From contig NZ_CP041217.1 in NCBI RefSeq assembly GCF_006542275.1, positions 434,001-498,000 on the forward strand: 64,000 bases of DNA, given 5' to 3'. The stretch comes from Saccharibacillus brassicae (GTDB lineage: Bacteria > Bacillota > Bacilli > Paenibacillales > Paenibacillaceae). Both the position numbers and the translations under genes were made by a program. The notes below the pieces were generated by a model that was not told where the DNA came from, searched no databases, and saw nothing but the letters and a program-made list of their open reading frames with translations. This document shows, in pieces, positions 1-64,000 of this stretch (position 1 is the stretch's first letter; every line of letters begins with the position of its first letter).

Positions 1-658
1 GGATTTCTTTCTCGCTGAGCCAGGAACCGGCGAAATGATGGATAGTGCAGCTTTCCTCGGGAATCGGACGATCGGCAATCTTGGATTTGTCCGGACTCCA
101 TTCCAGCGGACAGAATACATCTTTCGGATATAGGGCAAACCCTTCAAAGACCTGATAGCGGTTATCGGGCACGAATCCTCTTGACACGCAGTATTCCGTA
201 ATAATCTTGACGTTGGTCGTAATGTCCATATTGCCGTCCGGCTTGATAAAAGCCCGGTTTTCGTAATAACTTAGGAAATCGCGGATAACGGGGCTGCCCG
301 CCTGCGCTCCGATAACAGCCGTAGGAATCGTTCGCAGCGTCTCAAAACCGGAAAATGCTTCGTGCTTCAGAAAAGGATCAAGCGTCTTCAGTACCTGAAC
401 ATCGGTATCCATATAGATTCCGCCCTGGGTATACAAGGCATGCAGGCGGACGTAGTCGCTGACAAAAGCATACTTTTTGGACGCGTACGCCTGTCGAACG
501 AACAGATTGGATTCAATATCGAAGCTGTCTTCGTCCCAACGCACGATTTCGTAATCCGGCAGATGCAGCTTCCAGCTCTCGATGCATTTAACGGCAAGTT
601 CCGGCAGCTCGCTGCGGCCGAACCAGCAGTAATGAATGATTTTTGGAATACGTTCCAC
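1..658 (-). CDS. GT32-family glycosyltransferase, 3' end cut by window edge
   Basis: My own translation of the minus strand from the GTG at 658 gives an open frame to the left edge (219 codons seen). It opens with ERIPKIIHYCWFG, the signature of the DXD sugar-binding glycosyltransferase family 32 (capsule and lipopolysaccharide mannosyl/galactosyl transferases). A second family block reads YVRLHALYTQGGIYMDTDV, carrying the DxD metal/nucleotide-sugar motif (MDTDV). An AGGGAGG ribosome site sits just upstream and overlaps the stop of the GT2 gene, only 14 bases away, so the two are one operon. The role is inferred to be addition of a sugar to a surface polysaccharide. The acceptor and sugar cannot be told from sequence. 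The C-terminus is outside the window. Confidence 0.9.
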   Translation of the reverse strand, partial: MERIPKIIHYCWFGRSELPELAVKCIESWKLHLPDYEIVRWDEDSFDIESNLFVRQAYASKKYAFVSDYVRLHALYTQGGIYMDTDVQVLKTLDPFLKHEAFSGFETLRTIPTAVIGAQAGSPVIRDFLSYYENRAFIKPDGNMDITTNVKIITEYCVSRGFVPDNRYQVFEGFALYPKDVFCPLEWSPDKSKIADRPIPEESCTIHHFAGSWLSEKEI

Positions 659-672
659 TTCCGTTCCTCCCT

Positions 673-1800
673 TTAGACTATTTTGGCTTGCGTAACCCCT
701 AATGCATTGACCTTCTGACGCCCGGACCATTTTTTCTTGACGTTCGACAAGCCCAGGAACAAACGCAGATACCAGGCGGCGGCCCGATACCTTTTTTTGC
801 CGCACAACATGGCGAACACTCGCATTGGCAGCCAGAGTCCCCGGTCGCTTCCTTCTTTTGTCATGCTTTTTTCGAACAGCGGATGCGTGCCGGCTTGCTT
901 CAATTCTTTATGTATGACTCTGATTTTCATGCCGGAAGACAGATTGTGCAGGCAGCTGTTTTGCACCCGTTCAAAAAATAATCGGGACAGCAGCGCCTGA
1001 TACACGTTGGAATTGGCATAATCGGCATAATAATCGGAAAAGCGGTCCACCAAAAAAAGCTCTCTTTTCAAATAATCCGGCTTCGGACTGTTCATCAAGG
1101 AATCGCCGCGCTGGAAGTAGCAGTAGAACGATTCGGACACCGCGGAACAGACTCCGGCATGCTTGAGAAAGCAGAGATTGAACAGCACGTCTTCGCTAAA
1201 CACCCTGCGGTTCGATTCGAATCTCAACGCCTGGCTTTGAATGATACTGCGGCGGTAAATCTTGTTCCACACGACGACGGAGTATCTTTTGTCATTCCAG
1301 AATTTATCCAGTCCGAACAGGGGCAGTTCGAGCTTCTCGCTGCGCAGGCCGAGTACGCCGTGTTCAAGACGCCCGTCTTCGTACGCCAACGTATAGTCGC
1401 ACGCACACAAATCCGCCTCATGCTTCTGCGCGCTGCGATACATCGTCTCGAATGTCTTGGGCAGAATCCAATCATCGGAGTCCACAAAACCGACAAATTC
1501 GCCCGAAGCGGCATCCAGACCGGTATTGCGGGCTCCGCTGAGTCCACGGTTTTCCTGACGGATAACTTGGATCCGTTCGTCCCGTTTCTCATATTCGCGC
1601 GCAACTGCCGGCGATCCGTCGGTCGAACCGTCGTCGATTACAATAATTTCGATGTTTTCCAGCGTTTGCGCAAGCAAACTGTCCAAACATCTTCCTAGGT
1701 AATGTTCCACGTTAAATACGGGTACGATTACACTTACCAACGGTTTCAGCTTCCTCTGCCTCCTTCTTTCATCATAATTGGCGATTCGCCATGCTTCCAC
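673..1800 (-). CDS. GT2-family glycosyltransferase
   Basis: GT-A fold glycosyltransferase of family 2. The N-terminal block PLVSVIVPVFNVEHYLGRCLDSLL is followed by IEIIVIDDGSTDGS (nucleotide-sugar binding) and FVGFVDSDDWI (DxD-type metal site); a variable C-terminal part of about 150 residues has no membrane helix. It probably transfers an activated sugar to a lipid-linked or growing surface polysaccharide, working with the GT32 gene directly downstream. Start uncertain: the GTG at 1800 has no good ribosome site. An AAGGAGG lies 9 bases before an in-frame CTG at 1749, which would begin the protein at KPLVSVI, the usual N-terminus of the family. The true protein may therefore be 17 residues shorter. 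Confidence 0.92.
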   Translation of the reverse strand: MEAWRIANYDERRRQRKLKPLVSVIVPVFNVEHYLGRCLDSLLAQTLENIEIIVIDDGSTDGSPAVAREYEKRDERIQVIRQENRGLSGARNTGLDAASGEFVGFVDSDDWILPKTFETMYRSAQKHEADLCACDYTLAYEDGRLEHGVLGLRSEKLELPLFGLDKFWNDKRYSVVVWNKIYRRSIIQSQALRFESNRRVFSEDVLFNLCFLKHAGVCSAVSESFYCYFQRGDSLMNSPKPDYLKRELFLVDRFSDYYADYANSNVYQALLSRLFFERVQNSCLHNLSSGMKIRVIHKELKQAGTHPLFEKSMTKEGSDRGLWLPMRVFAMLCGKKRYRAAAWYLRLFLGLSNVKKKWSGRQKVNALGVTQAKIV

Positions 1801-1962
1801 GTAAAAAGAGCTTACTATGTACGAAAAATAGGTAAAAATGTCGAACTGTTGTTACCGACCTAGTACTTGCTGCCTAAGTGTCGATTTTATATAAACCAGA
1901 AGAACGAGACTTGAATCATTTTCTTCTATTTCCATTGATATATCAGAAAAGAAATGAAAACA

Positions 1963-2010
1963 CAAAAAAAGAAGCATTCCTATCCTGTTTTCGGATAGCC
2001 AATGCTTCTT
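1963..2010 (-). terminator. Rho-independent terminator of the fru operon
   Basis: On the minus strand an interrupted stem (GAAGCATT paired with AATGCTTC, plus an inner TATCC/GGATA) is followed by a run of seven T. It lies 27 bases beyond the fruA stop and ends the fruR-fruK-fruA transcript before the glycosyltransferase genes. Confidence 0.85.
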
Positions 2011-2036
2011 TGCCACAAAACTTTGCCTTTTTAAGG

Positions 2037-4022
2037 TTAAGCCGCTTTTTGAGCCGCGATTGCCGCGCGCTCGGCCAGCGTCTTTTTCCAGAAACCGAGG
2101 ATCAGGCCGGAGATGACGGCGCCGATCACGACGGTCAGCAGGAACAGTACCGCGTGGTTCGCAAGCGCCGCGACGAAGATACCGCCGTGCGGAGCCGGAA
2201 CGTTGATAGCCCACCATTGGGTCAGGCCGCCCGCGATCGCGGAACCGATAATGCAGGAAGTGAGCACGCGCAGCGGATCGGCGGCCGCGAACGGAATCGC
2301 GCCTTCCGTAATAAAGCTTGCGCCGAGCACGTAGTTCGTCAAGCCGGATTTGCGTTCTTCTTCCGTGAACTTGTTCTTGAACAGCGTCGTCGCCAGCGCG
2401 ATCGCGAGCGGAGGCACCATGCCGCCGGCCATAACCGCCGCCATCCAGGCGCCGTCGCCGGTCGAAGTGAAGATGCCGATCGCGAACGTGTACGCCGCTT
2501 TGTTGAACGGACCGCCCATATCGATCGCCATCATGCCGCCGAGCAGCAGGCCGAGCAGGATCGCGTTGCCGGTACCGAGGTTTTCCAGCACGTTCGTGAT
2601 CCATGTGTTCAATCCGCCGAAGACCGGATCGATGATGTAGTACATAACCAGGCCGACTGCGAGCAGGCCGAGCACCGGATAGATCAGGATCGGTTTGAGG
2701 CCGTCAATGCTCTTGGGCAGACCTCTGAACAGCTTGCGCAGACCGATCACGATGTAACCGGCCAGGAAGCCGGCAGCGAGGCCGCCGAGGAAGCCGGCGC
2801 CGGACGTGGACGCCATGTAACCGGCTACGATACCCGGCATGAGGGCCGGACGGTCGCCGATGCTCATCGCGATAAAGCCGGCGAGGATCGGAATCAGGAA
2901 GTGGAACGCGCCGTCGCCTCCGCCGATACCCATGAGCAGCTTGAAGATCGGGTTCTCCGATCCGCCGCCGCCGTACTGTTCGAACAGGAACGAGATGGCG
3001 ATCAGGATACCGCCGCCCACGACGAACGGCAGCATGTGCGAAATGCCGTTCATGAGGTCTTTGTAGATTTTGCCGCCTACGCTGACTTTGCCGCCGGCAT
3101 CCGAGCTCCCTGCCGCTCCGCCTTCATGCCGGTAGATCGGCGCGTCGCCGGTGACCGCTTTGCGGATCAGTTCTTCCGGCTTGCGGATGCCGTCGCTGAC
3201 TTTTCGCTGCAGCACCGGCTTGCCGTCGAAGCGGGCCATTTCCACGTTTTTGTCGGCAGCGATGATGACGCCGTTTGCGCGGGCGATCTCGGCGGCCGTC
3301 AGTTGATTGCCGACGCCTTCCGATCCGTTCGTCTCGACGCGGATATTGATGCCGAGTTCTTTCGCTTTTTTCTTCAGGGCGTCTTCCGCCATGAACGTAT
3401 GCGCGATGCCGGTCGGGCAGGCGGTTACGGCGACGACGAACTGGTCGGAGCTCGGATTGCCGACGATGACGTCGGCCATGCCGGAAGCGCTTCCGCCCAC
3501 GGCGGCATCGGACTGCCGCGCCGATTCGGCTCTTTTCGCTTTCTCGGCCGCTTCCGCAGCTTCGGATTGGGTCTGCGCCGCGTCGAACAGCGCCGTTACT
3601 TCGCCCGGGGTCTTGACCGCGCGCAGACGATCGAGGAAGTCCGCGTCCAGCAGCATGCGCGACAGCACTTTGAGCGCCTGCAAATGCAGGTTCGATTCGC
3701 CTTCCGGCACGGCGATCATGAAGAAGAAGTAAGCCGGCTGGTCGTCAAGCGATTCGTAGTTGACGCCCCGCGTGCTTTTGCCGAACACGATCGTCGGCTG
3801 GTTAACCGCGCCCGTCTTGGCGTGCGGCATCGCGATGCCTTCGCCGATGCCCGTGCTGGACTGCGCTTCGCGGGCGAGGATCGCCTGCTTGAACGCCGAG
3901 ACGTCGTTGATGCGGCCGCTTGCGTTCAGGGACGCGATCAACTCGTCGATCACGGGTTCTTTCGTGGCGGACCGCAGGTCCATGATCATGACCGGTTCGA
4001 TCATCAGATCCGTAATTCTCAT
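2037..4022 (-). CDS. fruA: PTS fructose transporter, fused EIIA-EIIB-EIIC
   Basis: 661-residue fructose permease of the phosphotransferase system, which imports fructose and delivers fructose-1-phosphate. The order of domains is visible: EIIA-Fru at residues 1-150 with the phospho-histidine in GIAMPHAKT (His67); an Ala/Glu-rich linker; EIIB-Fru at about 193-290 with the phospho-cysteine in ACPTGIAHTF (Cys202); and a membrane EIIC domain from about 308 to 650 with many hydrophobic helices. Length is normal for a one-piece FruA. ATG at 4022 has AGAGGAG upstream. It is the last gene after fruR and fruK, separated from fruK by 134 bases that hold a short tandem repeat. HPr and EI needed for phosphorylation are not in the window. 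Confidence 0.96.
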   Translation of the reverse strand: MRITDLMIEPVMIMDLRSATKEPVIDELIASLNASGRINDVSAFKQAILAREAQSSTGIGEGIAMPHAKTGAVNQPTIVFGKSTRGVNYESLDDQPAYFFFMIAVPEGESNLHLQALKVLSRMLLDADFLDRLRAVKTPGEVTALFDAAQTQSEAAEAAEKAKRAESARQSDAAVGGSASGMADVIVGNPSSDQFVVAVTACPTGIAHTFMAEDALKKKAKELGINIRVETNGSEGVGNQLTAAEIARANGVIIAADKNVEMARFDGKPVLQRKVSDGIRKPEELIRKAVTGDAPIYRHEGGAAGSSDAGGKVSVGGKIYKDLMNGISHMLPFVVGGGILIAISFLFEQYGGGGSENPIFKLLMGIGGGDGAFHFLIPILAGFIAMSIGDRPALMPGIVAGYMASTSGAGFLGGLAAGFLAGYIVIGLRKLFRGLPKSIDGLKPILIYPVLGLLAVGLVMYYIIDPVFGGLNTWITNVLENLGTGNAILLGLLLGGMMAIDMGGPFNKAAYTFAIGIFTSTGDGAWMAAVMAGGMVPPLAIALATTLFKNKFTEEERKSGLTNYVLGASFITEGAIPFAAADPLRVLTSCIIGSAIAGGLTQWWAINVPAPHGGIFVAALANHAVLFLLTVVIGAVISGLILGFWKKTLAERAAIAAQKAA

Positions 4023-4080
4023 TCTATTCCACTCCTCTGTGGGGTTGTCGGCACGCGGTATGCGCGCCGTTCATGCACGA

Positions 4081-4110
4081 TTTGCGTTCACTAGATTTGC
4101 GTTCACTAGA
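4081..4110. repeat. Perfect 15-bp tandem repeat, two copies
   Basis: TTTGCGTTCACTAGA occurs twice head to tail in the 134-base spacer between fruK and fruA, followed by a decayed third copy (TTCGCTGCGTTCG). No gene or hairpin function is evident. Confidence 0.85.
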
Positions 4111-4156
4111 TTCGCTGCGTTCGTTCTCGTTCCAAACCGATCTATCGGATGATCCG

Positions 4157-5068
4157 TTACAAGGGGTTGACTTGCACCTGCGGAAGCAGCGACTCGATCT
4201 TCGAGCGTTCGGCCAGATCGTCCGAGAAAGCGGTCGCGCTGCCGGAAGCGGTACCGGTCCGAAGCGCGGACAGCGGATCGCCGGTCTGCGAGAACGTTCC
4301 GACGAAGCCCGCGATCATCGAATCGCCTGCGCCGACAGAGTTTTTCACTTCGCCTCTCGGCACGTTCGCGTGATACACCCGCTCTGCGGTCACCAGCAGG
4401 GCGCCGTCGCCGGCCATGGAGATCAGCACGTTCTGCGCGCCCATCCCAAGCAGCTTGCGTCCGTAAGTGATCAGGTCTTCGCGGCCTTGAATCTCGACGC
4501 CGAACAGTTCGGCCAATTCGTGGTGGTTGGGCTTGACGAGCAGCGGCCCGTAAGGCAGCGCCTTGAGCAGCGCGTCGCCGGTCGTGTCGATCACGAAGCG
4601 CGCTCCGCGTTCGCCGATGACGCGGATCAACCGGTCGTAGAAAGCGCCTCCGAGCGAAGGCGGCACGCTGCCGGACAGCACGACGATGTCTGCCGGGGTG
4701 AGCTTGGCGAGCTGATCGACCAGTTGATCGGCTTCTTCGCTGCCGATGACCGGTCCCTGTCCGTTAATCTCGGTCTCCTGACCGTGCTTGAGCTTGATAT
4801 TGATACGCGTATCGCCCTGCACGTTCACGAAATCGGTCACGATCGATTCCGATTTCAGCACTTCTTCGATAAAGCCGCCGGTGAACCCGCCGACGAAACC
4901 GAGCGCCGTATTCGGGACATCAAGCCGGCTCAGGATACGCGAGACGTTGATCCCTTTGCCCCCGGGGAGCTTCAGGTCGCGCTTCATGCGGTTCAGGGCG
5001 TCCAGCTGCAAATCTTCCACTTCCACGATGTAATCGATGGAAGGATTAAGCGTTACGGTATAAATCAT
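4157..5068 (-). CDS. fruK: 1-phosphofructokinase
   Basis: 303-residue PfkB-family sugar kinase that turns fructose-1-phosphate, the product of FruA, into fructose-1,6-bisphosphate using ATP. It opens with MIYTVTLNPSIDY, typical of FruK/LacC. Sugar-binding glycines GGKGINVSR are at 36-44, and the ATP/anion-hole motif NSVGAGDSMIAGF has the catalytic base Asp249. Length is normal. It starts 3 bases after the fruR stop, with a GAGGG ribosome site lying inside the end of fruR, so it is cotranscribed and probably translationally coupled. The context with fruR and fruA makes 1-phosphofructokinase much more likely than tagatose-6-phosphate kinase. Confidence 0.95.
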   Translation of the reverse strand: MIYTVTLNPSIDYIVEVEDLQLDALNRMKRDLKLPGGKGINVSRILSRLDVPNTALGFVGGFTGGFIEEVLKSESIVTDFVNVQGDTRINIKLKHGQETEINGQGPVIGSEEADQLVDQLAKLTPADIVVLSGSVPPSLGGAFYDRLIRVIGERGARFVIDTTGDALLKALPYGPLLVKPNHHELAELFGVEIQGREDLITYGRKLLGMGAQNVLISMAGDGALLVTAERVYHANVPRGEVKNSVGAGDSMIAGFVGTFSQTGDPLSALRTGTASGSATAFSDDLAERSKIESLLPQVQVNPL

Positions 5069-5071
5069 GAG

Positions 5072-5818
5072 TTATCCCTCGATTATTTTGGTTTTCTCAA
5101 GAATCGATTTTCTCCACCGCTCCGGAATGGAGTCGGTAATGATGGTCGCTTCCTTGAGATCGAACAGTTTGGCAAACGCCACTTCGCCGAACTTGCTGGC
5201 GTCGGCCAGGACGTACGAACGTTCCGACAGTTGGCGGGCGCGCCGTTTGATCAGCGCTTCTTCGGGGTCCGGCGTCGTGAAGCCGAATTCGGCGTTGACG
5301 CCGTTCGTGCCGATAAAAGCTTTGTCGAACCTGAAATTGTCCATGTTCTGAAGGGCGATGCTGCCGATGACGGCTTTGGTATGACTCTTCATCATGCCGC
5401 CGAGCAGGTAGGCGCGAATATTTTTGCTTACCAGCGCTTCGACGTGCGACAGGCCATTGGTCACGACCGTGATGTCCTGCGCTTCGATAAAAGGGATCAT
5501 GGCCAGCGTCGTCGTGCCCGCATCGATATAGATACATTCTCCGTCCCGAAGCTGCATCGCCGCCGCGCGGCCGACTGCATTCTTCTGTTGAACGTTTTTG
5601 AAGGTTTTCTCTTCCATGCCGGGTTCTTCGCTCCGCCTGTGCAGCAGGGAAGCCCCGCCGTGCACGCGCTTGAGCAGATGCTGCGACTCCAGGTCGATCA
5701 GATCCCGCCGCACCGTGGACTCGGACGTACCGAGCAGCTCGACGAGTTCTTGCAGCTTGACGATTCCGGACACTTGTAAGCGCTGTAATATAATACGGTA
5801 TCTTTCTTCGGTCAGCAT
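5072..5818 (-). CDS. fruR: DeoR-family regulator of the fructose operon
   Basis: 248-residue DeoR-type regulator. The N-terminal winged helix-turn-helix reads VKLQELVELLGTSESTVRRDL followed by RVHGGASLL, the DeoR signature. The rest is a sugar-phosphate-sensing domain of the ribose-isomerase fold, with the family motifs IDAGTTT and VTNG. The start is taken at the ATG at 5818, because GGAGG lies 7 bases upstream; a longer frame beginning at 5833 would put this ribosome site inside the gene. It is the first gene of fruR-fruK-fruA and is expected to sense fructose-1-phosphate and control its own promoter. The likely DNA site is the upstream A-tract repeat array at 5881-5910. Confidence 0.93.
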   Translation of the reverse strand: MLTEERYRIILQRLQVSGIVKLQELVELLGTSESTVRRDLIDLESQHLLKRVHGGASLLHRRSEEPGMEEKTFKNVQQKNAVGRAAAMQLRDGECIYIDAGTTTLAMIPFIEAQDITVVTNGLSHVEALVSKNIRAYLLGGMMKSHTKAVIGSIALQNMDNFRFDKAFIGTNGVNAEFGFTTPDPEEALIKRRARQLSERSYVLADASKFGEVAFAKLFDLKEATIITDSIPERWRKSILEKTKIIEG

Positions 5819-5842
5819 GTTCGATTCCTCCATCTGCCATTC

Positions 5843-5871
5843 ATTGTAACGTACGTTTCGTCAAATAACAA
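5843..5871 (-). promoter_or_regulatory. Sigma-A promoter of fruRKA
   Basis: Minus-strand TTGTTA (5866-5871), a 17-base spacer and TACAAT (5843-5848), placed about 25 bases before the fruR start codon. The match and spacing are good. Confidence 0.75.
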
Positions 5872-5880
5872 TCATTTTTA

Positions 5881-5910
5881 TTCAAAAACGTTCAAAAAAG
5901 TTCAGCGTTT
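5881..5910. promoter_or_regulatory. Three 10-bp phased direct repeats upstream of the fru promoter
   Basis: TTCAAAAACG, TTCAAAAAAG and TTCAGCGTTT lie head to tail with exact 10-base phase, 9 bases upstream of the -35 hexamer of fruR. This is either the FruR binding array or an A-tract (UP-like, curved) element. Which one cannot be decided from sequence. Confidence 0.5.
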
Positions 5911-6090
5911 AATTGAGTGTCCTTTCCGCCGCCCTTTGCCGATGCACAACTGATGGTAACGCTTCCTAGGGCTGACCGTATTTTTCCTGTTCCGCCTCAT
6001 TCGTTCATCTTTATGCCTCTACTATCGGTTGAACGGTTTTGAGAGATTAGCTTTGCAAGGTCCATTTTTTCCCTTTTTTATCGGGCGCAC

Positions 6091-6130
6091 CAAAAAGCCG
6101 CGTCGTCCGCCGGATGCGGGTGACGCGGCT
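6091..6130 (-). terminator. Rho-independent terminator after the SUFU gene
   Basis: Nine-base perfect stem AGCCGCGTC/GACGCGGCT with a T5 run on the minus strand, about 90 bases beyond the stop at 6223. The 150 bases between it and the fru repeats show no gene. Confidence 0.75.
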
Positions 6131-6222
6131 CGGTCGATCGAGGCTGCCGGCGCGGCGATAACGGCACGCCGAAGGCGAATTGCGCGGCCCGAAACGACCT
6201 TGTCGCCGTGCGGGAAATGCCG

Positions 6223-7305
6223 TCAGCCGATCGTGTCCACGACGTTGCCGTCGGGATCGCGCAGCAGCGTTTTGACGATACGAATCGTCAAGGTGTTCAT
6301 CGTCTCCAGGCGGAATTGGCCTTCCTGCGCCACGAGGCGACGGGACAGTTCGGCGACCGCGTCGGCATTCAGATACAGATGCAGCCCATCCTGCACTTCG
6401 GCGATCCGGTTCTGAAGATCGGGGATCATCATCACTTCCGTGTCCGATCCGATCAGCGTCAGGCTTCGGTCGTGCATCAGCCGGCCCGTGAGGATGCGCG
6501 CCAGCGACTCGGCCTGATTGGCTCCGAGCTGCAGGACGTACGAATTGCCTTTTAGCAGGTTTCTCTGTTCTTCCCACACCAGACTCTCGAAATACAGATG
6601 GCCGGTGCTTGATCCTTCGGTGCGCACGCCGAGTTCGGCGGCCGCTCTCAGTTCGTCGCCTTGCAGCAGGGAAGCGCGGGCCATATCCGTCACGTACAGC
6701 GGCAGCCGCGTGCGCGCCAGCTCCAGAAAGCTGCGCACGTTCCACACTTTGATCAGGTCCAGTTCGTCCGCGGTAATGCCGATCACCTGAACGAACCGGA
6801 ATTCGCCGAACGGCGAGCGCACGGGGCCCAGTTCCGGGTCTTCGACGAACGCGACAGCCGTGATCGGCGTGTCTCGGTCCGCTTCGATCGGTCCGTTGGC
6901 GTCCAGATGATGGCCCGGCTGGAATCCGTGGCCGCTGCTGAACACGTAGCGGGCCAGATTTTGCAAAAAATTGATCGCCCAGACGGGCGGCTGGTCTTCG
7001 CCTTCACGCGCCAGCCGCAGCGTCAGTTCGAAGCCGAATCCGCTGACCTGCGTCGTTTTGGACTCTTTTTCATGCAGCTCCGTGAATCCGTACGTGACGT
7101 AATGCCAATGCGGGATCGGTTCTTCGCGCTTGTAGACGCTCACTCCGTCCAGCGGGTCCGGCCCTCCCAGCCGATAGGCAATCATCGTTCCGTAATGAAA
7201 CGGCTCCACATCCGGATAGATGGCGCTGAGCGCGCCGTTGATCGCGTCCCAGCCCGGCGATTCCGCCTGTTCCCCTGCCGCGCCCCGCTGTTCGTCTTCG
7301 TTCAT
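6223..7305 (-). CDS. Suppressor-of-fused (SUFU) domain protein
   Basis: 360-residue soluble protein that resembles bacterial SUFU-domain proteins: an N-terminal block with YPDVEPFHYGTMI, then PIPHWHYVTYGFTEL and GFGFELTLRL, followed by GYRPGHH-like text (FQPGHHLDANGPI). Bacterial SUFU proteins are mostly uncharacterised, and several are known as immunity proteins in polymorphic toxin loci. Here no toxin gene is adjacent, so no such role is claimed. There is no signal peptide or membrane helix. The start is set at the ATG at 7305, because GGGAGGAG lies 8 bases upstream; the GTG at 7314 abuts the ribosome site. It appears monocistronic, with terminators on both sides. Confidence 0.85.
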   Translation of the reverse strand: MNEDEQRGAAGEQAESPGWDAINGALSAIYPDVEPFHYGTMIAYRLGGPDPLDGVSVYKREEPIPHWHYVTYGFTELHEKESKTTQVSGFGFELTLRLAREGEDQPPVWAINFLQNLARYVFSSGHGFQPGHHLDANGPIEADRDTPITAVAFVEDPELGPVRSPFGEFRFVQVIGITADELDLIKVWNVRSFLELARTRLPLYVTDMARASLLQGDELRAAAELGVRTEGSSTGHLYFESLVWEEQRNLLKGNSYVLQLGANQAESLARILTGRLMHDRSLTLIGSDTEVMMIPDLQNRIAEVQDGLHLYLNADAVAELSRRLVAQEGQFRLETMNTLTIRIVKTLLRDPDGNVVDTIG

Positions 7306-7413
7306 GTTGTCCACTCCTCCCGCCTGATTCCGTACGGCATAGGCCGCGCGGCTGTGGCTTGCTTTCCTGATTGTACTTTACCCGAATAGGGATCTGTTTG
7401 AAAATGCGCAGCG

Positions 7414-7448
7414 AAAAAGCCGGCTCTCCCCATGCGGGGACAGCCGAC
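7414..7448 (-). terminator. Rho-independent terminator of the chemoreceptor gene
   Basis: Minus-strand stem GTCGGCT..AGCCGGC with an inner CCCC/GGGG pair, then T5. It lies about 80 bases after the stop at 7531. Confidence 0.75.
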
Positions 7449-7530
7449 TGTTGAATGCGTGTAATGAGGCATGCGGTACGCGTAACGGGGAATCATGCAG
7501 CGCGCGGACTCGGAATCGCAGGCTTTCGCG

Positions 7531-9507
7531 TTACTGCGTTTTGAATTTGGCGATTCGGGCGCGCAGTTCGTCCGCGCTGACCGACACTTCGCCGGACAGG
7601 TCCGAGATGCTGGAGATCGCCTGGGCCTGTTCCTGCGTCGAGGAAGCGGCCTGCTCGGTGCTGGCCGCGCTCTGCTCGGCCACGGCCGCGATGTCCGTCA
7701 TGATGGCGGATACCTGATCGGAACTGCGTTTCAGTTCGTCGGACGCCCCGGACACTTCGCGAATCCGGCTCGTGATACCGTCGACCGAACCGCGGATGAC
7801 GTCGAACGCCCCGCGGGTCGAAGCGGCGGCTTCGATCTGCTTGTCGACCATCGCCTGGAATCCCTGGATCTCGCCGATGCTCTGGCGGCCGGCTTCCTGC
7901 ACGCCGGCCAGCAGCGTGTCGATATCCGCGGCCGAAGCCCGCGCCTGCTCGGCGAGCTTGCGCACTTCGTCGGCCACGACGCTGAAGCCTTTGCCGTGCT
8001 CGCCTGCCCGGGCCGCTTCGATCGCGGCATTCAGCGCCAGCAGATTCGTCTGCTTGGCCACCGTATGGATCAAGCTGACGGCTTCGCCGATCTTGATCGT
8101 CTGATCGCCGAGGCGGCGGTTCGCTTCTTCTACCCGGCCCGCCGAACTGCGGCTCGCTTCGGTCAGATCGGCCTGCGAAGCGACGGCCTGCAGACCGCCT
8201 CTCATCGCGTCGGTCACGTCGTCGGCTCCGGCAGACGCACGGCCCGCGCTGCTGGCGATCGCTTCGATCGAAGCGTTCATATCGCCGAGCTGCTCGACGC
8301 CGGATTGGATCGACGAAGCCTGATCCGTCGCGCCGCGCGCCAATTCTTCGATCACGACGGCGATTTGGTCGGAGATATGCTTGGCGCCTTCGGCTTGTCC
8401 GTTCATGTACTTGGCGGAGTTCTCCACGCCTTCGGCCGAACCCGCCGCGGCATGGATCAGTTCGCGCAGGCTGGCCGACATCTCGTTGAAGGCGCCTCCG
8501 AGCTTGCCGATCTCATCGTTTCCTTTGACGTCAACCGTCACGGTCAGATCGCCTTCGGACATGCGCTGCGCGCTTTTTTGGAGCAGGATCAGCGGTTTGA
8601 TCAGCCTTGAAGCGGCGATGACGGCCACGATCGTCAAGACGACGATCAACGCCGCGATGCCGACGATGAACAGGTTGCGCATCTGCACGTAATCGGCGAA
8701 CGCGTAGCTTTTCGAGATCGAAGCGGCCACCACCCAGCCCGTGTCCTGGACTTTTTGGTAGTAGAGCAGCTGCGGTTCGCCTTTGTACGTATATTCGAGG
8801 CTGCCCGATTCGCCTTCGAGCAGCTGCGGGGCGATCGCGGCATAATCGGCCGATTCCTTGAGCGGCTTGTTGATCGCATCCGCGTCCGGATGGGCCAGCA
8901 CGACGCCTGTCTTGTCGGTCAGGAACGCGAAACCGCCGTCGATCTTAATATTCTTGATCGTGTCGGTCAGCGTCGTCAGGCGCATATCGCCGGCGAGCAC
9001 GCCCGCGAAGTTGCCGGCAGGATCGCGCAGCGGATAGCCGATCGAGACCGCGTATTGGTCGCTCGCCATGTCGTGGTACGGATTGCTGAAGTTCAGCGCG
9101 TTTGCCGCTTTGGCTTCCGTATACCACGGACGAACCTTGACGTCGTAGCCTTCCGGCGCCAACCATCCGGTGCCGTCGATCATCGTCCCGTCTTCGAGCC
9201 CGATATAAATGTCGCCGATGTTGTTTTTATTCGATTCGGTCTTGAACACTCCAAGGTGTTTCTCCCGGATCTGATTCAAAGGCATGGCCGTCTGAAGATT
9301 CAGCGCCGTCGTCTCGACCACTTTGGCGTTTTTGCCGACCCAGCCGCCAATCTGCTCGGTCGTTTTGAGCGCCGTATTTTTGAGGTTATCGCTTACCGAT
9401 TGTTCCGCTTCGCTTTTCATGCTGCTCAAAGCGCCCAAACTGATACTTCCGGTTCCTACGACCGTCACGACGACGAGCAGCGCTGCCAATTTCATTTTCA
9501 GGTTCAT
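7531..9507 (-). CDS. Methyl-accepting chemotaxis protein with dCache amino-acid sensor
   Basis: 658-residue chemoreceptor. Membrane helix 1 is at about 8-28, a periplasm-facing dCache domain at 30-275, helix 2 at about 279-300, HAMP at about 301-353 and the cytoplasmic signalling domain to the end. The signalling tip contains the invariant block around [22 protein letters not shown], which contacts CheA/CheW. The sensor carries the amino-acid-binding pattern of dCache_1AA receptors: Tyr121, Arg126, Trp128, Tyr144, Asp146 and Asp174. It therefore probably senses one or more amino acids. The start is at the ATG at 9507 with GAGGAGGG upstream; 43 residues of upstream open frame are not expected to be translated. 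The C-terminus has no NWETF-like CheR tether. It is probably expressed from the sigma-D-like promoter at 9606-9632. Confidence 0.94.
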
Positions 9508-9605
9508 CTTAAAGCCCTCCTCATTATGCCAATCGTTCAAGCCTGCCGTACGGCTTCTGAAGTATCGTGATGATTGAGCGGCGAAGCTGTGACTTGTTTC
9601 GATCT

Positions 9606-9632
9606 TTATCGACATAATAAGCACAAAATTTA
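9606..9632 (-). promoter_or_regulatory. Sigma-D (motility) type promoter of the chemoreceptor
   Basis: Minus-strand TAAA (9629-9632), a 15-base spacer and GTCGATAA (9606-9613). The sigma-D consensus is TAAA-N15-GCCGATAT, so the match is 4/4 and 6/8 with exact spacing, about 100 bases before the ATG. Confidence 0.65.
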
Positions 9633-9650
9633 GCATAAAAAGGATTTTTC

Positions 9651-9684
9651 AAAAGAAAAAGTGCAAAAGCAAAAGCTTTTGCAC
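9651..9684 (-). terminator. Rho-independent terminator of the GntR/ABC operon
   Basis: Stem GTGCAAAAG/CTTTTGCAC with loop CAAAAG on the plus-strand reading. On the minus strand it is followed by TTTTTCTTTT. It lies 51 bases after the permease stop. Confidence 0.75.
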
Positions 9685-9735
9685 GTCGAAAACGTTTCTA
9701 TGGAAGCTGTAAAATAGCGAGGCTCAAGCCCGGAG

Positions 9736-10515
9736 TCAAAAAGTCCGATGCCGCGTGAACAACCAGGCGCCCGCGATAAACACGACGCTCAGCAGCAGAT
9801 TGAGCCCGACGCCGGCCGCAAGGTGATCGTTGAACAGCAGCGCGAGGAAGAAATCGGCCACGTGCACGCGCAGCGAAGCAATCGACGTGCCGATCGGAAT
9901 CGCTGCGATCAGCACCGCCCACAAGACCCACGAGACCGGCGATTTCACGCCCGAGAACAGCAGGTTGAACAGCGTCAGGACGAAGAAGTAGAACGCGGCC
10001 TGGTACAGGAAAATGCCGACGGCGCCGAATTCGTCCCAGCCGAACACCTCGATCAGGTTATACGTCTGGCTGTAATCGCGGATGACATTCTGTTCGAGCG
10101 GCCACCACAGACTGTTGCACAGCGCAAGCCCCAGCGCGGACACGGCGTACACGAGCAGCAGGCCGGCAAAGTACCGGCTGCGCGAATCGCCGAAGTTCAT
10201 CATCGTCCGGAACGTGCGCAGCGGCAGGATGATGGCGAGCATCGGCAGCAGGATCAGCAGCAGATTGCCCGCGGACACATTGACGTTCTCGATCTCTTCC
10301 GGCACTTCGATCTGCAGCGAATCGTCGCCGGTTACGGCCCGCACTTCGTCGAGCGCTTCCGACACTTCCTGCGCGTCCCGCTGCGGATCGCCCTGCAGCG
10401 CCGCGTTGACGGTAAAGTTGGCGATCGTCGAGACGACGATCACGGCCACGACGATCCAGATCGAAAGCTTCATACGAAGCAGCGATACGCGCAGCTGCGC
10501 TCCCATTTTATGCAT
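9736..10515 (-). CDS. ABC transporter permease (YtrC/YtrD-like)
   Basis: 259-residue integral membrane protein with about six hydrophobic segments: one near the N-terminus (SIWIVVAVIVVSTIANF), then a soluble loop with many acidic residues, then five more up to the C-terminus. It starts at the ATG at 10515 inside the last codons of the ATPase gene (8-base overlap) with AGGAGG upstream. It must therefore be the membrane partner of that ATPase. No catalytic motif is expected. In the YtrABC-type arrangement such permeases belong to systems induced by cell-envelope stress, but the substrate here is unknown. Confidence 0.85.
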   Translation of the reverse strand: MHKMGAQLRVSLLRMKLSIWIVVAVIVVSTIANFTVNAALQGDPQRDAQEVSEALDEVRAVTGDDSLQIEVPEEIENVNVSAGNLLLILLPMLAIILPLRTFRTMMNFGDSRSRYFAGLLLVYAVSALGLALCNSLWWPLEQNVIRDYSQTYNLIEVFGWDEFGAVGIFLYQAAFYFFVLTLFNLLFSGVKSPVSWVLWAVLIAAIPIGTSIASLRVHVADFFLALLFNDHLAAGVGLNLLLSVVFIAGAWLFTRHRTF

Positions 10516-11386
10516 CGGCTTGTCCCTCCTCGATCAAATAAGCGAAAAATTTCTGCAGCGGCACGCCGTCGATCGCAAGTCCGCGGCTCTCCGCTTCCCG
10601 GCGTTCGTTCTCGGCCAGCTCTCCGTACACGATCGCAACGCCGACATGGCCGTAGCTCTCGCTGTGAATAACGCGGCGTCCTTCGACGAACGCTTGCAGG
10701 GCCGCCCCGCTGCCGCTGACCGTATGGGCGCGTTCGCGGATATGTTCCACGTCTTCGCGCATCAGAATGCTGCCGTTCTCCATGATGAACACCTGCTCGA
10801 CCACGGTCGCGATCTCGTCGATCAGATGCGTCGAGAGCAGCACGGTACGCGGATGCTCCGCGTAATCTTCAAGCAGCGTCCGGTAGAACTTTTCGCGCAT
10901 GAGCACGTCCAGTCCCAGCACCGGCTCGTCGAAGATCGTCAGCGGCGCCCGGCTCGCCAGTCCGATCACGTTGCCGACCATCGCTTCCATGCCGCGGGAC
11001 AGCTGACGCATCTTTTGGCCCGGATTCAGCTTGAACGTGCCGAGCAGCCGCCCGGCCAGCTCTTTGTCCCAGTTCGGATGGAACGCCGACGCCATATGCA
11101 GCACGTCGCGAACGCGGGCTCCGTTCGGGTAAAAGTTTTTCTCGCGGACATAGCATGTGTTCGGCGGCACTTCCCCTTTGCGCAGCGTCCGTCCGTGCAC
11201 CACCACTTCGCCGCCGTCCGGGAAGATCCCGCCCGTCACCATATTGAGCAGCGTCGTTTTGCCGGCTCCGTTGCGCCCCAGCAGGCCGTAGATGGTCTGC
11301 TCGGACAGGTCCAGGCTCAGACTACTGACCGCGTCCGTGCGTCCGTACGCTTTGCTTAACTGTTTGACTTCAAGAACCGAATTCAT
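10508..11386 (-). CDS. ABC transporter ATP-binding protein (YtrB-like)
   Basis: 292-residue ABC ATPase. Walker A is GRNGAGKTTLL at about 37-47, the signature loop is the variant QLSRGME (LSRGM instead of LSGGQ), and Walker B is LTIFDEPVLGLD, followed by an H-loop in STHLIDE. The C-terminal extension of about 80 residues is typical of drug- and peptide-exporter ATPases. The start ATG has AGGGGAG upstream and overlaps the GntR stop by 4 bases; the downstream permease overlaps by 8 bases. The three genes form one translationally coupled operon, comparable to ytrA-ytrB-ytrC of Bacillus. Confidence 0.94.
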   Translation of the reverse strand: MNSVLEVKQLSKAYGRTDAVSSLSLDLSEQTIYGLLGRNGAGKTTLLNMVTGGIFPDGGEVVVHGRTLRKGEVPPNTCYVREKNFYPNGARVRDVLHMASAFHPNWDKELAGRLLGTFKLNPGQKMRQLSRGMEAMVGNVIGLASRAPLTIFDEPVLGLDVLMREKFYRTLLEDYAEHPRTVLLSTHLIDEIATVVEQVFIMENGSILMREDVEHIRERAHTVSGSGAALQAFVEGRRVIHSESYGHVGVAIVYGELAENERREAESRGLAIDGVPLQKFFAYLIEEGQADA

Positions 11387-11760
11387 GCACGTTCTCCCCT
11401 TTTCTCCCGTTTGATCATTTCAATCACGTCTTCCGTCGTCAAGCCCAGCTTCTCCGCTTCCTCCAACAGTCTGACCACCAGATCGCTATAGAACCGTTCG
11501 CGGCGTTTGCCCATGATCTTCTCCTTCGCTCCGGCGGCCACGTACATGCCTAGCCCTCTTTTTTTGTAAATGATGTCTTCGTTCACCAACAGCGCAAACC
11601 CTTTGACGACGGTGGCGGGGTTGATCTGGAACATCCGCGAAAATTGGGTCGTCGAGATGATCTGGTCTTCTTCGGCGTAGGTGTCGTTTAGAATGTCGTC
11701 TTCGACTCGTTCTGCAATTTGCTGAAAAATAGGTCGGCTCTCGTCGAATGGAATCGGCAT
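11383..11760 (-). CDS. GntR-family (YtrA-type) repressor
   Basis: 125-residue short GntR regulator. The winged helix covers residues 1-75 (PIFQQIAERVEDDIL, then TTQFSRMFQINPATVVKGFALL), and the short helical C-terminal dimerisation part defines the YtrA subfamily. The start at the ATG at 11760 is preferred to the GTG at 11769, because AAGGGTGG sits at the right distance. It is the first gene of the ABC operon, and its promoter carries a perfect inverted repeat at 11781-11798, so autorepression is likely. The effector is unknown; YtrA-type repressors often respond to cell-wall antibiotics. Confidence 0.93.
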   Translation of the reverse strand: MPIPFDESRPIFQQIAERVEDDILNDTYAEEDQIISTTQFSRMFQINPATVVKGFALLVNEDIIYKKRGLGMYVAAGAKEKIMGKRRERFYSDLVVRLLEEAEKLGLTTEDVIEMIKREKRGERA

Positions 11761-11780
11761 CGCAACCACCCTTCTGGTTT

Positions 11781-11798
11781 GTTAGTCATGTAACTAAC
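11781..11798. promoter_or_regulatory. Inverted-repeat operator of the GntR regulator
   Basis: GTTAGT-CATGTA-ACTAAC: six-base perfect arms and a six-base centre, just downstream of and touching the -10 box of the GntR/ABC promoter. The position fits repression by the first gene of the operon. Confidence 0.65.
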
Positions 11799-11825
11799 CA
11801 TAAAGGTGGTTTGCTTTTTTGTCAA
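11797..11825 (-). promoter_or_regulatory. Sigma-A promoter of the GntR/ABC operon
   Basis: Minus-strand TTGACA (11820-11825), 17 bases, TATGGT (11797-11802), about 35 bases before the GntR start. Confidence 0.75.
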
Positions 11826-11937
11826 CGCTATTTTAAAAAAAAGATCGGAACGGCGGAGCGTGAGACGTAGGGGAAAAGAAAGCCGAACAGCGGCTGGACG
11901 TGGGGCGAGACATGAGGCGGAACGTCCAGCGCAGCGC

Positions 11938-11967
11938 AAAAAAAGCCTGTGCGGGGGCGCAGGCTTT
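11938..11967 (-). terminator. Rho-independent terminator of the slipin gene
   Basis: Minus-strand stem AAAGCCTGCGC...GCACAGGCTTT followed by a T-rich run. It lies about 100 bases after the slipin stop. Confidence 0.7.
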
Positions 11968-12063
11968 CGTATCGGCGATGGCGAGGATTCCGGGAGTATC
12001 CCCTTGTTCACAGTGCTGTTTGCGTATCTGTTCTCAATCTTTTTCGCGAGCCTATTCCCGATC

Positions 12064-13401
12064 TTATTCGATAGAGGGCTCGCCGACGTTCCGGCGTTCT
12101 TCTCCCTGCCGCAGACCGAGTACGCCGTTCATCTGCTCCAGCAGGCTGCTTCCGCCGCTGAGCGAGATCGTCCCGATCTTTTCGCAGATTTTCTCCACGA
12201 ACTCCAGCTCTTTGAGCCGGTACAGCGTCGCGTTCTCGTCCATCAGCTTGGCCGTGTTCAGCAGGCTGCGGGTCGAAGCCGTCTCTTCGCGCCGGGTGAT
12301 CATGTTGGCCTGCGCTTTTTTCTCCGCCAGCAGCACCGTATTGAGAATGGCACGGATCTCGCCCGGCAGAATGACGTCTTTGAGTCCGGCCGCGAGGAAT
12401 TCTACGCCGTAATCGGCGCCGCTCGCTTTGAGCCGGCCCAGCACGAATTCGCCGATCTCCTGCTTCATGCGCAGCAGATCGTCCAGTTTGAGCGTGCCGA
12501 CGTACTCGCGCAGCAGCAGCTGCAGCTGGACGTACACCTGATCTTCGAAGTTTTTGATCTCCGCCGCCTGCAGCGGATCGACGATCCGGTACTGGCAGAC
12601 GAAGTTCAGGCGCAGCGACACTTTGTCTTCCGTCAGAATCTCCTGGCCTGTCATATCGAGCTGCTGCCTGCGCAGATCGAACTTTTTGACCGTGACGGAC
12701 GCCGAGCCGTTCCAGAAAAAGCTTCGGCCCGGCGCCAGCTGCCGCTGCAGCTTGTTGTCGAAATACAGCAGGCCGGTCTCGTGACTTCCCACCTCGACCG
12801 TCTGCACCGCGCTTGGCCCGATCTTTTCCAGAATTGCCCGTCCGATCTCCGGCCCGATCTCCGGCGTCCGAAGGTCGACACGACTAAAGGTATGCTCGCG
12901 CGATTCGTTCCAGTAGGCGTAACGTCCGGTCGACAGCAGGTTTTTGAACCGTCCGTTCTCCAGATGGAGCGCATATTCGCCGTCGCCGACTTCCACCGTG
13001 CTGAGCTGCCGCATCAGCTCGGAATCTGCCGCGTACAGACGCACGTCCATGTCCGGAACGCCATTCGCGTTGATCCGGCCGGCTGCTCCGCTGTCCGAAG
13101 GTCGATATTCGAACGGCTCGGCCAGGCTTTTGAAAACCACTTTGCGGGTGTGGTCCGTCCAGCTCCAAAAGCGGTGCCGGCCCGGCATCAGCAGACGGAC
13201 GTAGCGGGTATGTTCAAACAGCAGCGCGCGTTCCCCGTCTTGGACTTCGACGGTGCGCAATCCCGCGCCGAGTTCGAGCACGCCGGGCAGGAAGACCGAT
13301 TCTTTTTTCGCTTCTCCCGGACGAACGTTCGGACCGGGCATTCCCGGAATTTTGCGGCCGTGCGGTGCGTGTATATTCGACTGATTTGAATTTGAATTCA
13401 T
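12064..13401 (-). CDS. Slipin-family SPFH/Band 7 protein with three N-terminal repeats
   Basis: 445-residue protein. Three copies of a motif of about 32 residues occupy 50-81, 135-166 and 201-232; each reads roughly VEVxDGExALxFxxxRxxxLLxPGRxxFW and includes a near-invariant PGR/TGR and an aromatic FW/YW. The SPFH/prohibitin core follows at about 250-400 (VSLRLNFVCQYRIVDPLQA, then ILPGEIRAILNTVLLAEKKAQANMITRREETASTRSLLNTA). No membrane helix is obvious. The start is the ATG at 13401 with AAGGAGG 8 bases upstream; the longer frame to 13806 is non-coding and covers the structured RNA region. Slipins scaffold oligomers. In several bacteria slipin genes sit in RNA-repair (rtcB-type) operons. None of those other genes is in the window, but a tRNA-like RNA is encoded just upstream. 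The RNA link is inference. Confidence 0.88.
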   Translation of the reverse strand: MNSNSNQSNIHAPHGRKIPGMPGPNVRPGEAKKESVFLPGVLELGAGLRTVEVQDGERALLFEHTRYVRLLMPGRHRFWSWTDHTRKVVFKSLAEPFEYRPSDSGAAGRINANGVPDMDVRLYAADSELMRQLSTVEVGDGEYALHLENGRFKNLLSTGRYAYWNESREHTFSRVDLRTPEIGPEIGRAILEKIGPSAVQTVEVGSHETGLLYFDNKLQRQLAPGRSFFWNGSASVTVKKFDLRRQQLDMTGQEILTEDKVSLRLNFVCQYRIVDPLQAAEIKNFEDQVYVQLQLLLREYVGTLKLDDLLRMKQEIGEFVLGRLKASGADYGVEFLAAGLKDVILPGEIRAILNTVLLAEKKAQANMITRREETASTRSLLNTAKLMDENATLYRLKELEFVEKICEKIGTISLSGGSSLLEQMNGVLGLRQGEERRNVGEPSIE

Positions 13402-13569
13402 GGATGGTTCCTCCTTGGAATCTTTGCGGCGGAAGTTCGCACGGCCGTATGCGCGGAGCCCGGCTTGAGCCGGCTTCGGCTGCGCACGGCAAGCGGGAAT
13501 CGAGCGGCTGGGCAGCGCCGGTCCCGACTTCGGACCGCCCCCCTCTCCGTCGTTCTTCGCTTGCTCGCC

Positions 13570-13602
13570 GCAGCTTCGGCCGGCGGAATCCGCCGGAGCT
13601 GC
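13570..13602 (-). other. Very stable hairpin in the slipin leader
   Basis: GCAGCT/AGCTGC outer arms and a perfect inner CCGGCGG/CCGCCGG with a 3-base loop. There is no T run, so it is not a terminator. It lies between the tRNA-like element and the slipin ribosome site. Confidence 0.55.
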
Positions 13603-13679
13603 AAAGCGCGTTCGGGCGCCGGGCCCCCAGTAGGCAGCCCGCCGGAACTTCCTTCCCCAAAGATCATCATTTGTTGTAG

Positions 13680-13743
13680 CTCCATTGAACGTGGAGTGCT
13701 CTACCCAGAGCTTGCGCCTAAGCAAGTGGGGAGTCGAACCCCA
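13680..13743 (-). ncRNA. Circularly permuted tRNA-like element upstream of slipin
   Basis: Read on the minus strand, four contiguous hairpins follow tRNA logic in a rotated order. First comes a T arm (13727-13743): stem TGGGG/CCCCA with a canonical 7-base loop TTCGACT. Immediately next is an acceptor-like stem closed by a loop (13711-13726): CTTGC-TTAGGC-GCAAG. Then a D-arm-like hairpin (about 13698-13711): GCTC-TGGGTA-GAGC with the GG pair needed to dock on the T loop. Last is an anticodon-arm-like hairpin (13680-13696): CTCCA-CGTTCAA-TGGAG with a 7-base loop. The order T arm, acceptor, D arm, anticodon arm is that of a tRNA opened in the variable loop. It cannot be a decoding tRNA: U33 is G, there is no 3' CCA end and the acceptor is closed. 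The tRNA mimic of bacterial Y RNAs (YrlA) is the nearest known parallel. Transcription is not proven. Confidence 0.55.
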
Positions 13744-13762
13744 AATAGTCGCGTCTGCCTCT

Positions 13763-13934
13763 GCGAACGCTTCTTCCGGCATACCGCGGCGCAGAGCGCC
13801 CGGCACCGCCGGACTATCGAAGTCCTGGCCTTACGGGGAAGGCGTTCGCGAATCCCTGCTTGGGATCTGAAGCCATTGTCGCCTATTCGCGCAGCGGGGA
13901 ACAGGGCGGAACTATGGCGACTGAATAAGTCGCC
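13763..13934 (-). ncRNA. Multi-helix structured RNA region, 5' part of the slipin leader
   Basis: A long-range stem pairs 13763-13770 (GCGTTCGC on the minus strand) with 13842-13849 (GCGAACGC), extended by 13773-13777 with 13837-13841. It encloses hairpins at 13788-13800 (GGCGC/GCGCC) and 13811-13825 (GGACT/AGTCC). Outside it are hairpins at 13852-13866 (ATCCC/GGGAT) and 13916-13934 (seven-base perfect stem GGCGACT/AGTCGCC). None has a T run. Together with the tRNA-like element this suggests a folded RNA of about 250 bases transcribed toward slipin. No promoter of good quality was found between it and the terminator at 13993-14024. Confidence 0.4.
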
Positions 13935-13992
13935 GGATGAAATCATGCAAAGAACAGTCGAATGGCTCGGCCAACTTATATGAGCGAAAAGC

Positions 13993-14024
13993 AAAAGGGA
14001 GCAGCCCCCGATCGGGCCGCTCCC
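13993..14024 (-). terminator. Terminator of the ECF/ABC operon
   Basis: Stem GGGAGC-GCCC with GGGC-GCTCCC (13997-14024). The minus-strand tail is TTTTGCTTTT. It lies 69 bases after the permease stop; the stem could act in both directions. Confidence 0.75.
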
Positions 14025-14092
14025 TTTCCCCTTTACAAAATCCCATCTCTGTCATGTGCACCGCGTACTCAAAACGATGATCTGCGTATCGC

Positions 14093-15283
14093 TTACCGCC
14101 GCTCCCTTTTCATCTCCCGTTTGCGCGCGATATACGTCAGTCCCGCCGCAGCCAGCAGCAGCACGCTTAACTCCACGAAAGTCTGGAACGGGTAGCGGCC
14201 TAGTCCCAGACTAAGAATATGGTTAAGCATCGGATTCAGCAGATAATCGCTTTCGAAAAACAAGATCAACGTCAAAGCGATAACTCCGGCCAGCACGAAG
14301 TAATTAGGAGCGATCGAAGAGAAAAATACGGTCAACAGCGCAGCAAGCCAGCAGAGCATGAGCAAGGCTGCATACGTGACGCCGATATACTGCATAAAGC
14401 TCAGATCGGCCAAAAAAATGCGGCCCAATCCGTTGATATCCGCTCCCATCAGACTCCACATCCCGCTAAATCGATAGGCAAGCAGCAGAACGACCAGCAG
14501 GACGGCTGCAACCCATGTTGCGGTCAACAGCGCGGCAGCCGTTTTGAGACGAAACACTCCCTTGGTCCCGGCTCTTGACGCTGCCTGTATTTCACCCAAC
14601 CCGGCCCGGCGGTCTCCGATATGAATAGGCATAACGAGCAGCGAAGTCAGCAGCATGGCGGTGAGCGCAAGCCGGTTCAACAGATTCGTGGAATTATAAC
14701 TGTTTATGAAGTTTGGAGGCAGCACCGATACCCAATCACGGCTTTGGATCTCCGCTGCCCGTTTTTTCCCGGCTTCGTTCAGGCCAAACGTATTCACCGT
14801 CCTATTTTCGTAATAGGCGATCCAATGCAGCGACGCTTGGAGTTCCGCGAACAGATCTTTGGCCGGTCCGGCATCGATGACTCGATCTAACGGAAGCGTT
14901 CCGCCGTTTGTCATCCCGGACCTTTTCACATAACGATCGTAACGGTCCAGATTGACCCGGGCAAAAGCGGGCGTCGAACGGATATACGCGTCCGCTTCCG
15001 CCATCTTCGGGATGAGCGACTGTTTGAACTGCTCGAACTCCGCTTCATCGATCCGCAGCCCGTACTTCGCTTCCATCTGCACGGCAATAACGGTATCCCA
15101 GTCTTTGAATCGCTCGCCCGGATACAGCACCCGAAACGGATACAACCATACTCCGCCGATCAGCAGGACAAGCAGTGCAAGAGCGACCCTTTTTGGCATA
15201 AACATTTTTTTGAACTCCAGCCACACCAACGGAATTTCCGATCTCCCATAGCCTTTTGCAGAATAGGGCACAGCCGTTTTCAA
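14093..15283 (-). CDS. ABC transporter permease (ABC-2 type)
   Basis: 396-residue membrane protein. One hydrophobic segment lies near the N-terminus (VALALLVLLIGGVWLYPF), then an extracytoplasmic domain of about 150 residues, then five or so segments to the C-terminus. This is the layout of ABC-2 exporter permeases with a large first loop. The start is assigned to the TTG at 15283: AGAGGAGG lies 9 bases upstream and the TTG overlaps the TGA of the ATPase gene, a classical coupling arrangement. The 30-residue upstream extension is not expected to be translated. It is the last gene of the ECF-sigma operon. The exported substrate is unknown. Confidence 0.85.
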   Translation of the reverse strand: MKTAVPYSAKGYGRSEIPLVWLEFKKMFMPKRVALALLVLLIGGVWLYPFRVLYPGERFKDWDTVIAVQMEAKYGLRIDEAEFEQFKQSLIPKMAEADAYIRSTPAFARVNLDRYDRYVKRSGMTNGGTLPLDRVIDAGPAKDLFAELQASLHWIAYYENRTVNTFGLNEAGKKRAAEIQSRDWVSVLPPNFINSYNSTNLLNRLALTAMLLTSLLVMPIHIGDRRAGLGEIQAASRAGTKGVFRLKTAAALLTATWVAAVLLVVLLLAYRFSGMWSLMGADINGLGRIFLADLSFMQYIGVTYAALLMLCWLAALLTVFFSSIAPNYFVLAGVIALTLILFFESDYLLNPMLNHILSLGLGRYPFQTFVELSVLLLAAAGLTYIARKREMKRERR

Positions 15284-16176
15284 TTCGATCCGCCTCCTCT
15301 GTTGTTCGCTCCCTGTTGATCCCGGTATACGTACAAAAACACGTCTTCCAGCCCCGGCTTCACCGCCTGCCATTCCGGCAGGGCATTTTCCGGTTCCGCC
15401 GCGAAACGCATCTGCCAGCCGCCTTGTTCGCCGCGTTCGGCCAGAATCGGATAACGATCGCGAAAAGCGTCCACTTCTCCATCCTCCACCTTCGTCTCGT
15501 ACACCCGCCCCGCCAGCAGCGAACAGACCGTCTCCGCCGTATCTTTGGCGAACACCCGCCCGTCTTTTAGCAAAATGATTTGATTCGCCGCCGACTCGAC
15601 GTCCGACACGACATGCGTGGACAAGATGATGATCCGGTCGCGTCCGAGCTGCGTCAGCAAACTGCGGAATCTCGCGCGTTCTCTTGGATCGAGTCCGGCT
15701 GTCGGTTCGTCCAGAATCAGCACGCGGGGATCGTTCAGCAGCGCCTGCGCAATGCCGACCCGCTGGATCATGCCGCCGGAGAAAGTCTTCATCTTGCGCC
15801 GCTTCACCTCGCCCAGCGCCACGGTATCCAGCAGCAGCTCGGAACGCTCCCGCGCGCTTTGGCGGTCCATGCCTTTGATTGCGGCCAGATACTGCATGTA
15901 TTTCAGCGGCGTATCGTTGGGATAGTAGCCGAACTTTTGCGGCAAATAACCCAGCACTTCCCGATATTTCTCGTCCAATGCCGCAAGCGGCGTTCCGGCA
16001 TACGTAATCTCGCCCTGCGTAGGCGGCAGCAGGCCGGCCAACATCTTCAGCAGCGTCGTTTTGCCGGCTCCATTGGGAGCGAGCAGGCCGTATACGCCAT
16101 GTTCAAATTCCAGATCAAGATCGTGCAAGACGACATCGTTTCCGTACCGCTTGCCTGCGGATCGTACGCTCAACAT
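15280..16176 (-). CDS. ABC transporter ATP-binding protein (YxlF-like)
   Basis: 298-residue ABC ATPase. Walker A is APNGAGKTTLLKML near residue 35, the Q-loop lies in GYLPQKFG, the signature TFSGGMIQRVGIAQALL near 134-150, Walker B VLILDEPTAGLD, and the H-loop STHVVSD. A C-terminal part of about 90 residues is typical of exporters. It lies 54 bases after the membrane protein gene and overlaps the permease start by 4 bases. The order ECF sigma, membrane protein, ATPase, permease resembles the sigY-yxlCDEFG operon of Bacillus subtilis. Confidence 0.94.
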   Translation of the reverse strand: MLSVRSAGKRYGNDVVLHDLDLEFEHGVYGLLAPNGAGKTTLLKMLAGLLPPTQGEITYAGTPLAALDEKYREVLGYLPQKFGYYPNDTPLKYMQYLAAIKGMDRQSARERSELLLDTVALGEVKRRKMKTFSGGMIQRVGIAQALLNDPRVLILDEPTAGLDPRERARFRSLLTQLGRDRIIILSTHVVSDVESAANQIILLKDGRVFAKDTAETVCSLLAGRVYETKVEDGEVDAFRDRYPILAERGEQGGWQMRFAAEPENALPEWQAVKPGLEDVFLYVYRDQQGANNRGGGSN

Positions 16177-16230
16177 TCAGCCTCCGCTCCTTCCTGTTCT
16201 TCTTTTTCATAAAGCGTCTGACTCATGTAT

Positions 16231-17055
16231 TCAAGAGACGTTCGGCCGAAAATCGACCAGCCGCCGGGTCTGTCCGACGTAGACGGAAGCCGCCAGCACG
16301 ATCAGCGCCGCATACGCATACATCGGCATGCCCGACAGCAGGGCCGCATAACGCTGCGGTTCGGCCAGCCACACTCCGGCATTCAGCAGCGGCCATGCGG
16401 CGATCAAGCCGTAACGCATCGTCGTCGCCCTGGCGCGCAGCATGCCGTACAAAAAGGCGGTAGCGAACAGAAACAGGGACGAAGCCGACAGCAGCAGCCC
16501 GCGCAGCAGGTCGATGTTTCCGTAGAACGCGGCAATCCAGCAGACGAGCGCCACATTCAGCAGCAGACAGGCTCCCGCGAACACCAGCATGCGCAGCGAC
16601 GCGAGCTGATACACGTTATAGCGGCAGGCCATCTCCACAAGATACGTGTCGCGCCTGCGCAAATCGGCGAAGAAAACGATAGATACGGCCAAATAAAGCA
16701 GCGGCGATACGATAAAAATAAAAGCGTAAACACCGGACGCGTTCATATTCTCCAGCGCAAACAGCGCCATGAACACCAAAATGACTACTCCGAGCAGTAG
16801 CACGAAAGCGATCTCCGTCAGGTCCCGGAACAGATGCCGGAAGCCGAGCTGGCGATACATGCCGGCCACGTAAGCCGGAAACGACGGGCGAACCGGCAGC
16901 GCCTCGTCGACGATCGCAGAGATGTGCCGCCGCATCTCCCGTTCATCCGGGTAGTCGACGGCCAAAAGGTGTACCGGTTCGTCCAAGTTTGACCGGTTTC
17001 CGCTATATGTCCGCTGCGCGTCGTCCGGCGGCTGCGGTCTCTCCTGCTTGTTCAC
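16231..17055 (-). CDS. Six-helix membrane protein of the ECF operon, possible anti-sigma factor
   Basis: 274-residue protein. A cytoplasmic N-terminus of about 85 residues (LLAVDYPDEREMRRHISAIVDEAL) precedes six hydrophobic segments, for example FVLLLGVVILVFMALFALE, FIFIVSPLLYLAVSIVFF and AYAALIVLAASVYVG. The start is put at the GTG at 17055, with GAGGAGG six bases upstream. This overlaps the sigma gene by 53 bases, which suggests tight coupling. The position directly after an ECF sigma factor and the soluble N-terminus plus membrane anchor suggest an anti-sigma factor. I see no ZAS (HxxxCxxC) motif, so this remains inference. Alternatively it is an extra exporter subunit. Confidence 0.7.
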   Translation of the reverse strand: MNKQERPQPPDDAQRTYSGNRSNLDEPVHLLAVDYPDEREMRRHISAIVDEALPVRPSFPAYVAGMYRQLGFRHLFRDLTEIAFVLLLGVVILVFMALFALENMNASGVYAFIFIVSPLLYLAVSIVFFADLRRRDTYLVEMACRYNVYQLASLRMLVFAGACLLLNVALVCWIAAFYGNIDLLRGLLLSASSLFLFATAFLYGMLRARATTMRYGLIAAWPLLNAGVWLAEPQRYAALLSGMPMYAYAALIVLAASVYVGQTRRLVDFRPNVS

Positions 17056-17602
17056 GGCGTTCCTCCTCAAAATATTGTTTGATCCTGCGGATCGAAGCGT
17101 AATAATTCGTTTTGACCGTCGAATCCGGCAGTTCCAGCATCTGCGCGATTTCGGCGAAAGTCCGCTGCGCGAACAGTTTGAGCCGGATAATCTCCTGGGC
17201 GCGAAGATCGAAAGTGCGGATCACTTCCAGCGCCCGGCTTACTTCTTCCCGCTGCACAAGTTCCAGCGTGAAGTCTCCCTCTTCCGCCAGGTCGAAATCT
17301 TCGAGCGGTCGGCTGAGCTTCGCGTCTCGATGGATGCGCGAACGAAAATGATCGATGACCCGATTCGTCGCGATCCGGTACAACCACGTACGCAGCGACG
17401 AACGTTTGCCTTCGAACGAACCGATGCTGCGCAGCAGGCTCACGAAGATGTCCTGTGTCAGATCGAGCGCATATTCCCGATCCATCAGCTGCCGGTAGAC
17501 GAAAGCATAAATCTCGCGGTAGTAGAGCGAGACCAACTCATCGGCGGCTTCGCGGTCTCCGCTGCGCTGAATGCGTCTGATTAATTTCGCTTCGTTTGGC
17601 AT
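17003..17602 (-). CDS. ECF-type RNA polymerase sigma factor
   Basis: 199-residue sigma-70 family factor with only regions 2 and 4. Region 2 (about 20-90) contains YREIYAFVYRQLMDREYALDLTQDIFVSLLRSI and LRTWLYRIATNRVIDHFRSR. Region 4 (about 130-185) has RAQEIIRLKLFAQRTFAEIAQMLELPDSTVKTNYYASIRRIKQ, the helix-turn-helix for the -35 element. An Arg/Ala-rich tail follows. It is the first gene of an operon with a membrane protein and an ABC transporter, so it probably activates its own promoter when released. A possible housekeeping promoter, TTGCAT-18-TATAGA, lies about 70 bases upstream, but no convincing ECF-type (AAC / CGTC) promoter was recognised. Confidence 0.93.
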   Translation of the reverse strand: MPNEAKLIRRIQRSGDREAADELVSLYYREIYAFVYRQLMDREYALDLTQDIFVSLLRSIGSFEGKRSSLRTWLYRIATNRVIDHFRSRIHRDAKLSRPLEDFDLAEEGDFTLELVQREEVSRALEVIRTFDLRAQEIIRLKLFAQRTFAEIAQMLELPDSTVKTNYYASIRRIKQYFEEERREQAGETAAAGRRAADI

Positions 17603-17717
17603 ATTCGGCTTACACCGCCTCCTTTCGCTCCCCGACCTTTTGTCCGTCTATAGATATATGCGTCGTCTGCATGCAAAAAGTCGGAGGAAGCCGAAACTTT
17701 TTTTTGCAAAGACCGAC

Positions 17718-17756
17718 AAAAAAGAAACCCTTTCCGGCAATCGGAAAAGGTTTCTT
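17718..17756 (-). terminator. Rho-independent terminator of the small hypothetical gene
   Basis: Minus-strand stem AAGAAACC..GGTTTCTT with an inner TTTCCG/CGGAAA pair, followed by T6. It lies 42 bases beyond the stop at 17798. Confidence 0.8.
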
Positions 17757-17797
17757 GGGTGGACCTGCACTTTCTTATTGGAAGATGACGCGAATCT

Positions 17798-18052
17798 TTA
17801 TTGGAGATTGCCCGTTTGTTGCCGGGCGATTTTGCGGGTGAGCGAAGCGATCCGGTCGTTGATTCGCGCTTGCTCGGCTGATGTCCGTTCCGTCTTTTCA
17901 TGAGTGATGAATGCTTTCACTTCGCGCCGAATCTCTTCGCGAGTGTCAGACGGCGGAACGATTAGAACACCGGTTAAGACATCACCCGATTGAGGCTTGC
18001 GTCGAATATAGCGCGGCCCGGTGAAATTCCCCGTATACGGTCTTTTTCGCAT
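17798..18052 (-). CDS. Small charged hypothetical protein
   Basis: 84 residues beginning MRKRPYTGNF. The start ATG at 18052 has AAAGGAGAGG upstream; 11 extra residues of open frame precede it. The N-terminal half is basic with Gly/Pro/Arg, the middle has PPSDTREEIRREVKAFITHE, and the C-terminal half is a predicted amphipathic helix rich in Glu, Arg and Ala. There is no signal peptide, membrane helix or cysteine. I do not recognise the family. It is flanked by its own ribosome site and a strong terminator, which supports it being a real gene. Confidence 0.6.
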   Translation of the reverse strand: MRKRPYTGNFTGPRYIRRKPQSGDVLTGVLIVPPSDTREEIRREVKAFITHEKTERTSAEQARINDRIASLTRKIARQQTGNLQ

Positions 18053-18164
18053 AGGATCCTCTCCTTTATTTATAGTATGGCTCAATCTGCGATAACGATG
18101 CAGCCAATACGCTTAATCTCCGTTCATTCCATGTATTCATGAGAACTTTCCACACCCCAATCAC

Positions 18165-18200
18165 GAAAAAAAGCCGAAGCGCATACTCGCTTCGGCTTTT
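18165..18200 (-). terminator. Rho-independent terminator of the OFA transporter gene
   Basis: Perfect nine-base stem GCCGAAGCG/CGCTTCGGC with T8 on the minus strand (and TTTT on the plus strand), 70 bases after the transporter stop. Confidence 0.85.
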
Positions 18201-18270
18201 CCAACAAAAAGATACGTCTACGCTTAAATCCTCATACGGATGATGCAAGCTGCCCGATAGGCGCTCCGCG

Positions 18271-19599
18271 TCAAATCCCTTTCGTCTGCGGATTAAGCCG
18301 CATGCCTTTGGCTTCTTTGCCCTGCGGCTCTTTGATCTGCGCTTCCGTCTCCGAAGCGGCTTCGGCCAAGACCGGCGTGCCGGACTTCGGCGCTTTGACG
18401 AGCATCGCGATCAGGAACGAGATCGCGCACAGCGCGCCGATCACGAGGAACGTCGGCTTGAATCCGCCGAGCAGCGCCGCGATGAACGAAGCGGACAAGG
18501 CGCCGAGGCCGAAGCCCTGGTAGATCACGCCGTAGTTCTTGCCCTGGTTCTTCAGGCCGAAGAAATCGCTGACGATGGCCGGGAACACGGTGATGTTGCC
18601 GCCGAAGCAGAAGGCGATCGCCGCCACGCTTGCGAAGAACAGCGGATACGTCAGCGTCGCGAAGCTGAGCACCATGACGGCCGCGAACGTGACCAGCAGC
18701 GCGCCGGAGACGACTCTCAGGCGGCCGACTTTGTCGGACAGCGGGCCGAGAATGAGGCGGCCGGCCGTGTTGAAGATCGCGATCATGGCGACGGCATTCG
18801 CTGCGGTCGTGACGTCAAGACCGGCCAGGCGAACGCCGATATCTTTGACGCTGCCGATCAGGTACAGCCCGCTCATGCAGGCGGTGAAGAAGACGACGAA
18901 CAGCAGGTAGGCCTGCTTGGTCTTGAGCATTTCCTTGACGGTGTAATCTTTGGCGCGGACGCCGGACGCGGACACCGGCGAAGCATTCATCGAAGCTTCG
19001 CGTACGAGCAGCGAGCCGAGCACGACCATGGTCAGCACGATGATGCCCCAGATCAAGAACGCCTGCGAGACGCCGCGCGATTCGATCATGGCGCCGTTGA
19101 TATATTTGAAGATCAGGCTGCCGGTACCGTAAGCGCCGACCGACACGCCGGACATGAGCCCTTTATGCTTCGGGAACCATTTGATCAGGTTGGACAGCGA
19201 CGTCATGTAGGCCGTACCGTCGGCGTACCCGACGACGAGTCCGGCGACGACGTACAGCATGCCGATCGACGTGACCTGCGAAGAGAGCATCAGTCCGACG
19301 CCGAGCAGAATGCCGGAAGCGGCGATCAGCCGGCGGATGCCGAACTTGTCCTGCAGCTTGCCGGAGAACAGCGTCGCGAACGCGAGCGCGAAGCTGGTAA
19401 TGGAGAACGTCATCGCCGTGCTGCCCAGTTCCCAGCCGAATTTGTCGGCGAGCGGCTGGTTGAACAGGCTCCACGTATAGATGGTGCCGAGGCCCATCTG
19501 CACGATGATCGTGCCGATCACGATCCACAGACGGTTGACTTTCGGCAGCGCGGAATCCGGTGCGGAAGTCGGGGAAGAAGAAGCTGTAAGAGTTTTCAT
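18271..19599 (-). CDS. MFS transporter, oxalate/formate antiporter (OFA/YhjX) family
   Basis: 442-residue transporter with 12 predicted helices. The OFA family pattern is clear: LWIVIGTIIVQMGLGTIYTWSLFNQPLADKFGW in helix 1, then SGKLQDKFGIRR in loop 2-3 (the MFS DR.GRR-type motif), GLVVGYADGTAYMTSLSNLIKWFPKHKGLMSG, and in the second half GPLSDKVGRLRV. The start ATG at 19599 has AGAAGG upstream; six more codons are open. OFA carriers move small carboxylates; E. coli YhjX, the relative controlled by the LytS/LytT-type pair YpdA/YpdB, is linked to pyruvate. Here the gene lies directly downstream of such a pair and has a YpdB-like box in its promoter, so a pyruvate-type carboxylate carrier is the best guess. 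Confidence 0.9.
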   Translation of the reverse strand: MKTLTASSSPTSAPDSALPKVNRLWIVIGTIIVQMGLGTIYTWSLFNQPLADKFGWELGSTAMTFSITSFALAFATLFSGKLQDKFGIRRLIAASGILLGVGLMLSSQVTSIGMLYVVAGLVVGYADGTAYMTSLSNLIKWFPKHKGLMSGVSVGAYGTGSLIFKYINGAMIESRGVSQAFLIWGIIVLTMVVLGSLLVREASMNASPVSASGVRAKDYTVKEMLKTKQAYLLFVVFFTACMSGLYLIGSVKDIGVRLAGLDVTTAANAVAMIAIFNTAGRLILGPLSDKVGRLRVVSGALLVTFAAVMVLSFATLTYPLFFASVAAIAFCFGGNITVFPAIVSDFFGLKNQGKNYGVIYQGFGLGALSASFIAALLGGFKPTFLVIGALCAISFLIAMLVKAPKSGTPVLAEAASETEAQIKEPQGKEAKGMRLNPQTKGI

Positions 19600-19641
19600 T
19601 TCGATTCCTTCTCTCATTCGTTTTCGTTTCCTTATGGCTTT

Positions 19642-19670
19642 AGTATAAATCTTTCGGCCATACTGAAAGC
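19642..19670 (-). promoter_or_regulatory. Core promoter of the OFA transporter
   Basis: Minus-strand -10 TATACT (19642-19647) and, 17 bases upstream, a poor -35 GCTTTC (19665-19670). The weak -35 fits a promoter that needs an activator. Confidence 0.6.
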
Positions 19671-19677
19671 GTTTTTG
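19664..19677. promoter_or_regulatory. cre-like (CcpA) site over the -35 box
   Basis: TGAAAGCGTTTTTG keeps the TGxAAxCGxT core of catabolite-response elements but lacks the final CA. It covers the -35 region of the OFA promoter, where CcpA binding would repress. Confidence 0.35.
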
Positions 19678-19679
19678 GA

Positions 19680-19710
19680 ATGAGATGCCGGTAAAGCGGA
19701 ATGAAATGCG
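19680..19710 (-). promoter_or_regulatory. LytTR response-regulator box (YpdB-like direct repeat)
   Basis: Minus-strand CGCATTTCAT, 11 bases, GGCATCTCAT. The E. coli YpdB site upstream of yhjX is two GGCATTTCAT repeats separated by 11 bases. Each copy here differs by one base, with identical spacing. It ends 9 bases upstream of the -35 box, a normal activator position. Confidence 0.7.
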
Positions 19711-19753
19711 CGGCAGTCGTCATGAGCGTCTCGGGATCGGCCGGAACCGCCCG

Positions 19754-20608
19754 CTACAGACGCATGAGCTGCCGGAATTCTTTGACTTTGCTGCGGCTGA
19801 CCGGGACTTCGGCGTCGATGTCGCGCAGGCGCAGCAGATACGTGTTGTTGAACCACGGTACGATCTCGCGGATCTTCGACAGATTGACCGCGTACGAACG
19901 ATGGCAGCGGAAAAAGCGCTCCGGCGGAAGTCCCGCCTTAAACTCGGAAATGCTCATATGCATCGTGTACTCTTCTTTGCGCGTGTGGACGAGCGTCGTT
20001 TTCTCCTGCGCCGAAGCGTAATAAATATCGTCCGCGTCGACTACGATAATCTTGTCGTCTTTGTGCAGATTGATACGGCGGTCGCCGGCCGGGCCGTTGA
20101 CGGCGCTATCGGCGGCCGGAACACCCGTACCCGCGGCAGAAGCGCCGGGAGGAGCGGCAGCACGGGGCGGCGAGGGACCGTAGGATGCCGCTTCGCCGGC
20201 TTCGCGCTCTTTTTTCGCCGCAAACGTAAGTTCGAGCTTGGTCAGCATCGCCGCGATCCGCGGCTCGTGGTACGGCTTGAGAATGTAATCGAACGCCTCG
20301 ATCTCGAACGCTTCCGCCGCATGCTCCTTGTACGCCGTCGTAAACACGATATACGGTTTGTGCGCGAACTTGCTGATACTTTTGGCGAGCAGCACGCCGT
20401 CGAGCGACGGAATATTGATATCGAGAAAAATGACGTCCACGTCGCGGGTCTGCAAAAACTTCAGCACGTCGATCCCGTCCTCGAATTTGCCGACGATGTC
20501 GACCGAGCTGTTTTTGCCGATCAAATAATCCAGTTCTTCCATCGCCAAAAATTCGTCCTCGACGATGATGCCCTGCATGGGCGGCCTGTTCTGCGGATTC
20601 ATGCTCAT
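19754..20608 (-). CDS. LytTR-family response regulator (LytT/YpdB-like)
   Basis: 284-residue response regulator. The receiver domain covers 11-130 with the acidic pocket (VEDE), phospho-acceptor Asp63 in [13 protein letters not shown], a TTAY switch threonine and the KPY lysine. A Pro/Ala/Gly-rich linker of about 50 residues follows (unusually long), then the LytTR DNA-binding domain at about 178-284 ([31 protein letters not shown]). Its start overlaps the kinase stop by 4 bases, so the two are translated together. The expected target is the OFA promoter 150 bases downstream, which carries a two-repeat LytTR-type box. Confidence 0.93.
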
Positions 20609-22278
20609 GCGTGAGGCTCCTTTCTGACTGTAAAAGTAATGATCGTGCCTTTGGCGGCTCTGCGGATATCGACGCCGTGTCCGTAGATCAGCTTGAGCCG
20701 CTCGTGTACGTTCGACAAGCCGATTTTGTTGGACGGCATACTGCCGCTCTGGATGTGCCGGATAACCGACTCGTCGATGCCGGCTCCCGTGTCCGCGATT
20801 TCGAACCGCACGACCTCGCCTTCGTTTTTGACGCGGATGCTCACGGTGCCTTTGCCTTTTTCTTTTAAAATACCGTGCACGATCGCGTTCTCGACGAGCG
20901 GCTGGATGATCAGGCTCGGAATTTTCACGTTCGTCTCGTCGTCGATATCGTACTCCACCTGCAGCCGGCTGCCGAAGCGCGCTTTCTCGATCTCGACGTA
21001 GTCTTTGACCTGCTGCAGCTCGCGGTGCACGTCGATCAATTCGTCGTTCAGCTCCAGATTGTAGCGCAGATAGCCGGACAGGTTAATGATCAGCTCGCGC
21101 GCCTGGTCGGGATCGAGCCGGATCGACGAAGCGATCGCGTTCAGCGCGTTGAACAGGAAATGGGGGCTGATCTTCGTCTGCAGCGCCTTGATCTCGGCTT
21201 TGTCCGCCATCGCTTTGATCTGCTCCACCCGCGACACTTCCATCAGCGTGGAGATGATCTGCGACAAGCCGACGGCCAACTCGCGCAGCGAATACGTGAT
21301 CTGGTGCGCGTGGCGGTAATAAATTTTGAGCGAACCCGTCACGACGCCTTTTTCCTGCAAAGGAATGATGATCATCGACTTGATCCATTCGTTGCGATGG
21401 TCGGCGTCGTTGTTGCGGATCGTAATGTTCCCGCTGCGGATCGTCTCCTTCGTCTCGTCGCTCATGATCTCGTGCCCGATATTGTAGTGTTCCTGCCCGA
21501 AGCCCGAATAGGCCAAAATATGGCTTGTATCCGTGATCGCTACCGCGTCCGCGCCGATCTTCTGTTCGATGATCTCGCAGATGCGCAGCAGCGAAGCGCT
21601 GTCCACTTTGCGGAAATACGGCAGCGTCTCGTTGGCGATATCGAGCGCGAGCTTGGCCTGCTTGGCCGCGACGTTCTCTTTCTCTTCTTCGACGCTCTGC
21701 ACGAGCATGACGATCAGGCCGATCATGACCTGCGCCACAATCATCGGCACGGCGATCTTGGAGACGATGTCCGCGCCCAGCGCATACGGCTCCGCCAGCA
21801 GCAGGATCAGCGCCATCGTCAGCACCTCGCACGCCATGCCGGCGATGATGCCGTAGAACCAGCGTTTGCGCTTGGGTACGCGCAGATGGATCATGCCCGA
21901 GACGACCCCGGCCACGATGCTCGTGATGAGGCACGGAATCGCGGTCACGCCGCCGATATCGATCGCATAGCGATGCACGCCCGACACAAGGCCCGTCACG
22001 ATCCCCACCCAGGGACCGAACAGCAGACCGCCCGACATAATCGCCACGATCCGCACGTTGACGAGCGAACCTTCTACGCTGATGCCCATATAAGTACCGA
22101 AAATGGCGAACAGTCCGAAAATGACCGTCACCGTCACGAGATCCTGCGGCCGGTATTCTTCTTTTTGGAACACCGCTTTGAAGCGCGGAATACGCGTCAG
22201 CACGAACAGGCACATAAGCAGCAGTGATCCGCGTTCGAACAGCTGCAAAAAAATGGACAGCGGATGCGAAGTCTCCAT
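20605..22278 (-). CDS. LytS-family sensor histidine kinase (5TMR-LYT, GAF)
   Basis: 557-residue kinase. The 5TM-5TMR_LYT membrane sensor spans residues 1-195, with the conserved [17 protein letters not shown] block. A GAF domain lies at about 215-345. The His_kinase block reads [16 protein letters not shown] with phospho-acceptor His373. The HATPase has the N box [10 protein letters not shown] and G boxes DTGAGI and GLSNVHERL. Arg76 and Arg103 are 27 residues apart, the spacing of the two arginines reported to be needed for pyruvate binding in the related kinase BtsS; Cys116 lies shortly after. Pyruvate or a related metabolite is therefore a reasonable ligand guess, not proven. It is the first gene of the kinase-regulator pair. 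Confidence 0.93.
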
Positions 22279-22340
22279 CGGCTGATTGCCTCCTTTCCCC
22301 GCCCGTCGTGTTTTGGAGGTCGATCCCCCGGGCGGCGTAC

Positions 22341-22370
22341 AAAGAAAACCGCCGGCATTCCCGCCGGCGG
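22341..22370 (-). terminator. Terminator after recG
   Basis: Eight-base perfect stem CCGCCGGC/GCCGGCGG followed on the minus strand by TTTTCTTT, about 70 bases after the recG stop and before lytS. Confidence 0.75.
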
Positions 22371-22441
22371 CCTCCTCCTCTTGCTCTCCTCGGACGAGCG
22401 TCCCCGGTCCGCCTGCGGCGGACGTCCGGCGCGATCGGCCA

Positions 22442-24493
22442 TCAGTCGATCAGCTCGCCGCGGAACGCTTCTTCCTTCTCCAGATTGCCGCGCAGATGCT
22501 CGTACGTCGGCGACGTCCAGAAGAACGGATCTTCCACCAGCTTCGCCGCGTCGTCGCGCGCCTGCTCCAGCACTTTGAAATCGGCGACCATGTCCGCGAC
22601 TTTGAACTCCGGCAGCCCGCTCTGCTTCGTGCCGAAAAAGTCGCCCGGTCCCCGCAGCTCCAGATCGCGCCGCGACACTTCGAAGCCGTCGTTCGTATCG
22701 GTCATGACGCCCATGCGCTGACGGCCGAGCTCCGACTTGGGGTCGGCGATCAGCACGCAGTACGAAGCATGTTCGCCCCGGCCGACGCGGCCGCGCAGCT
22801 GGTGCAGCTGCGACAATCCGAAACGGTCCGCGTCCATGATGACCATCAGCGTAGCGTTCGGCACGTCGACGCCGACTTCGACGACGGTCGTCGAAACGAG
22901 CAGATGCGTCTCGCCGGCATAGAATTGGCGCATCGTCTCTTCTTTCTCCGCCGCGTTCATCCGGCCGTGCAGCAGGCCGACCCGATAATCCGGCAGCGCC
23001 TGGCTCATCTGCGTATGCAGATCGATCGCGTTCTGCACGTCAAGCTTCTCGGATTCTTCGATCAGCGGGCAGATCATGTACGCCTGCCGGCCCTGGCTCA
23101 CCTCGCGGCGAATAAAGCCGAGCACGCGCTCCATCATCTCTTGCTTGACCCAATACGTCTCGATCGGCACCCGGCCTTTGGGACGTTCGGCAATCGTCGA
23201 CACGTCCATGTCGCCGAACGCCGTAATGGCGAGCGTGCGCGGGATCGGCGTCGCGGTCATCGTCAGCACGTCCGGGTTATAGCCTTTGCGGCGCAGCACG
23301 CTGCGCTGATTGACGCCGAAGCGATGCTGCTCGTCGGTCACGACCAGGCCGAGCGAGCGGAAATTGACCTCGTCCTGAATCAGCGCGTGCGTGCCGACGA
23401 GGATATCGATCAGCCCCATTTGCAGGGCGGCGAGCAGATCTTTGCGTTTGCGTCCGGTCACGCTGCTCGTAAGCAGTCCGACCGTGATGCCGAACGGTTC
23501 GAACATTGTGGTCAGCGAGCGCGAATGCTGCTCGGCCAAAATTTCGGTCGGCACCATGAGCGCGCCCTGAAAGCCGGAGCGGACGCTCGTGAACAGGGCA
23601 ATCGCGGCGACAGCCGTTTTGCCCGAGCCGACGTCGCCCTGCAGCAGGCGGTTCATGCACGCTTCGGAGCGCATGTCTTTGAGAATTTCCAGTTCGACGT
23701 TTTTTTGCGCGTCGGTCAGCTCGAAGGGCAGGCTGCGCACGAATTCGCGAATGACCGCATTCGGCGTCGTATGCAGCACGCCGTCGCGCCGGTCGCGGTT
23801 CAGCGAACGGTACGCCTGCAGCTTGAGCTGGAACAGGAACAGTTCTTCGTAGACCATGCGCTTGCGCGCTTCCTGGCCTTCGGCCAGGTCGCCGGGCTGG
23901 TGCAGCAGGCGGATCGCCTGCGGACGCGGCATCAGTTCGTACTTGGATACCAGTTCTTGCGGCAGCACTTCTTCGAGCGCGTCGCCGTATTGGTCGAGCG
24001 CGCTCGCGATCGCTTTGCGCAGCGAGTTCTGCGTCAGGTCGCCGCCGATTGAATAGACCGGCTGAAGCGAGCCGCTGCGTATCGTTCCCCGGTCCGGGAA
24101 TTCGGACTGCGTGACGTTCATTTGCAGACGGCGCCCGTCCCATTTGCCGGTCAGGATAATCTCCCGGTCCGGCTCCAGCTGTTCCTTGAGGTAATTGCGG
24201 TTAAACCATACGGCGGTAAACATCGAATAGTCCGCCAGCATTTTGCAGCTCAGCTTCGTTTTTTTGCCGAACCGCTGCACGACGGGGATACCGGCGATTT
24301 TGGCCTGCACGGTCGCTTTGTCTCCGTCTTTGACGTCGCCGAGCGGCTTTTGCCGATAATCTTCATAACGAAACGGGAAATATTCGATAAGATCCTTGAC
24401 GGTAAAAATGCCAACGGCGTGCAGCTCCTCCACCTTGCGGGCGCCCACACCGTTGACTTCTTTTACCGGGATTTGATCCAGGCGATTGTTCAT
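22442..24493 (-). CDS. recG: ATP-dependent DNA helicase RecG
   Basis: 683-residue RecG, which regresses stalled replication forks and unwinds Holliday-type junctions. An N-terminal wedge/OB domain (1-250) begins [22 protein letters not shown], then helicase motor domains follow: Walker [19 protein letters not shown], motif II DEQH in [14 protein letters not shown], motif [14 protein letters not shown], and motif [19 protein letters not shown]. The TRG-type end is present and length is normal. ATG with AGGGAGA upstream; it starts 11 bases after degV, so they are cotranscribed. In B. subtilis recG is also near yloV (fakA). Confidence 0.96.
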
Positions 24494-24504
24494 TGGGTTC
24501 TCCC

Positions 24505-25368
24505 TTATTTGACGGAAGGCCAGATATAGATCGCGTTGCAGCCCGGTCCGACATGCGTGCCGACGACGGAGCCGATATGGGAATAGACGACGTCGCCGAC
24601 GTCGAAATGCTGGCGCAGCAGCGCCAGAATCTCGTCCGCCGATTCCGGCTGAACGGTGTGCCCGATCGCCACGTCCACCCGGCCCGCTTCGCCCAGCTCC
24701 CGCTGGAACAGCTCGACCACGCGGGCCAGCGCTTTTTTGCGTCCTCTGGCCTTCTCTACGGCGTAAATGACGCCTTCTTTGTCGATCGACAAGATCGGCT
24801 TGATATTCAGCAGCGTACCAAACAGCGCCGCCGCGCGGCCGATCCGGCCGCCTTTTTGTAAATATTCGAGCGTGTCGACGAGAAAATACAGCTTGCGGAC
24901 GGATTTGAGCCGTTCCACTTCGGCCACGATCTCCGCGGTCGAAGCGCCGGCCCGCGCAAGTTCCGCGGCCCGCACCACCATCAGGCCGAAGCCGTAGGAG
25001 GCGGACAGCGAATCGATCAGCGTGATGTCCGCCGCGTCGTTCTCCAGCATCGACCTGCCGAGCGTCGCGGATTGGAACGTGCCGCTCATGCCGGTCGAGA
25101 TATGGAGCGAGACGATCGGAACGCCGGGGTGCTCGTCCAGAATACGCTGATATTCGGCGGTGAAGTCCGCCGGCGAAGGCTGCGAAGTCGTCGGCAGCTT
25201 ATCCGCGGCAGCGAGCCGGCGGTAAAATTCCTGCGCCTGGATATCGACGCCGTCGAGCAGCGCTTCGCCGCCGAACATGACTTTGAGCGGCACGACGCGA
25301 ATGCCGAGACGTTCGATCAAATTCTCGGGAATGTCCGACGTGCTGTCGGTTACGATAATCGGATTCAT
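24505..25368 (-). CDS. DegV/FakB-family fatty-acid-binding protein
   Basis: 287-residue EDD-fold protein. The N-terminus IIVTDSTSDIPENL is the DegV phosphate/carboxylate-binding motif. Further blocks are TTSQPSPADFTAEY, LHISTGMSGTFQSA and IDSLSASYGFGLMV, ending in a small domain with GGRIGRAAALFGTLLNIKPIL. Family members (FakB) hold a fatty acid whose carboxyl group is phosphorylated by FakA for phospholipid synthesis. The fakA gene lies 71 bases upstream on the same strand, which supports that role. Start ATG with AAGGACGG upstream. Which fatty acid is bound (saturated or unsaturated) cannot be read from sequence. Confidence 0.9.
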   Translation of the reverse strand: MNPIIVTDSTSDIPENLIERLGIRVVPLKVMFGGEALLDGVDIQAQEFYRRLAAADKLPTTSQPSPADFTAEYQRILDEHPGVPIVSLHISTGMSGTFQSATLGRSMLENDAADITLIDSLSASYGFGLMVVRAAELARAGASTAEIVAEVERLKSVRKLYFLVDTLEYLQKGGRIGRAAALFGTLLNIKPILSIDKEGVIYAVEKARGRKKALARVVELFQRELGEAGRVDVAIGHTVQPESADEILALLRQHFDVGDVVYSHIGSVVGTHVGPGCNAIYIWPSVK

Positions 25369-25393
25369 CTGTCACCGTCCTTTGGGTTAAGGG

Positions 25394-25417
25394 AAAAGCC
25401 GGCCTCGGCCGGCTTTT
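25394..25417. terminator. Bidirectional-looking terminator between fakA and degV
   Basis: Perfect 11-base stem AAAAGCCGGCC/GGCCGGCTTTT with a 2-base loop. It follows the fakA stop by 22 bases and precedes degV, so it should attenuate transcription from fakA into degV-recG. Confidence 0.75.
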
Positions 25418-25439
25418 CGCCTGTTCGAGCGGGAGAAGC

Positions 25440-27203
25440 TCAGGCTTCCACCGAGAACATGTAGTCGTACACCGGCTGTCCGCCGGTATGGAATTCCACT
25501 TCGGCGTCCGGATATTCGGACGTGAGCCACTCGGCCAGTTGGGCCGTGTCTTCCTGCGAAGCGTCTTCCCCGGCCAGCAGGGTGACGACTTCGTCGCCGC
25601 TGTCGATCATGGCCGACAGCAGCGTGCGGCTGGTCGTCAGGCGATCGGCGGCCGTCGCGACGATCTTGGAATTGAAGATGCCGATATAGTCGCCGGCCTT
25701 GATGTCCAGTCCGTCGAACGTCGTATCGCGCACGGCGTGGGTGATCTGGCCGGTCTTGACCCGCTTGATCGCCTCGTTCATCTGCGCTTCGTTGACCTGC
25801 GCGTCTTCGTCTTCCTGGAAAGCGAGCGCCGCGGCGATGCCCTGCGGAATGCTCTTGCACGGAACGACCGTGACCTGGCGTTCGCCTTCGAGCAGATCGC
25901 GCGCCTGCTGGGCGGCGAGCACGATGTTGGAGTTGTTCGGCAGCAGGAATATATGCTGCGCGGACACCTGTCCGATCGCTTTGACGAAATCTTCCGTGCT
26001 CGGGTTCATCGTCTGTCCGCCGGACAGTACGATATCGATCCCGAGGCTTTTGAAGATTTCTTCGATGCCCGATCCGCTGGCGACGGCGATAAAGCCGTAA
26101 GGCGCCACTTCGTCGGCCGGCAGCGCGGCCTGTTCTTCCGCCGCGGGTTCAAGCGTCGGCATATCGGCGAACAGCTCCGGCGGCGCCGCTCCGTCCATGC
26201 CGGCGTTCAGCAGGTCGCGGTGCTGCTCGCGCATGTTTAGGATATGAATCTGCGTGATCTCTCCGTAGCGCAGCGCAAGCGTCATCACTTCGCCCGGCGT
26301 CTTGGAATGCACATGCACTTTGACGATGTCTTCATCGGCGATAATAATGATCGAATCCCCGTTGACGGCGAGCGCTTTGCGGAACGCTTCTTCGTCGAAC
26401 GCGCTTCTCGAACCGTCGCCGAGCCCGAGATTCACGAAAAATTCCATATCGTACAGGAATTCAATATTTTCGGTCTCCAGCTGCGCCTGGGCGGAAGCCT
26501 GAACGTTCGGCACTTTCGGAGCCGCGGCCGGCTTGCCGGCCTGCTGCGCGGCGGCGCCGATCGGATTGGCCGCGTCCGCGGAAGACCCGTTCTCCAGGTA
26601 GTCGAGGAAGCCTTCATAGATGTAGACAAGGCCCTGACCGCCCGAATCGACCACGCCGACCTGCTTGAGTACCGGAAGCTGGTCCGGCGTGCGGTCGAGC
26701 GCGTATTGGGCTTTGGCCAGCACTTCGCGCATCAGCTCGACGACGTCCGTCGTCCGGCGCGAGTAAGCGGCCGCGTGTTTGGCCGCTTCGCGGGCAACGG
26801 TAAGGATCGTGCCTTCGACCGGCTTGACGACCGCTTTGTAAGCGGTATCGACGCCGACCTGAAGCGCGGCCGCAAATTGGATCGCGTTCAACTCGGGATG
26901 CGAAGCCGCGTACCGGCCGAAGCCCCGGAACAGCTGCGACAAGATGACGCCCGAATTGCCGCGCGCTCCCATCAGCAGTCCTTTTGACAACACCGTGGCC
27001 GACTGGCCGAGCGATGCGGAAGAACGTTCCCGCAGCTCGGTCACGCCCGCCGTCATCGTCAAATTCATGTTTGTGCCCGTGTCGCCGTCCGGCACCGGGA
27101 ATACGTTCAGCGCATTGACATGTTCCGCCTGACGGGAAAGTCTCTCCGCCCCGGCCAATACCATGCCTGTAAAATCAGTTCCGTTAATCGAACGCCTGCT
27201 CAA
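25440..27203 (-). CDS. fakA: Fatty acid kinase FakA (YloV, DAK2 domain)
   Basis: 587-residue protein of the YloV/FakA family. The DhaL/DAK2 nucleotide-binding domain covers about 10-200 with the metal-binding motif NVFPVPDGDTGTNMNLTM (Asp39, Asp41) and RGNSGVILSQLFRGF. A middle domain follows at about 230-330. The C-terminal DegV-like EDD domain (about 350-587) contains LSGGQTMNPSTEDFVKAI. It phosphorylates fatty acids held by FakB. The start is assigned to the TTG at 27203, because AAGGGG lies 8 bases upstream and the protein then begins SRRSINGTDF, as in Bacillus YloV; a GTG seven codons earlier lacks a ribosome site. A leader of about 300 bases with an unusual dyad precedes it. Confidence 0.94.
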   Translation of the reverse strand: MSRRSINGTDFTGMVLAGAERLSRQAEHVNALNVFPVPDGDTGTNMNLTMTAGVTELRERSSASLGQSATVLSKGLLMGARGNSGVILSQLFRGFGRYAASHPELNAIQFAAALQVGVDTAYKAVVKPVEGTILTVAREAAKHAAAYSRRTTDVVELMREVLAKAQYALDRTPDQLPVLKQVGVVDSGGQGLVYIYEGFLDYLENGSSADAANPIGAAAQQAGKPAAAPKVPNVQASAQAQLETENIEFLYDMEFFVNLGLGDGSRSAFDEEAFRKALAVNGDSIIIIADEDIVKVHVHSKTPGEVMTLALRYGEITQIHILNMREQHRDLLNAGMDGAAPPELFADMPTLEPAAEEQAALPADEVAPYGFIAVASGSGIEEIFKSLGIDIVLSGGQTMNPSTEDFVKAIGQVSAQHIFLLPNNSNIVLAAQQARDLLEGERQVTVVPCKSIPQGIAAALAFQEDEDAQVNEAQMNEAIKRVKTGQITHAVRDTTFDGLDIKAGDYIGIFNSKIVATAADRLTTSRTLLSAMIDSGDEVVTLLAGEDASQEDTAQLAEWLTSEYPDAEVEFHTGGQPVYDYMFSVEA

Positions 27204-27448
27204 TGAAAATTCCCCTTCCCACACCTACTGGATACGCAAACGCCGCAAACCGAAGCGTCCGCTCTATTTGGATGTTAAGCCCGTATGCTGCTCGCTCTGC
27301 GCGCCCCTGCCGCTCTGCCGGTCAGGAGCACGCCGGAAACCGGGTTTCCGTCCCCCGCGACCCATACGGGACTTTGGCGGCCGATTGCGCGGTCCGCTCC
27401 TGCCTTATACGGATGAACTGGGCTTGCGGTCACATCCCCATGAGCCTC

Positions 27449-27487
27449 TTGCAAAATCCGGGCAAAATTTTGAAGCAGATTTTGCAA
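27449..27487. promoter_or_regulatory. Nested inverted repeat in the fakA leader
   Basis: Outer arms TTGCAAAATC (27449-27458) and GATTTTGCAA (27478-27487) are a perfect inverted repeat. The centre is itself a palindrome, CAAAATTTTG (27463-27472). It lies upstream of fakA and downstream of the only -10-like sequences (around 27500-27515, TACAAT/TATAGT). It is an operator or an RNA hairpin. The rest of the 27204-27448 stretch shows no gene. Confidence 0.55.
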
Positions 27488-27548
27488 AAGGCCCCACCTA
27501 ATATTGTACTATAAGCGCACGTATAAATAAATAAAGTTTTTAGAACCG

Positions 27549-27578
27549 TTGACGGAGCTTTTTTTGTTGTGTTATGAT
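27549..27578 (+). promoter_or_regulatory. Sigma-A promoter of rpmB
   Basis: TTGACG (27549-27554), 18 bases, TATGAT (27573-27578), 50 bases before the rpmB start. Confidence 0.75.
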
Positions 27579-27628
27579 GTTCTAAGTGTTGCTTATGTAT
27601 GTTTTATCTAAGCAAGGAGGTGTCATTC

Positions 27629-27817
27629 ATGGCTCGCAGATGTTTTGTATCGGGTAAAAAACCAAGCTCCGGCAATCACGTTTCCCACGCTAACAACCGC
27701 AACCGTCGTACTTGGGGAGTTAACGTCCAAAAGGTTCGCATCCTCGTAAACGGCAAACCGAAACGCGTATACGTCAGCACCCGGGCGCTCAAATCCGGTA
27801 AATTGACCCGCGTTTAA
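27629..27817 (+). CDS. rpmB: 50S ribosomal protein L28
   Basis: 62-residue L28: [30 protein letters not shown], then [29 protein letters not shown]. It is very basic and matches the Firmicute form that lacks the CxxC zinc ribbon. ATG at 27629 has AAGGAGGTG upstream; 10 earlier open codons are not translated. It stands alone on the plus strand, divergent from fakA, as in Bacillus genomes where rpmB lies near yloU-yloV. Confidence 0.97.
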
Positions 27818-27835
27818 TCCAGACATAGACCGGAA

Positions 27836-27862
27836 AGCACCTTCGTCAGAGGGTGTTTTTTA
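27836..27862 (+). terminator. Terminator of rpmB
   Basis: Stem CACCTT/AGAGGGTG followed by TTTTTT, 20 bases after the rpmB stop. Confidence 0.7.
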
Positions 27863-27906
27863 GTTTAATCGCGGCGACAGCCGCAAGTCAGGTATGACCG
27901 AACGGC

Positions 27907-27954
27907 AAAAAAAGCCGAAGTCCGCTCTTTCCGGAGCGGGACTTCGGCTTTTTT
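27907..27954. terminator. Strong bidirectional terminator between rpmB and the rpe cluster
   Basis: Near-perfect stem of about 20 bases (AAAGCCGAAGTCCGCTC with GAGCGGGACTTCGGCTTT) flanked by A7 and T6. It can stop transcripts from rpmB and from the long minus-strand operon. Confidence 0.85.
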
Positions 27955-28020
27955 CGTGCGTTCTTTTTTACCATTCGAGCTTTGTCTGATCGAGCCGGAC
28001 CGACCCGTCCTACCGGGTAA

Positions 28021-28272
28021 TCAGATCAAGCCCATTTGATAGCGGACCATCGCGATCAGCACGGTGAAGAACAGGAAGTAGACCACCGTCCAGATGATGA
28101 AACCGATCTTGGGCCCCCGCCCTTCCAGCTTGCGGAAGTACCAGATGACGAGTCCCGCGGTCAACAAGCCGACGAGCGCGTTAAACGGCGTCGGCAGAAA
28201 AGCGAACAGCGCGATCAACAGGCCGGTCACCGAAGTGACCAGAGCCAGCATCAGCGTCGATTTGAGGTTCAT
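28021..28272 (-). CDS. Small integral membrane protein downstream of rpe
   Basis: 83 residues with three hydrophobic segments (LMLALVTSVTGLLIALFAFL, ALVGLLTAGLVIWYF, GFIIWTVVYFLFFTVLIAMV) and a short basic loop KLEGRGPK between helices 2 and 3. Its ATG overlaps the rpe stop by 4 bases, so it is translated with rpe. I do not recognise the family. In B. subtilis this place after rpe is taken by thiN. Confidence 0.75.
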   Translation of the reverse strand: MNLKSTLMLALVTSVTGLLIALFAFLPTPFNALVGLLTAGLVIWYFRKLEGRGPKIGFIIWTVVYFLFFTVLIAMVRYQMGLI

Positions 28273-28934
28273 TCGCCACGCTCCGCGCTTTCGCGGATGA
28301 CGCGGATCGCTTCGGCGCGATCGCTCGCGCCGTACACGGCGCTGCCGGCCACGAGCACGTCGGCGCCCGCAGCGACCACTTTGCCCGCCGTGTCGGCCGA
28401 GATCCCGCCGTCGACTTCGATGCGCAGATCGTGCATGCCGAGCGAATCGGCCAGCTCGCGCGTCTCGCGAATCTTGTGCACGGTACGTTCGATAAACGCC
28501 TGTCCGCCGAAGCCGGGATTCACCGTCATGATCAAGACGAGATCCAGATCTTCCAGCACTTCGCGGATCGCCGACACCGGCGTGCCGGGATTCAGCGCCA
28601 CGCCGGCCTGGACTCCGTGTTCTTTGATCAGGTGCACGACGCGGTGCAGATGCACGCAGGCTTCCGCATGCACCGTAATGACGGAAGCGCCGGCTTTGGC
28701 GAATTCCGCTATATAATCTTCCGGGTTCTCGATCATGAGATGCACGTCGAGCGGCAGCTTCGTCAGCGGCGCGATCGAGCGCATGATCGGCGCGCCGAAC
28801 GAAATGTTCGGCACGAAGTGCCCGTCCATGACATCAACGTGCAGCCAATCCGCCCCGCCTTGTTCCACTTCGGCGACATCGGCTCCGAGCTTCGAGAAAT
28901 CCGCGGACAATATCGAAGGAGCAATCCATACCAT
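28269..28934 (-). CDS. rpe: Ribulose-phosphate 3-epimerase
   Basis: 221-residue TIM-barrel enzyme that interconverts ribulose-5-phosphate and xylulose-5-phosphate in the pentose phosphate pathway. Signatures: APSILSADFSKLG, LHVDVMDGHFVPNISFG (metal-binding His and catalytic Asp), LDVHLMIENPE, VNPGFGGQAF and the phosphate-binding GSAVYG with EVDGGIS before it. Length is normal. GGAGG ribosome site. It follows rsgA by 3 bases, in the conserved prkC-rsgA-rpe order. Confidence 0.96.
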   Translation of the reverse strand: MVWIAPSILSADFSKLGADVAEVEQGGADWLHVDVMDGHFVPNISFGAPIMRSIAPLTKLPLDVHLMIENPEDYIAEFAKAGASVITVHAEACVHLHRVVHLIKEHGVQAGVALNPGTPVSAIREVLEDLDLVLIMTVNPGFGGQAFIERTVHKIRETRELADSLGMHDLRIEVDGGISADTAGKVVAAGADVLVAGSAVYGASDRAEAIRVIRESAERGE

Positions 28935-28937
28935 AGT

Positions 28938-29846
28938 TCAGTACCTCCGTTTTTTATCTTTCATTTCCTGGTAAAACGCTTTGTAGTGCTTGTAGCGGCT
29001 CTCGGCGATCTCTCCGCGTTCCAGCGCTTCGCGCACTTTGCACTGCGGCTCGTGGAGATGCGTACAGCCGCGGAATTTGCAGCCGTCGGCCAGCGCCGCG
29101 AATTCCCGGAAACAGCTCGGCAGTTCATCGACGCCGAGTTCCAGGAAATCGAGCTGGCTGAAGCCCGGCGTATCGGCAATATAGCCTCCGCTGCCCAGAT
29201 CGACCAGTTCCACGTGACGCGTCGTATGCCGTCCGCGGCCGAGGCGCAGGCTGATCTCGCTCGTCAGCAGGTCCAGATCGGCGAACATCGCGTTGAGCAG
29301 CGACGATTTGCCGACGCCCGATTGGCCGGAGAATACGCTGATCTCGCCCGCCAGGCGCTCGCGCAGCCGATCGGCTCCGAGTCCCTGCGGAGAGCTCGTC
29401 TCCAGCACCTCGTACCCGATCGACGTGTACAGCGCTCGCGCCTGTTCTACCTCTTCGCGGGTCTGCACGTCGTCTTCCGCGATCAGGTCCATCTTCGTGA
29501 AGCAGATGATCGCTTCGAGTCCTTCGTTCTCGATATGTACGAGGAACTTGTCCAGCAGATTGAGGCTCAGATCGGGTTCCTTGACCGAGAAGACGAGAAC
29601 GGCCACGTTGACGTTGGCCACCTGCGGACGCACCAGTTCGGACGTTCGCGGCTTGAGTTCGGTGACGGTGCCTTCTCCGTTCTCGGTGAGTTCGTAGACG
29701 ACGCGGTCTCCGACGAGCGGCGATTTGCCTTTGAGCCGGAACAGTCCCCGGGCCCGGCACTGGATCGCTTTATCTCCGGGAGACGCTTCGTTATCCTTGA
29801 CGTAGTAATAGCCGCTTAAAGCTTTGACGATTAATCCTTCTGGCAT
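28938..29846 (-). CDS. rsgA: Ribosome small-subunit-dependent GTPase A
   Basis: 302-residue circularly permuted GTPase that acts in late 30S assembly. OB domain at 1-70 (LIVKALSGYYYV, CRARGLFRLKG), then permuted G motifs: G4 FTKMDL, G1 P-loop GQSGVGKSS at 174-182, G3 DTPGF. The C-terminal zinc site CKFRGCTHLHEPQCKV has the Cys-x5-His-x5-Cys-type ligands. Normal length. ATG with GGAAGGTG upstream. It sits between prkC and rpe as in Bacillus. Confidence 0.96.
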   Translation of the reverse strand: MPEGLIVKALSGYYYVKDNEASPGDKAIQCRARGLFRLKGKSPLVGDRVVYELTENGEGTVTELKPRTSELVRPQVANVNVAVLVFSVKEPDLSLNLLDKFLVHIENEGLEAIICFTKMDLIAEDDVQTREEVEQARALYTSIGYEVLETSSPQGLGADRLRERLAGEISVFSGQSGVGKSSLLNAMFADLDLLTSEISLRLGRGRHTTRHVELVDLGSGGYIADTPGFSQLDFLELGVDELPSCFREFAALADGCKFRGCTHLHEPQCKVREALERGEIAESRYKHYKAFYQEMKDKKRRY

Positions 29847-29928
29847 GCTTCACCTTCCTTTTTCCGTAACGGGAGAGAGCCGGACTTGCGTCCGGCCCGT
29901 CGGGTGCCCGTTTGATTGTTGAAGCTTT

Positions 29929-32277
29929 TTATTTCCCGTTGGGGTTTTCTTTGTTTTTGCCGTTGCCGTTACCATTCCCATTGCCGTTACCTTTGCCGTT
30001 ACTGCTGCTGTTCCCGTTGCTTTTGAGCGCGGCTTTCTCCACTTTGCCGGCGGATACGGCCTGCCCCGGCGGAGCGAGCGCGGAAGGATCGCCGGTCGGC
30101 TCTTCTTCCGTGACTTCCTCGTCCGTACCTTCTTGGGCCGGTTCTTCGGGAGCGGTCTCCTCCGGCGCATTTTCCGTCGAACCTTCGCCCGAAGGAGCGG
30201 CGCCTTCTTCCGGCGCCTCTTCTCCTTCGACCGGCTGTTCGCCGGCGTTATCGGCCGGAGGGTCGGCAGGCTGCGGCTCGGGCGGCGGCGTGACTTCCGG
30301 TTCCTCGGCCGGAACTTCCGGCTGCTGGAACGTCCCGCGGCTCGCTTCGGTATAATCGACCGGATACGACGAGATCAGCTGATTGTCGCGGTAGACCATG
30401 ACGACTCCGTTTCGGTTCGGAGCCAGCACGAGTGCCACGGGGAAGATTCGCACCGACGAGATCGTATCGCGGCCCCATTCGATCCGGTCGCCGCGCGCAT
30501 CGCTGTATTCGATACGGACTTTGGTCGCCACGCCTTCCGCGGAAGGCTCGACCGGCACCTGAACGGTAAAGTTCAGCGCTTCGGGCGGAACGCCGGAGCT
30601 GACGACGAACTTGACGACTTCGCTTGGCTTGAGTTCGGTCCCGGCCTGCGGTTCCTGGCTAATGACCTTGCCTTTTTCCACCGTGAAGCTCGGCTCTTCC
30701 GACGACGAAGGCGCAAGCGCCTGGCCGTTAATGGCGTCGAGCGCTTCCTGGCGCGTCTTGCCGACCACTTCCGGCACTTCTTTTTCTTCGACGCCCATGC
30801 TGACGGTCAGCGTGACGGTCGCCTGCTCGGGATCGAAATCTTCGCTGGCCTGCGGCTGCTGCGCGATGACCGTTTCCGGATCGGAATCGTCGAACTGCTC
30901 TTCGCGCACGATCCGGTCTTCGGTCACGCCGAGCGCCACCAGATCCCGGCGCGCTTCGTCGTAGCTCGACTCGGTCAGCTTCGGCATCTCGGTCAGCGGT
31001 TTTTCGGAACCGACGGTCAGGATCAGCGCCGCCCCTTCCTTGACGCTGAGCCCTTCAAGCTTGCTCTGCCTGAAAACAATGCCCGCTTCCGTGGACGGAT
31101 CGTATTCGTACTTGACCCCTTCCACTTCCAGCTTGCGTGCGGCGAGCGTCGTGCGCGCTTCGTCTTCGGTCAGGCCGATCACGTTCGGCACCGTCGTCTC
31201 CGGCACGACGAACTGACGGCTCCACAGCATGACCGCGATAAACACGATCGCCAGGAACAGCAGCGTCGAGCCGATGATGATCGCCGGCTTTTTCCAGCTT
31301 TTTTTGCCGGCAGGCTTGGTTTTGCCTTTGCCTTTGTCCGCCGAATCGCTGCGCTGCATATCCGGCGCGGACGTATACGAAGAACGGATCGCCGGCACAA
31401 CCAGCGTCCGGTCCACGTCGTCTTTTTCGTCGAACAGCATCTTCTGCTCGTCGCGCCGCGAAGGCAGCAGGCACGTATCGAGATCGCTCTGCATCTCGGC
31501 CGCGGACGCATACCGTTCGGACGGATTTTTGCGCATCGCCCGGACGATAATGTTCTCCACGCTCTGCGGAATCATCGGATTCAGCTTGCGCGGTTCTTCG
31601 AACTCGTCCTGCAAATGCTTGAGCGCCACGCTGATCGGGCTTTCGCCCTCGAACGGCAGCGCGCCGGTCAGCATCTGGTAGATGACGATGCCGAGCGAAT
31701 ACAGGTCGGACTTTTCGCCGGCGTTTACGCCTTTGGCATGCTCCGGAGAGAAATAATGGACGGAACCGACGACCGAACCCGTCTGGGTAATCGTCGTCGA
31801 CGTGACGGCGCGGGCGATCCCGAAGTCCGTCACTTTGACCCGTCCGCCCCGGCCGATCAAAATATTGTGGGGTTTGATATCCCGGTGAATGATCTGGTTC
31901 GTATGGGCGTGGTCGAGCGCGTCGCAGATCTGGGACGCGAAGCGAACCGCTTCTTCGACCGGAAGAGGGGCGCGTTCCTTGATCACCTGATCCAAATCCT
32001 GGCCTTCGATATATTCCATGACGATATACGGGGTCTCGCCTTCCTGCCCCACGTCGTAGATGCTGACGATGTTCGGGTGGGACAACGACGCCGCCGACTG
32101 CGCTTCCCTGCGGAAACGCCGGATAAACTCGTCGTCGTGTATGAACTGCTGGCGCAGCACCTTGACCGCCACGTGACGATTCAACAGCAGGTCGAGCGCT
32201 TTGTACACCAGCGCCATGCCCCCGCCGCCGACGCGCTCCATAATTTCGTAGCGGCCGCTGAACACCTGACCGATCAT
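29929..32277 (-). CDS. prkC: PASTA-domain Ser/Thr kinase PrkC (PknB type)
   Basis: 782-residue membrane kinase. The kinase domain covers 1-270: Gly loop VGGGGMALVY, Lys39 in HVAVKVL, HRDIKPHN with catalytic Asp133, DFG Asp151 and an activation loop rich in Thr (TSTTITQTGSVVGS). A basic linker is followed by one membrane helix (about 331-352) and three PASTA domains (about 358-570), which bind muropeptides. Beyond the usual family end there is a Pro/Glu-rich stretch and a C-terminal tail of Asn-Gly repeats and Lys (NGKGNGNGNGNGNGK). The start is the ATG overlapping the prpC stop by 4 bases. It phosphorylates division, wall and germination targets and is opposed by PrpC. Confidence 0.95.
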   Translation of the reverse strand: MIGQVFSGRYEIMERVGGGGMALVYKALDLLLNRHVAVKVLRQQFIHDDEFIRRFRREAQSAASLSHPNIVSIYDVGQEGETPYIVMEYIEGQDLDQVIKERAPLPVEEAVRFASQICDALDHAHTNQIIHRDIKPHNILIGRGGRVKVTDFGIARAVTSTTITQTGSVVGSVHYFSPEHAKGVNAGEKSDLYSLGIVIYQMLTGALPFEGESPISVALKHLQDEFEEPRKLNPMIPQSVENIIVRAMRKNPSERYASAAEMQSDLDTCLLPSRRDEQKMLFDEKDDVDRTLVVPAIRSSYTSAPDMQRSDSADKGKGKTKPAGKKSWKKPAIIIGSTLLFLAIVFIAVMLWSRQFVVPETTVPNVIGLTEDEARTTLAARKLEVEGVKYEYDPSTEAGIVFRQSKLEGLSVKEGAALILTVGSEKPLTEMPKLTESSYDEARRDLVALGVTEDRIVREEQFDDSDPETVIAQQPQASEDFDPEQATVTLTVSMGVEEKEVPEVVGKTRQEALDAINGQALAPSSSEEPSFTVEKGKVISQEPQAGTELKPSEVVKFVVSSGVPPEALNFTVQVPVEPSAEGVATKVRIEYSDARGDRIEWGRDTISSVRIFPVALVLAPNRNGVVMVYRDNQLISSYPVDYTEASRGTFQQPEVPAEEPEVTPPPEPQPADPPADNAGEQPVEGEEAPEEGAAPSGEGSTENAPEETAPEEPAQEGTDEEVTEEEPTGDPSALAPPGQAVSAGKVEKAALKSNGNSSSNGKGNGNGNGNGNGKNKENPNGK

Positions 32278-33056
32278 TGTACCCACTCCTTCGTCGCCGG
32301 ATCCTGGCCGGCGCGCCCGTTTTCGAACAGGGCGACGGTGATGTTGTCGTCGCCCCCTGAACCCAGCGCCATGCGGACCAGCTTGTGCGCGCGGTCTTCG
32401 AGCGCCGCGCCCGGCTTGAGCACCGTGCGCAGCATTTCGGCCTCGGCCACGAAATTGCTCAAGCCGTCGCTGCACAGCAGCAGCCCTTCGCCCGGATTCA
32501 GCGAGATGCGGCGCACGTCGACCTTGACTTCGGCGTCGGTGCCGAGCGCCCGCGTCAGCACGTTGCGCCGCGGATGGGCTCCCGCTTCCTGCGGCGTGAT
32601 CTGTCCGCTTTTGAGCAGTTCGTTGACCAGCGTATGATCGTCGGTCAGACGCTCGATGCCGCCGGAATCTATCCGGTACGCCCGGCTGTCGCCGATATGC
32701 GCGACGATGCCTTCGGTTCCGCTGAGCAGCACCGCGACGACCGTCGTGCCCATGTTATGGTAGCGAATATCCGATTCGCCTTTGCGGTACACGACTTCGT
32801 TCGCATGCAGGATCGCATCGCCGAGCGCCGCTTCGCACGCTTCGATCGACAAGCCGGGCTCCAGTCCGCCGAGATCGGCGACGATCGTCTCCACCGTCAG
32901 GCGGCTCGCCGTGTCGCCGGCCAGGTGGCCGCCCATTCCGTCCGCCACGATGCCGAGCGTGTAGCCGCCCGGTTTGATCCGGCCGACCCACGACAAGTCT
33001 TCGTTGACGCTGCGTACGTTTCCGATATGCGTTGCATGAACGGTATGAATCGCCAT
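32274..33056 (-). CDS. prpC: PP2C-type protein phosphatase PrpC
   Basis: 260-residue metal-dependent phosphatase. Metal ligands are in RSVNED and VADGMGGHLAGDTAS; further motifs are AHIGDSRAYRI, DHTLVNELLKSG, LCSDGLSNFV and GGDDNITVAL. It dephosphorylates PrkC and its substrates. It starts 6 bases after rlmN and overlaps prkC by 4 bases, so kinase and phosphatase are coproduced. GAGGTGAG upstream of the ATG. Confidence 0.96.
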   Translation of the reverse strand: MAIHTVHATHIGNVRSVNEDLSWVGRIKPGGYTLGIVADGMGGHLAGDTASRLTVETIVADLGGLEPGLSIEACEAALGDAILHANEVVYRKGESDIRYHNMGTTVVAVLLSGTEGIVAHIGDSRAYRIDSGGIERLTDDHTLVNELLKSGQITPQEAGAHPRRNVLTRALGTDAEVKVDVRRISLNPGEGLLLCSDGLSNFVAEAEMLRTVLKPGAALEDRAHKLVRMALGSGGDDNITVALFENGRAGQDPATKEWVQ

Positions 33057-33062
33057 CCTAGC

Positions 33063-34121
33063 TCACCTCGCAGCCTTTTCCTGTCCTTTTTGCATATGTT
33101 GGGCGCGCAGCTGGCCGCAGGCCGCGGCGATGTCGTGACCCTGCTCGCGGCGGATCGTCGCATTGATGCCGTTCTCGGTCAGGATGCGCTGGAAGTTGAA
33201 AATGTCGCTGCGCGACGTACGGACGTATTTGCGCTCCGGCACGTGGTTGACCGGAATCAGGTTAACGTGCGCCATGCGCGTCTTCAGCACGTCCGCCAAT
33301 TCCTGCGCGTGCTCGGCCTGGTCGTTCACCCCGCCGATCAGCGCGTATTCGAACGTGAGGCGTCGGCCCGTTTTTTCGAAATAATAATCGAGCGAAGCGA
33401 TCACGTCGTCGAACGGATAACGGCGGTTGACCGGCATCAGCTTGGAACGCAGCTTGTCGTTCGGCGCATGGATGGAAATCGCCAGGTTGATCTGCGTGTC
33501 TTCGTCGGCGAATTTGTAAATGTTCGGCACGATGCCGCTCGTCGAGACGGTAATGTGGCGCTGTCCGATATTCAGTCCTTTTTCGTGGATCATGATGCGC
33601 AGGAACGTCATCGTCGCTTCGTAGTTCTCGAACGGCTCGCCGGAGCCCATGATCACGATGCTGCTGACGCGCTCGCCGTCTTTGTCGAGCATCTTCTGCG
33701 CTTCGACGACCTGCGCGACGATCTCGCCCGCCGTCAGGTTGCGCTTCAGTCCGCCGAGCGTGGACGCGCAGAATGTGCAGCCGATCCGGCAGCCGACCTG
33801 GGTCGTTACGCAGACGCTGTTGCCGTAGTTGTGCTTCATGATGACCGTCTCGATCGCATGTTCGTCATGCAGGCCGAACAGGAACTTCACGGTGCCGTCT
33901 TTGGACTGGAATTTGGTAATTTCTTTGAGTGTGACAAAAGCGAACTGACCGTCCAGCTTCTCGCGCAGGCTTTTGGACAGGTTGGTCATTTCCTCGAAGC
34001 TCGATACGCGCTTGACGTAGATCCAATCGAAGATCTGGTCGGCGCGGAAAGCCGCTTCTCCGTTTTCCTTAACCCACTCTCGCAGAGCGTCAAGATTGTA
34101 ATCGTATATGAAAGGTTTCAT
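33063..34121 (-). CDS. rlmN: 23S rRNA (adenine2503-C2)/tRNA methyltransferase RlmN
   Basis: 352-residue radical-SAM methyltransferase. An N-terminal domain ([37 protein letters not shown]) binds RNA. The 4Fe-4S cluster motif is CxxxCxxC in [25 protein letters not shown] is a SAM-binding motif, and [20 protein letters not shown] follows. The C-terminal region contains the cysteine-bearing [10 protein letters not shown]. The start at MKPFIYDYN (34121) is chosen because the upstream 30 codons lack the family profile and AGGGGAT lies before this ATG. Operon position between rsmB and prpC is as in Bacillus. Confidence 0.95.
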
Positions 34122-34322
34122 GTTGTCGGTTATCCCCTGTTCGTTGATTTTATCGAATGCGTTGACTTTATCGGTTTTCATCTTATCTATATTAGCACAA
34201 AAGGCGTTCATGCTAAAGAGGAACCCCGACCATCCCTCTGGCGGGTCTGGCGAAGGTCCCTCTTTCTTATCGGACGCAGACGTCTTTTCAATCCTTTTTT
34301 TCGGTAAAAAAGTACGGGAACT

Positions 34323-36374
34323 TTAGTCTCTGCGGCGCAGTCTGGCGATATAGAAGCCGTCCGAACCGAACTGGTTCGGCAGGATTTGTACACCCGCTCC
34401 GCCGGCCTGCGGCAGATCGTCGAGCGTAGGCGCGTCGAACGGCTCCGAGACGTATTCCGCGTGGTCGCGCAGGAATTCGGCGACCGCGCGCTGGTTTTCT
34501 TCGCGCTCGATCGTGCACGTGCTGTAGACGAGGATGCCGCCCGGCTTCACCAAACCGGCCACGGCGCCCAGCATCTGCCGCTGCAGCTTCGCGATCGAAG
34601 CGGCGTCTTCCGGCGTCTTGGCCCAGCGCAGATCCGGTTTGCGCCGGATTACGCCGAAGCCCGAACACGGCGCATCCAGCAGGACGCGGTCGAACGAAGC
34701 CGGTTCGAAGCGATCTTTGAGCGTCAGGGCGTCGCCCACGCTCGTCTCGATGCACGACAGGCCCAGCCGCTCGGCCTGCTCCGCGATCAACCCCTGCTTG
34801 TGTTCATGCAGATCGTTGGCCACGATGCGCCCGCGGTTGCCCATCTTCTCGGCGATATGCGCCGTTTTGCCGCCCGGCGCGGCGCAGCAGTCCAGCACGC
34901 TCATGCCCGGTTCCGGCGCCAGCGCTTCGGCCACGAGCATCGAACTCTCGTCCTGAATACTGAAGCGGCCGTCCCGGTACAGACGGTCGTTCGCCAGATT
35001 GCCGCCGCTCTCGACGATGACGCCCTGCGGCGCAAGGTCCGAAGCGCGAACGCTGCGGCCTTCGGCTTCCAGTTCGCGCAGCAGTTCCGCGCGATCCATT
35101 CGCAGCGTGTTGACGCGCAGGCTCGCCTTCGGCGCTTCGTTGTTCGACGCGCAGACGGCTTCCGCCGTTTCTTCGCCGTATTGGGCAATCCAGCGCTCGA
35201 CGAGCCACTGCGGGTGCGAATGCTGCAGGGCGATCCGCTCCGCCGTCGGCAGGTCATCCGGAATCGACAGCGCGTCTCCTTCGCGCAGCACGCTGCGCAG
35301 CACGCCGTTGATCATCGCGGCGATGCCGGAATGGCCTCTTTTCTTGGCAATCTCGACCGCTTCGTTCACCGCCGCGTGAGCGGGAACCCGGTCCAGGTAG
35401 CGGATCTGGTACAGCGACATCCGCATCAGGCTGCGCACCCACGGGTTCAGGCGCTTGACGCCGCTCTTGATAAACCGATCAAGGAAATAATCCAGCGTCG
35501 CCTGGCGCGAGATCGTCCCGTAGACGAGCTCGGTCGCAAGGCCCGCGTCCGCCGGGCTCAACTCCGCCTGCTGCAGCGCGCGGTTCAGCAGCAAATTGCT
35601 GTACGCGGCGTTCTCGTCGACGCCGGTGAGCACGTTGAGCGCCACTTCGCGCGCGGTCGAAGCTTCGCGGCTCCGGCGCGGATAGCCGCCGTTCGGGCCG
35701 GGCTTCGGCTTGGCCGGCTGCGCTGCGGCGGACGCCGGCTTCGGGGCTGCGCCCGCAGGACCGGTTCCGCCGGAGCGCGGCCGATCGGAGGCCGACGCCG
35801 CCGGACGGCGGTCTGCCGGTGCGGCTTTGAATGCAGACTTGGATCTGGCATCGGACTTCGAACCGGCTGTCGAGCGAGATGCCGATTCATGCACGGCTGC
35901 CGGCTTGGCTTCTACCGAGGCTGCCGGTCTGGCTGCTCCGGATTGCGAGGATGGCGCGGATTGTGAGCGCGGCCCGGCTGTCTGCGCGGCTGCCGGTCTG
36001 GACGACGGCCGCGCGGCAGGCTTGGCGGTCTGCCGGGCCGCCGGCTTCGCGGCGTTCCCATTGTTCGAGTCGGACCCGCCCGCGGATTTGCCCGCCGCTT
36101 TGGCTTCGATCCGCTTGAGCGCGCCGCTTGCGTTGCGGCCGAGTTCTTTGGCCTTTTTGCGATCGTCCGCTTTTTTGCGATCGTCCGTTTTTTTACGGTC
36201 ATCTACTTTTTTGCGGTCGGTCGGCTTTTTGCCGTCGGCGCTTTTCGGGGAAGCCGCGGGCTTGTTCGGATCGAAGCCGCCGGACGGCTTGGCTCCCGTG
36301 CCGAACATGCGGATCCCTGTTCCTTCGGGACGTTTGCCGTTTTGTTTGTTTCCGTTCTCTTTGTTTCCGTTCAT
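34323..36374 (-). CDS. rsmB: 16S rRNA cytosine-967 methyltransferase RsmB with long disordered N-terminus
   Basis: 683-residue protein, about 230 residues longer than usual RsmB. Residues 1-238 are low-complexity (Lys, Ala, Pro, Ser, Gly) and include a tandem KK-x-DDR repeat at 49-74. From 239 the normal protein follows: the NusB-like domain (TAREVALNVLTGVDENAAYSNLLLNRAL) and the SAM domain with LDCCAAPGGKTAHIAE, VLLDAPCSGFGVIRRKPDLRW (motif IV Cys) and the nucleophile in YSTCTIEREEN. It methylates C967 of 16S rRNA. The extension is in frame with the ATG that overlaps the fmt stop by 4 bases and its codons match the neighbours in GC, so it looks real. It probably helps RNA binding or condensation, which is inference. 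Confidence 0.93.
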   Translation of the reverse strand: MNGNKENGNKQNGKRPEGTGIRMFGTGAKPSGGFDPNKPAASPKSADGKKPTDRKKVDDRKKTDDRKKADDRKKAKELGRNASGALKRIEAKAAGKSAGGSDSNNGNAAKPAARQTAKPAARPSSRPAAAQTAGPRSQSAPSSQSGAARPAASVEAKPAAVHESASRSTAGSKSDARSKSAFKAAPADRRPAASASDRPRSGGTGPAGAAPKPASAAAQPAKPKPGPNGGYPRRSREASTAREVALNVLTGVDENAAYSNLLLNRALQQAELSPADAGLATELVYGTISRQATLDYFLDRFIKSGVKRLNPWVRSLMRMSLYQIRYLDRVPAHAAVNEAVEIAKKRGHSGIAAMINGVLRSVLREGDALSIPDDLPTAERIALQHSHPQWLVERWIAQYGEETAEAVCASNNEAPKASLRVNTLRMDRAELLRELEAEGRSVRASDLAPQGVIVESGGNLANDRLYRDGRFSIQDESSMLVAEALAPEPGMSVLDCCAAPGGKTAHIAEKMGNRGRIVANDLHEHKQGLIAEQAERLGLSCIETSVGDALTLKDRFEPASFDRVLLDAPCSGFGVIRRKPDLRWAKTPEDAASIAKLQRQMLGAVAGLVKPGGILVYSTCTIEREENQRAVAEFLRDHAEYVSEPFDAPTLDDLPQAGGAGVQILPNQFGSDGFYIARLRRRD

Positions 36375-37321
36375 CCGAGCACCGTCCCTGCTTGCATCGA
36401 CGTTCCGCGCACGAATTCGGACACCGGCATCGCTTTTTTGCCGGCAGGCTGCACTTTGGTCAGCCGGACGGCTCCGCTGCCGCAGGCGACGACGATCGCC
36501 TGGCTGTTCACGTCAAGCACCGTTCCGGGAGCGGCTCCCGCTTCGGGTCCGTTCTCTTCGGGCGGTTCCACCTGCCAAATCTTGAACACTTCTTCGTTCC
36601 ACAGCGTATAGCCGCCGGAGAACGGCGACAAGCCGCGCACCTGATTGAAGATCTCGCGCGGCGAACGGGTCCAGTCGATCCGTTCGTCTTCGCGCGACAG
36701 GTTCGGCGCGTACGTCGCAAGCGACTCGTCCTGCGCCCGGGCCGCAACGCGGCCGTTCAGCAGGCGGGGCAGTTCGCGCTTGAGCAGCGCCGCGCCGGCT
36801 TCCGCCATTTTCTCGAACAGCGACCCGGAATCGTCCCGGTCCGTAATGTCCACTTCGGTGACGGATATCATGTCGCCCGTATCGAGCCCTTCAGCCATAT
36901 ACATGAGCGTAATGCCCGTTTTCGGTTCGCCGTTCATGATCGAACGCTGGATCGGAGCGCCGCCCCGGTAAGCGGGCAGCAGCGAGCCGTGCACGTTGAC
37001 GCAGCCGAGTTCCGGCACTTCGAGCAGCGACTTCGGCAGGATCTGGCCGTAGGCGGCCGTGACGATCAGGTCGGGATGGAACGAAGCCAGTTCTTCGACC
37101 GCTTCCTTGCTGCGCATGCGCTCGGGCTGCAGCACGGGCAGATGATGCTTCAGCGCCGCTTCCTTGACGGGCGACGGCGTCAGCACCTTTTTGCGGCCCT
37201 GCGGCCGGTCGGGTTGGGTCACGACCGCCACGACATTGCAGTCGCTTTCCAGCAGCGCTTCCAGGCAGGACACCGCAAACTGCGGCGTGCCCATAAATAC
37301 GATTCTTTTCTTTTCACTCAT
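36371..37321 (-). CDS. fmt: Methionyl-tRNA formyltransferase
   Basis: 316-residue enzyme that formylates initiator Met-tRNA. The start [20 protein letters not shown] contains the substrate fold; [16 protein letters not shown] and the 10-formyl-THF site [36 protein letters not shown] contain the catalytic Asn, His and (later) Asp in GLDTGDM. The C-terminal tRNA-binding domain is present. The ATG at 37321 overlaps the def stop by 4 bases; nine earlier open codons lie inside def. Cotranscribed with def and rsmB. Confidence 0.96.
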
Positions 37322-37800
37322 TGGTTTGCCTCGCTTTCCTGACCCCATTCATAAATTTTGTCCGCCACATCCGTAAACAGAATGCCGTCCAAATGGTCGA
37401 TTTCGTGCTGCAGCGCGCGGGCCAGCAGCCCGCTGCCGGTAACGCTCAGGCTTTGGCCGTCCCGATCCAGTCCGCGAACCGTCACGGTCTGCGCACGGCG
37501 CACGTCGCCGTTCAGTCCCGGGATGCTCAGGCAGCCTTCCGCTCCGAACTGTTCGCCTTCGCGCTCCACGATTTCGGGATTGATCATCGCGATCAACCCG
37601 TGTTCGTCGCCGACGTCGATCACGATAACGCGCTTCAGGATGCCTACCTGCGGCGCGGCGAGGCCGACGCCCTGCGCATCGTACATCGTCTCCGCCATGT
37701 CGGCCATCAGTTTCTGAACGTTCGGCGTTATCTTCGTCACTTCTTTTGCTTTTTTGCGCAAAACCTCGTCGGGTTGTTTTACGATCAGTCGAATAGCCAT
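37318..37800 (-). CDS. def: Peptide deformylase
   Basis: 160-residue metalloenzyme that removes the formyl group from nascent proteins. All three motifs are present: [18 protein letters not shown] (Cys ligand) and [12 protein letters not shown] (HExxH ligands). Short C-terminal tail of the type-1 form. The ATG at 37800 has AAGGAAGGTG upstream; the open frame to 37857 is an extension without support. It lies between priA and fmt, overlapping fmt by 4 bases. Confidence 0.96.
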
Positions 37801-37875
37801 GTCAAGCACCTTCCTTGAATCCGTAGTAGTCGTCGGGCCCGTCTTCGTCCCATGCAAAAAACGCGGGGAACCGCG

Positions 37876-40449
37876 TCACATCATGACCTGAGGGTCGACG
37901 TCGATGCTGATGAGCAGGTCCTGCTCCTTCGCCGTGTCTTCCAGTTCATCCGCGATTTCCCGCGCCAGCAGAGCGGCGTCCATTTCTCCACGCCATTTTA
38001 TCATACATTGAAACCGGTATCTATTTTTGATCCGGGGAATCGGCGACGCGATCGGTCCGAGCAGGTCAAGCACGTTCGGCACAAGCTTGTCCATCCGGGC
38101 CAGCCAGCCGCGGGCGCGCGCTTTTTCTTTGACCAGGGCGGCGTAGTTCTCCGCCATGCGCACGACGACCGGCAGCTGTTCATGCGAGAACGTCACGAGA
38201 ATGAGCCGGCAGTACGGCGGATAGCCGAGCTTGCGCCGATGCCCGAGTTCCTCGCGCACGAACGAGTGGTAATCGTGCTTCGAAGCGTGCAGCACCGAAT
38301 AATGATCCGGGTTGTACGATTGAATAAATACTTCGCCGGGCAGATGATGCCGCCCTGCCCGTCCGGCGACCTGCGTGAGCAGTTGGAACGTTTTTTCGGC
38401 CGCCCGGAAATCGGGCAGGTTCAAGGCCGAATCGGCCGCGATGACCCCGACCAGCGTCACGTCGGGGAAGTCGAGCCCTTTCGCGACCATCTGCGTGCCG
38501 AGCAGCACGTCCGCTTTTTTGTCGCGGAACTGCTGCAGCAGCTTTTCGTGCGAGCCTTTTTCGCTCGTCGTGTCGACGTCCATGCGCACGACCCGAATAG
38601 CCGGGAACAGCTTGGCGAGTTCTTCTTCGACCCGCTGCGTGCCGGTGCCGAAATAGCGGATATGCTCGCTGCCGCATTCCGGGCACGTCTCCGGCACCGT
38701 CTCGGCATGGCCGCAGTAATGGCAGCGCAAATTGTTGGAGCGCTGATGAAACGTCAGCGAGATGTCGCAGTTCGGGCATTCCGCGACGTAGCCGCATGTG
38801 CGGCACATGACGAACGTCGAATAGCCGCGCCGGTTGAGCAGCAGCACCGTCTGCTCGCCGCGCTCCAGGCGCTGCTCGATCGCTTTGTGCAGATCGCGGC
38901 TGAACATCGAGCGGTTGCCTTCTTTTAACTCTTCGCGCATATCGACGATGGTGACGCCCGGCAGTTCGCTTCCGAGCGCGCGCAGCGAAATTTCGGTCAG
39001 CACCGGCGAGAAATGCGGGTCGCTCTGCGAGCGCGCCGCGTGATACGTCTCCAGCGACGGCGTGGCCGAACCGAGAATGACGACGGCGTCGTGCTGCTCG
39101 GCCCGCTTGACGGCGACGTTCCGGGCGTGATATTTCGGGCTTTCTTCCTGCTTGTAGGACGATTCGTGTTCTTCGTCCATAACGATCAGCCCGATGTCCT
39201 TGAACGGGGCGAAAATGGCCGACCGCGCGCCGATCGCTACCTGGACCCGGCCTTCGCGGATTTTGCGCCATTCGTCGTAGCGTTCGCCGCCGGACAGGCG
39301 GCTGTGCATGACGGCGACTTTGGCTCCGAAGCGGCTTTTGAACCGTTCCACCATCTGCGGCGTCAGCGAAATTTCGGGCACGAGCACGATCGCCTGGCGG
39401 CCCTGCTCGATGCAGCGTTCGATCGATTGCAGATACACTTCCGTCTTGCCGCTGCCGGTAATGCCGTGCAGCAGGAATACGCCTTCCCGGTGCTCGTTCA
39501 GCCGGCCGACGACGGCGTCGTACACCTGCTGCTGTTCGCCGGTCAGCTTGGGCGCTTCGCTCGGCTTGAAGCTGCGCCCCGCATACGGATCGCGGAACAC
39601 TTCCACGTCCTCGAACCGCACCAGCCCTTTTTCCTCAAGCGACTTCACCGCGCTCGACGTCACGCCGAGCACGCTCATCACTTCCTTGAGCGCCATCGGC
39701 ACGCCGAGCTGCATCAGGAAAGCAAACACTTCCTTCTGCTTTTTGGCTCTGGCCGGGAACTGTTCGAGCTGCTCGGCCGCCTGCTGCGCGTCGACGTTCA
39801 ATACGACCGTTTTGACCGTTTTGCGGCCCATCCGGTCGCGGATCTCCTGGCTTTCGAACAGCAGGCCGCCGCGGATCAGCGCCTGCACCGTTTTTTCCCG
39901 GCCGGGGAAGCTCTGGCGCAGCTGTTCGGCTTTGACCTGTCCCCGGCTTCTGACGTAGTCGAGAATCTCCTGCGCCGAAGGCACGTCGGCCGAGGACGGT
40001 CCGCCGAACAGGGACAATTCGTCAGTCTCTTCCGGCAGGTTCTCCAGCAGCCGGCCGATTTCCTGGCTCTCGCCTTCGGTCTGCTCCGTATTCGCCGCAT
40101 GGATGAACCGCTCCGCTTTGCCTTTGAGCGCCGAAGGAATCATCGCCTGCAGCGCCGTCGTCTCGTGGCAGGCGTATTTCTCGGCGATCCAGCCGCCCAG
40201 TTCGACCAGATCCGGCGGCAGCGGAGGCACGAGATCGAGCAGATCCCGAATCGCTTTGATCCGTCCGTGCTTATATTCGCTTTCGTCCGTCAGGCCGACG
40301 ACGAACCCCTGCACGGTACGTCCGCCGAACGGCACGCCGACGCGGCTGCCGACAGCGATCCAGTCCTGCATCTCGGGCGGAATCCGGTAGTCGAACGGCC
40401 GGCTGACCGCCCGTACCGGCACGTCCACAATAACCCGTGCAAAATTCAT
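37876..40449 (-). CDS. priA: Primosomal protein N' (replication restart helicase PriA)
   Basis: 857-residue SF2 helicase that reloads the replisome at stalled forks. An N-terminal 3'-DNA-end-binding domain (FARVIVDVPVRAVSRPFDYRIPP) and winged helix lead into the motor: Walker A LLHGITGSGKTEVYLQSIE, motif II MDEEHESSYKQEE, motif III LGSATPSLE. Zinc-binding cysteines occur in CRTCGYVAECPNCDISL and LRCHYCGHAETVPETCPECGSE, then QVAGRAGR. Slightly longer than the B. subtilis protein because of a Glu-rich stretch around 115-170. Overlaps the coaBC stop by 4 bases. Confidence 0.96.
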   Translation of the reverse strand: MNFARVIVDVPVRAVSRPFDYRIPPEMQDWIAVGSRVGVPFGGRTVQGFVVGLTDESEYKHGRIKAIRDLLDLVPPLPPDLVELGGWIAEKYACHETTALQAMIPSALKGKAERFIHAANTEQTEGESQEIGRLLENLPEETDELSLFGGPSSADVPSAQEILDYVRSRGQVKAEQLRQSFPGREKTVQALIRGGLLFESQEIRDRMGRKTVKTVVLNVDAQQAAEQLEQFPARAKKQKEVFAFLMQLGVPMALKEVMSVLGVTSSAVKSLEEKGLVRFEDVEVFRDPYAGRSFKPSEAPKLTGEQQQVYDAVVGRLNEHREGVFLLHGITGSGKTEVYLQSIERCIEQGRQAIVLVPEISLTPQMVERFKSRFGAKVAVMHSRLSGGERYDEWRKIREGRVQVAIGARSAIFAPFKDIGLIVMDEEHESSYKQEESPKYHARNVAVKRAEQHDAVVILGSATPSLETYHAARSQSDPHFSPVLTEISLRALGSELPGVTIVDMREELKEGNRSMFSRDLHKAIEQRLERGEQTVLLLNRRGYSTFVMCRTCGYVAECPNCDISLTFHQRSNNLRCHYCGHAETVPETCPECGSEHIRYFGTGTQRVEEELAKLFPAIRVVRMDVDTTSEKGSHEKLLQQFRDKKADVLLGTQMVAKGLDFPDVTLVGVIAADSALNLPDFRAAEKTFQLLTQVAGRAGRHHLPGEVFIQSYNPDHYSVLHASKHDYHSFVREELGHRRKLGYPPYCRLILVTFSHEQLPVVVRMAENYAALVKEKARARGWLARMDKLVPNVLDLLGPIASPIPRIKNRYRFQCMIKWRGEMDAALLAREIADELEDTAKEQDLLISIDVDPQVMM

Positions 40450-41903
40450 CGCTTCGCTCCCTCCGCCATGCGCCGCGAAGCTTCAAGCAGAATGTCGCGC
40501 GCCGTGTCGGCTTTGGACTGTTTCGGCAGATCGGCGATCTTGCCTTCCCGTCCGAACAGCCGCACGATGTTCGTGTCGGTTCCGAAGCCCGCGCCCGCCT
40601 GCGTAACGTCGTTCGCCACGAGCAGGTCGCAGTTTTTGCGCTGAAGCTTTTCGGCGGCGTAGACGTCGATATCGTTCGTCTCCGCCGCGAAGCCGACCAG
40701 AAATTGATGTTCTTTTTGCGAACCGAGCGTTTGCAGCACATCCACCGTTTTAACCAGTTCAAGCGCCATATGCTCGCCGCCTTTTTTGATTTTGCGCGGC
40801 GAACTCGATTTCGGGCGGTAATCCGCGATCGCGGCCGCCATGATCAGCATATCGGTATCGGCCCACTCGTTCAGACACGCTTCGTACATGTCTTCGGCCG
40901 ACTCGATCCGGATAATGTCCATGCCGGGCGGAAGCGGAATTTGCACTTTGCCCGCGATCAGCTTCACGTCGGCGCCGAGGTCGCGCGCGGCCTGCGCCAG
41001 CGCCGCGCCCATTTTGCCGGACGAATCGTTCGTGATGTAGCGGACCGGATCGATACGTTCGATCGTGCCGCCCGCCGTGACGACGACTTTTTTGCCCGCT
41101 AACGGAAGACTTCCGTTGCCAGGCTTCGAAGCCGCTGCTTCTTCCGGCGCGGCGAATGCGGGCAGAGCCGCTTCCCCGCCGGCCAGACCAAGCTCGGAGA
41201 CGCCGCCCGCCGTAGCGAACAGCGTTTCGCCCCGGCCGGCCGCGCGTTCATCCAGCGAGGTCGGGAACGATTCCGGACCCGGATCGAGAAAGGCGGGCTC
41301 GTCCGAAACGCCGCCGACAATCGCCTGCGCCTCGCTGCCGGCAGAAGCCGGATGTTCGCGCTCGGCGAAAAAGTGCCGCAGCACGTCGACGATCGTCTCC
41401 GGCTCTTCCATCCGCCCTTTGCCCACGTATCCGCAGGCGAGCATGCCGCTGCCGGGTTCGATCATCAGAACGCCGCGATCCGCGAGCGTCTGCAGATTAT
41501 GCATGACGGCCGGATGCGTGTACATATGCACGTTCATCGCCGGAGCGACCATGACCGGAGCGGTGACCGCGAGCAGCGTCGTGGACAGCATGTCGTCGGC
41601 CAGCCCGTGGGCCAGCTTGCCGATGCTGTTGGCCGTCGCCGGCGCGATCAGTACCAGATCGGCCCAGTCGGCCAGATCGATATGATTGACGACTTTCGGG
41701 TTGATTTCTTCGAAAGTGTCCGTATGCACCGGATTGCGGGTCAGCACCTGCAGCGTAAGCGCCGGAATAAACGCCTGCGCCGACGCGGTCATGATCACCT
41801 GAACGTCCGCGCCCGCTTTGACCAGCTGACTGCACAGCGTCGCGGCTTTGTAAGCGGCGATGCCTCCGGTTACGCCAAGCAGAATTTTTTTCCCTTTCAA
41901 CAT
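40446..41903 (-). CDS. coaBC: Bifunctional phosphopantothenoylcysteine decarboxylase/synthetase
   Basis: 485-residue fused enzyme for coenzyme A synthesis: CoaB joins cysteine to 4'-phosphopantothenate and CoaC decarboxylates the product. CoaC (1-180) has LLGVTGGIAAYKA, the catalytic His74 in NHIDLADWAD, PAMNVHMY and Cys157 in ACGYVGKGR. CoaB (269-485) begins KKVVVTAGGTIERIDPVRYITNDSSGKMG. Between them is a linker of about 87 residues (182-268), rich in Ala, Gly, Glu and Pro; the usual linker is very short, which explains the extra length compared with about 400 residues. An intrinsic terminator lies just upstream, between rpoZ and this gene. Confidence 0.95.
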   Translation of the reverse strand: MLKGKKILLGVTGGIAAYKAATLCSQLVKAGADVQVIMTASAQAFIPALTLQVLTRNPVHTDTFEEINPKVVNHIDLADWADLVLIAPATANSIGKLAHGLADDMLSTTLLAVTAPVMVAPAMNVHMYTHPAVMHNLQTLADRGVLMIEPGSGMLACGYVGKGRMEEPETIVDVLRHFFAEREHPASAGSEAQAIVGGVSDEPAFLDPGPESFPTSLDERAAGRGETLFATAGGVSELGLAGGEAALPAFAAPEEAAASKPGNGSLPLAGKKVVVTAGGTIERIDPVRYITNDSSGKMGAALAQAARDLGADVKLIAGKVQIPLPPGMDIIRIESAEDMYEACLNEWADTDMLIMAAAIADYRPKSSSPRKIKKGGEHMALELVKTVDVLQTLGSQKEHQFLVGFAAETNDIDVYAAEKLQRKNCDLLVANDVTQAGAGFGTDTNIVRLFGREGKIADLPKQSKADTARDILLEASRRMAEGAKR

Positions 41904-41921
41904 GCCTTATTCCCCCTTCTG

Positions 41922-41950
41922 AAAAAAAATAACAACCTTATCGGTTGTTA
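41922..41950 (-). terminator. Intra-cluster terminator between rpoZ and coaBC
   Basis: Eight-base perfect stem TAACAACC/GGTTGTTA and T8 on the minus strand. It lies 72 bases after rpoZ and 19 bases before coaBC, overlapping the approach to the coaBC ribosome site. Confidence 0.8.
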
Positions 41951-42021
41951 AAGACGGAGCCTTGCGGCGTATTTTGTCTATTTGGGCAAGATGATGTGCG
42001 CGGAATGCGCCGAACGGACCT

Positions 42022-42261
42022 TTACAGGTTCCGTTTGCCTTTTTGTTCTTCGACCACTTCGTTCTCGTCGCGCGCTTCGATCTTCAGGTAATCGTTGTAG
42101 ATCTCTTCGAGAGCGACGCCGACCTGCTTGTGCGATCTTGGGTTGGGCATGTCCGATTCGGAACCTTCGCGCAGCTGTCTGGCCCGTCTGCTTGCGGCTA
42201 CAACCAGGGAATACTTGCTGTCTACTTTGGTCATGATTTTGTCGATGGAAGGATATAACAT
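42022..42261 (-). CDS. rpoZ: RNA polymerase omega subunit
   Basis: 79-residue omega: MLYPSIDKIMTKVDSKYSLVVAASRRARQL, followed by KQVGVALEEIYNDYLKIEA, the family pattern that clamps the beta' subunit. ATG at 42261 with AGAGGA upstream; a longer frame to 42336 has no ribosome site. It follows gmk by 97 bases as in Bacillus. Confidence 0.95.
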   Translation of the reverse strand: MLYPSIDKIMTKVDSKYSLVVAASRRARQLREGSESDMPNPRSHKQVGVALEEIYNDYLKIEARDENEVVEEQKGKRNL

Positions 42262-42358
42262 GTTTATCGTCCTCTCTGTGCCTCCGTCGTCCGCGCGGGC
42301 GCGGCATTGGAAGGAGGCGGTCCGGTTCTCCGGCAATCTATGGGCAAAAAAGGGCGGC

Positions 42359-42931
42359 CTACTTCGCGATGCGGCAGTGTTCCGCCACGATGATCGATTC
42401 GATCCGCATGCAGGCCCGGTCCACTTCGTCGTTCACGACGGCGTAATCGTAATGGCGCATAAGCGCTATCTCTTCTTCGGCAATCGACAAGCGATCGTGA
42501 ATAACCGATTCCGTCTCCGTTCCGCGTCCGACGATGCGATCTTTCAGTTCCTTGAGCGAAGGCGGAGTGAGGAAAATGAATACGCCGTCCGGGAACGTCT
42601 GCTTCACCTTGAGCGCTCCCTGCACTTCGATCTCCAAAATAATGTCGTTCCCCGCTTCGATCGTCTGTTCGACGAAATCGCGCGGCGTTCCGTAAAAGTT
42701 CTCGACGTACTGCGCGTATTCGAGCAGTTGGTCGTTTGCGATCATGTCACGGAACTCTTCCTGGCTTTTGAAAAAATAATTGACGCCGTGCTGCTCGCCC
42801 GAACGGGGCGAACGGGTCGTCGCCGACACCGAATACACGAGTCCCGGCAATCTTTTGCGCAGCGCGCTGCATACGGTTCCTTTTCCGACTCCCGATGGTC
42901 CGGACAATACAATCAATAACCCTTTAGACAT
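42359..42931 (-). CDS. gmk: Guanylate kinase
   Basis: 190-residue GMP kinase. P-loop [13 protein letters not shown] near residue 10; GMP-binding block [21 protein letters not shown]; catalytic and lid residues in [28 protein letters not shown]. Normal length. ATG at 42931 with GGAGAG upstream. Twelve bases after remA. Confidence 0.96.
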
Positions 42932-42943
42932 AGTTCTCTCCAT

Positions 42944-43204
42944 TTATTCGTCGTTATCGTCGTCTTTGGTGGACAGGCGGTGCGCGACCGTCTCCGGTTG
43001 TACCGCGGACAAAATGACATGATCGCTGTCGGTAATGATGACGGCACGCGTTCGGCGTCCGTACGTCGCGTCGATCAGCATATGCCTGTCCCGCGCTTCC
43101 TGAATGATCCGCTTGATCGGAGCGGATTCCGGGCTTACGATGGAAATGATTCGGTTAGCCGATACAATGTTCCCGAAGCCGATATTGATGAGCTTGATTG
43201 CCAT
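42944..43204 (-). CDS. remA: Extracellular matrix regulator RemA (DUF370/YlzA)
   Basis: 86-residue DNA-binding protein with the near-invariant family text [38 protein letters not shown] and [24 protein letters not shown]. In Bacillus RemA forms rings that wrap DNA and activate matrix and osmoprotection genes. GGGGGA ribosome site. Position between yicC and gmk is conserved. The acidic C-terminus (DDDNDE) is a common variable tail. Confidence 0.96.
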
Positions 43205-43267
43205 GTCCAGGTTTTCCCCCTAAGTAAGTTCGGTTCTTTTTCTGTAAGTCGGGCCGGCGCCCGGCCG

Positions 43268-44164
43268 TTATTCGAGATTGGCGGCCTGCTCGCGCATCTT
43301 CTCGAGCTCCGCCTTCATCTCGACGACATGGCCTCCGAGCGCCAGATGATTCGCCTTCGAGCCGATCGTATTGACTTCCCTATTCATTTCCTGGATCAGA
43401 AAGTCCAGTTTGCGCCCTTTGGCGTCGCCGCTGCCGAGCAGTTCGGCGCATTGGTCGAAGTGGCTGCCGAGCCTCGCCAGTTCTTCGTCGATGCTGCATC
43501 GGTCGGCAAACAGCGCCACCTCCATGCCGAGCCGGTGCTCGTCGAGCCCGAAACTGCCCTCGCCGAGCTCGGCAAGCCGCTGGCGCAGCTTCGTCCGGTA
43601 GTCTTCGACGACCGTCGGAGCCAGGCGAACGAGCTGCTCCCGGGCCGCGGTCAGGTTGGCGAGCCGAAGCCGGCAGTCGCGGATCAGATGGCCGCCTTCC
43701 GCGCTTCGCATCGAGAGCAGCTGGCCGAGCGCTTCGCCGAGCCCTTCCCGCAGCACGCGCTCCCAATCTTCGTCTTCGGTCTCGGGAAGAGGCGATTCCG
43801 CGGGAATCATCAAGTCCGGAAGCGCCAGCAGCTCGGCTGCCCGAATGCGTCCGTCGATTCCGTAAGCCTGTTCCAATTCGCGGGCGGCCCGGATATAGGA
43901 CTCCGCCGCCGCGCGGTTCAGCACCATCGAATTCCCCTGCGATTCGCTTTCCCTGGTCACGTACACGTCAATCCGTCCGCGCTTCACATGCTGCTGGACG
44001 AGCCGCCGGAGAACGTCTTCAAAAACGTTCCATTCCCGCGGCATCCGCAGCACAACTTCGCAGTAGCGATGATTGACGGATTTGACCTCAAATTGAATTT
44101 TGTATCCGCCCCGCTGCATGGCGGATTGACCATAGCCGGTCATACTGAAAGACATCGTCATCAC
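43268..44164 (-). CDS. yicC: YicC/YloC-family endoribonuclease
   Basis: 298-residue YicC-family protein. The N-terminus SFSMTGYGQS with FEVKSVNHRYCEVVLRMPRE is diagnostic; the C-terminus contains RLGSHFDQCAEL, GRKLDFLIQEMNREVNTIGSKAN, the DUF1732 block with conserved acidic residues. Members cleave RNA and, in E. coli, promote small-RNA turnover. Start uncertain: GTG at 44164 and ATGs at 44161 and 44155 are all possible; the family usually starts at the last. First gene of the long housekeeping cluster. Confidence 0.94.
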   Translation of the reverse strand: MMTMSFSMTGYGQSAMQRGGYKIQFEVKSVNHRYCEVVLRMPREWNVFEDVLRRLVQQHVKRGRIDVYVTRESESQGNSMVLNRAAAESYIRAARELEQAYGIDGRIRAAELLALPDLMIPAESPLPETEDEDWERVLREGLGEALGQLLSMRSAEGGHLIRDCRLRLANLTAAREQLVRLAPTVVEDYRTKLRQRLAELGEGSFGLDEHRLGMEVALFADRCSIDEELARLGSHFDQCAELLGSGDAKGRKLDFLIQEMNREVNTIGSKANHLALGGHVVEMKAELEKMREQAANLE

Positions 44165-44176
44165 ATCCGTTACCCT

Positions 44177-44205
44177 ATTTTAATGGATTATGCATACCGA
44201 AACAA
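44177..44205 (-). promoter_or_regulatory. Sigma-A promoter of the yicC-remA-gmk-rpoZ cluster
   Basis: Minus-strand TTGTTT (44200-44205), 17 bases, TAAAAT (44177-44182). The predicted start of transcription is within 10 bases of the yicC start codons, so the mRNA would be nearly leaderless. Confidence 0.55.
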
Positions 44206-44242
44206 GGGGAATCGCAAGTGTTTGCAAATTCGGAATTCGCCC

Positions 44243-44271
44243 TTGCATATCTTCAATTAAAGATATATACT
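44243..44271 (+). promoter_or_regulatory. Sigma-A promoter of the dioxygenase gene
   Basis: TTGCAT (44243-44248), exactly 17 bases, TATACT (44266-44271), about 55 bases before the ATG. Confidence 0.8.
44247..44266. promoter_or_regulatory. MhqR-type operator inside the core promoter
   Basis: ATATCTT-CAATTA-AAGATAT: seven-base perfect arms that fill the spacer between -35 and -10. The central 18 bases have the TATCT-N8-AGATA form of the Bacillus MhqR box. A bound MarR-type repressor would block polymerase directly. Confidence 0.65.
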
Positions 44272-44331
44272 GAAATTAATAAAGCAGCTTTATTTTTAAT
44301 AATAAATTAATGAATGAAGGAGACGATCTCC

Positions 44332-45297
44332 ATGCAGCTTCTCGGACAGCACCACGTTTCGATCATGACCGGCCAGGCCGAAAAAAACTTCGATTTCTTC
44401 ACCCGCGTGCTCGGCATGCGTTTGGTCAAAAAATCGGTGAACCAGGATAACACGACTTCCTACCATCTCTTCTACGGCGACGCGGTGGCCAATCCCGGCA
44501 CCGAAGTCACCTACTTCGATTATCCGGGCATCGGCCCGTCCTATCCCGGCGTCTCCAGCATTTCGTCCACTTCGCTGCGCGTGCCGACGACCGCTTCGCT
44601 GAAGTTCTGGGCCGAACGGCTGGACGCGCTCGGCATCCACCATGCGGGCCTCTCCGCTCGCGCCGGACGCGACGTGCTGGCGTTCGAAGACTTCGAAGGC
44701 ACGCAGCTGGTGCTTGTCGCCGATAACGGCGAAGCCGGCGTCGCGCCGGGCGAACCGTGGGCCGCGGCAGACATTCCGCTCGAACACGCAATCGTCGGCC
44801 TCGGCCCGGTGACGCTGACCGTCGCCGATCCGAAGCCGACCGCGCTCGTACTGACGCAGCTGATGGGCTTCCGCCGGATCGGCGCCTATCCTTCGCCGGC
44901 CGGCGACTTCGCCGAGATCGAAGTGTTCGCGACCGGCGAAGGCGGCTCCGGTGCCGAAGTGCATCTGGAAGCGCGGCCCGACCTGCCGAAGTTCCGGCTC
45001 GGCCGCGGCGGCGTGCACCATGTCGCGTTCCGCATCCCGAACGAAGAAGAATACGCCAAGTGGATCGACCGTCTGGCCGCGAGCGGCCTGCCGAACTCGG
45101 GCCGCGTCGACCGCGACTACTTCCGCGCCCTGTATTTCCGCGAGCCGAACGGCATCCTGTTCGAACTGTCGACGGATACGCCGGGATTCGATATCGACGA
45201 ACCGATCGAATCGCTCGGCGAGAAGCTGGGCCTGCCTTCGTTCCTCGAACCGCGCCGCGCCGAGATCGAAGCGAAGCTTCGTCCGCTCGCGCTCTAA
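44332..45297 (+). CDS. Ring-cleaving dioxygenase of the MhqA/MhqO (VOC) family
   Basis: 321-residue protein with two vicinal-oxygen-chelate modules. Module 1 starts LLGQHHVSIMTGQAEKNFDFFTRVLGMRLVKKSVNQD, module 2 starts at about 145 with GLGPVTLTVADPKPTALVLTQLMGF. The metal ligands fit His near residue 7 (QHHVS), His in RGGVHHVAFR and Glu in GILFELSTDTPGF. These enzymes protect against quinones and related electrophiles. ATG at 44332 with AAGGAG nine bases upstream; six earlier codons are open but lie over the ribosome site. Its promoter holds an MhqR-like operator, which agrees with quinone-responsive control. The regulator is not in the window. Confidence 0.93.
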   Translation: MQLLGQHHVSIMTGQAEKNFDFFTRVLGMRLVKKSVNQDNTTSYHLFYGDAVANPGTEVTYFDYPGIGPSYPGVSSISSTSLRVPTTASLKFWAERLDALGIHHAGLSARAGRDVLAFEDFEGTQLVLVADNGEAGVAPGEPWAAADIPLEHAIVGLGPVTLTVADPKPTALVLTQLMGFRRIGAYPSPAGDFAEIEVFATGEGGSGAEVHLEARPDLPKFRLGRGGVHHVAFRIPNEEEYAKWIDRLAASGLPNSGRVDRDYFRALYFREPNGILFELSTDTPGFDIDEPIESLGEKLGLPSFLEPRRAEIEAKLRPLAL

Positions 45298-45396
45298 GGC
45301 AGACTTCCGGGCGGCGTCAGACTTCCCGGGCAGTGCGGCCCGACGCGCTGCCCGACGCGGGACGCGGGTTCAAGCTTTGCGCTTTCGGTCCCCTTC

Positions 45397-45429
45397 AAGC
45401 CGCTTTTCCTTACGGAAAGGCGGCTTTGC
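45397..45429 (+). terminator. Probable terminator of the dioxygenase gene
   Basis: Interrupted stem AAGCCGC-TTTTCC / GGAAAGGCGGCTT with a short T tail, 100 bases after the stop. Confidence 0.5.
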
Positions 45430-45481
45430 TGCGCTCCGGTTCCGGCTCAGTCTCCGACGCGCGTGCCGCGTGCCGGCAGGC

Positions 45482-45502
45482 GCCTAATGCCTAATGCCTA
45501 AT
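45482..45502. repeat. 7-bp tandem repeat, three copies
   Basis: GCCTAAT three times in a row in the 359-base non-coding gap 45298-45656. Apart from this and the hairpin above, the gap is GC-rich sequence with no convincing gene. Confidence 0.8.
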
Positions 45503-45656
45503 AAGGAGCCTAGCCGCAGGCGCAAGCAAAAACCGCAGCGGCGCGGCTGCCCCCTGCGTCGTCACGCACCCGTGACGAACGCAAGCGGCGGCTTCGCGCG
45601 GCTGCGGTCGGTTGATTGGCGATTCGGAAGAAGCGGCGGCGCCGGGCCGCGGCCGG

Positions 45657-46493
45657 TCAGTCGGTCAGACGGCCGGTGTAGACAAAGGCGGCCGGCCCCG
45701 TCATGTAGACGTGGTTATCGGCTTCGTTCCATTCGATGAACAGGTCGCCGCCTTTGAGCGAGACGGTCGCTTCGCGTCCGCTCAGGCCGTTCAGCACCGA
45801 CGAGACGAGCGTCGCGCAGGCGCCCGTTCCGCAGGCCAGCGTCGGGCCGGCTCCGCGTTCCCAGACGCGCATATCGATCTGCTCCGCGCTGTTCACCGTC
45901 GCGAACTCGACGTTGACCTTTTTGGGGAACAGCGGATGCTTCTCGAGCACCGGTCCCCATGTGGCGAGGTCGAAGTTGACCGCGTCGTCCACGTAGATGA
46001 CGCAGTGCGGATTGCCCATCGACACGGCGGTGAAGCGGAACTGTTCGCCCAGCGCTTCGATCGGCTGGTCGACGACCGGTTCGCCGTCTACCGCGACCGG
46101 AATTTTGGCGCCTTCGAGAATCGGGGCGCCCATGTCGACCCGTACCGTCCGGGCGACGCCGTTCTCCGCGCGGATCGTCAGCGGCTGCACGCCCGCGCCG
46201 ATCGTTTCGATCGTCAAGCTTTCGCCTTCGGCGAGCTTGTGGTCGTAGACGTATTTGGCGACGCAGCGGATCGCGTTGCCGCACTGCTCCGCTTCCGATC
46301 CGTCCGAGTTCATGATGCGCATTTTAAAGTCCGCTTTTTCCGAAGGCAGAATATAGACAAGCCCGTCCGCCCCCACGCCGAAAAAGCGGTCGCATACCCG
46401 TATCGCAAGCTCGGCCGCATTCGCCGGCAGTTCCTGTTCTCCGTACACGATAACAAAGTCGTTGCCCAAGCCGTGCATTTTCGTAAATTCCAT
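45657..46493 (-). CDS. dapF: Diaminopimelate epimerase
   Basis: 278-residue cofactor-free racemase that makes meso-diaminopimelate for lysine and peptidoglycan. N-terminus EFTKMHGLGNDFVIV; first active-site cysteine in SEAEQCGNAIRCVA, second in LACGTGACATL; substrate-binding SMGNPHCVIYVDD between. Normal length. The ATG at 46493 gives the standard N-terminus; a GTG at 46496 and an ATG at 46505 nearer to AAGGAG are alternatives. It stands alone on the minus strand between two plus-strand genes. Confidence 0.95.
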   Translation of the reverse strand: MEFTKMHGLGNDFVIVYGEQELPANAAELAIRVCDRFFGVGADGLVYILPSEKADFKMRIMNSDGSEAEQCGNAIRCVAKYVYDHKLAEGESLTIETIGAGVQPLTIRAENGVARTVRVDMGAPILEGAKIPVAVDGEPVVDQPIEALGEQFRFTAVSMGNPHCVIYVDDAVNFDLATWGPVLEKHPLFPKKVNVEFATVNSAEQIDMRVWERGAGPTLACGTGACATLVSSVLNGLSGREATVSLKGGDLFIEWNEADNHVYMTGPAAFVYTGRLTD

Positions 46494-46790
46494 CACGCAT
46501 TCCACTCCTTATCGGTTTCGAGACCGGCGCTTCGCCCGCTTCCCGCGCCGCGAAAAGTTGACGAAAGGGCCGGTTTCGCTCAATATAGATCTTGCCGCGT
46601 CCGTTTGCGGAAGCCCGCCCGCGGCAGCCTCGGGTATCGGGCTTTAGCGCGGATTCTCCGCGAAAGCTACATTAACTAAGATACCCGAACCTCCGCGCGA
46701 TTGCTATTGATTTTCTGCGTGAAACTTTGTGTTTTTCCGCGCGGCGAACCGTAATCCACCCGGACGCATACAGAAAGAAGGTCGTTATAG

Positions 46791-48551
46791 ATGGCATTGG
46801 ACGGAATCGTCACACGCGCAATCGCCGACGAACTGGCATCGCTTCAAGGTGCCCGGATCGGCAAAATCCACCAACCTTCGGGCAGCGATATCATTTTCCA
46901 GATTCGCTCCCGCGCCGGCAACAAAAAACTGCTGTTGTCCGCCAGCCTGACGTATCCGCGGATTCAATTCACGGAACAATCGTACATGAATCCGCCGGAA
47001 GCGCCGATGTTCTGCATGCTGCTGCGCAAACACTGCGAAGGCGGCGTGATCGAGAAGATCGAACAGGTCGGCATGGAACGCATCCTGCATTTCTGGATCC
47101 GGCAGCGCGACGAAGTGGGCGACGTGTCGCTCAAAAAACTCGTCATCGAGCTGATGGGCCGCCACAGCAACATCATCCTGCTGGACGCCGCGACGGACGC
47201 CATCCTCGACGGCATCCACCACGTCACGCCGGCGATCAGCAGCTACCGCATCATCATGCCCGGTTTCCAATACCAGGAGCCGCCGCAGCAGCACAAGCTG
47301 AATCCGCTGGAGACGGGCGAAGAATTGTTCAAGCAAAAATGGAACGAGAATGTCGTGGACACGCCCGTGAACCGGCTGGTCGAAGCGTATACCGGCCTCA
47401 GCCCGCTGATCGCCCAGGAAGTGCTGCACCGGGCGAGCGGGTCCGCGGATACGGACCATTCGGCCGGCGAGCCGGACGTGTCCGCGATCTGGCAGGCGTT
47501 CGACGCCCTGATGACCGATGTGCGCGAAGGGCGCTTCGCTCCGTGCACCGGACTCAACGCGCGCGGCAAGCTGGTCTTCTCGGCCGTTCCGCTGAAGCTG
47601 ATCGTAGACGAGCGCCGCACGTTCGATTCGATCAGCTTCTGCATGGAGCATTATTACGGCGACAAAGCCGACCGCGACACGGTCAAGCAAAAAGTCGGCG
47701 ACCTGATCAAGTTCCTGCAGAACGAGCGCGGCAAAAACGTCAAAAAGCTCGTTCACCTGGACAAAGACCTCGAAGAAGCGCAGGATGCCGAGCAGTACCG
47801 GATCAAGGGCGAACTGCTTTTCGCTTCGCTCCATCTGCTGAAAAAAGGCATGAAGGAAATCGAGGTCGTCAATTTCTACGACGAGGAACAGCGCGAGATC
47901 AAGATTGCGCTCGATCCGCTGATCAACCCGTCCGATAACGCCCAGCGCTATTTTAAAAAGTACAACAAATACAAAAACAGCCTGGTCGTTATCGACGAAC
48001 AGATCAAGAAGACGCACGAAGAGATCGCCTACATGGACAGCCTGCTCCAGCAGCTGAACGACGCTTCGCTGCGCGACGTCGACGAGATTCGGGCGGAGCT
48101 GGCGGAACAGGGTTATGTCCGCAGCCGGGTTCCCCGCGGTGCCAAAAAGAAAAAAAAGAACGACAAACCGACGCTGCATCTGTACACGTCGTCGGAAGGC
48201 ATCGAGATCTACGTCGGCAAAAACAATCTGCAAAACGAGTTCATCACGAACCGTCTGGCGCATTCCAGCGACACGTGGCTGCATACCAAAGACATTCCGG
48301 GTTCGCACGTCGTGATCCGCAGCGCCGAATACGGCGAAGCGACGCTGAACGAAGCGGCCCAGCTCGCCGCCTACTTCAGTCAGGCCAAACATTCCAGCAG
48401 CGTGCCGGTCGACACGACGCAGATCCGGCATGTGCGCAAGCCGAGCGGCTCCAAGCCCGGCTTCGTTATCTACGATCACCAGAAGACGCTGTTCGTCACG
48501 CCCGACGAAGACCTGATCAAGGCGCTGCCGAGCGCGGTCAAGAACGGCTGA
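46791..48551 (+). CDS. rqcH: Ribosome quality control protein RqcH (NFACT family)
   Basis: 586-residue NFACT protein. The NFACT-N domain starts ALDGIVTRAIADELASLQGARIGKIHQPSGSDIIFQIRS. Helix-hairpin-helix and coiled-coil regions lie in the middle (KADRDTVKQKVGDLIKFLQNERGKNVKKL). The NFACT-R domain at the end has HSSDTWLHTKDIPGSHVVIRS and the conserved DTTQIRHVRKPSGSKPGFV. It binds stalled 50S subunits with peptidyl-tRNA and adds C-terminal alanine tails for degradation. ATG with AGAAGG upstream. A possible promoter TTGACG (46559-46564) with TATAGA 20 bases later lies in the 297-base gap to dapF, spacing poor. FbpA is an older name for the family. Confidence 0.95.
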   Translation: MALDGIVTRAIADELASLQGARIGKIHQPSGSDIIFQIRSRAGNKKLLLSASLTYPRIQFTEQSYMNPPEAPMFCMLLRKHCEGGVIEKIEQVGMERILHFWIRQRDEVGDVSLKKLVIELMGRHSNIILLDAATDAILDGIHHVTPAISSYRIIMPGFQYQEPPQQHKLNPLETGEELFKQKWNENVVDTPVNRLVEAYTGLSPLIAQEVLHRASGSADTDHSAGEPDVSAIWQAFDALMTDVREGRFAPCTGLNARGKLVFSAVPLKLIVDERRTFDSISFCMEHYYGDKADRDTVKQKVGDLIKFLQNERGKNVKKLVHLDKDLEEAQDAEQYRIKGELLFASLHLLKKGMKEIEVVNFYDEEQREIKIALDPLINPSDNAQRYFKKYNKYKNSLVVIDEQIKKTHEEIAYMDSLLQQLNDASLRDVDEIRAELAEQGYVRSRVPRGAKKKKKNDKPTLHLYTSSEGIEIYVGKNNLQNEFITNRLAHSSDTWLHTKDIPGSHVVIRSAEYGEATLNEAAQLAAYFSQAKHSSSVPVDTTQIRHVRKPSGSKPGFVIYDHQKTLFVTPDEDLIKALPSAVKNG

Positions 48552-48616
48552 ATCCCGGCGCAGCTCGCGGCGGCGAATGCCCGATCGAACAAGTTTCTTA
48601 TAAACCTGTATACGCC

Positions 48617-48655
48617 AAAAGCCGGCTTTCCCGCGAATGGGAAAGCCGGCTTTTT
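48617..48655. terminator. Bidirectional terminator between rqcH and the PHP gene
   Basis: Perfect 16-base stem AAAAGCCGGCTTTCCC/GGGAAAGCCGGCTTTT, loop GCGAAT, T5 on the plus strand and T4 on the minus strand. It serves two convergent genes. Confidence 0.9.
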
Positions 48656-48670
48656 GACGCTGCTGCCGCA

Positions 48671-48760
48671 GGTCGGATCTGGCCGGATTGAACCGGGCCG
48701 CGTCGAATCGGTTTGGGTCGAATCGGATTGGGTCAAATCGGGTCCGGTCGAATCGTCGGA
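48671..48760. repeat. 15-bp tandem repeat, four good and two decayed copies
   Basis: Units around GGTCGAATCGGATTG are repeated every 15 bases from 48701 to 48760, with two weaker copies from 48671. The array lies between the terminator and the PHP stop, in non-coding sequence. Confidence 0.75.
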
Positions 48761-48776
48761 CCCCAATCCCGAACCG

Positions 48777-49655
48777 TTAACCGGATTTCGGAGCCGAAGC
48801 GGCGGCGCGCAGAGCCGCTACCCGGGTTTCTTCCACCGTATACCCGCCGAGTTCCCCGTGGAAGACTTTCCCCTGGCGAATCCCGTGGTAATCCGACCCG
48901 GCCGTCGTCAGCAGCCCGTATTCCGCGGCCAAGCGGCGGTAACGCTTTTCCGCTGCCGGATCGTGGTCCGGGTGCCGGACTTCGATTCCGGCAGGCTTCG
49001 CTTCGGCGAGCACCTGCCGCACGAGCGCGTCGTCGCCGTACAGGCCCGGATGCGCGAGCACCGGCACGCCGCCCGCTTCCCGGATCCAAGCCGCGGCTTC
49101 GACCGGCGAGACGCGCGGCGGCGAGACATACGCCGCCGCGCCTTCCGCCAAATACTTGTCGAACGCGTCGCGCAGGTCGACGGCATAGCCTTTGCGCACG
49201 AGCACGTCCGCCATATGCGGACGGCCCACGCTCTCGCCCGGCTGCAGCGGGCGCCCGCCGCGGTCTTTCACTTCCGCCAGCGTAATGTCTACGCCGAGTT
49301 CGCGCAGCCGCTCCAGGATGCGGTCGTTGCGTACATCGCGCACGTCGCGCAGGCCGGCCAGGCGCTGCCGCAGCCGCGCGTCCGCCGGATCGAAGAAATA
49401 GCCGAGCATATGGATGTCCCGGCTGCCCGCGCGGGTGCTGATCTCCACGCCCGGCACGAAGTCGAGCCCGGCGCGCGCGGCCGCCTCCGCCGCTTCGCCA
49501 ACGCCCGCGACGGTGTCGTGATCCGTCAGCGCGATCCCCGCCAGACCGCGCCCGGCGGCAAGTCCGACAAGCTCCGACGGCGTATTCATCCCGTCGGACG
49601 ACGTGCTGTGCATATGCAGGTCGTACCGTCCGTTTTCTTTTTCCGGATTCGTCAT
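48777..49655 (-). CDS. PHP-domain phosphoesterase (TrpH/YciV-like)
   Basis: 292-residue PHP-family metallo-phosphoesterase. The metal-binding motifs are in order: DLHMHSTSSDGMNTPSEL (HxH), ALTDHDTVAGV, FVPGVEIST, GYFFDPAD, then VLAHPGLYG, HPDHDP and TTAGSDYHG. E. coli YciV (RNase AM) and related proteins are nucleotide phosphatases or 5'-3' RNA/oligonucleotide trimming enzymes; that is the likely class. It overlaps the LysR gene stop by 4 bases, so both are translated from one mRNA. Substrate not determinable. Confidence 0.92.
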   Translation of the reverse strand: MTNPEKENGRYDLHMHSTSSDGMNTPSELVGLAAGRGLAGIALTDHDTVAGVGEAAEAAARAGLDFVPGVEISTRAGSRDIHMLGYFFDPADARLRQRLAGLRDVRDVRNDRILERLRELGVDITLAEVKDRGGRPLQPGESVGRPHMADVLVRKGYAVDLRDAFDKYLAEGAAAYVSPPRVSPVEAAAWIREAGGVPVLAHPGLYGDDALVRQVLAEAKPAGIEVRHPDHDPAAEKRYRRLAAEYGLLTTAGSDYHGIRQGKVFHGELGGYTVEETRVAALRAAASAPKSG

Positions 49656-50581
49656 AACGTCCCGCTCCCTTCTCCGCTCTCGCCAAGCGTTCTTTCCCGC
49701 AAAAAATTCAAAAAAGCGACCGCAGCCAGCGGCAGCAGCGTCGATTTGAGCCGAACCGAATAAAACTGCCGTTTGAACGAGGCATTTTCGATCGGAACCG
49801 CATGCAGCAGACCGAGCGCCAATTCATGCTTGACCGACGAAGGCGACAGCATCGTCAGGCCGAGTCCCGCTTCCACCGCCGATTTGACCGCTCCGGTGCT
49901 GCCCAGTTCCATGACCGTTTGCAGCGCGCGCGGGTCCATGCCTTTGGCTCTCCATTCGTCTTCCATCACCTGCCTTGTACCCGAACCTTCTTCGCGCAGC
50001 ACGAACGGATACGCCGAAGCTTCTTCCAGTGTGACCGTCTGGCGGCCTTCGAGCGGATGGCCGGCCGGTATGATCAGCCGAAGTTCGTCGTGCATGACCG
50101 ATTCGCTGATGATATCGGGATGGACGACCGGCGCTTCGACCAGGCCGAAATTCAGCGTATGCCGGGCGATTTCGTCCAAAATTTGCGTCGTGTTCATCAC
50201 TTTGAGCGAGATCGTGATATCCGGGTGCTGGCGGCCGAACGGGACCAGCAGGGGCGGCAGCACGTATTCGCCGATCGTGTTGCTGGCTCCGAGCTGCAGA
50301 CGGCCTTCGAGCTTGTGCGTGAACCGCGTCATCTCGCTCTCCGTCTCGCGCATCAATTCGATGCTGCGCCGCGCGAACGGCAGCAGCATGCGGCCGGACT
50401 CGGTCAGCGCGATCTTTTTGGTGGAACGGTCAAGCAGCTTGGTGCCGAAATATTCTTCCAGCGTCTGGACCTGCATCGTCACCGCCGGCTGCGTCATGTG
50501 CATCGCGACGGCCGCCGCGGAAAAACTGCCTTTTTCGGCGACGGTATGAAAAATATGAAGCTGGTGGAAATTGAGCGCCAT
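49652..50581 (-). CDS. LysR-family transcriptional regulator
   Basis: 309-residue LysR regulator. The winged helix at 1-65 reads LHIFHTVAEKGSFSAAAVAMHMTQPAVTMQVQTLEEYFGTKLLDRSTKKIALTESG. The effector domain begins GRLQLGASNTIGEYVLPPLLVPFGRQHPDITI, closest in style to the CysL/YwfK group. The ATG at 50581 has AGGAGG six bases upstream; nine earlier open codons have none. Cotranscribed with the PHP gene. The regulon and ligand are unknown; CysL-like members act on sulfite reduction, but no such gene is near. Confidence 0.92.
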   Translation of the reverse strand: MALNFHQLHIFHTVAEKGSFSAAAVAMHMTQPAVTMQVQTLEEYFGTKLLDRSTKKIALTESGRMLLPFARRSIELMRETESEMTRFTHKLEGRLQLGASNTIGEYVLPPLLVPFGRQHPDITISLKVMNTTQILDEIARHTLNFGLVEAPVVHPDIISESVMHDELRLIIPAGHPLEGRQTVTLEEASAYPFVLREEGSGTRQVMEDEWRAKGMDPRALQTVMELGSTGAVKSAVEAGLGLTMLSPSSVKHELALGLLHAVPIENASFKRQFYSVRLKSTLLPLAAVAFLNFLRERTLGESGEGSGTL

Positions 50582-50596
50582 CGGAATCCTCCTCGC

Positions 50597-50626
50597 AAAA
50601 AAAAGCATGAAAATAAATTTCCATGC
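50597..50626 (-). terminator. Terminator just upstream of the LysR gene
   Basis: Stem GCATG..AAAT/ATTT..CATGC and T8 on the minus strand. It ends the 50681-51118 transcript immediately before the LysR ribosome site. Confidence 0.75.
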
Positions 50627-50680
50627 CAGGCTTTCTTCGTATTCGGTTGACGGCAGCGCCCCGCTTTGTACCCGGGCGCG

Positions 50681-51118
50681 CTACCGTTTCTTGCGGTTGT
50701 TCTTCATCAACGTCATTCTTCGCGAATGCCGCAGCCACGAATAGTACGATTTCAAATCGCGCAGTTCGATAGTTTCCGACATTCGGCCCAGAAAAGTCAC
50801 TACGATCATCTTGTGCAGCGGTCCGCTTTCGACCGGATAAGGTCCGGTCAGCTCGCCGAATTCCGCCACCATGACGATGTCGTCGTCGATCAGGTAGACG
50901 TCTTCTTCTTTGCGATAATACGGAACGATCCGCTCGGTCTGGAGACATTCCCACAACCAGGCCGCGATCTCTTCCGCATCTTCATGCCCGCTGTCCACGC
51001 GATCGCCGTAGCGGCCTTTGGCATGATTCGTAATGACGATATCCGCCACCTTTTTGTCACCGAGAGCGATGAAAAAAGGTTCGTAAGTGCTCCATCGTTC
51101 CGTCGCCTTATCCCGCAC
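50681..51118 (-). CDS. Conserved-looking hypothetical protein
   Basis: 145-residue soluble protein. The central part reads ITNHAKGRYGDRVDSG, then VYLIDDDIVMVAEFGEL, a layout reminiscent of small toxin-like DUF4258/BrnT folds, but the match is weak and no partner antitoxin is visible. The C-terminus is very basic (HSRRMTLMKNNRKKR). GTG start with GGAGAG nine bases upstream; its own terminator follows. Function unknown. Confidence 0.7.
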   Translation of the reverse strand: MRDKATERWSTYEPFFIALGDKKVADIVITNHAKGRYGDRVDSGHEDAEEIAAWLWECLQTERIVPYYRKEEDVYLIDDDIVMVAEFGELTGPYPVESGPLHKMIVVTFLGRMSETIELRDLKSYYSWLRHSRRMTLMKNNRKKR

Positions 51119-51340
51119 CGTTTATCACTCTCCAGAGACTCGACTTGGTCTGTTTTGGACCTATCCGGCAAGCTTCGGCTTAACCGGGGTTCAGGCAGCC
51201 GAAGAGTCGGCCGGATAGGCCGTAGGTCTTTATATCTATGTATATATACCCGGTATACTACATCATGCCTCTAATTTATACAAGCGATTCAAAAAAAGCC
51301 AATGAATCGGAGACCAGCTTTGGATACAAGCTATAGAAGA

Positions 51341-51366
51341 AGCGGCCCGCTTGGGGCCGCTTTTTC
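51341..51366. terminator. Terminator downstream of ylbG
   Basis: Stem AGCGGCCC/GGGGCCGCT. The T tract is good on the plus strand (TTTTTCTTTT) and weak on the minus strand (CTTCTTCT), though the nearest gene end, ylbG, is on the minus strand. Confidence 0.5.
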
Positions 51367-51392
51367 TTTTTGCCTGCGCGCGGAGCCCGTAC

Positions 51393-51680
51393 TCAGCTCG
51401 TCAACGCTTCGGAATCGGGAAGGTCCGTCTCCAGCTCTTCCGGAATCTTGCTGCCGTAATCCGTCTTGAGGTCTGTGCGATGCGATCTTTCGATCTTGCG
51501 CACATAAGAGAGTCTCCGCATATGTTTGGCCGTCTCCTCCGCCCGGTCGGCGTTGAGGTAGACGACGGCGTAATGCATCCGGCGCGATACGTAATGGAGC
51601 GTTCCGTACTTCTCCAAATTGCGTGCCGCTTTGAGGTCGTTGACCCATACGATATAGCCGATTCGTTCGGGAACCATCAT
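51393..51680 (-). CDS. ylbG: YlbG-family protein (DUF2129)
   Basis: 95-residue protein matching YlbG: ERIGYIVWVNDLKAARNLEKYGTLHYVSRRMHYAVVYLNAD, then MRRLSYVRKIERSHR. Function is unsettled; the gene is regularly found next to ylbF. ATG at 51680 with AGAAGGTG upstream; 18 earlier codons are open but unsupported. It starts 38 bases after ylbF, in the same transcript. Confidence 0.9.
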   Translation of the reverse strand: MMVPERIGYIVWVNDLKAARNLEKYGTLHYVSRRMHYAVVYLNADRAEETAKHMRRLSYVRKIERSHRTDLKTDYGSKIPEELETDLPDSEALTS

Positions 51681-51718
51681 GCTGCACCTTCTTTCTGTAA
51701 ATAAAACGGTACCGCTTC

Positions 51719-52156
51719 TCAGCCGCAGCCGCACGAGCCGCCGCTTCCGCAGCCGGATTTCGGCAGCGGGTTGTTGCCCGGCACCTTGATGCTCGAAGAC
51801 ACGGAATACGCGATCGTCTCCGACATTTCAAAGAGCAGATCGTCCAGCGCTTTTTCGGCGGCCTGGAACCGGGCTACGGCTTCGATCTCTTCCATCGCCC
51901 GCTCCACTTGTTCGACTTCTTCTTTTGCCGCGTGGTAGTTCGGATGGAAATGCCCGAACCGCTGCGTTTCTTCGAACAATTCTTTTCTGGCGTTCAACTC
52001 CACGATGAGCCGCCGCACTTCGGGATGCTCCTGCATCCGTTCGCGCCAATATAAATAATCAGCAACTTCGACGGAACCGTTGATCATATCGCCCAAATCA
52101 TATGCGTTCATGAGCACGCGGGCCATGTCGACTGTCTCAATCTCCGATACGCTCAT
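51719..52156 (-). CDS. ylbF: YlbF, RNase Y-complex subunit
   Basis: 145-residue YlbF/YmcA-family (DUF964) helical protein: DLGDMINGSVEVADYLYWRERMQEHPEVRRLIVELNARKELFEETQRFGHFHPNYH. The C-terminus has a cysteine cluster (SGCGSGGSCGCG) that in the Y-complex (YlbF-YmcA-YaaT) helps bind a 4Fe-4S cluster. The complex tunes RNase Y specificity and so competence, sporulation and biofilm genes. It starts at the ATG at 52156 and is followed by ylbG. Confidence 0.93.
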   Translation of the reverse strand: MSVSEIETVDMARVLMNAYDLGDMINGSVEVADYLYWRERMQEHPEVRRLIVELNARKELFEETQRFGHFHPNYHAAKEEVEQVERAMEEIEAVARFQAAEKALDDLLFEMSETIAYSVSSSIKVPGNNPLPKSGCGSGGSCGCG

Positions 52157-52219
52157 TAGGTCATCTCGCTTCTATACGCAAACTCTGCCCGTTCCCACCC
52201 GGGAAGGGCAGGTACGAAT

Positions 52220-52248
52220 ATCATAGCATAACCCCGTACAGGATGTAA
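52220..52248 (-). promoter_or_regulatory. Sigma-A promoter of ylbF-ylbG
   Basis: Minus-strand TTACAT (52243-52248), 17 bases, TATGAT (52220-52225), with a TG one base before the -10 (extended -10). Confidence 0.7.
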
Positions 52249-52312
52249 GCCTTTAACAGAAGAGGATGAGTTACAAAAAGTCTCTCCCGAACTCGCCGAA
52301 TCCGCCGTTTGT

Positions 52313-53482
52313 TTACGATTCGTCGGCCAGCGCCGATTCGGCCATAGCGATCAGCAGGGCAGCCGACGCTTTCATCGCCGATTCGTCGAAATCGAATTTC
52401 GGGTGATGATGCGGATACACGAATCCCTTTTCGGTATTGCCCGCTCCGACGAGCATGAAGCAGCCCGGACGCTCGCGTACGTAATAGGCGAAATCTTCGG
52501 CCGGCATGAGCGGAACCGCCTTTTCGACCGCAAAGCCGGGCAGCGCCGCGGGTGCAACCCGGAAAAACCGCTCCGCTTCGGACTCGTGGTTCACAAGGGC
52601 CGGATACCCGACCAAATAATCCACTTCCGCCGAAGCGCCGTACGTCTCGGCCACCTGCCGGCTCATGTCTTCGATCCGCCGGCGAATCAGCGCTCTCGTC
52701 GCTTCGTCGAACGTGCGCACCGTGCCGGTGATCCGCGTCTTCTCCGCCACGACGTTCTGCGCGAAGCCGCCGTTGATCGTTCCGATACTGAGCACCGCGG
52801 GCCGCAGCGGATCGACCGAACGGCTGACGACCGTCTGCAGCTGCATGACGAGCGCCGAAGCGGCGACGATGCTGTCCACCGTCTCGTGCGGCATGCCGCC
52901 GTGGCCGCCGCGTCCCGTAATGTCGATAAAAAATTCGTCTGTTGACGCCATCATCGGTCCCCCGGTCGACGCGACCGTTCCGACCGGAAGCGGCGTCCAC
53001 AGATGCACGCCGTATACCGCGTCCACGCCATCCAGCGCGCCGTGCTCGATCAGCGGCCTGGCGCCGCCCGGGCACACTTCCTCGGAAGCCTGGAACAGCA
53101 GCCGCACTTCCCCGCGCAGCGCCGCGCGGCGCTGCGCGAAATAGCGCGCGACGCCGAGCAGCGCCGCCGTATGCCCGTCATGGCCGCAGGCGTGCATGAC
53201 GCCGCTGCGCGTCGACGCGTAGTCCGCGCCGCCTTCTTCTTCGATCGGCAGCGCGTCCATGTCCGCGCGCAGCGCCACAGTGCGCCCCGGCAGCGCGCCC
53301 CGCACCGTGCCGATCAGTCCGTGCCCGCCGAGATCGCGCCGGACTTCGACCCCGAACGCCTCCAGCTTGCCGGCGACGAAGTCCGCCGTTTCCTGTTCCT
53401 TATAAGACAATTCCGGATGGCGGTGCAGGTGCCTGCGCCATTCCACCATCTCCGCGAATCCGTGTTCCACCGTTTCGTTCAT
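52313..53482 (-). CDS. M20D-family amidohydrolase
   Basis: 389-residue metallopeptidase of the M20D group (hippurate hydrolase, N-acetyl-diaminopimelate deacetylase, aminoacylase). Motifs: WRRHLHRHPELSYKE, ALRADMDALPIEE, the metal site GVMHACGHDGHTAALLG, catalytic LLFQASEEVCPGGA, dimerisation GRGGHGGMPHETVDSI, and PLMPAEDFAYYV with HHPKFDFDE. It removes acyl groups from amino acids; the exact substrate is unclear. A deacetylase for lysine synthesis is less likely, because dapD-like genes are not adjacent. Confidence 0.92.
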   Translation of the reverse strand: MNETVEHGFAEMVEWRRHLHRHPELSYKEQETADFVAGKLEAFGVEVRRDLGGHGLIGTVRGALPGRTVALRADMDALPIEEEGGADYASTRSGVMHACGHDGHTAALLGVARYFAQRRAALRGEVRLLFQASEEVCPGGARPLIEHGALDGVDAVYGVHLWTPLPVGTVASTGGPMMASTDEFFIDITGRGGHGGMPHETVDSIVAASALVMQLQTVVSRSVDPLRPAVLSIGTINGGFAQNVVAEKTRITGTVRTFDEATRALIRRRIEDMSRQVAETYGASAEVDYLVGYPALVNHESEAERFFRVAPAALPGFAVEKAVPLMPAEDFAYYVRERPGCFMLVGAGNTEKGFVYPHHHPKFDFDESAMKASAALLIAMAESALADES

Positions 53483-53604
53483 CTTTTCAGGTCCTTTCCG
53501 TGTGGCCTCAAGCTCGCCCGTTTATAAATGGGGACCGCCTGCTTGTCCCGCCTGTTCGTCATTGTAGCAAAAAACAAAAGCGAAGCCCATCGTTATGAGA
53601 GGTC

Positions 53605-53633
53605 TTGCACCTCCCTTTCAAAGCGACTATGAT
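53605..53633 (+). promoter_or_regulatory. Sigma-A promoter of the FtsW-family gene
   Basis: TTGCAC (53605-53610), 17 bases, TATGAT (53628-53633), 114 bases before the ATG. Confidence 0.7.
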
Positions 53634-53746
53634 GAAAGATGAAGTTTTGACGCCTGTTCGAACACCGCAGCCGGCCTTGCGCCTTGCCCGACTCTTTGCA
53701 CACATAAACGGCGCTCTTGCAGCGTCCGCCGAAGGATTGAACTTAC

Positions 53747-55021
53747 ATGAGCACAGTAAAAAAGAATGGGACAGGCCGTACCGGCACCAAGACGCAGACA
53801 AGATCGCCCAAAGCGCCGCCCGATTTTCAACTTTTGATCCTGACCCTGATCCTGACCGGCTTCGGCCTGCTGATGGTCTTCAGCGCCAGTTCCAGCTTTA
53901 CGCTGCTGGGCAGTAAATTCGACAACGATCCGTTTTATTTTGCGCTGCCCCAGTTTCAATACGCGCTGCTCGGCATCGTCGTCATGCTGGTCGTCATGAA
54001 TATCCCGTACAAAAATTTCAAGCGATTGTTCGTTCCGCTGTTCCTACTGACCTTCCTGCTGCTGATCGTCGTGCTGTTCACGCCCGCGATCAACGGGGCG
54101 CACAGTTGGATCAGGATTGGCCCGCTCACGCTTCAGCCGACCGAACTGGCGAAGATCAGCACGATTCTGTATCTGGCGGCGCTCATCTCCAAAAAAGGCG
54201 ACCGTTTCCGCGACCTGCGTTCCGGCTTCATGCCGGTCATCGTCATCGTCGCGGTCATCGCCGGACTCGTCATGCTGCAGCCGGACCTGGGCTCCTGCCT
54301 CGTGCTCGTCTCCGCCTGCATGCTCGTCATTTATGCCGGCGGGGCCAGCGTCAAGCATCTGCTCGGATCGGCGCTGATCCTCGTCACGGTACTCGCGCTG
54401 TTCCTCGGCGGACGGGAGCTGCTGACACCCAAAAGCGCGGATGAAGCCAGCGCAAGCTCCAGCTACAAAGCCGACCGGATCGAAGCTTACCTCGATCCGT
54501 TCGCCGATCCGAAAGGGTCGACGCAGAACCTGCTGAACTCGCTGATCGCGATCGGCGAAGGCGGGGCGACCGGCGCGGGCTACGGACAAAGCGTGCAGAA
54601 ATTGTCCTACCTGTCCAACCCGCACAACGACTTCATTTTCGCCATTATCGGCGAAGAATTCGGCTTTATCGGCACGGCCGCGTTCCTGCTGCTCTACCTC
54701 TACTTCCTGTGGAGAGGACTGCTCATTTCGCTGCGCTGCCCGGACATTTTCGGCACGCTGACCGGCGTCGGCATCGTCGGGCTGATCGGTATCCAGGCAT
54801 TCGTCAATATCGGCGGCGTCACGAACACGATTCCGCTGACCGGCGTCACGCTGCCGTTTATCAGCCACGGCGGCACGTCGCTGCTGATCACGCTGTTCAG
54901 CATGGGCATCCTGCTCAGCATCTCGCGCGATTCCAAAAAAGCCGCGCCGGCCGTCAAAGGACAGACGACCGAGACGGTCAGCTTATCGGAACGCCGCCCA
55001 GCATTGTACCGTTCCCGCTGA
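53747..55021 (+). CDS. ftsW: FtsW/RodA/SpoVE-family peptidoglycan polymerase
   Basis: 424-residue SEDS glycosyltransferase with about 10 membrane helices that polymerises lipid II with a partner class B PBP. Family markers: FQLLILTLILTGFGLLMVFSASS, GAHSWIRIGPLTLQPTELAKI with the region of the catalytic Asp later, the large loop with SSYKADRIEAYLDPFADP, SLIAIGEGGATGAGYGQS, SNPHNDFIFAIIGEEFGFIG and GLTLPFISHGGTSLL-like GVTLPFISHGGTSLLI. The N-terminal 25 residues are polar. The best relative by context is the vegetative FtsW (YlaO) of Bacillus, because ylaN is nearby; SpoVE is possible. GAAGGA ribosome site. Confidence 0.93.
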   Translation: MSTVKKNGTGRTGTKTQTRSPKAPPDFQLLILTLILTGFGLLMVFSASSSFTLLGSKFDNDPFYFALPQFQYALLGIVVMLVVMNIPYKNFKRLFVPLFLLTFLLLIVVLFTPAINGAHSWIRIGPLTLQPTELAKISTILYLAALISKKGDRFRDLRSGFMPVIVIVAVIAGLVMLQPDLGSCLVLVSACMLVIYAGGASVKHLLGSALILVTVLALFLGGRELLTPKSADEASASSSYKADRIEAYLDPFADPKGSTQNLLNSLIAIGEGGATGAGYGQSVQKLSYLSNPHNDFIFAIIGEEFGFIGTAAFLLLYLYFLWRGLLISLRCPDIFGTLTGVGIVGLIGIQAFVNIGGVTNTIPLTGVTLPFISHGGTSLLITLFSMGILLSISRDSKKAAPAVKGQTTETVSLSERRPALYRSR

Positions 55022-55048
55022 TGCGCGAAGGCCAAGTTGCCGCACGAC

Positions 55049-55088
55049 AAAAAAGGTTCTCCCGGTATGTCCGGGAGAACCTTTTTGC
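55049..55088. terminator. Bidirectional terminator between ftsW and the Asp23 gene
   Basis: Perfect stem AAAGGTTCTCCCGG/CCGGGAGAACCTTT, loop TATGT, T5 on the plus and T6 on the minus strand. Confidence 0.9.
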
Positions 55089-55128
55089 GTGCGGCGCGGC
55101 GGATCGGCCGCGTGCGCCGCAGCTCGCT

Positions 55129-55515
55129 TTATCGAATGCGGGACGGCTCTTCGATCGAAATGTCGTCTTTGAAGGCGACGCCTTCGACTTTGACGTTGAC
55201 TTCGATCACTTTCAGGCCGGTCATGTTCTCCACCGCTTCGCGCACGTTTTGCTGCAGCATGCGGCAGACTTCGTGAATCGGCGTCTCGTACAGCACGATA
55301 ATGCGCAGGTCGATCGCCGTCTCCAGCTGGCCGACTTCGACGATGACGCCTTTTTGCACGTTTTTCCCGCTCAGACGCTTGGCCCAGCCTTCCGACAATC
55401 CGCCGGACATCGCAGCGATTCCCGGCGTTTCGAGCGCGGCCATTCCCGCTATTTTGGCTACGACCTCGTTTGCGATTCGTACATTCCCATTGTCCAGTTG
55501 AACTTGTTCGGACAT
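55129..55515 (-). CDS. Asp23/Gls24-family protein (YloU/YqhY type)
   Basis: 128-residue Asp23-family protein: NGNVRIANEVVAKIAGMAALETPGIAAMSGG, VEVGQLETAIDLRIIVLYETPIHEVCRMLQQNVREAVENMTGLKVIEVNV. Family members are abundant membrane-associated or acyl-metabolism-linked proteins. In B. subtilis yloU sits just upstream of yloV (fakA); here the gene is 28 kb from fakA and could instead be the second paralogue. ATG at 55515 with AAGGAGG upstream. Confidence 0.9.
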   Translation of the reverse strand: MSEQVQLDNGNVRIANEVVAKIAGMAALETPGIAAMSGGLSEGWAKRLSGKNVQKGVIVEVGQLETAIDLRIIVLYETPIHEVCRMLQQNVREAVENMTGLKVIEVNVKVEGVAFKDDISIEEPSRIR

Positions 55516-55718
55516 GACCATCCCTCCTTACTTCATACCTCTATTTTAAGGGCTAACCCCCTTGCAGCGCAAATGCCGATTTTGTCTTTTTTTCGCTCCG
55601 TGATCGGTAAATCGTTTCAAGGATGCCCGAAGTGGCGTATATTGAGAATGGACTTCTTATCTTCATCTTTACATAACTGAACGAATGAAGCCGAATTTCT
55701 CAACGGAGGCCTGATCGT

Positions 55719-56873
55719 ATGAAAAAAATGCTGTCCCCCATCCTCTTGATCGTCACGTTCCTGCTCAGCGCGGCCGGACATCTGCTGCATTGGAATTCGA
55801 CGCTCGAGTTCGTGCTTTCCGCGATCTCGGTCATTTTCGTGGCCGGATTTCTCGGACGCGCCACCGAAAGCGTCGCCCATTACGCCGGGCAGAGGCTCGG
55901 CGGCTTCCTGAACGCGACGTTCGGCAACGCGGCCGAATTGATTATCGCCATCCTGCTCGTCAAAGAAGGATTGTTCGACATGGTCAAAGCGAGCCTGACC
56001 GGCTCGATCATCGGCAACCTGCTGCTCGTGCTGGGTCTCAGCCTGTTCGCGGGCGGCGTGAAGTTCAAGGTGCAGCGCTTCAACGTGCCGCTTGCGGGCA
56101 TGAACGGATCGCTGATGATCGTAGCCGTTATCGCGCTGTTCGTGCCGGCCGTATTCCTCAACACCCATTCGATCGAAGGGCTCCAGATCAATACGCTGAG
56201 TCTGATCGTGGCGGGCATCCTGATCGCCGCTTATCTCGCGTGGCTCGTCTTCTCGATGATCACGCACAAAGAGTATCTGTCCGAACCTTCGGAATCGCCT
56301 GCCGCTTCGGCGGCCACGGTCGGAAGCGGTCTTCCGGCAGGCAGCGCCCAGGCAGCTCCGGCTTCCGCGCCGCATGCCGGCGAGCCTGACGAACATGCGC
56401 CGGCCTGGTCGAAAAAGCGTTCCATTTTGTACCTCGTCGTCGCGACCGTCATGGTAGCGTTCGTCAGCGAATGGCTCGTCGGCACGCTTGAGACGTTCAC
56501 GACGCAGTTCGGGCTGAGCGAATTGTTCGTCGGTGCTTTCGTCGTCGCGATCGTCGGCAACGCCGCCGAGCACAGCGCCGCGATCATGCTCGCGATGAAG
56601 AACAAGATCGGCACGTCGGTCGAAATCGCCGTCGGCAGCAGCCTGCAAATTTCGCTGTTCGTCGCGCCGGTGCTGATCTTTATCAGCTTCTTCATGGGCG
56701 GCCTGAGCGGCACGATGAATATCGTGTTCTCGACGATCGAGATCGTCGCGATCGCCGTATCCGTGTTCGTCGCCAAGTCCATCATTCAGGACGGCGAGAC
56801 CAACTGGTACGAAGGCCTGCTGCTGATCGCCGTCTATATTATTCTCGGCGTGTCGTTCTTCATGGTCCATTAA
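55719..56873 (+). CDS. Calcium/proton exchanger (CaCA family, YfkE/ChaA-like)
   Basis: 384-residue cation antiporter with two inverted halves of five helices each. The ion-binding repeats are GFLNATFGNAAELIIAILL in half 1 and FVVAIVGNAAEHSAAIMLAMKNKIG in half 2, each with the GNxxE glutamate. The cytoplasmic loop between halves (about 185-230) is Ala/Ser/Pro-rich. It expels Ca2+ in exchange for H+, like B. subtilis YfkE. GGAGG nine bases before the ATG. No Mn2+/Ca2+ riboswitch was recognised in the 197 bases upstream. Confidence 0.94.
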   Translation: MKKMLSPILLIVTFLLSAAGHLLHWNSTLEFVLSAISVIFVAGFLGRATESVAHYAGQRLGGFLNATFGNAAELIIAILLVKEGLFDMVKASLTGSIIGNLLLVLGLSLFAGGVKFKVQRFNVPLAGMNGSLMIVAVIALFVPAVFLNTHSIEGLQINTLSLIVAGILIAAYLAWLVFSMITHKEYLSEPSESPAASAATVGSGLPAGSAQAAPASAPHAGEPDEHAPAWSKKRSILYLVVATVMVAFVSEWLVGTLETFTTQFGLSELFVGAFVVAIVGNAAEHSAAIMLAMKNKIGTSVEIAVGSSLQISLFVAPVLIFISFFMGGLSGTMNIVFSTIEIVAIAVSVFVAKSIIQDGETNWYEGLLLIAVYIILGVSFFMVH

Positions 56874-56902
56874 GCACTTGGCGCAAGAACTTGGCAGGAC
56901 GC

Positions 56903-56944
56903 AAAAAAAAGCGCGTACGGAGCGAAAGCTCCGTGCGCGCTTTT
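56903..56944. terminator. Bidirectional terminator after the exchanger gene
   Basis: Stem AAAAGCGCG..GGAGC/GCTCC..CGCGCTTTT with loop GAAA, A8 on one side and TTTT on the other. It separates the convergent ylaN. Confidence 0.85.
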
Positions 56945-56978
56945 GTTATGTCGAAGCCCGAAAGGGGCGGCAGGTCCG

Positions 56979-57266
56979 CTATTCCTTGTTGTTCAGGGCT
57001 TCGTAGAGAACCGCCAAATTGCGTTCCAGCTTGCTTACGATCTGCTTGCCTTCGGACTCGCCGACGAGGCCCGCCCGAATCGCAAAATCGACCTGTCTGG
57101 AAAACCCGTACATTTGCGTATCCAGCACTTCCTCATAGAGAGGACAGTAGCGGGTCGCCAGATTCTCCATCTGTACTTCTATCAACTTCTCGATTTTATC
57201 TGCATCTTCTTGAAGAAGATTGGCTGCCTTGATTTGAAATTGCTCTTGCACATCAGATGAAGTCAT
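56979..57266 (-). CDS. ylaN: YlaN-family protein (Fur modulator)
   Basis: 95-residue protein matching YlaN (DUF1507): KAANLLQEDADKIEKLIEVQMENLATRYCPLYEEVLDTQMYGFSRQVDFAIRAGLVGESEGKQIVSKLERNLAVLYEAL. In Bacillus and Staphylococcus it is essential under low iron and relieves Fur repression, binding Fur and possibly Fe2+. The conserved Cys in the RYCPLYEE block is present. ATG start; the upstream 160 bases contain no other gene. Confidence 0.93.
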   Translation of the reverse strand: MTSSDVQEQFQIKAANLLQEDADKIEKLIEVQMENLATRYCPLYEEVLDTQMYGFSRQVDFAIRAGLVGESEGKQIVSKLERNLAVLYEALNNKE

Positions 57267-57379
57267 ATTTTCTCCCCCCTATGCCTGAAAGTGTGGCCGG
57301 CGTTTCTACTCTAATATTAGACGAATTTAAAAGGTAATACAAGAAGCGGCTAACAAAATGTAAACGAGCACGCGGAAAA

Positions 57380-57407
57380 GCACCGCATCCGTTAGGAAGT
57401 GCGGTGC
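57380..57407 (-). terminator. Terminator of the HPr-like gene
   Basis: Eight-base perfect stem GCACCGCA/TGCGGTGC and TTTT on the minus strand, 22 bases after the stop at 57429. Confidence 0.65.
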
Positions 57408-57428
57408 CCGGCTTGTCGCTCGCTTGAA

Positions 57429-57674
57429 TTATTCCGGAGCGATGACGACGTTCAGTCCGTGTCTCTCGAACACTTCGATCATTGCCGCCTTGGCTTCTTC
57501 GGCGTCGGGGCCGATTACGTGAAGCTCATACTGTTGGTTGCTCACGAGAGTCGTGAACAGTCCGAGGATGCTCTTAACGTCGATGTACTTGTTCTCTGCC
57601 TGCAGAACGATCGAAGAAGAGAAGCGGGATGCGGTCTGCGCGATTTCGACAACTGCTGCGTTGTTCTTGGCCAT
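57429..57674 (-). CDS. HPr-like protein lacking the phosphorylatable histidine
   Basis: 81 residues. IAQTASRFSSSIVLQ..IDVKSILGLFTTLVSNQQYELHVIGPDAEEAKAAMIEVF aligns well with HPr/Crh from helix 1 to the end. The first beta strand is short or missing, and the position of the active His15 is Asn (KNNAAVVE in place of LHARPAT). The regulatory serine of HPr (Ser46) is kept as Ser35 in VDVKSILGL. So it cannot carry phosphate for the PTS but could be an HPr-kinase target or a purely structural paralogue, like Crh, which has Gln at that place. ATG at 57674 with GGAGGGA upstream. Confidence 0.85.
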   Translation of the reverse strand: MAKNNAAVVEIAQTASRFSSSIVLQAENKYIDVKSILGLFTTLVSNQQYELHVIGPDAEEAKAAMIEVFERHGLNVVIAPE

Positions 57675-57775
57675 TTGTATCCCTCCGTCCAAATCTGAAT
57701 GAATGCTTGGTTCTCACATGTTTCATGATAACTTGTATCCGCTTTCTTATCAACCGTTTTCCACACTTTTGAAAC

Positions 57776-58891
57776 TTACTTCAAATTTTCAGGATTAAGG
57801 CATTCCAGTTCGGGCACGACAAAGATGCCGTCTTTGCGGATCAAACGGTCGTCGAAATAAATTTCGCCGCCGCCGTACTCCGGCCGCTGGATCAGCACAA
57901 GATCCCAATGGATCGACGAACGGTTGCCGTTGTCGGCCACTTCGTACGCTTGTCCCGGCGTAAAATGCAGGCTGCCCGCGATCTTCTCGTCGAACAGCGT
58001 GTCCTTCATCGGGGTCAGGATATACGGATTGAATCCGATCGCGAACTCGCCGATATGGCGTGCCCCTTCGTCCGAGTCGAGAATGTTGTTCAGCTTGTCC
58101 GTGTCGTTCGCGGTCGCTTCCACGATACGGCCGTTCTCGAAGCGGAACGTGACGTTCTCGAACGTGATGCCATTATAGACGCTTGCCGCGTTATAGGCAA
58201 TCGTTCCGTTGACGGAATTGCGTACCGGCGCCGTATACACCTCGCCGTCCGGAATGTTCGCCGTACCGGAACATTTGATCGCGGGGATGTTCTCGATCGA
58301 GAAGCTCAGGTCCGTGCCCGGCCCGACGATGCGGACGTTCGACGTCTCGTTCATGAGCTTCTGCAGGGAATCCTGCGCGCGGTCCATTTTGGCGTAATCG
58401 AGGTTGCATACGTCGAAGTAGAAGTCTTCGAACGCCTGCGTGCTCATATTGGCCAACTGGGCCATGCTGGCGCTCGGATAACGCATGACGACCCACTTGG
58501 TGCGCTTGACGCGCTGCTCGCTATGGACCGGATGGTTGTAGAGCGCGTTGTACATCTTCATCTTCTCTTCCGGCACGTCCGCCAATTCGTTGACGTTTTC
58601 GCCCGAGCGGATTCCGATATAGCCCTGCATCTGCTTCATCCGGTTCAGGTCCGTATCCGCCCACGTGCGGATCATCTCTTCGGTCGCGTTCATGAGCAGC
58701 GTGCGCTGCACCCTTTTGTCCGTCAGCTGCACGAACGGGTTGCCGCCCAAAGCGCTGATCTCTTCGACCACCGCCTGAAGCAGGTCGCGTTCGGGGCCGA
58801 TCATCTCGACCAGGATGTTCTCTCCGGGCTGGACGTTGACGGAATAGCCCGCCAGCGTTTTCGCCAATTTCTGTACTCTAGGATCACGCAT
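57776..58891 (-). CDS. M29-family aminopeptidase (AmpS/PepS-like)
   Basis: 371-residue metalloaminopeptidase. Family M29 motifs: QPGENILVEMIGPERDLLQAVVEE, GYIGIRSGENVNEL, RTKWVVMRYPSASMAQLANMSTQAFEDFYFDVCNLDY, IPAIKCSGTANIPDGEVYTAPV (metal ligand Glu), GRIVEATAN, HIGEFAIGFNPYI (His/Glu ligands), SIHWDLVL (His and Asp). Start at the ATG at 58891 with GGGAGGA upstream; 50 earlier open codons are non-family sequence. Cytoplasmic release of N-terminal amino acids from peptides. Confidence 0.93.
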   Translation of the reverse strand: MRDPRVQKLAKTLAGYSVNVQPGENILVEMIGPERDLLQAVVEEISALGGNPFVQLTDKRVQRTLLMNATEEMIRTWADTDLNRMKQMQGYIGIRSGENVNELADVPEEKMKMYNALYNHPVHSEQRVKRTKWVVMRYPSASMAQLANMSTQAFEDFYFDVCNLDYAKMDRAQDSLQKLMNETSNVRIVGPGTDLSFSIENIPAIKCSGTANIPDGEVYTAPVRNSVNGTIAYNAASVYNGITFENVTFRFENGRIVEATANDTDKLNNILDSDEGARHIGEFAIGFNPYILTPMKDTLFDEKIAGSLHFTPGQAYEVADNGNRSSIHWDLVLIQRPEYGGGEIYFDDRLIRKDGIFVVPELECLNPENLK

Positions 58892-59039
58892 GCTGTCTGT
58901 TCCTCCCGGGGATCGGGGACGGGCGTAACACCCGCAGCCCGCTTGAATTGAACGACGGTCAACAAAAGCGCCGCCGATAGCACTCCCATTGTAGCACTTC
59001 CCCCGCTTGAAGTCATCGCGCTCGTTTTCTTTTCGGCAC

Positions 59040-59071
59040 AAAAAAGCCCCGAGCGGCGGCAGCCGTACGGG
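59040..59071 (-). terminator. Terminator of the diguanylate cyclase gene
   Basis: Minus-strand interrupted stem CCCG-CGGC/GCCG-CGGG and T6, 28 bases after the stop at 59099. Confidence 0.7.
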
Positions 59072-59098
59072 ACATTTTCGTGCATGGAGCCGGAAACT

Positions 59099-61078
59099 TT
59101 ATTCGGCCACGGCGGTGCGAATCCGGTTGCGGCCGCTGTTCTTGGCTTGATACAACGCCATGTCCGCCCGGTAGAACAGCGACTCGACGCTGATCGTCGC
59201 ATCTTCGCGCGCCCATTCGGCGACGCCGCAAGATACGGTCACGCCCGGCCGGGTCTCTTCTTCCACCGTACAGCGAATCCGCTCGGCCACGATCAGCGCT
59301 TCTTCAAGCGCCGTCTCGGGGAAGTACACGGCGAGTTCCTCGCCTCCCCAGCGCGCCGAAACGTCGGTCTCGCGGATCGAATGCACGACGATGCCGCTCA
59401 CCTGTTGGAGAATGGAATCGCCGATCTGGTGGCCGTACGTATCGTTCACCTGCTTGAAGCGGTCGATATCGATTACGAGCAGCGAACCTTTGGACCCTTC
59501 GAGCTGATGCGCATGAATGCGCTCGTCCAGATGCCGCCGCACGTGCAGGCCGGTCAGCGCGTCGCGGTTGGCCATGCGCTGAAGCTCGGCATGCAGCGTC
59601 GCGTTGCTGACGGCGAGGCCGATATGCGTCGACAGCATTTGCAGCAGCTTGAAATTTTCGTACGAAAAATAATGGTGTTCCCGCTGGGCCAGCAGCACCG
59701 CGCCCATTGCCTTGCCGTTGGAGATCAGCGGAGCGGCGATCATCGAACGCGCTTCGACCAGCTCCATGAAGCGCGACGGCATATCCGATTCCAGGTAGTC
59801 CGAGATAATCAGCGGTTCCTGGGTGCGAAGCACCGTGCCCCCGAAGCCGTAATCCCGGCTGAACGAGGCGCCTTCAAGCTCGGGCAGGCTGCAGGCCACG
59901 ACGTCGAAGCGCTGCTCCGCCGGATTGTCCTTGATGATGCAGCAGTACTCCGCGCGGAAGATGCCGACCAATTCCTGAATCGCAAAAGAAAACACGTCGC
60001 TGAGCTGGAGATTCTGGTTAAGCCGCTTGGTCAATTCGTTGATCAGCAGCAGTTCCCGGATGAGCAGATTCGACTGTTCGTACAGCTTGGCGTTCTCGAA
60101 CGCTTTGCCCGCGGTATCCGCGATCATGCCGAGCAGGCGCGTATCGAGCCGGTCGGGCGGGAAATCGAGCGTAAAATGAAACACGCCGTAAATGCCCTGA
60201 TGCCCGGCAAGCGGGAGCGCCGCTTCGATCCGCTCCGAATAGTTCGGCGCGGGAATACGGGCCACTTCCACGCTGCCTTTCATGAACGCTTTGGTGCAAA
60301 TGTCCGAGTCGTGCTGATTGAGCAAAAACGCCTGCAGCTGCGGATTCGAACTCTGGTAATCCTGGGTCATGAGCAGCTTGCAGCGGGCGGCGGGATGCAG
60401 AACGAGCACGATGCGCAGCAGTTCCTCCAGCACGCCGTCGACGTTAAATTTGTCGTACAGCCTGCGAACCATGCGAAACAGTGCCGAATCCCCGCCAAGC
60501 TCCGACGCTCCGGCCTGCCGCGTGTACAGCGTGTCGTAGATGAACGAATACTCCAGCCGCTGGTAAAAGCATGTCCGAAAATGGGCGGCCGCCATTTCGA
60601 CGACCCGCAGCATGCCGGCGGCTTCGTTTTGCGGTACCGCGCAGCCGAGCACGGCGAACACTTCGCCGCCGCTGCGCGTAAACACCGGAACGGCAAAACA
60701 GGCTTGTTCCCGCATATAGGCGCCTTGATGGCGATCGCCGGACACCTGCACCGGTTCCCGGCGCGCAAGCGACATCCAGCCGGCATGCTCCGATTGTTCC
60801 TTGAGACGGAGAATCAGCTCGGGACTGCCCGCGGCCGCTTCGCCTTCGTGACTGAACAAAAACCATTCCGCTCCCGGCGCCGATCCGGCGCTCTGGGCCT
60901 GCCATTCGGCAAAACTTTCTTTGAGCAAAGGTTCTATATAAGGGAAATCGGCCGTGCCTATATCCACGGACTGAATCCAGAACGACTGGTCGCCGCGGGA
61001 TACGACGGGAAACAGCGCTTCTCCGACCTCGTCGCGCCGAATTTCTTCCACCGGGTTCTTCCCTGCGTGCTCGGACAT
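59099..61078 (-). CDS. Soluble diguanylate cyclase with GAF sensor domains
   Basis: 659-residue cytoplasmic protein. The N-terminal 180 residues are a GAF-like or unassigned sensor, then GAF-type domains at about 200-335 and 350-490 (VFSFAIQELVGIFRAEYCCII, MIAAPLISNGKAMGAVLLAQREHHYFS). The C-terminal GGDEF domain at about 495-655 has DALTGLHVRRHLDERI, DIDRFKQVNDTYGHQIGD and the active-site variant GGEEL. The inhibitory I-site RETD lies five residues before it, so product feedback by c-di-GMP is likely. No membrane helix or EAL domain. ATG at 61078 with AAAGGAG upstream. Confidence 0.92.
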   Translation of the reverse strand: MSEHAGKNPVEEIRRDEVGEALFPVVSRGDQSFWIQSVDIGTADFPYIEPLLKESFAEWQAQSAGSAPGAEWFLFSHEGEAAAGSPELILRLKEQSEHAGWMSLARREPVQVSGDRHQGAYMREQACFAVPVFTRSGGEVFAVLGCAVPQNEAAGMLRVVEMAAAHFRTCFYQRLEYSFIYDTLYTRQAGASELGGDSALFRMVRRLYDKFNVDGVLEELLRIVLVLHPAARCKLLMTQDYQSSNPQLQAFLLNQHDSDICTKAFMKGSVEVARIPAPNYSERIEAALPLAGHQGIYGVFHFTLDFPPDRLDTRLLGMIADTAGKAFENAKLYEQSNLLIRELLLINELTKRLNQNLQLSDVFSFAIQELVGIFRAEYCCIIKDNPAEQRFDVVACSLPELEGASFSRDYGFGGTVLRTQEPLIISDYLESDMPSRFMELVEARSMIAAPLISNGKAMGAVLLAQREHHYFSYENFKLLQMLSTHIGLAVSNATLHAELQRMANRDALTGLHVRRHLDERIHAHQLEGSKGSLLVIDIDRFKQVNDTYGHQIGDSILQQVSGIVVHSIRETDVSARWGGEELAVYFPETALEEALIVAERIRCTVEEETRPGVTVSCGVAEWAREDATISVESLFYRADMALYQAKNSGRNRIRTAVAE

Positions 61079-61318
61079 AATTTCTCTCCTTTGCCGAAAA
61101 CAATACCTGCCGCATTGCAAAGCCCGGGTTCCGCAAACCGAATACGTAGCGCATGCAAAAGCCGGGCCTATTCGCTTCTTCCAAATACCTTCCTCCTATA
61201 CTACTCTTTTCGCCCCAGTTTTGCATCCTATTTTTCTTGAATTTCCGCCTTTTATTGGGTCTTTCGGCTCAAGCCTTTTTTTGTTTGAAAATAGTGTGGA
61301 TTTATTTGCTTTTTAAGC

Positions 61319-61347
61319 TTGACGGTTAAAGAGTTATCCTTTAGAAT
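61319..61347 (+). promoter_or_regulatory. Sigma-A promoter of rpsD
   Basis: TTGACG (61319-61324), 17 bases, TAGAAT (61342-61347), about 220 bases before the rpsD ATG. Confidence 0.8.
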
Positions 61348-61354
61348 TTAGTGA

Positions 61355-61550
61355 TGTATGAACGCCGGATACCTACGTATCCGGGTGTAACGGTGCGTCA
61401 CCCTCACGCGTTTTGTTGCTATCGGGACAGCGGCTGAACTCTCCCGATATGAGTACGTTGATTCGTTTCTCTCTATATAGAGAAGAACGTCTCCGGCCTG
61501 CGTACGCGAAACAAAATACGGCGCACACGGTTCCCCGGCCATTACACATG
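61355..61550 (+). promoter_or_regulatory. Structured 5' leader of rpsD (likely S4 autoregulatory site)
   Basis: The leader holds a perfect eight-base hairpin (61365-61384, CCGGATAC/GTATCCGG), a six-base stem ATCGGG/CCCGAT (61431-61448) and TTCTCT/AGAGAA (61467-61484). In Firmicutes S4 represses its own lone rpsD mRNA through a leader pseudoknot. Place and size fit; the fold itself was not computed. Confidence 0.45.
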
Positions 61551-61569
61551 ACAAAGGAGTTTTTCCAAT

Positions 61570-62169
61570 ATGGCACGTTATACAGGCCCAAAATTCAAAC
61601 TCAGCCGCCGCCTCGGTATTTCCCTGAGCGGTAACGGCAAAGATCTCAAGCGCAACTTCCCTCCGGGTCAGCACGGCGCTAACCAACGCAGAAAACAAAG
61701 CAACTACGGCATGCAGCTCCAAGAAAAGCAAAAGCTGCGCCACATGTACGGCCTGGGCGAGAAGCAGTTCCGCACGCTGTTCGCAAAAGCACAAAAAATG
61801 CAAGGCATCGCCGGCGAGAACTTCATGTTCCTGCTGGAAAGCCGTCTGGACAACCTCGTGTACCGTCTGGGCTTCGCCAACTCCCGCGCAGGCGCGCGTC
61901 AGCTGGTTGCTCACGGCCACGTAACGGTTAACGGCAAAAAAGTCGACATCGCGTCTTACGCGGTAAGCCTCGGCGACGTAATCGGTCTTCGCGAGAAAAG
62001 CCGCGGTATGGCTTCGATCAAAGAAGCTGTCGAAAACCGTTCGCACCTCGTTGCTTACGTCGAGTACAACGAAGCCGCTCAAGAAGGCAAATACATCCGT
62101 TTGCCTGAGCGTGCCGAACTGTCGCAAGAAATCGACGAGAAGCAAATCGTCGAATTCTACAACCGTTAA
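61570..62169 (+). CDS. rpsD: 30S ribosomal protein S4
   Basis: 199-residue S4, the primary 16S rRNA binder and 30S assembly initiator. N-terminus [20 protein letters not shown] of the zinc-free (cysteine-free) form, then the S4 RNA-binding domain [48 protein letters not shown] upstream of the ATG. It is monocistronic with its own promoter, leader and terminator, as in Bacillus. Codon use is less GC-rich than the neighbours, as expected for a highly expressed gene. Confidence 0.98.
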
Positions 62170-62186
62170 TCGGAAGTCCGGCCCCA

Positions 62187-62222
62187 ATACCCGCAAGCTT
62201 TGCAGCTTGCGGGTATTTTTTT
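62187..62222 (+). terminator. Terminator of rpsD
   Basis: Stem ATACCCGCAAGCT/AGCTTGCGGGTAT followed by T7, 20 bases after the stop. Confidence 0.9.
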
Positions 62223-62318
62223 ATGCGCAAGTCGATCTTCGCCCCTGTTCTCTCCGGCCGCAGCACCTCCTCTTCCTTGGCCCTCCTCCCCATTTTTTGT
62301 GCTGTTTTTCTTGTTTTT

Positions 62319-62328
62319 ATGCTATAAT
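62319..62328 (+). promoter_or_regulatory. Extended -10 promoter element of the PBP gene
   Basis: TATAAT at 62323-62328 preceded by TGC (extended -10); no good -35 at 17 bases. It lies 30 bases before the ATG, with AAGGAGGAAG between. Confidence 0.55.
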
Positions 62329-62358
62329 AAGCCCTGTTCAAAGGAGGAAGATACGCCA

Positions 62359-64000
62359 ATGGCAGACGAAAACAAAACGCCCGAAAATAAACCTTCCGTC
62401 AAGAAAAGATCGTTTTTCCGCAAAACGCTGACCTTTTTCAAGTGGGTCGTCATTCTCGGATTTGCGATCCTTTTGTTTGGCGGAGGCGCGGCAGCGGGGT
62501 ATGTGACCTCCATTCTCAAAGATGAGCCTGTTCGCTCCCGAGCTTCGATCGAACAAGCGATCGACGAGAACGCCATCACGGGCTTCGCTTATTTCCGGGA
62601 CAGCGCGCCGATCGGCCAGCTGCGTACCGACGAAGACCGCAGGCCGGTCGTGTACGAACAGATTCCGCAGAGCGCGATCGACGCGCTGGTCTCGATCGAA
62701 GACAAAAGTTTCTATGAACATCCCGGTATCGATACCAAAAGCACGCTGCGCGCAGTCAAGCAAAAATTGCTGAACGAGTCGGTCCAAACCGGCGGCAGTA
62801 CGCTGACGCAGCAGCTCGCGCGGCGCGTGTTTTTGAGTCTCGACAAAACGAACGACCGCAAGATCAAGGAAATTCTGCTCTCCCTGCGGATGGAACGTTT
62901 CCTGTCCAAAGAAGAGATCATGACGGCTTACCTGAACAAGATGCCGTTCGGCAAAGGGTCCGCCGGCTACAATCTGTTCGGCATCAAGGCGGCGGCCAAA
63001 GGCATCTTCGGCCTCAGCGATCCGTCGCAGCTGAATCTGGCCCAGGCCGCTTACCTGTCGGGGCTGCCGCAGCTGCCGACGACGTATTCCGCTTTTGACA
63101 GCCGGGGCGGATTCAACGAAAAAGGGTTCAATAACGCCGTCAGCCGCCAGCATCGGGTACTGGCGAACATGCTCGAAGACGGCAAGATCACGCAGGGCGA
63201 ATACGACGAAGCGCTCGCTTTCGATCTGCAGGGCTCGCTGTCGGGCAAAATGCCGAAAGCGTACGCGACGTATCCGTACCTGATGGCCGAAGTCGAACGC
63301 GAAGCGACGAAGATCATCATGACGCTGCAAAATCCGGGCGGGGACGCTTCGTCGGGCGAGAGCAGTTCTTCCTACGAGACGGCGAACCAACTGCTGCTGA
63401 CCGGAGGCTACCGCGTCTACACGACGATCGACAAAGACATCTACAAAACGATGCGCGGCGTGGCGGAGAATCCGGCCAACTTCGGCGCCGCCGATCCGGG
63501 CGGGCTGCCGCAGCAGCTCGCGGCCAGCCTCGTCGACCAGAAGACCGGCGCGGTGCTCGGCATGATCGAAGGCCGCAGCTTCGACACGCTGGAGATGAAC
63601 CTCTCCACGCAGATGAAGCGGCAGCCGGGTTCGGCCATGAAGCCGATCGCGGCTTATCTGCCGGCGCTCGACAACGGCACGATCCAGCCAGCGAGCGTCG
63701 TCGACGACGCGCCGATCATTTTGGCGACCGGCTCGACGTTCCATATTCCGAAAAACGCCAACGGGCGGTATCAGGGACTGGTTACGGCGCGTTATGCGCT
63801 GAACCAATCGCTGAACACGATCGCGCTCAAGCTGTTCAACGAAAAGGTCGGGATCAAAGAAGCCTGGGCTTTCGCCAAGAAGCTGGGCATCACCACGATC
63901 GCCGACAGTGATTACAAAGCGCAGACCGGCGTGCTCGGCGGGATGAGCCAGGGCGTCACGGTCAAGGAAATGACCGGCGCCTACGCCGCGATCGGCAACG
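62359..64000 (+). CDS. Class A penicillin-binding protein, 3' end cut by window edge
   Basis: My translation from the ATG at 62359 (AAGGAGG upstream) stays open to the right edge, 547 codons. A short basic cytoplasmic N-terminus and one membrane helix (about 30-50) anchor the protein. The GT51 glycosyltransferase domain follows with IEDKSFYEHPGID (catalytic Glu114), TGGSTLTQQLARRVFL and KEEIMTAYLNKMPFG. The transpeptidase domain has the active-site serine in PGSAMKPI (Ser425) and the SxN motif SLN at 484-486. The KTG motif lies beyond the window. It polymerises and cross-links peptidoglycan outside the membrane, PBP1A/PonA-like. Confidence 0.95.
   Translation, partial: MADENKTPENKPSVKKRSFFRKTLTFFKWVVILGFAILLFGGGAAAGYVTSILKDEPVRSRASIEQAIDENAITGFAYFRDSAPIGQLRTDEDRRPVVYEQIPQSAIDALVSIEDKSFYEHPGIDTKSTLRAVKQKLLNESVQTGGSTLTQQLARRVFLSLDKTNDRKIKEILLSLRMERFLSKEEIMTAYLNKMPFGKGSAGYNLFGIKAAAKGIFGLSDPSQLNLAQAAYLSGLPQLPTTYSAFDSRGGFNEKGFNNAVSRQHRVLANMLEDGKITQGEYDEALAFDLQGSLSGKMPKAYATYPYLMAEVEREATKIIMTLQNPGGDASSGESSSSYETANQLLLTGGYRVYTTIDKDIYKTMRGVAENPANFGAADPGGLPQQLAASLVDQKTGAVLGMIEGRSFDTLEMNLSTQMKRQPGSAMKPIAAYLPALDNGTIQPASVVDDAPIILATGSTFHIPKNANGRYQGLVTARYALNQSLNTIALKLFNEKVGIKEAWAFAKKLGITTIADSDYKAQTGVLGGMSQGVTVKEMTGAYAAIGN

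Follow-up and report, generated by a model that had tools for sequence, protein, structure and literature searches.

A permuted tRNA-like module in the leader of a slipin gene of Saccharibacillus brassicae and its relatives

The window, i.e. the whole 64,000-nucleotide stretch of Saccharibacillus brassicae DNA that was analysed (contig NZ_CP041217.1, positions 434,001 to 498,000), contains a tRNA-like module whose parts stand in permuted order and which lies upstream of a slipin gene on the minus strand. The module recurs with covarying stems ahead of slipin orthologues in related genomes, and the RNA that contains it is almost certainly a slipin-linked repair RNA. Many bacteria repair RNA after tRNA cleavage, and the finding bears on the non-enzymatic parts of this process, as it provides a conserved RNA-protein pair with a defined structure and a covariance model. 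Members occur in tractable bacteria, e.g. E. coli, related slipin genes are preceded by tRNA mimics in both permuted and normal order, and a link of RNA repair to vault-like proteins is possible.

Structure and covariation of the permuted module

All four arms that an earlier note had described on the slipin strand could be read in the DNA between positions 13680 and 13743 (minus strand). The T arm (13743-13727) has the stem TGGGG/CCCCA and the loop TTCGACT, and the closed acceptor hairpin (13726-13711) has the stem CTTGC/GCAAG and the loop TTAGGC, these 6 nt closing the acceptor with CCA absent. The D arm (13711-13698; GCTC/GAGC, loop TGGGTA) shares its first G, at 13711, with the acceptor hairpin, and the anticodon-like arm (13696-13680; CTCCA/TGGAG) carries a 7-nt loop, CGTTCAA, without U33. 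The order of these parts, which the note had likened to that of a tRNA cut open in the variable loop, was borne out by comparison across relatives far above chance. The coordinates proposed there, 13680-13743, are those of the tRNA-like part, but the whole RNA is larger, with a leader of about 430 nt. ARAGORN reported no tRNA genes in the window and detected no functional tRNA gene at the module, and Rfam 15 at gathering cut-offs gave no matches in the window or in 14 loci from relatives. When 73 nt were folded alone, the result was not significant (z -1.45, 18 of 200 shuffles equally good) and the best fold merged the acceptor and D arm. As this isolated fold is unremarkable, the case for the module rests on comparison.

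A covariance model of the tRNA-like module (R1, 64 positions) matched the window with 70.7 bits (E 5e-20), but R1 was not specific, giving matches in 296 of 299 genomes of the class. Its matches to the junctions of tandem tRNA genes reached 51.8 bits, and at all 26 such loci that were checked (L087-L112) ARAGORN found a tRNA pair at the R1 site. Since R1 also fits tandem tRNA junctions, a second model (R2) was built from the R1 module and two conserved upstream hairpins, and it matched the window with 127.4 bits at 13680-13831. Within this match, the upstream scaffold (13788-13825, minus strand) comprises hairpin A (13825-13811; GGACT/AGTCC), the intervening GCGGTGC (13809-13803) and hairpin B (13800-13788; GGCGC/GCGCC).

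The check that had been proposed in the note, a covariance model with a search for covarying pairs, revealed covariation in alignments that were fitted to the structure and are thus biased in its favour, with the D stem outside the modelled pairs. In alignment A4 (R2, 55 rows), 95.5% of cells pair and changes on both sides were seen in 25 of 26 pairs, including 11 of 11 pairs in hairpins A and B; the covariation score was 0.589, compared with 0.180 for shuffles (0 of 500 as high) and at most 0.066 for slid controls. A4 includes one row in antisense (the minus strand of L008) and retains the weak rows of E. coli, Photobacterium and L046-L048. Alignment A2 (R1; 53 rows, 47 distinct) gave 92.2% pairing cells, both-side changes in 13 of 15 pairs and a score of 0.388, versus 0.121 for shuffles and at most 0.064 for slid controls. 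One exploratory alignment was made with L028 and L017 left out. In the unfitted alignment A1, RNAalifold recovered the T stem and the anticodon stem and missed that of the acceptor, which MAFFT had placed out of register.

The T loop starts with TTCGA in 38 of 44 loci and with TTCAA in five. An arm of 5 bp whose 7-nt loop has equivalents of U33 and A37 was present in 28 of the 44 loci, against a mean of 0.5 after shuffling, and the Paenibacillales loci that keep this arm carry ten different 'anticodons'. The window is among the 16 loci lacking an arm of this form, and several loci have degenerate D and anticodon arms.

Linkage to slipin and the larger leader RNA

The slipin protein was used to search 147 relative genomes, and 51 of them contained an orthologue (E 9.2e-42 or better). 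R2 yielded 45 sites of at least 52.1 bits in the same genomes, the next-best site scoring 42.8 bits. Strong sites were found in 45 of the 51 genomes with an orthologue and in none of the 96 without one, a co-occurrence that strongly supports the tie between tRNA mimic and slipin put forward in the note. All 45 strong sites lie on the contig and strand of the orthologue, on its 5′ side, and 44 of them end 192-350 nt ahead of the slipin protein match; in the genome G059 the RNA and a slipin fragment overlap by 92 bases. Weak R2 matches, presumably tRNA arrays, occur in 146 of the 147 genomes, and what separates the slipin-linked sites from them is solely the drop from 52.1 to 42.8 bits. At 52 bits no RNA was found in six genomes with an orthologue (G090, G019, G037, G079, G067 and G097), three of which (G019, G037 and G079) are matched weakly, at 28-35 bits. 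Some of the slipin matches at orthologue loci with no strong RNA match (L045-L048, L050, L051) are shorter or truncated.

A second T-arm-like stretch was seen around GGTTCGATTCCTGC, about 637 nt upstream of slipin, in four loci (L013, L015, L018 and L019). It scored 12-15 bits with R1, looked coding-like by eye, probably lying within coding sequence, and was set aside.

The slipin gene occupies 12064-13401 on the minus strand with its ATG at 13401, and the module lies about 280 nt upstream of this start. Conserved motifs extend from far upstream down to the slipin ribosome-binding site, and the whole structured leader RNA is proposed to span 13402-13831 (minus strand), candidate ends that derive from the R2 match and from a long-range helix. 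The 5′ strand of this helix (13645-13665) consists of GATCTTTG at 13665-13658 and GGAAGTTC at 13652-13645, and its 3′ strand (13419-13438) of GAACTTCC at 13438-13431 and CAAAGATT at 13426-13419. The slipin Shine-Dalgarno sequence, AAGGAGG at 13410-13416, could be read two bases past the helix. A 441-nt leader segment (13395-13835) folded with a z of -1.97, and 2 of 100 shuffles were as good. Its minimum-energy fold contained all 16 pairs of the long-range helix as well as hairpin B and, in full, the stems of the T, acceptor and anticodon arms, while hairpin A was absent and none of the four D-stem pairs formed.

The pairing was examined by a duplex test in 39 of 44 loci, L025, L030, L036 and L042 being dropped for start codons that were not credible and L023 for having no start. 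Native duplexes had a mean of -47.1 kcal/mol, compared with -39.8 kcal/mol for swapped pairs, which include close relatives that retain the pairing, and -37.3 kcal/mol for shuffled sequences. In 38 of the 39 loci the native duplex was stronger than the mean shuffle; in nine (L014, L016, L017, L021, L024, L026, L034, L035 and L037) it stood mid-list or worse among the swaps. In 33 of the 39 loci the last pair lies 12-22 nt ahead of the start codon, the final 12 nt before the start codon having been excluded by design. With start codons chosen by script, the distance from T loop to start codon was 326-372 nt in 36 of 43 loci.

A pattern scan detected a terminator-like hairpin with a T run at 13993-14028 (minus strand), upstream of the RNA, and no terminator between the RNA and slipin. 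The upstream site suggests, as far as such a pattern can, a separate transcription unit, and the simplest reading is one transcript in which the leader is followed by slipin. A conserved block, GTCGTAATACTTTCGCCATGTTCG, was also observed upstream of the RNA in L022, L029, L031, L035 and other loci, and is perhaps a promoter or operator.

RNA-repair genes, the slipin protein and the proposed function

Neighbouring genes were compared in 20 relatives' loci of 12-13.5 kb, with Pfam run on one member per gene cluster. A homologue of RtcB, KptA, PNKP_ligase or RlaP was found within about 6 kb in 11 of them, and a WYL pair in seven; none of RtcB, KptA, Pnkp ligase and RlaP was seen in the other nine. 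As the RNA-slipin pair stands among RNA-repair genes in relatives, the pair most likely belongs to a system dealing with broken tRNA. The note had spoken of a different arrangement that lacks rsr, rtcB and rtcA. It is true that no repair gene was seen near the slipin locus of the window, but the description misleads, given these relatives and the two RtcB genes (3.789 Mb and 4.168 Mb), the RlaP gene (3.642 Mb) and the TROVE gene that the same genome carries at other sites. The TROVE (Rsr-like) gene, at 3.787 Mb beside the first RtcB gene, matched part of the profile with 27.9 bits, and the slipin RNA lies at 0.447 Mb of the same contig. A YrlA-like RNA (32.2 bits, below the cut-off) was observed upstream of the TROVE gene and the RtcB gene downstream (L119:6575-9810); judged by gene content, this is a second, Ro-type repair locus of the genome, parallel in design to the slipin pair. 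This genome thus encodes a YrlA-like RNA and the slipin RNA at separate loci.

The likeness to YrlA (RF02553) pointed out in the note is real but partial, the window scoring 20.6 bits and L027, the best of four relatives at a low threshold, 43.0 bits against a gathering cut-off of 69. Both RNAs have a T arm, a closed acceptor and a D arm in permuted order, and YrlA likewise occurs in RtcB operons. YrlA, however, opens in the anticodon stem into the Ro-binding stem, whereas the slipin RNA opens at the variable loop and keeps an anticodon hairpin; the model positions of the stem that joins the tRNA-like part of YrlA to the Ro-binding stem are gaps in the window match. The gene partner of YrlA is rsr and that of the RNA described here is slipin; no rsr-like gene adjoins this RNA (TROVE gene at 3.787 Mb, RNA at 0.447 Mb). 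Because of the different opening point, and because a YrlA-like RNA already accompanies the TROVE gene, the identification as YrlA was rejected.

Red algae and archaea have permuted tRNA genes that are processed into working tRNAs. In these genes, as in the slipin RNA, the 3′ half stands ahead of the 5′ half, but they are split elsewhere, and the slipin RNA has a 6-nt loop on its acceptor and no CCA. Burroughs and Aravind reportedly predicted in 2016 a 'novel tRNA-like molecule' as the cognate RNA of SPFH/Band-7 modules in RNA repair. The RNA so described resembles the present one in its SPFH/Band-7 gene, adjoining tRNA-like RNA, RNA-repair neighbours and RlaP-type nucleotidyltransferase. An SPFH/Band-7 gene indeed adjoins the slipin RNA, and the linkage to RNA repair was found in the family (11 of 20 relatives' loci) and not at the window's own locus. 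If the prediction is of this kind, the pairing of RNA and Band-7 protein was already known in that form; added here are the permutation at the variable loop with its covariation, the test for co-occurrence with slipin, the long-range helix next to the ribosome-binding site, the counterparts in normal order, and a locus that stands alone in a genome with repair genes at other sites.

The 445-residue slipin contains a Pfam Band_7 domain (E 6.6e-22, residues 204-373). In the predicted model, three five-stranded beta repeats precede the SPFH/Band 7 domain and C-terminal helices; pLDDT averages 70.6 and is mostly 75-93 in residues 41-100 and 121-340. By 19-residue hydropathy alone, the window's slipin has no strongly hydrophobic stretch (maximum 1.2); the maxima in two relatives were 0.8 and 1.9, so that one of the three slipins has a stretch of 1.9. 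Foldseek aligned stomatins over about 240 columns, and among the matches listed only Major Vault Protein (MVP) covered slipin over its full length (431-457 columns), with poor global superposition (TMq 0.33-0.40, rmsd 32-34 Å). In the VIA list, which consists mostly of SPFH folds and barely probes the N-terminal repeats, MVP matched residues 200-374 only (Z 12.2, 170 residues, rmsd 2.4 Å) and stomatin scored higher (15.5). A fold common to the slipin model and MVP would be no demonstration of function.

In the literature searched, no slipin-linked tRNA-like RNA was found, which is no sign of its being unpublished, as key papers lie outside the scope of that literature; the portions of PMC7824862 and PMC7159879 that were available make no mention of one. 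According to passages of the respective papers, rtcB and the slipin gene alr0740 of Anabaena are both up once TrcR is removed (PMC10272220), rtcB and slipin are among genes that changed, perhaps owing to an antibiotic (PMC9938897), the rtc locus of P. aeruginosa includes an SPFH gene (PMC13086221), and an rsr-yrlBA-rtcBA operon exists (PMC7790460).

The reading we prefer, with a probability of somewhat under one half (about 0.45), is that the RNA is a partner of slipin made as its leader, with a tRNA-like domain recognised by tRNA-handling proteins. The RNA would form one half of a slipin (SPFH/Band-7) RNA-repair module and would be transcribed with slipin from its own start; its tRNA-like domain may be recognised by slipin itself or by repair enzymes such as RtcB, Pnkp ligase, RlaP or KptA; and a slipin ring or shell might have it as its cognate RNA, by analogy with Y RNA and Rsr. 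The helix adjoining the Shine-Dalgarno site suggests that the state of the RNA could also be coupled to slipin synthesis. A repair module is favoured, at the level of sequence, by the co-occurrence, the covariation, the repair neighbours in relatives, rtcR and RlaP in Citrobacter and RlaP in E. coli, and further by the links in the available portions of the Anabaena and P. aeruginosa papers, the genome's own TROVE-RtcB locus, the lack of a strongly hydrophobic stretch in the window's slipin and the full-length MVP alignment. Against it stand the window locus and nine of 20 relatives' loci without repair genes, six of 51 orthologues without the RNA, the degenerate D and anticodon arms, the slipin with a hydropathy of 1.9 and the MVP rmsd of 32-34 Å.

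Next in preference comes a cis-acting sensor, which is possible though less probable: an anticodon nuclease or tRNA-processing enzyme would read the tRNA-like domain that slipin carries in its 5′ UTR, and cleavage or binding would rearrange the leader and alter access to the Shine-Dalgarno site, so that tRNA damage controls slipin translation. The fixed position of all 45 strong sites directly 5′ of slipin fits control in cis equally well, and the spacing of 326-372 nt, the pairing that ends close to the start codon and is stronger in native than in swapped duplexes, and the canonical anticodon arm in 28 of 44 loci point the same way. The Shine-Dalgarno site itself, however, lies outside the long-range helix, the native pairing is unremarkable in several loci, and the anticodon loops of Burkholderia are short AAA or GAAA caps that would make poor bait for an anticodon nuclease. 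The same canonical loops in Paenibacillales would suit a decoy that absorbs anticodon nucleases or competes for tRNA-modifying enzymes with no need of slipin, an idea raised for YrlA in a passage of PMC7790460; we consider it unlikely in view of the strict linkage to slipin and of a scaffold that is conserved beyond the mimic. That the RNA serves as Y RNA for the TROVE protein of the genome is very improbable. The weak YrlA matches of the window and L027 and the presence of a TROVE gene agree with it, but all scores are under the cut-off, the TROVE gene has an adjoining RNA of its own, the window match has gaps exactly where YrlA opens, and the flanks are those of the slipin scaffold. Least credible of all is a functionless, degenerate remnant of tandem tRNA genes. 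R1 does match tandem tRNA junctions, and tRNA-like copies occur in Burkholderia and Photobacterium; the covariation, the co-occurrence, and the acceptor closed by 6 nt with no CCA argue against it.

An RNA partner of slipin might further be envisaged as a bacterial vault analogue. The eukaryotic vault contains Major Vault Protein together with vault RNA. The slipin system resembles it in the alignment of MVP along the whole predicted slipin (Foldseek) and in its small RNA partner, but slipin is short, its RNA is tRNA-like, the rmsd is 32-34 Å, and its shell is a conjecture. We regard as improbable the joint claim that a soluble, MVP-like slipin ring or shell surrounds a tRNA mimic from its own mRNA leader, that the mimic, a circularly permuted tRNA, perhaps came from a tandem pair like those in Burkholderia and Photobacterium, and that its anticodon arm is bait whose cutting and re-ligation set slipin translation.

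Counterparts in other phyla

Slipin relatives were found on replicons filed as plasmids in Burkholderia, Photobacterium, E. coli, Citrobacter and Subdoligranulum, and none was found in phages at E 1e-5. A copy in a Clostridia metagenome matched R2 with 46.4 bits. The gene order in Citrobacter is divergent rtcR, leader, slipin and RlaP, and slipin and RlaP also adjoin in E. coli. The leaders of E. coli and Citrobacter both contain a T arm and a closed acceptor, and R2 gave weak matches at the expected place (20.0 and 14.9 bits, respectively). Motifs seen by eye ahead of proteobacterial leaders resemble what we take to be sigma-54 promoters. Some proteobacterial leaders match tRNA in Rfam. Each of three Burkholderia records has, upstream of slipin, one normal-order tRNA-like domain detected by ARAGORN (L114:5631-5726, L133 and L134) and a truncated one recognised by eye; the complete domain has its anticodon loop reduced to AAA or GAAA. 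Photobacterium shows two normal-order tRNA-like copies in the corresponding place. The permuted form would result if a tandem tRNA pair lost its outer halves, and the change may have gone in either direction. Of 5426 complete E. coli genomes, 1620 covered at least 80% of the stretch comprising the E. coli leader and slipin start. A gene of the zeta-toxin family (L118:6990-7916; Pfam Zeta_toxin, E 1.2e-40) was also observed next to slipin-RlaP in E. coli strain WAT.
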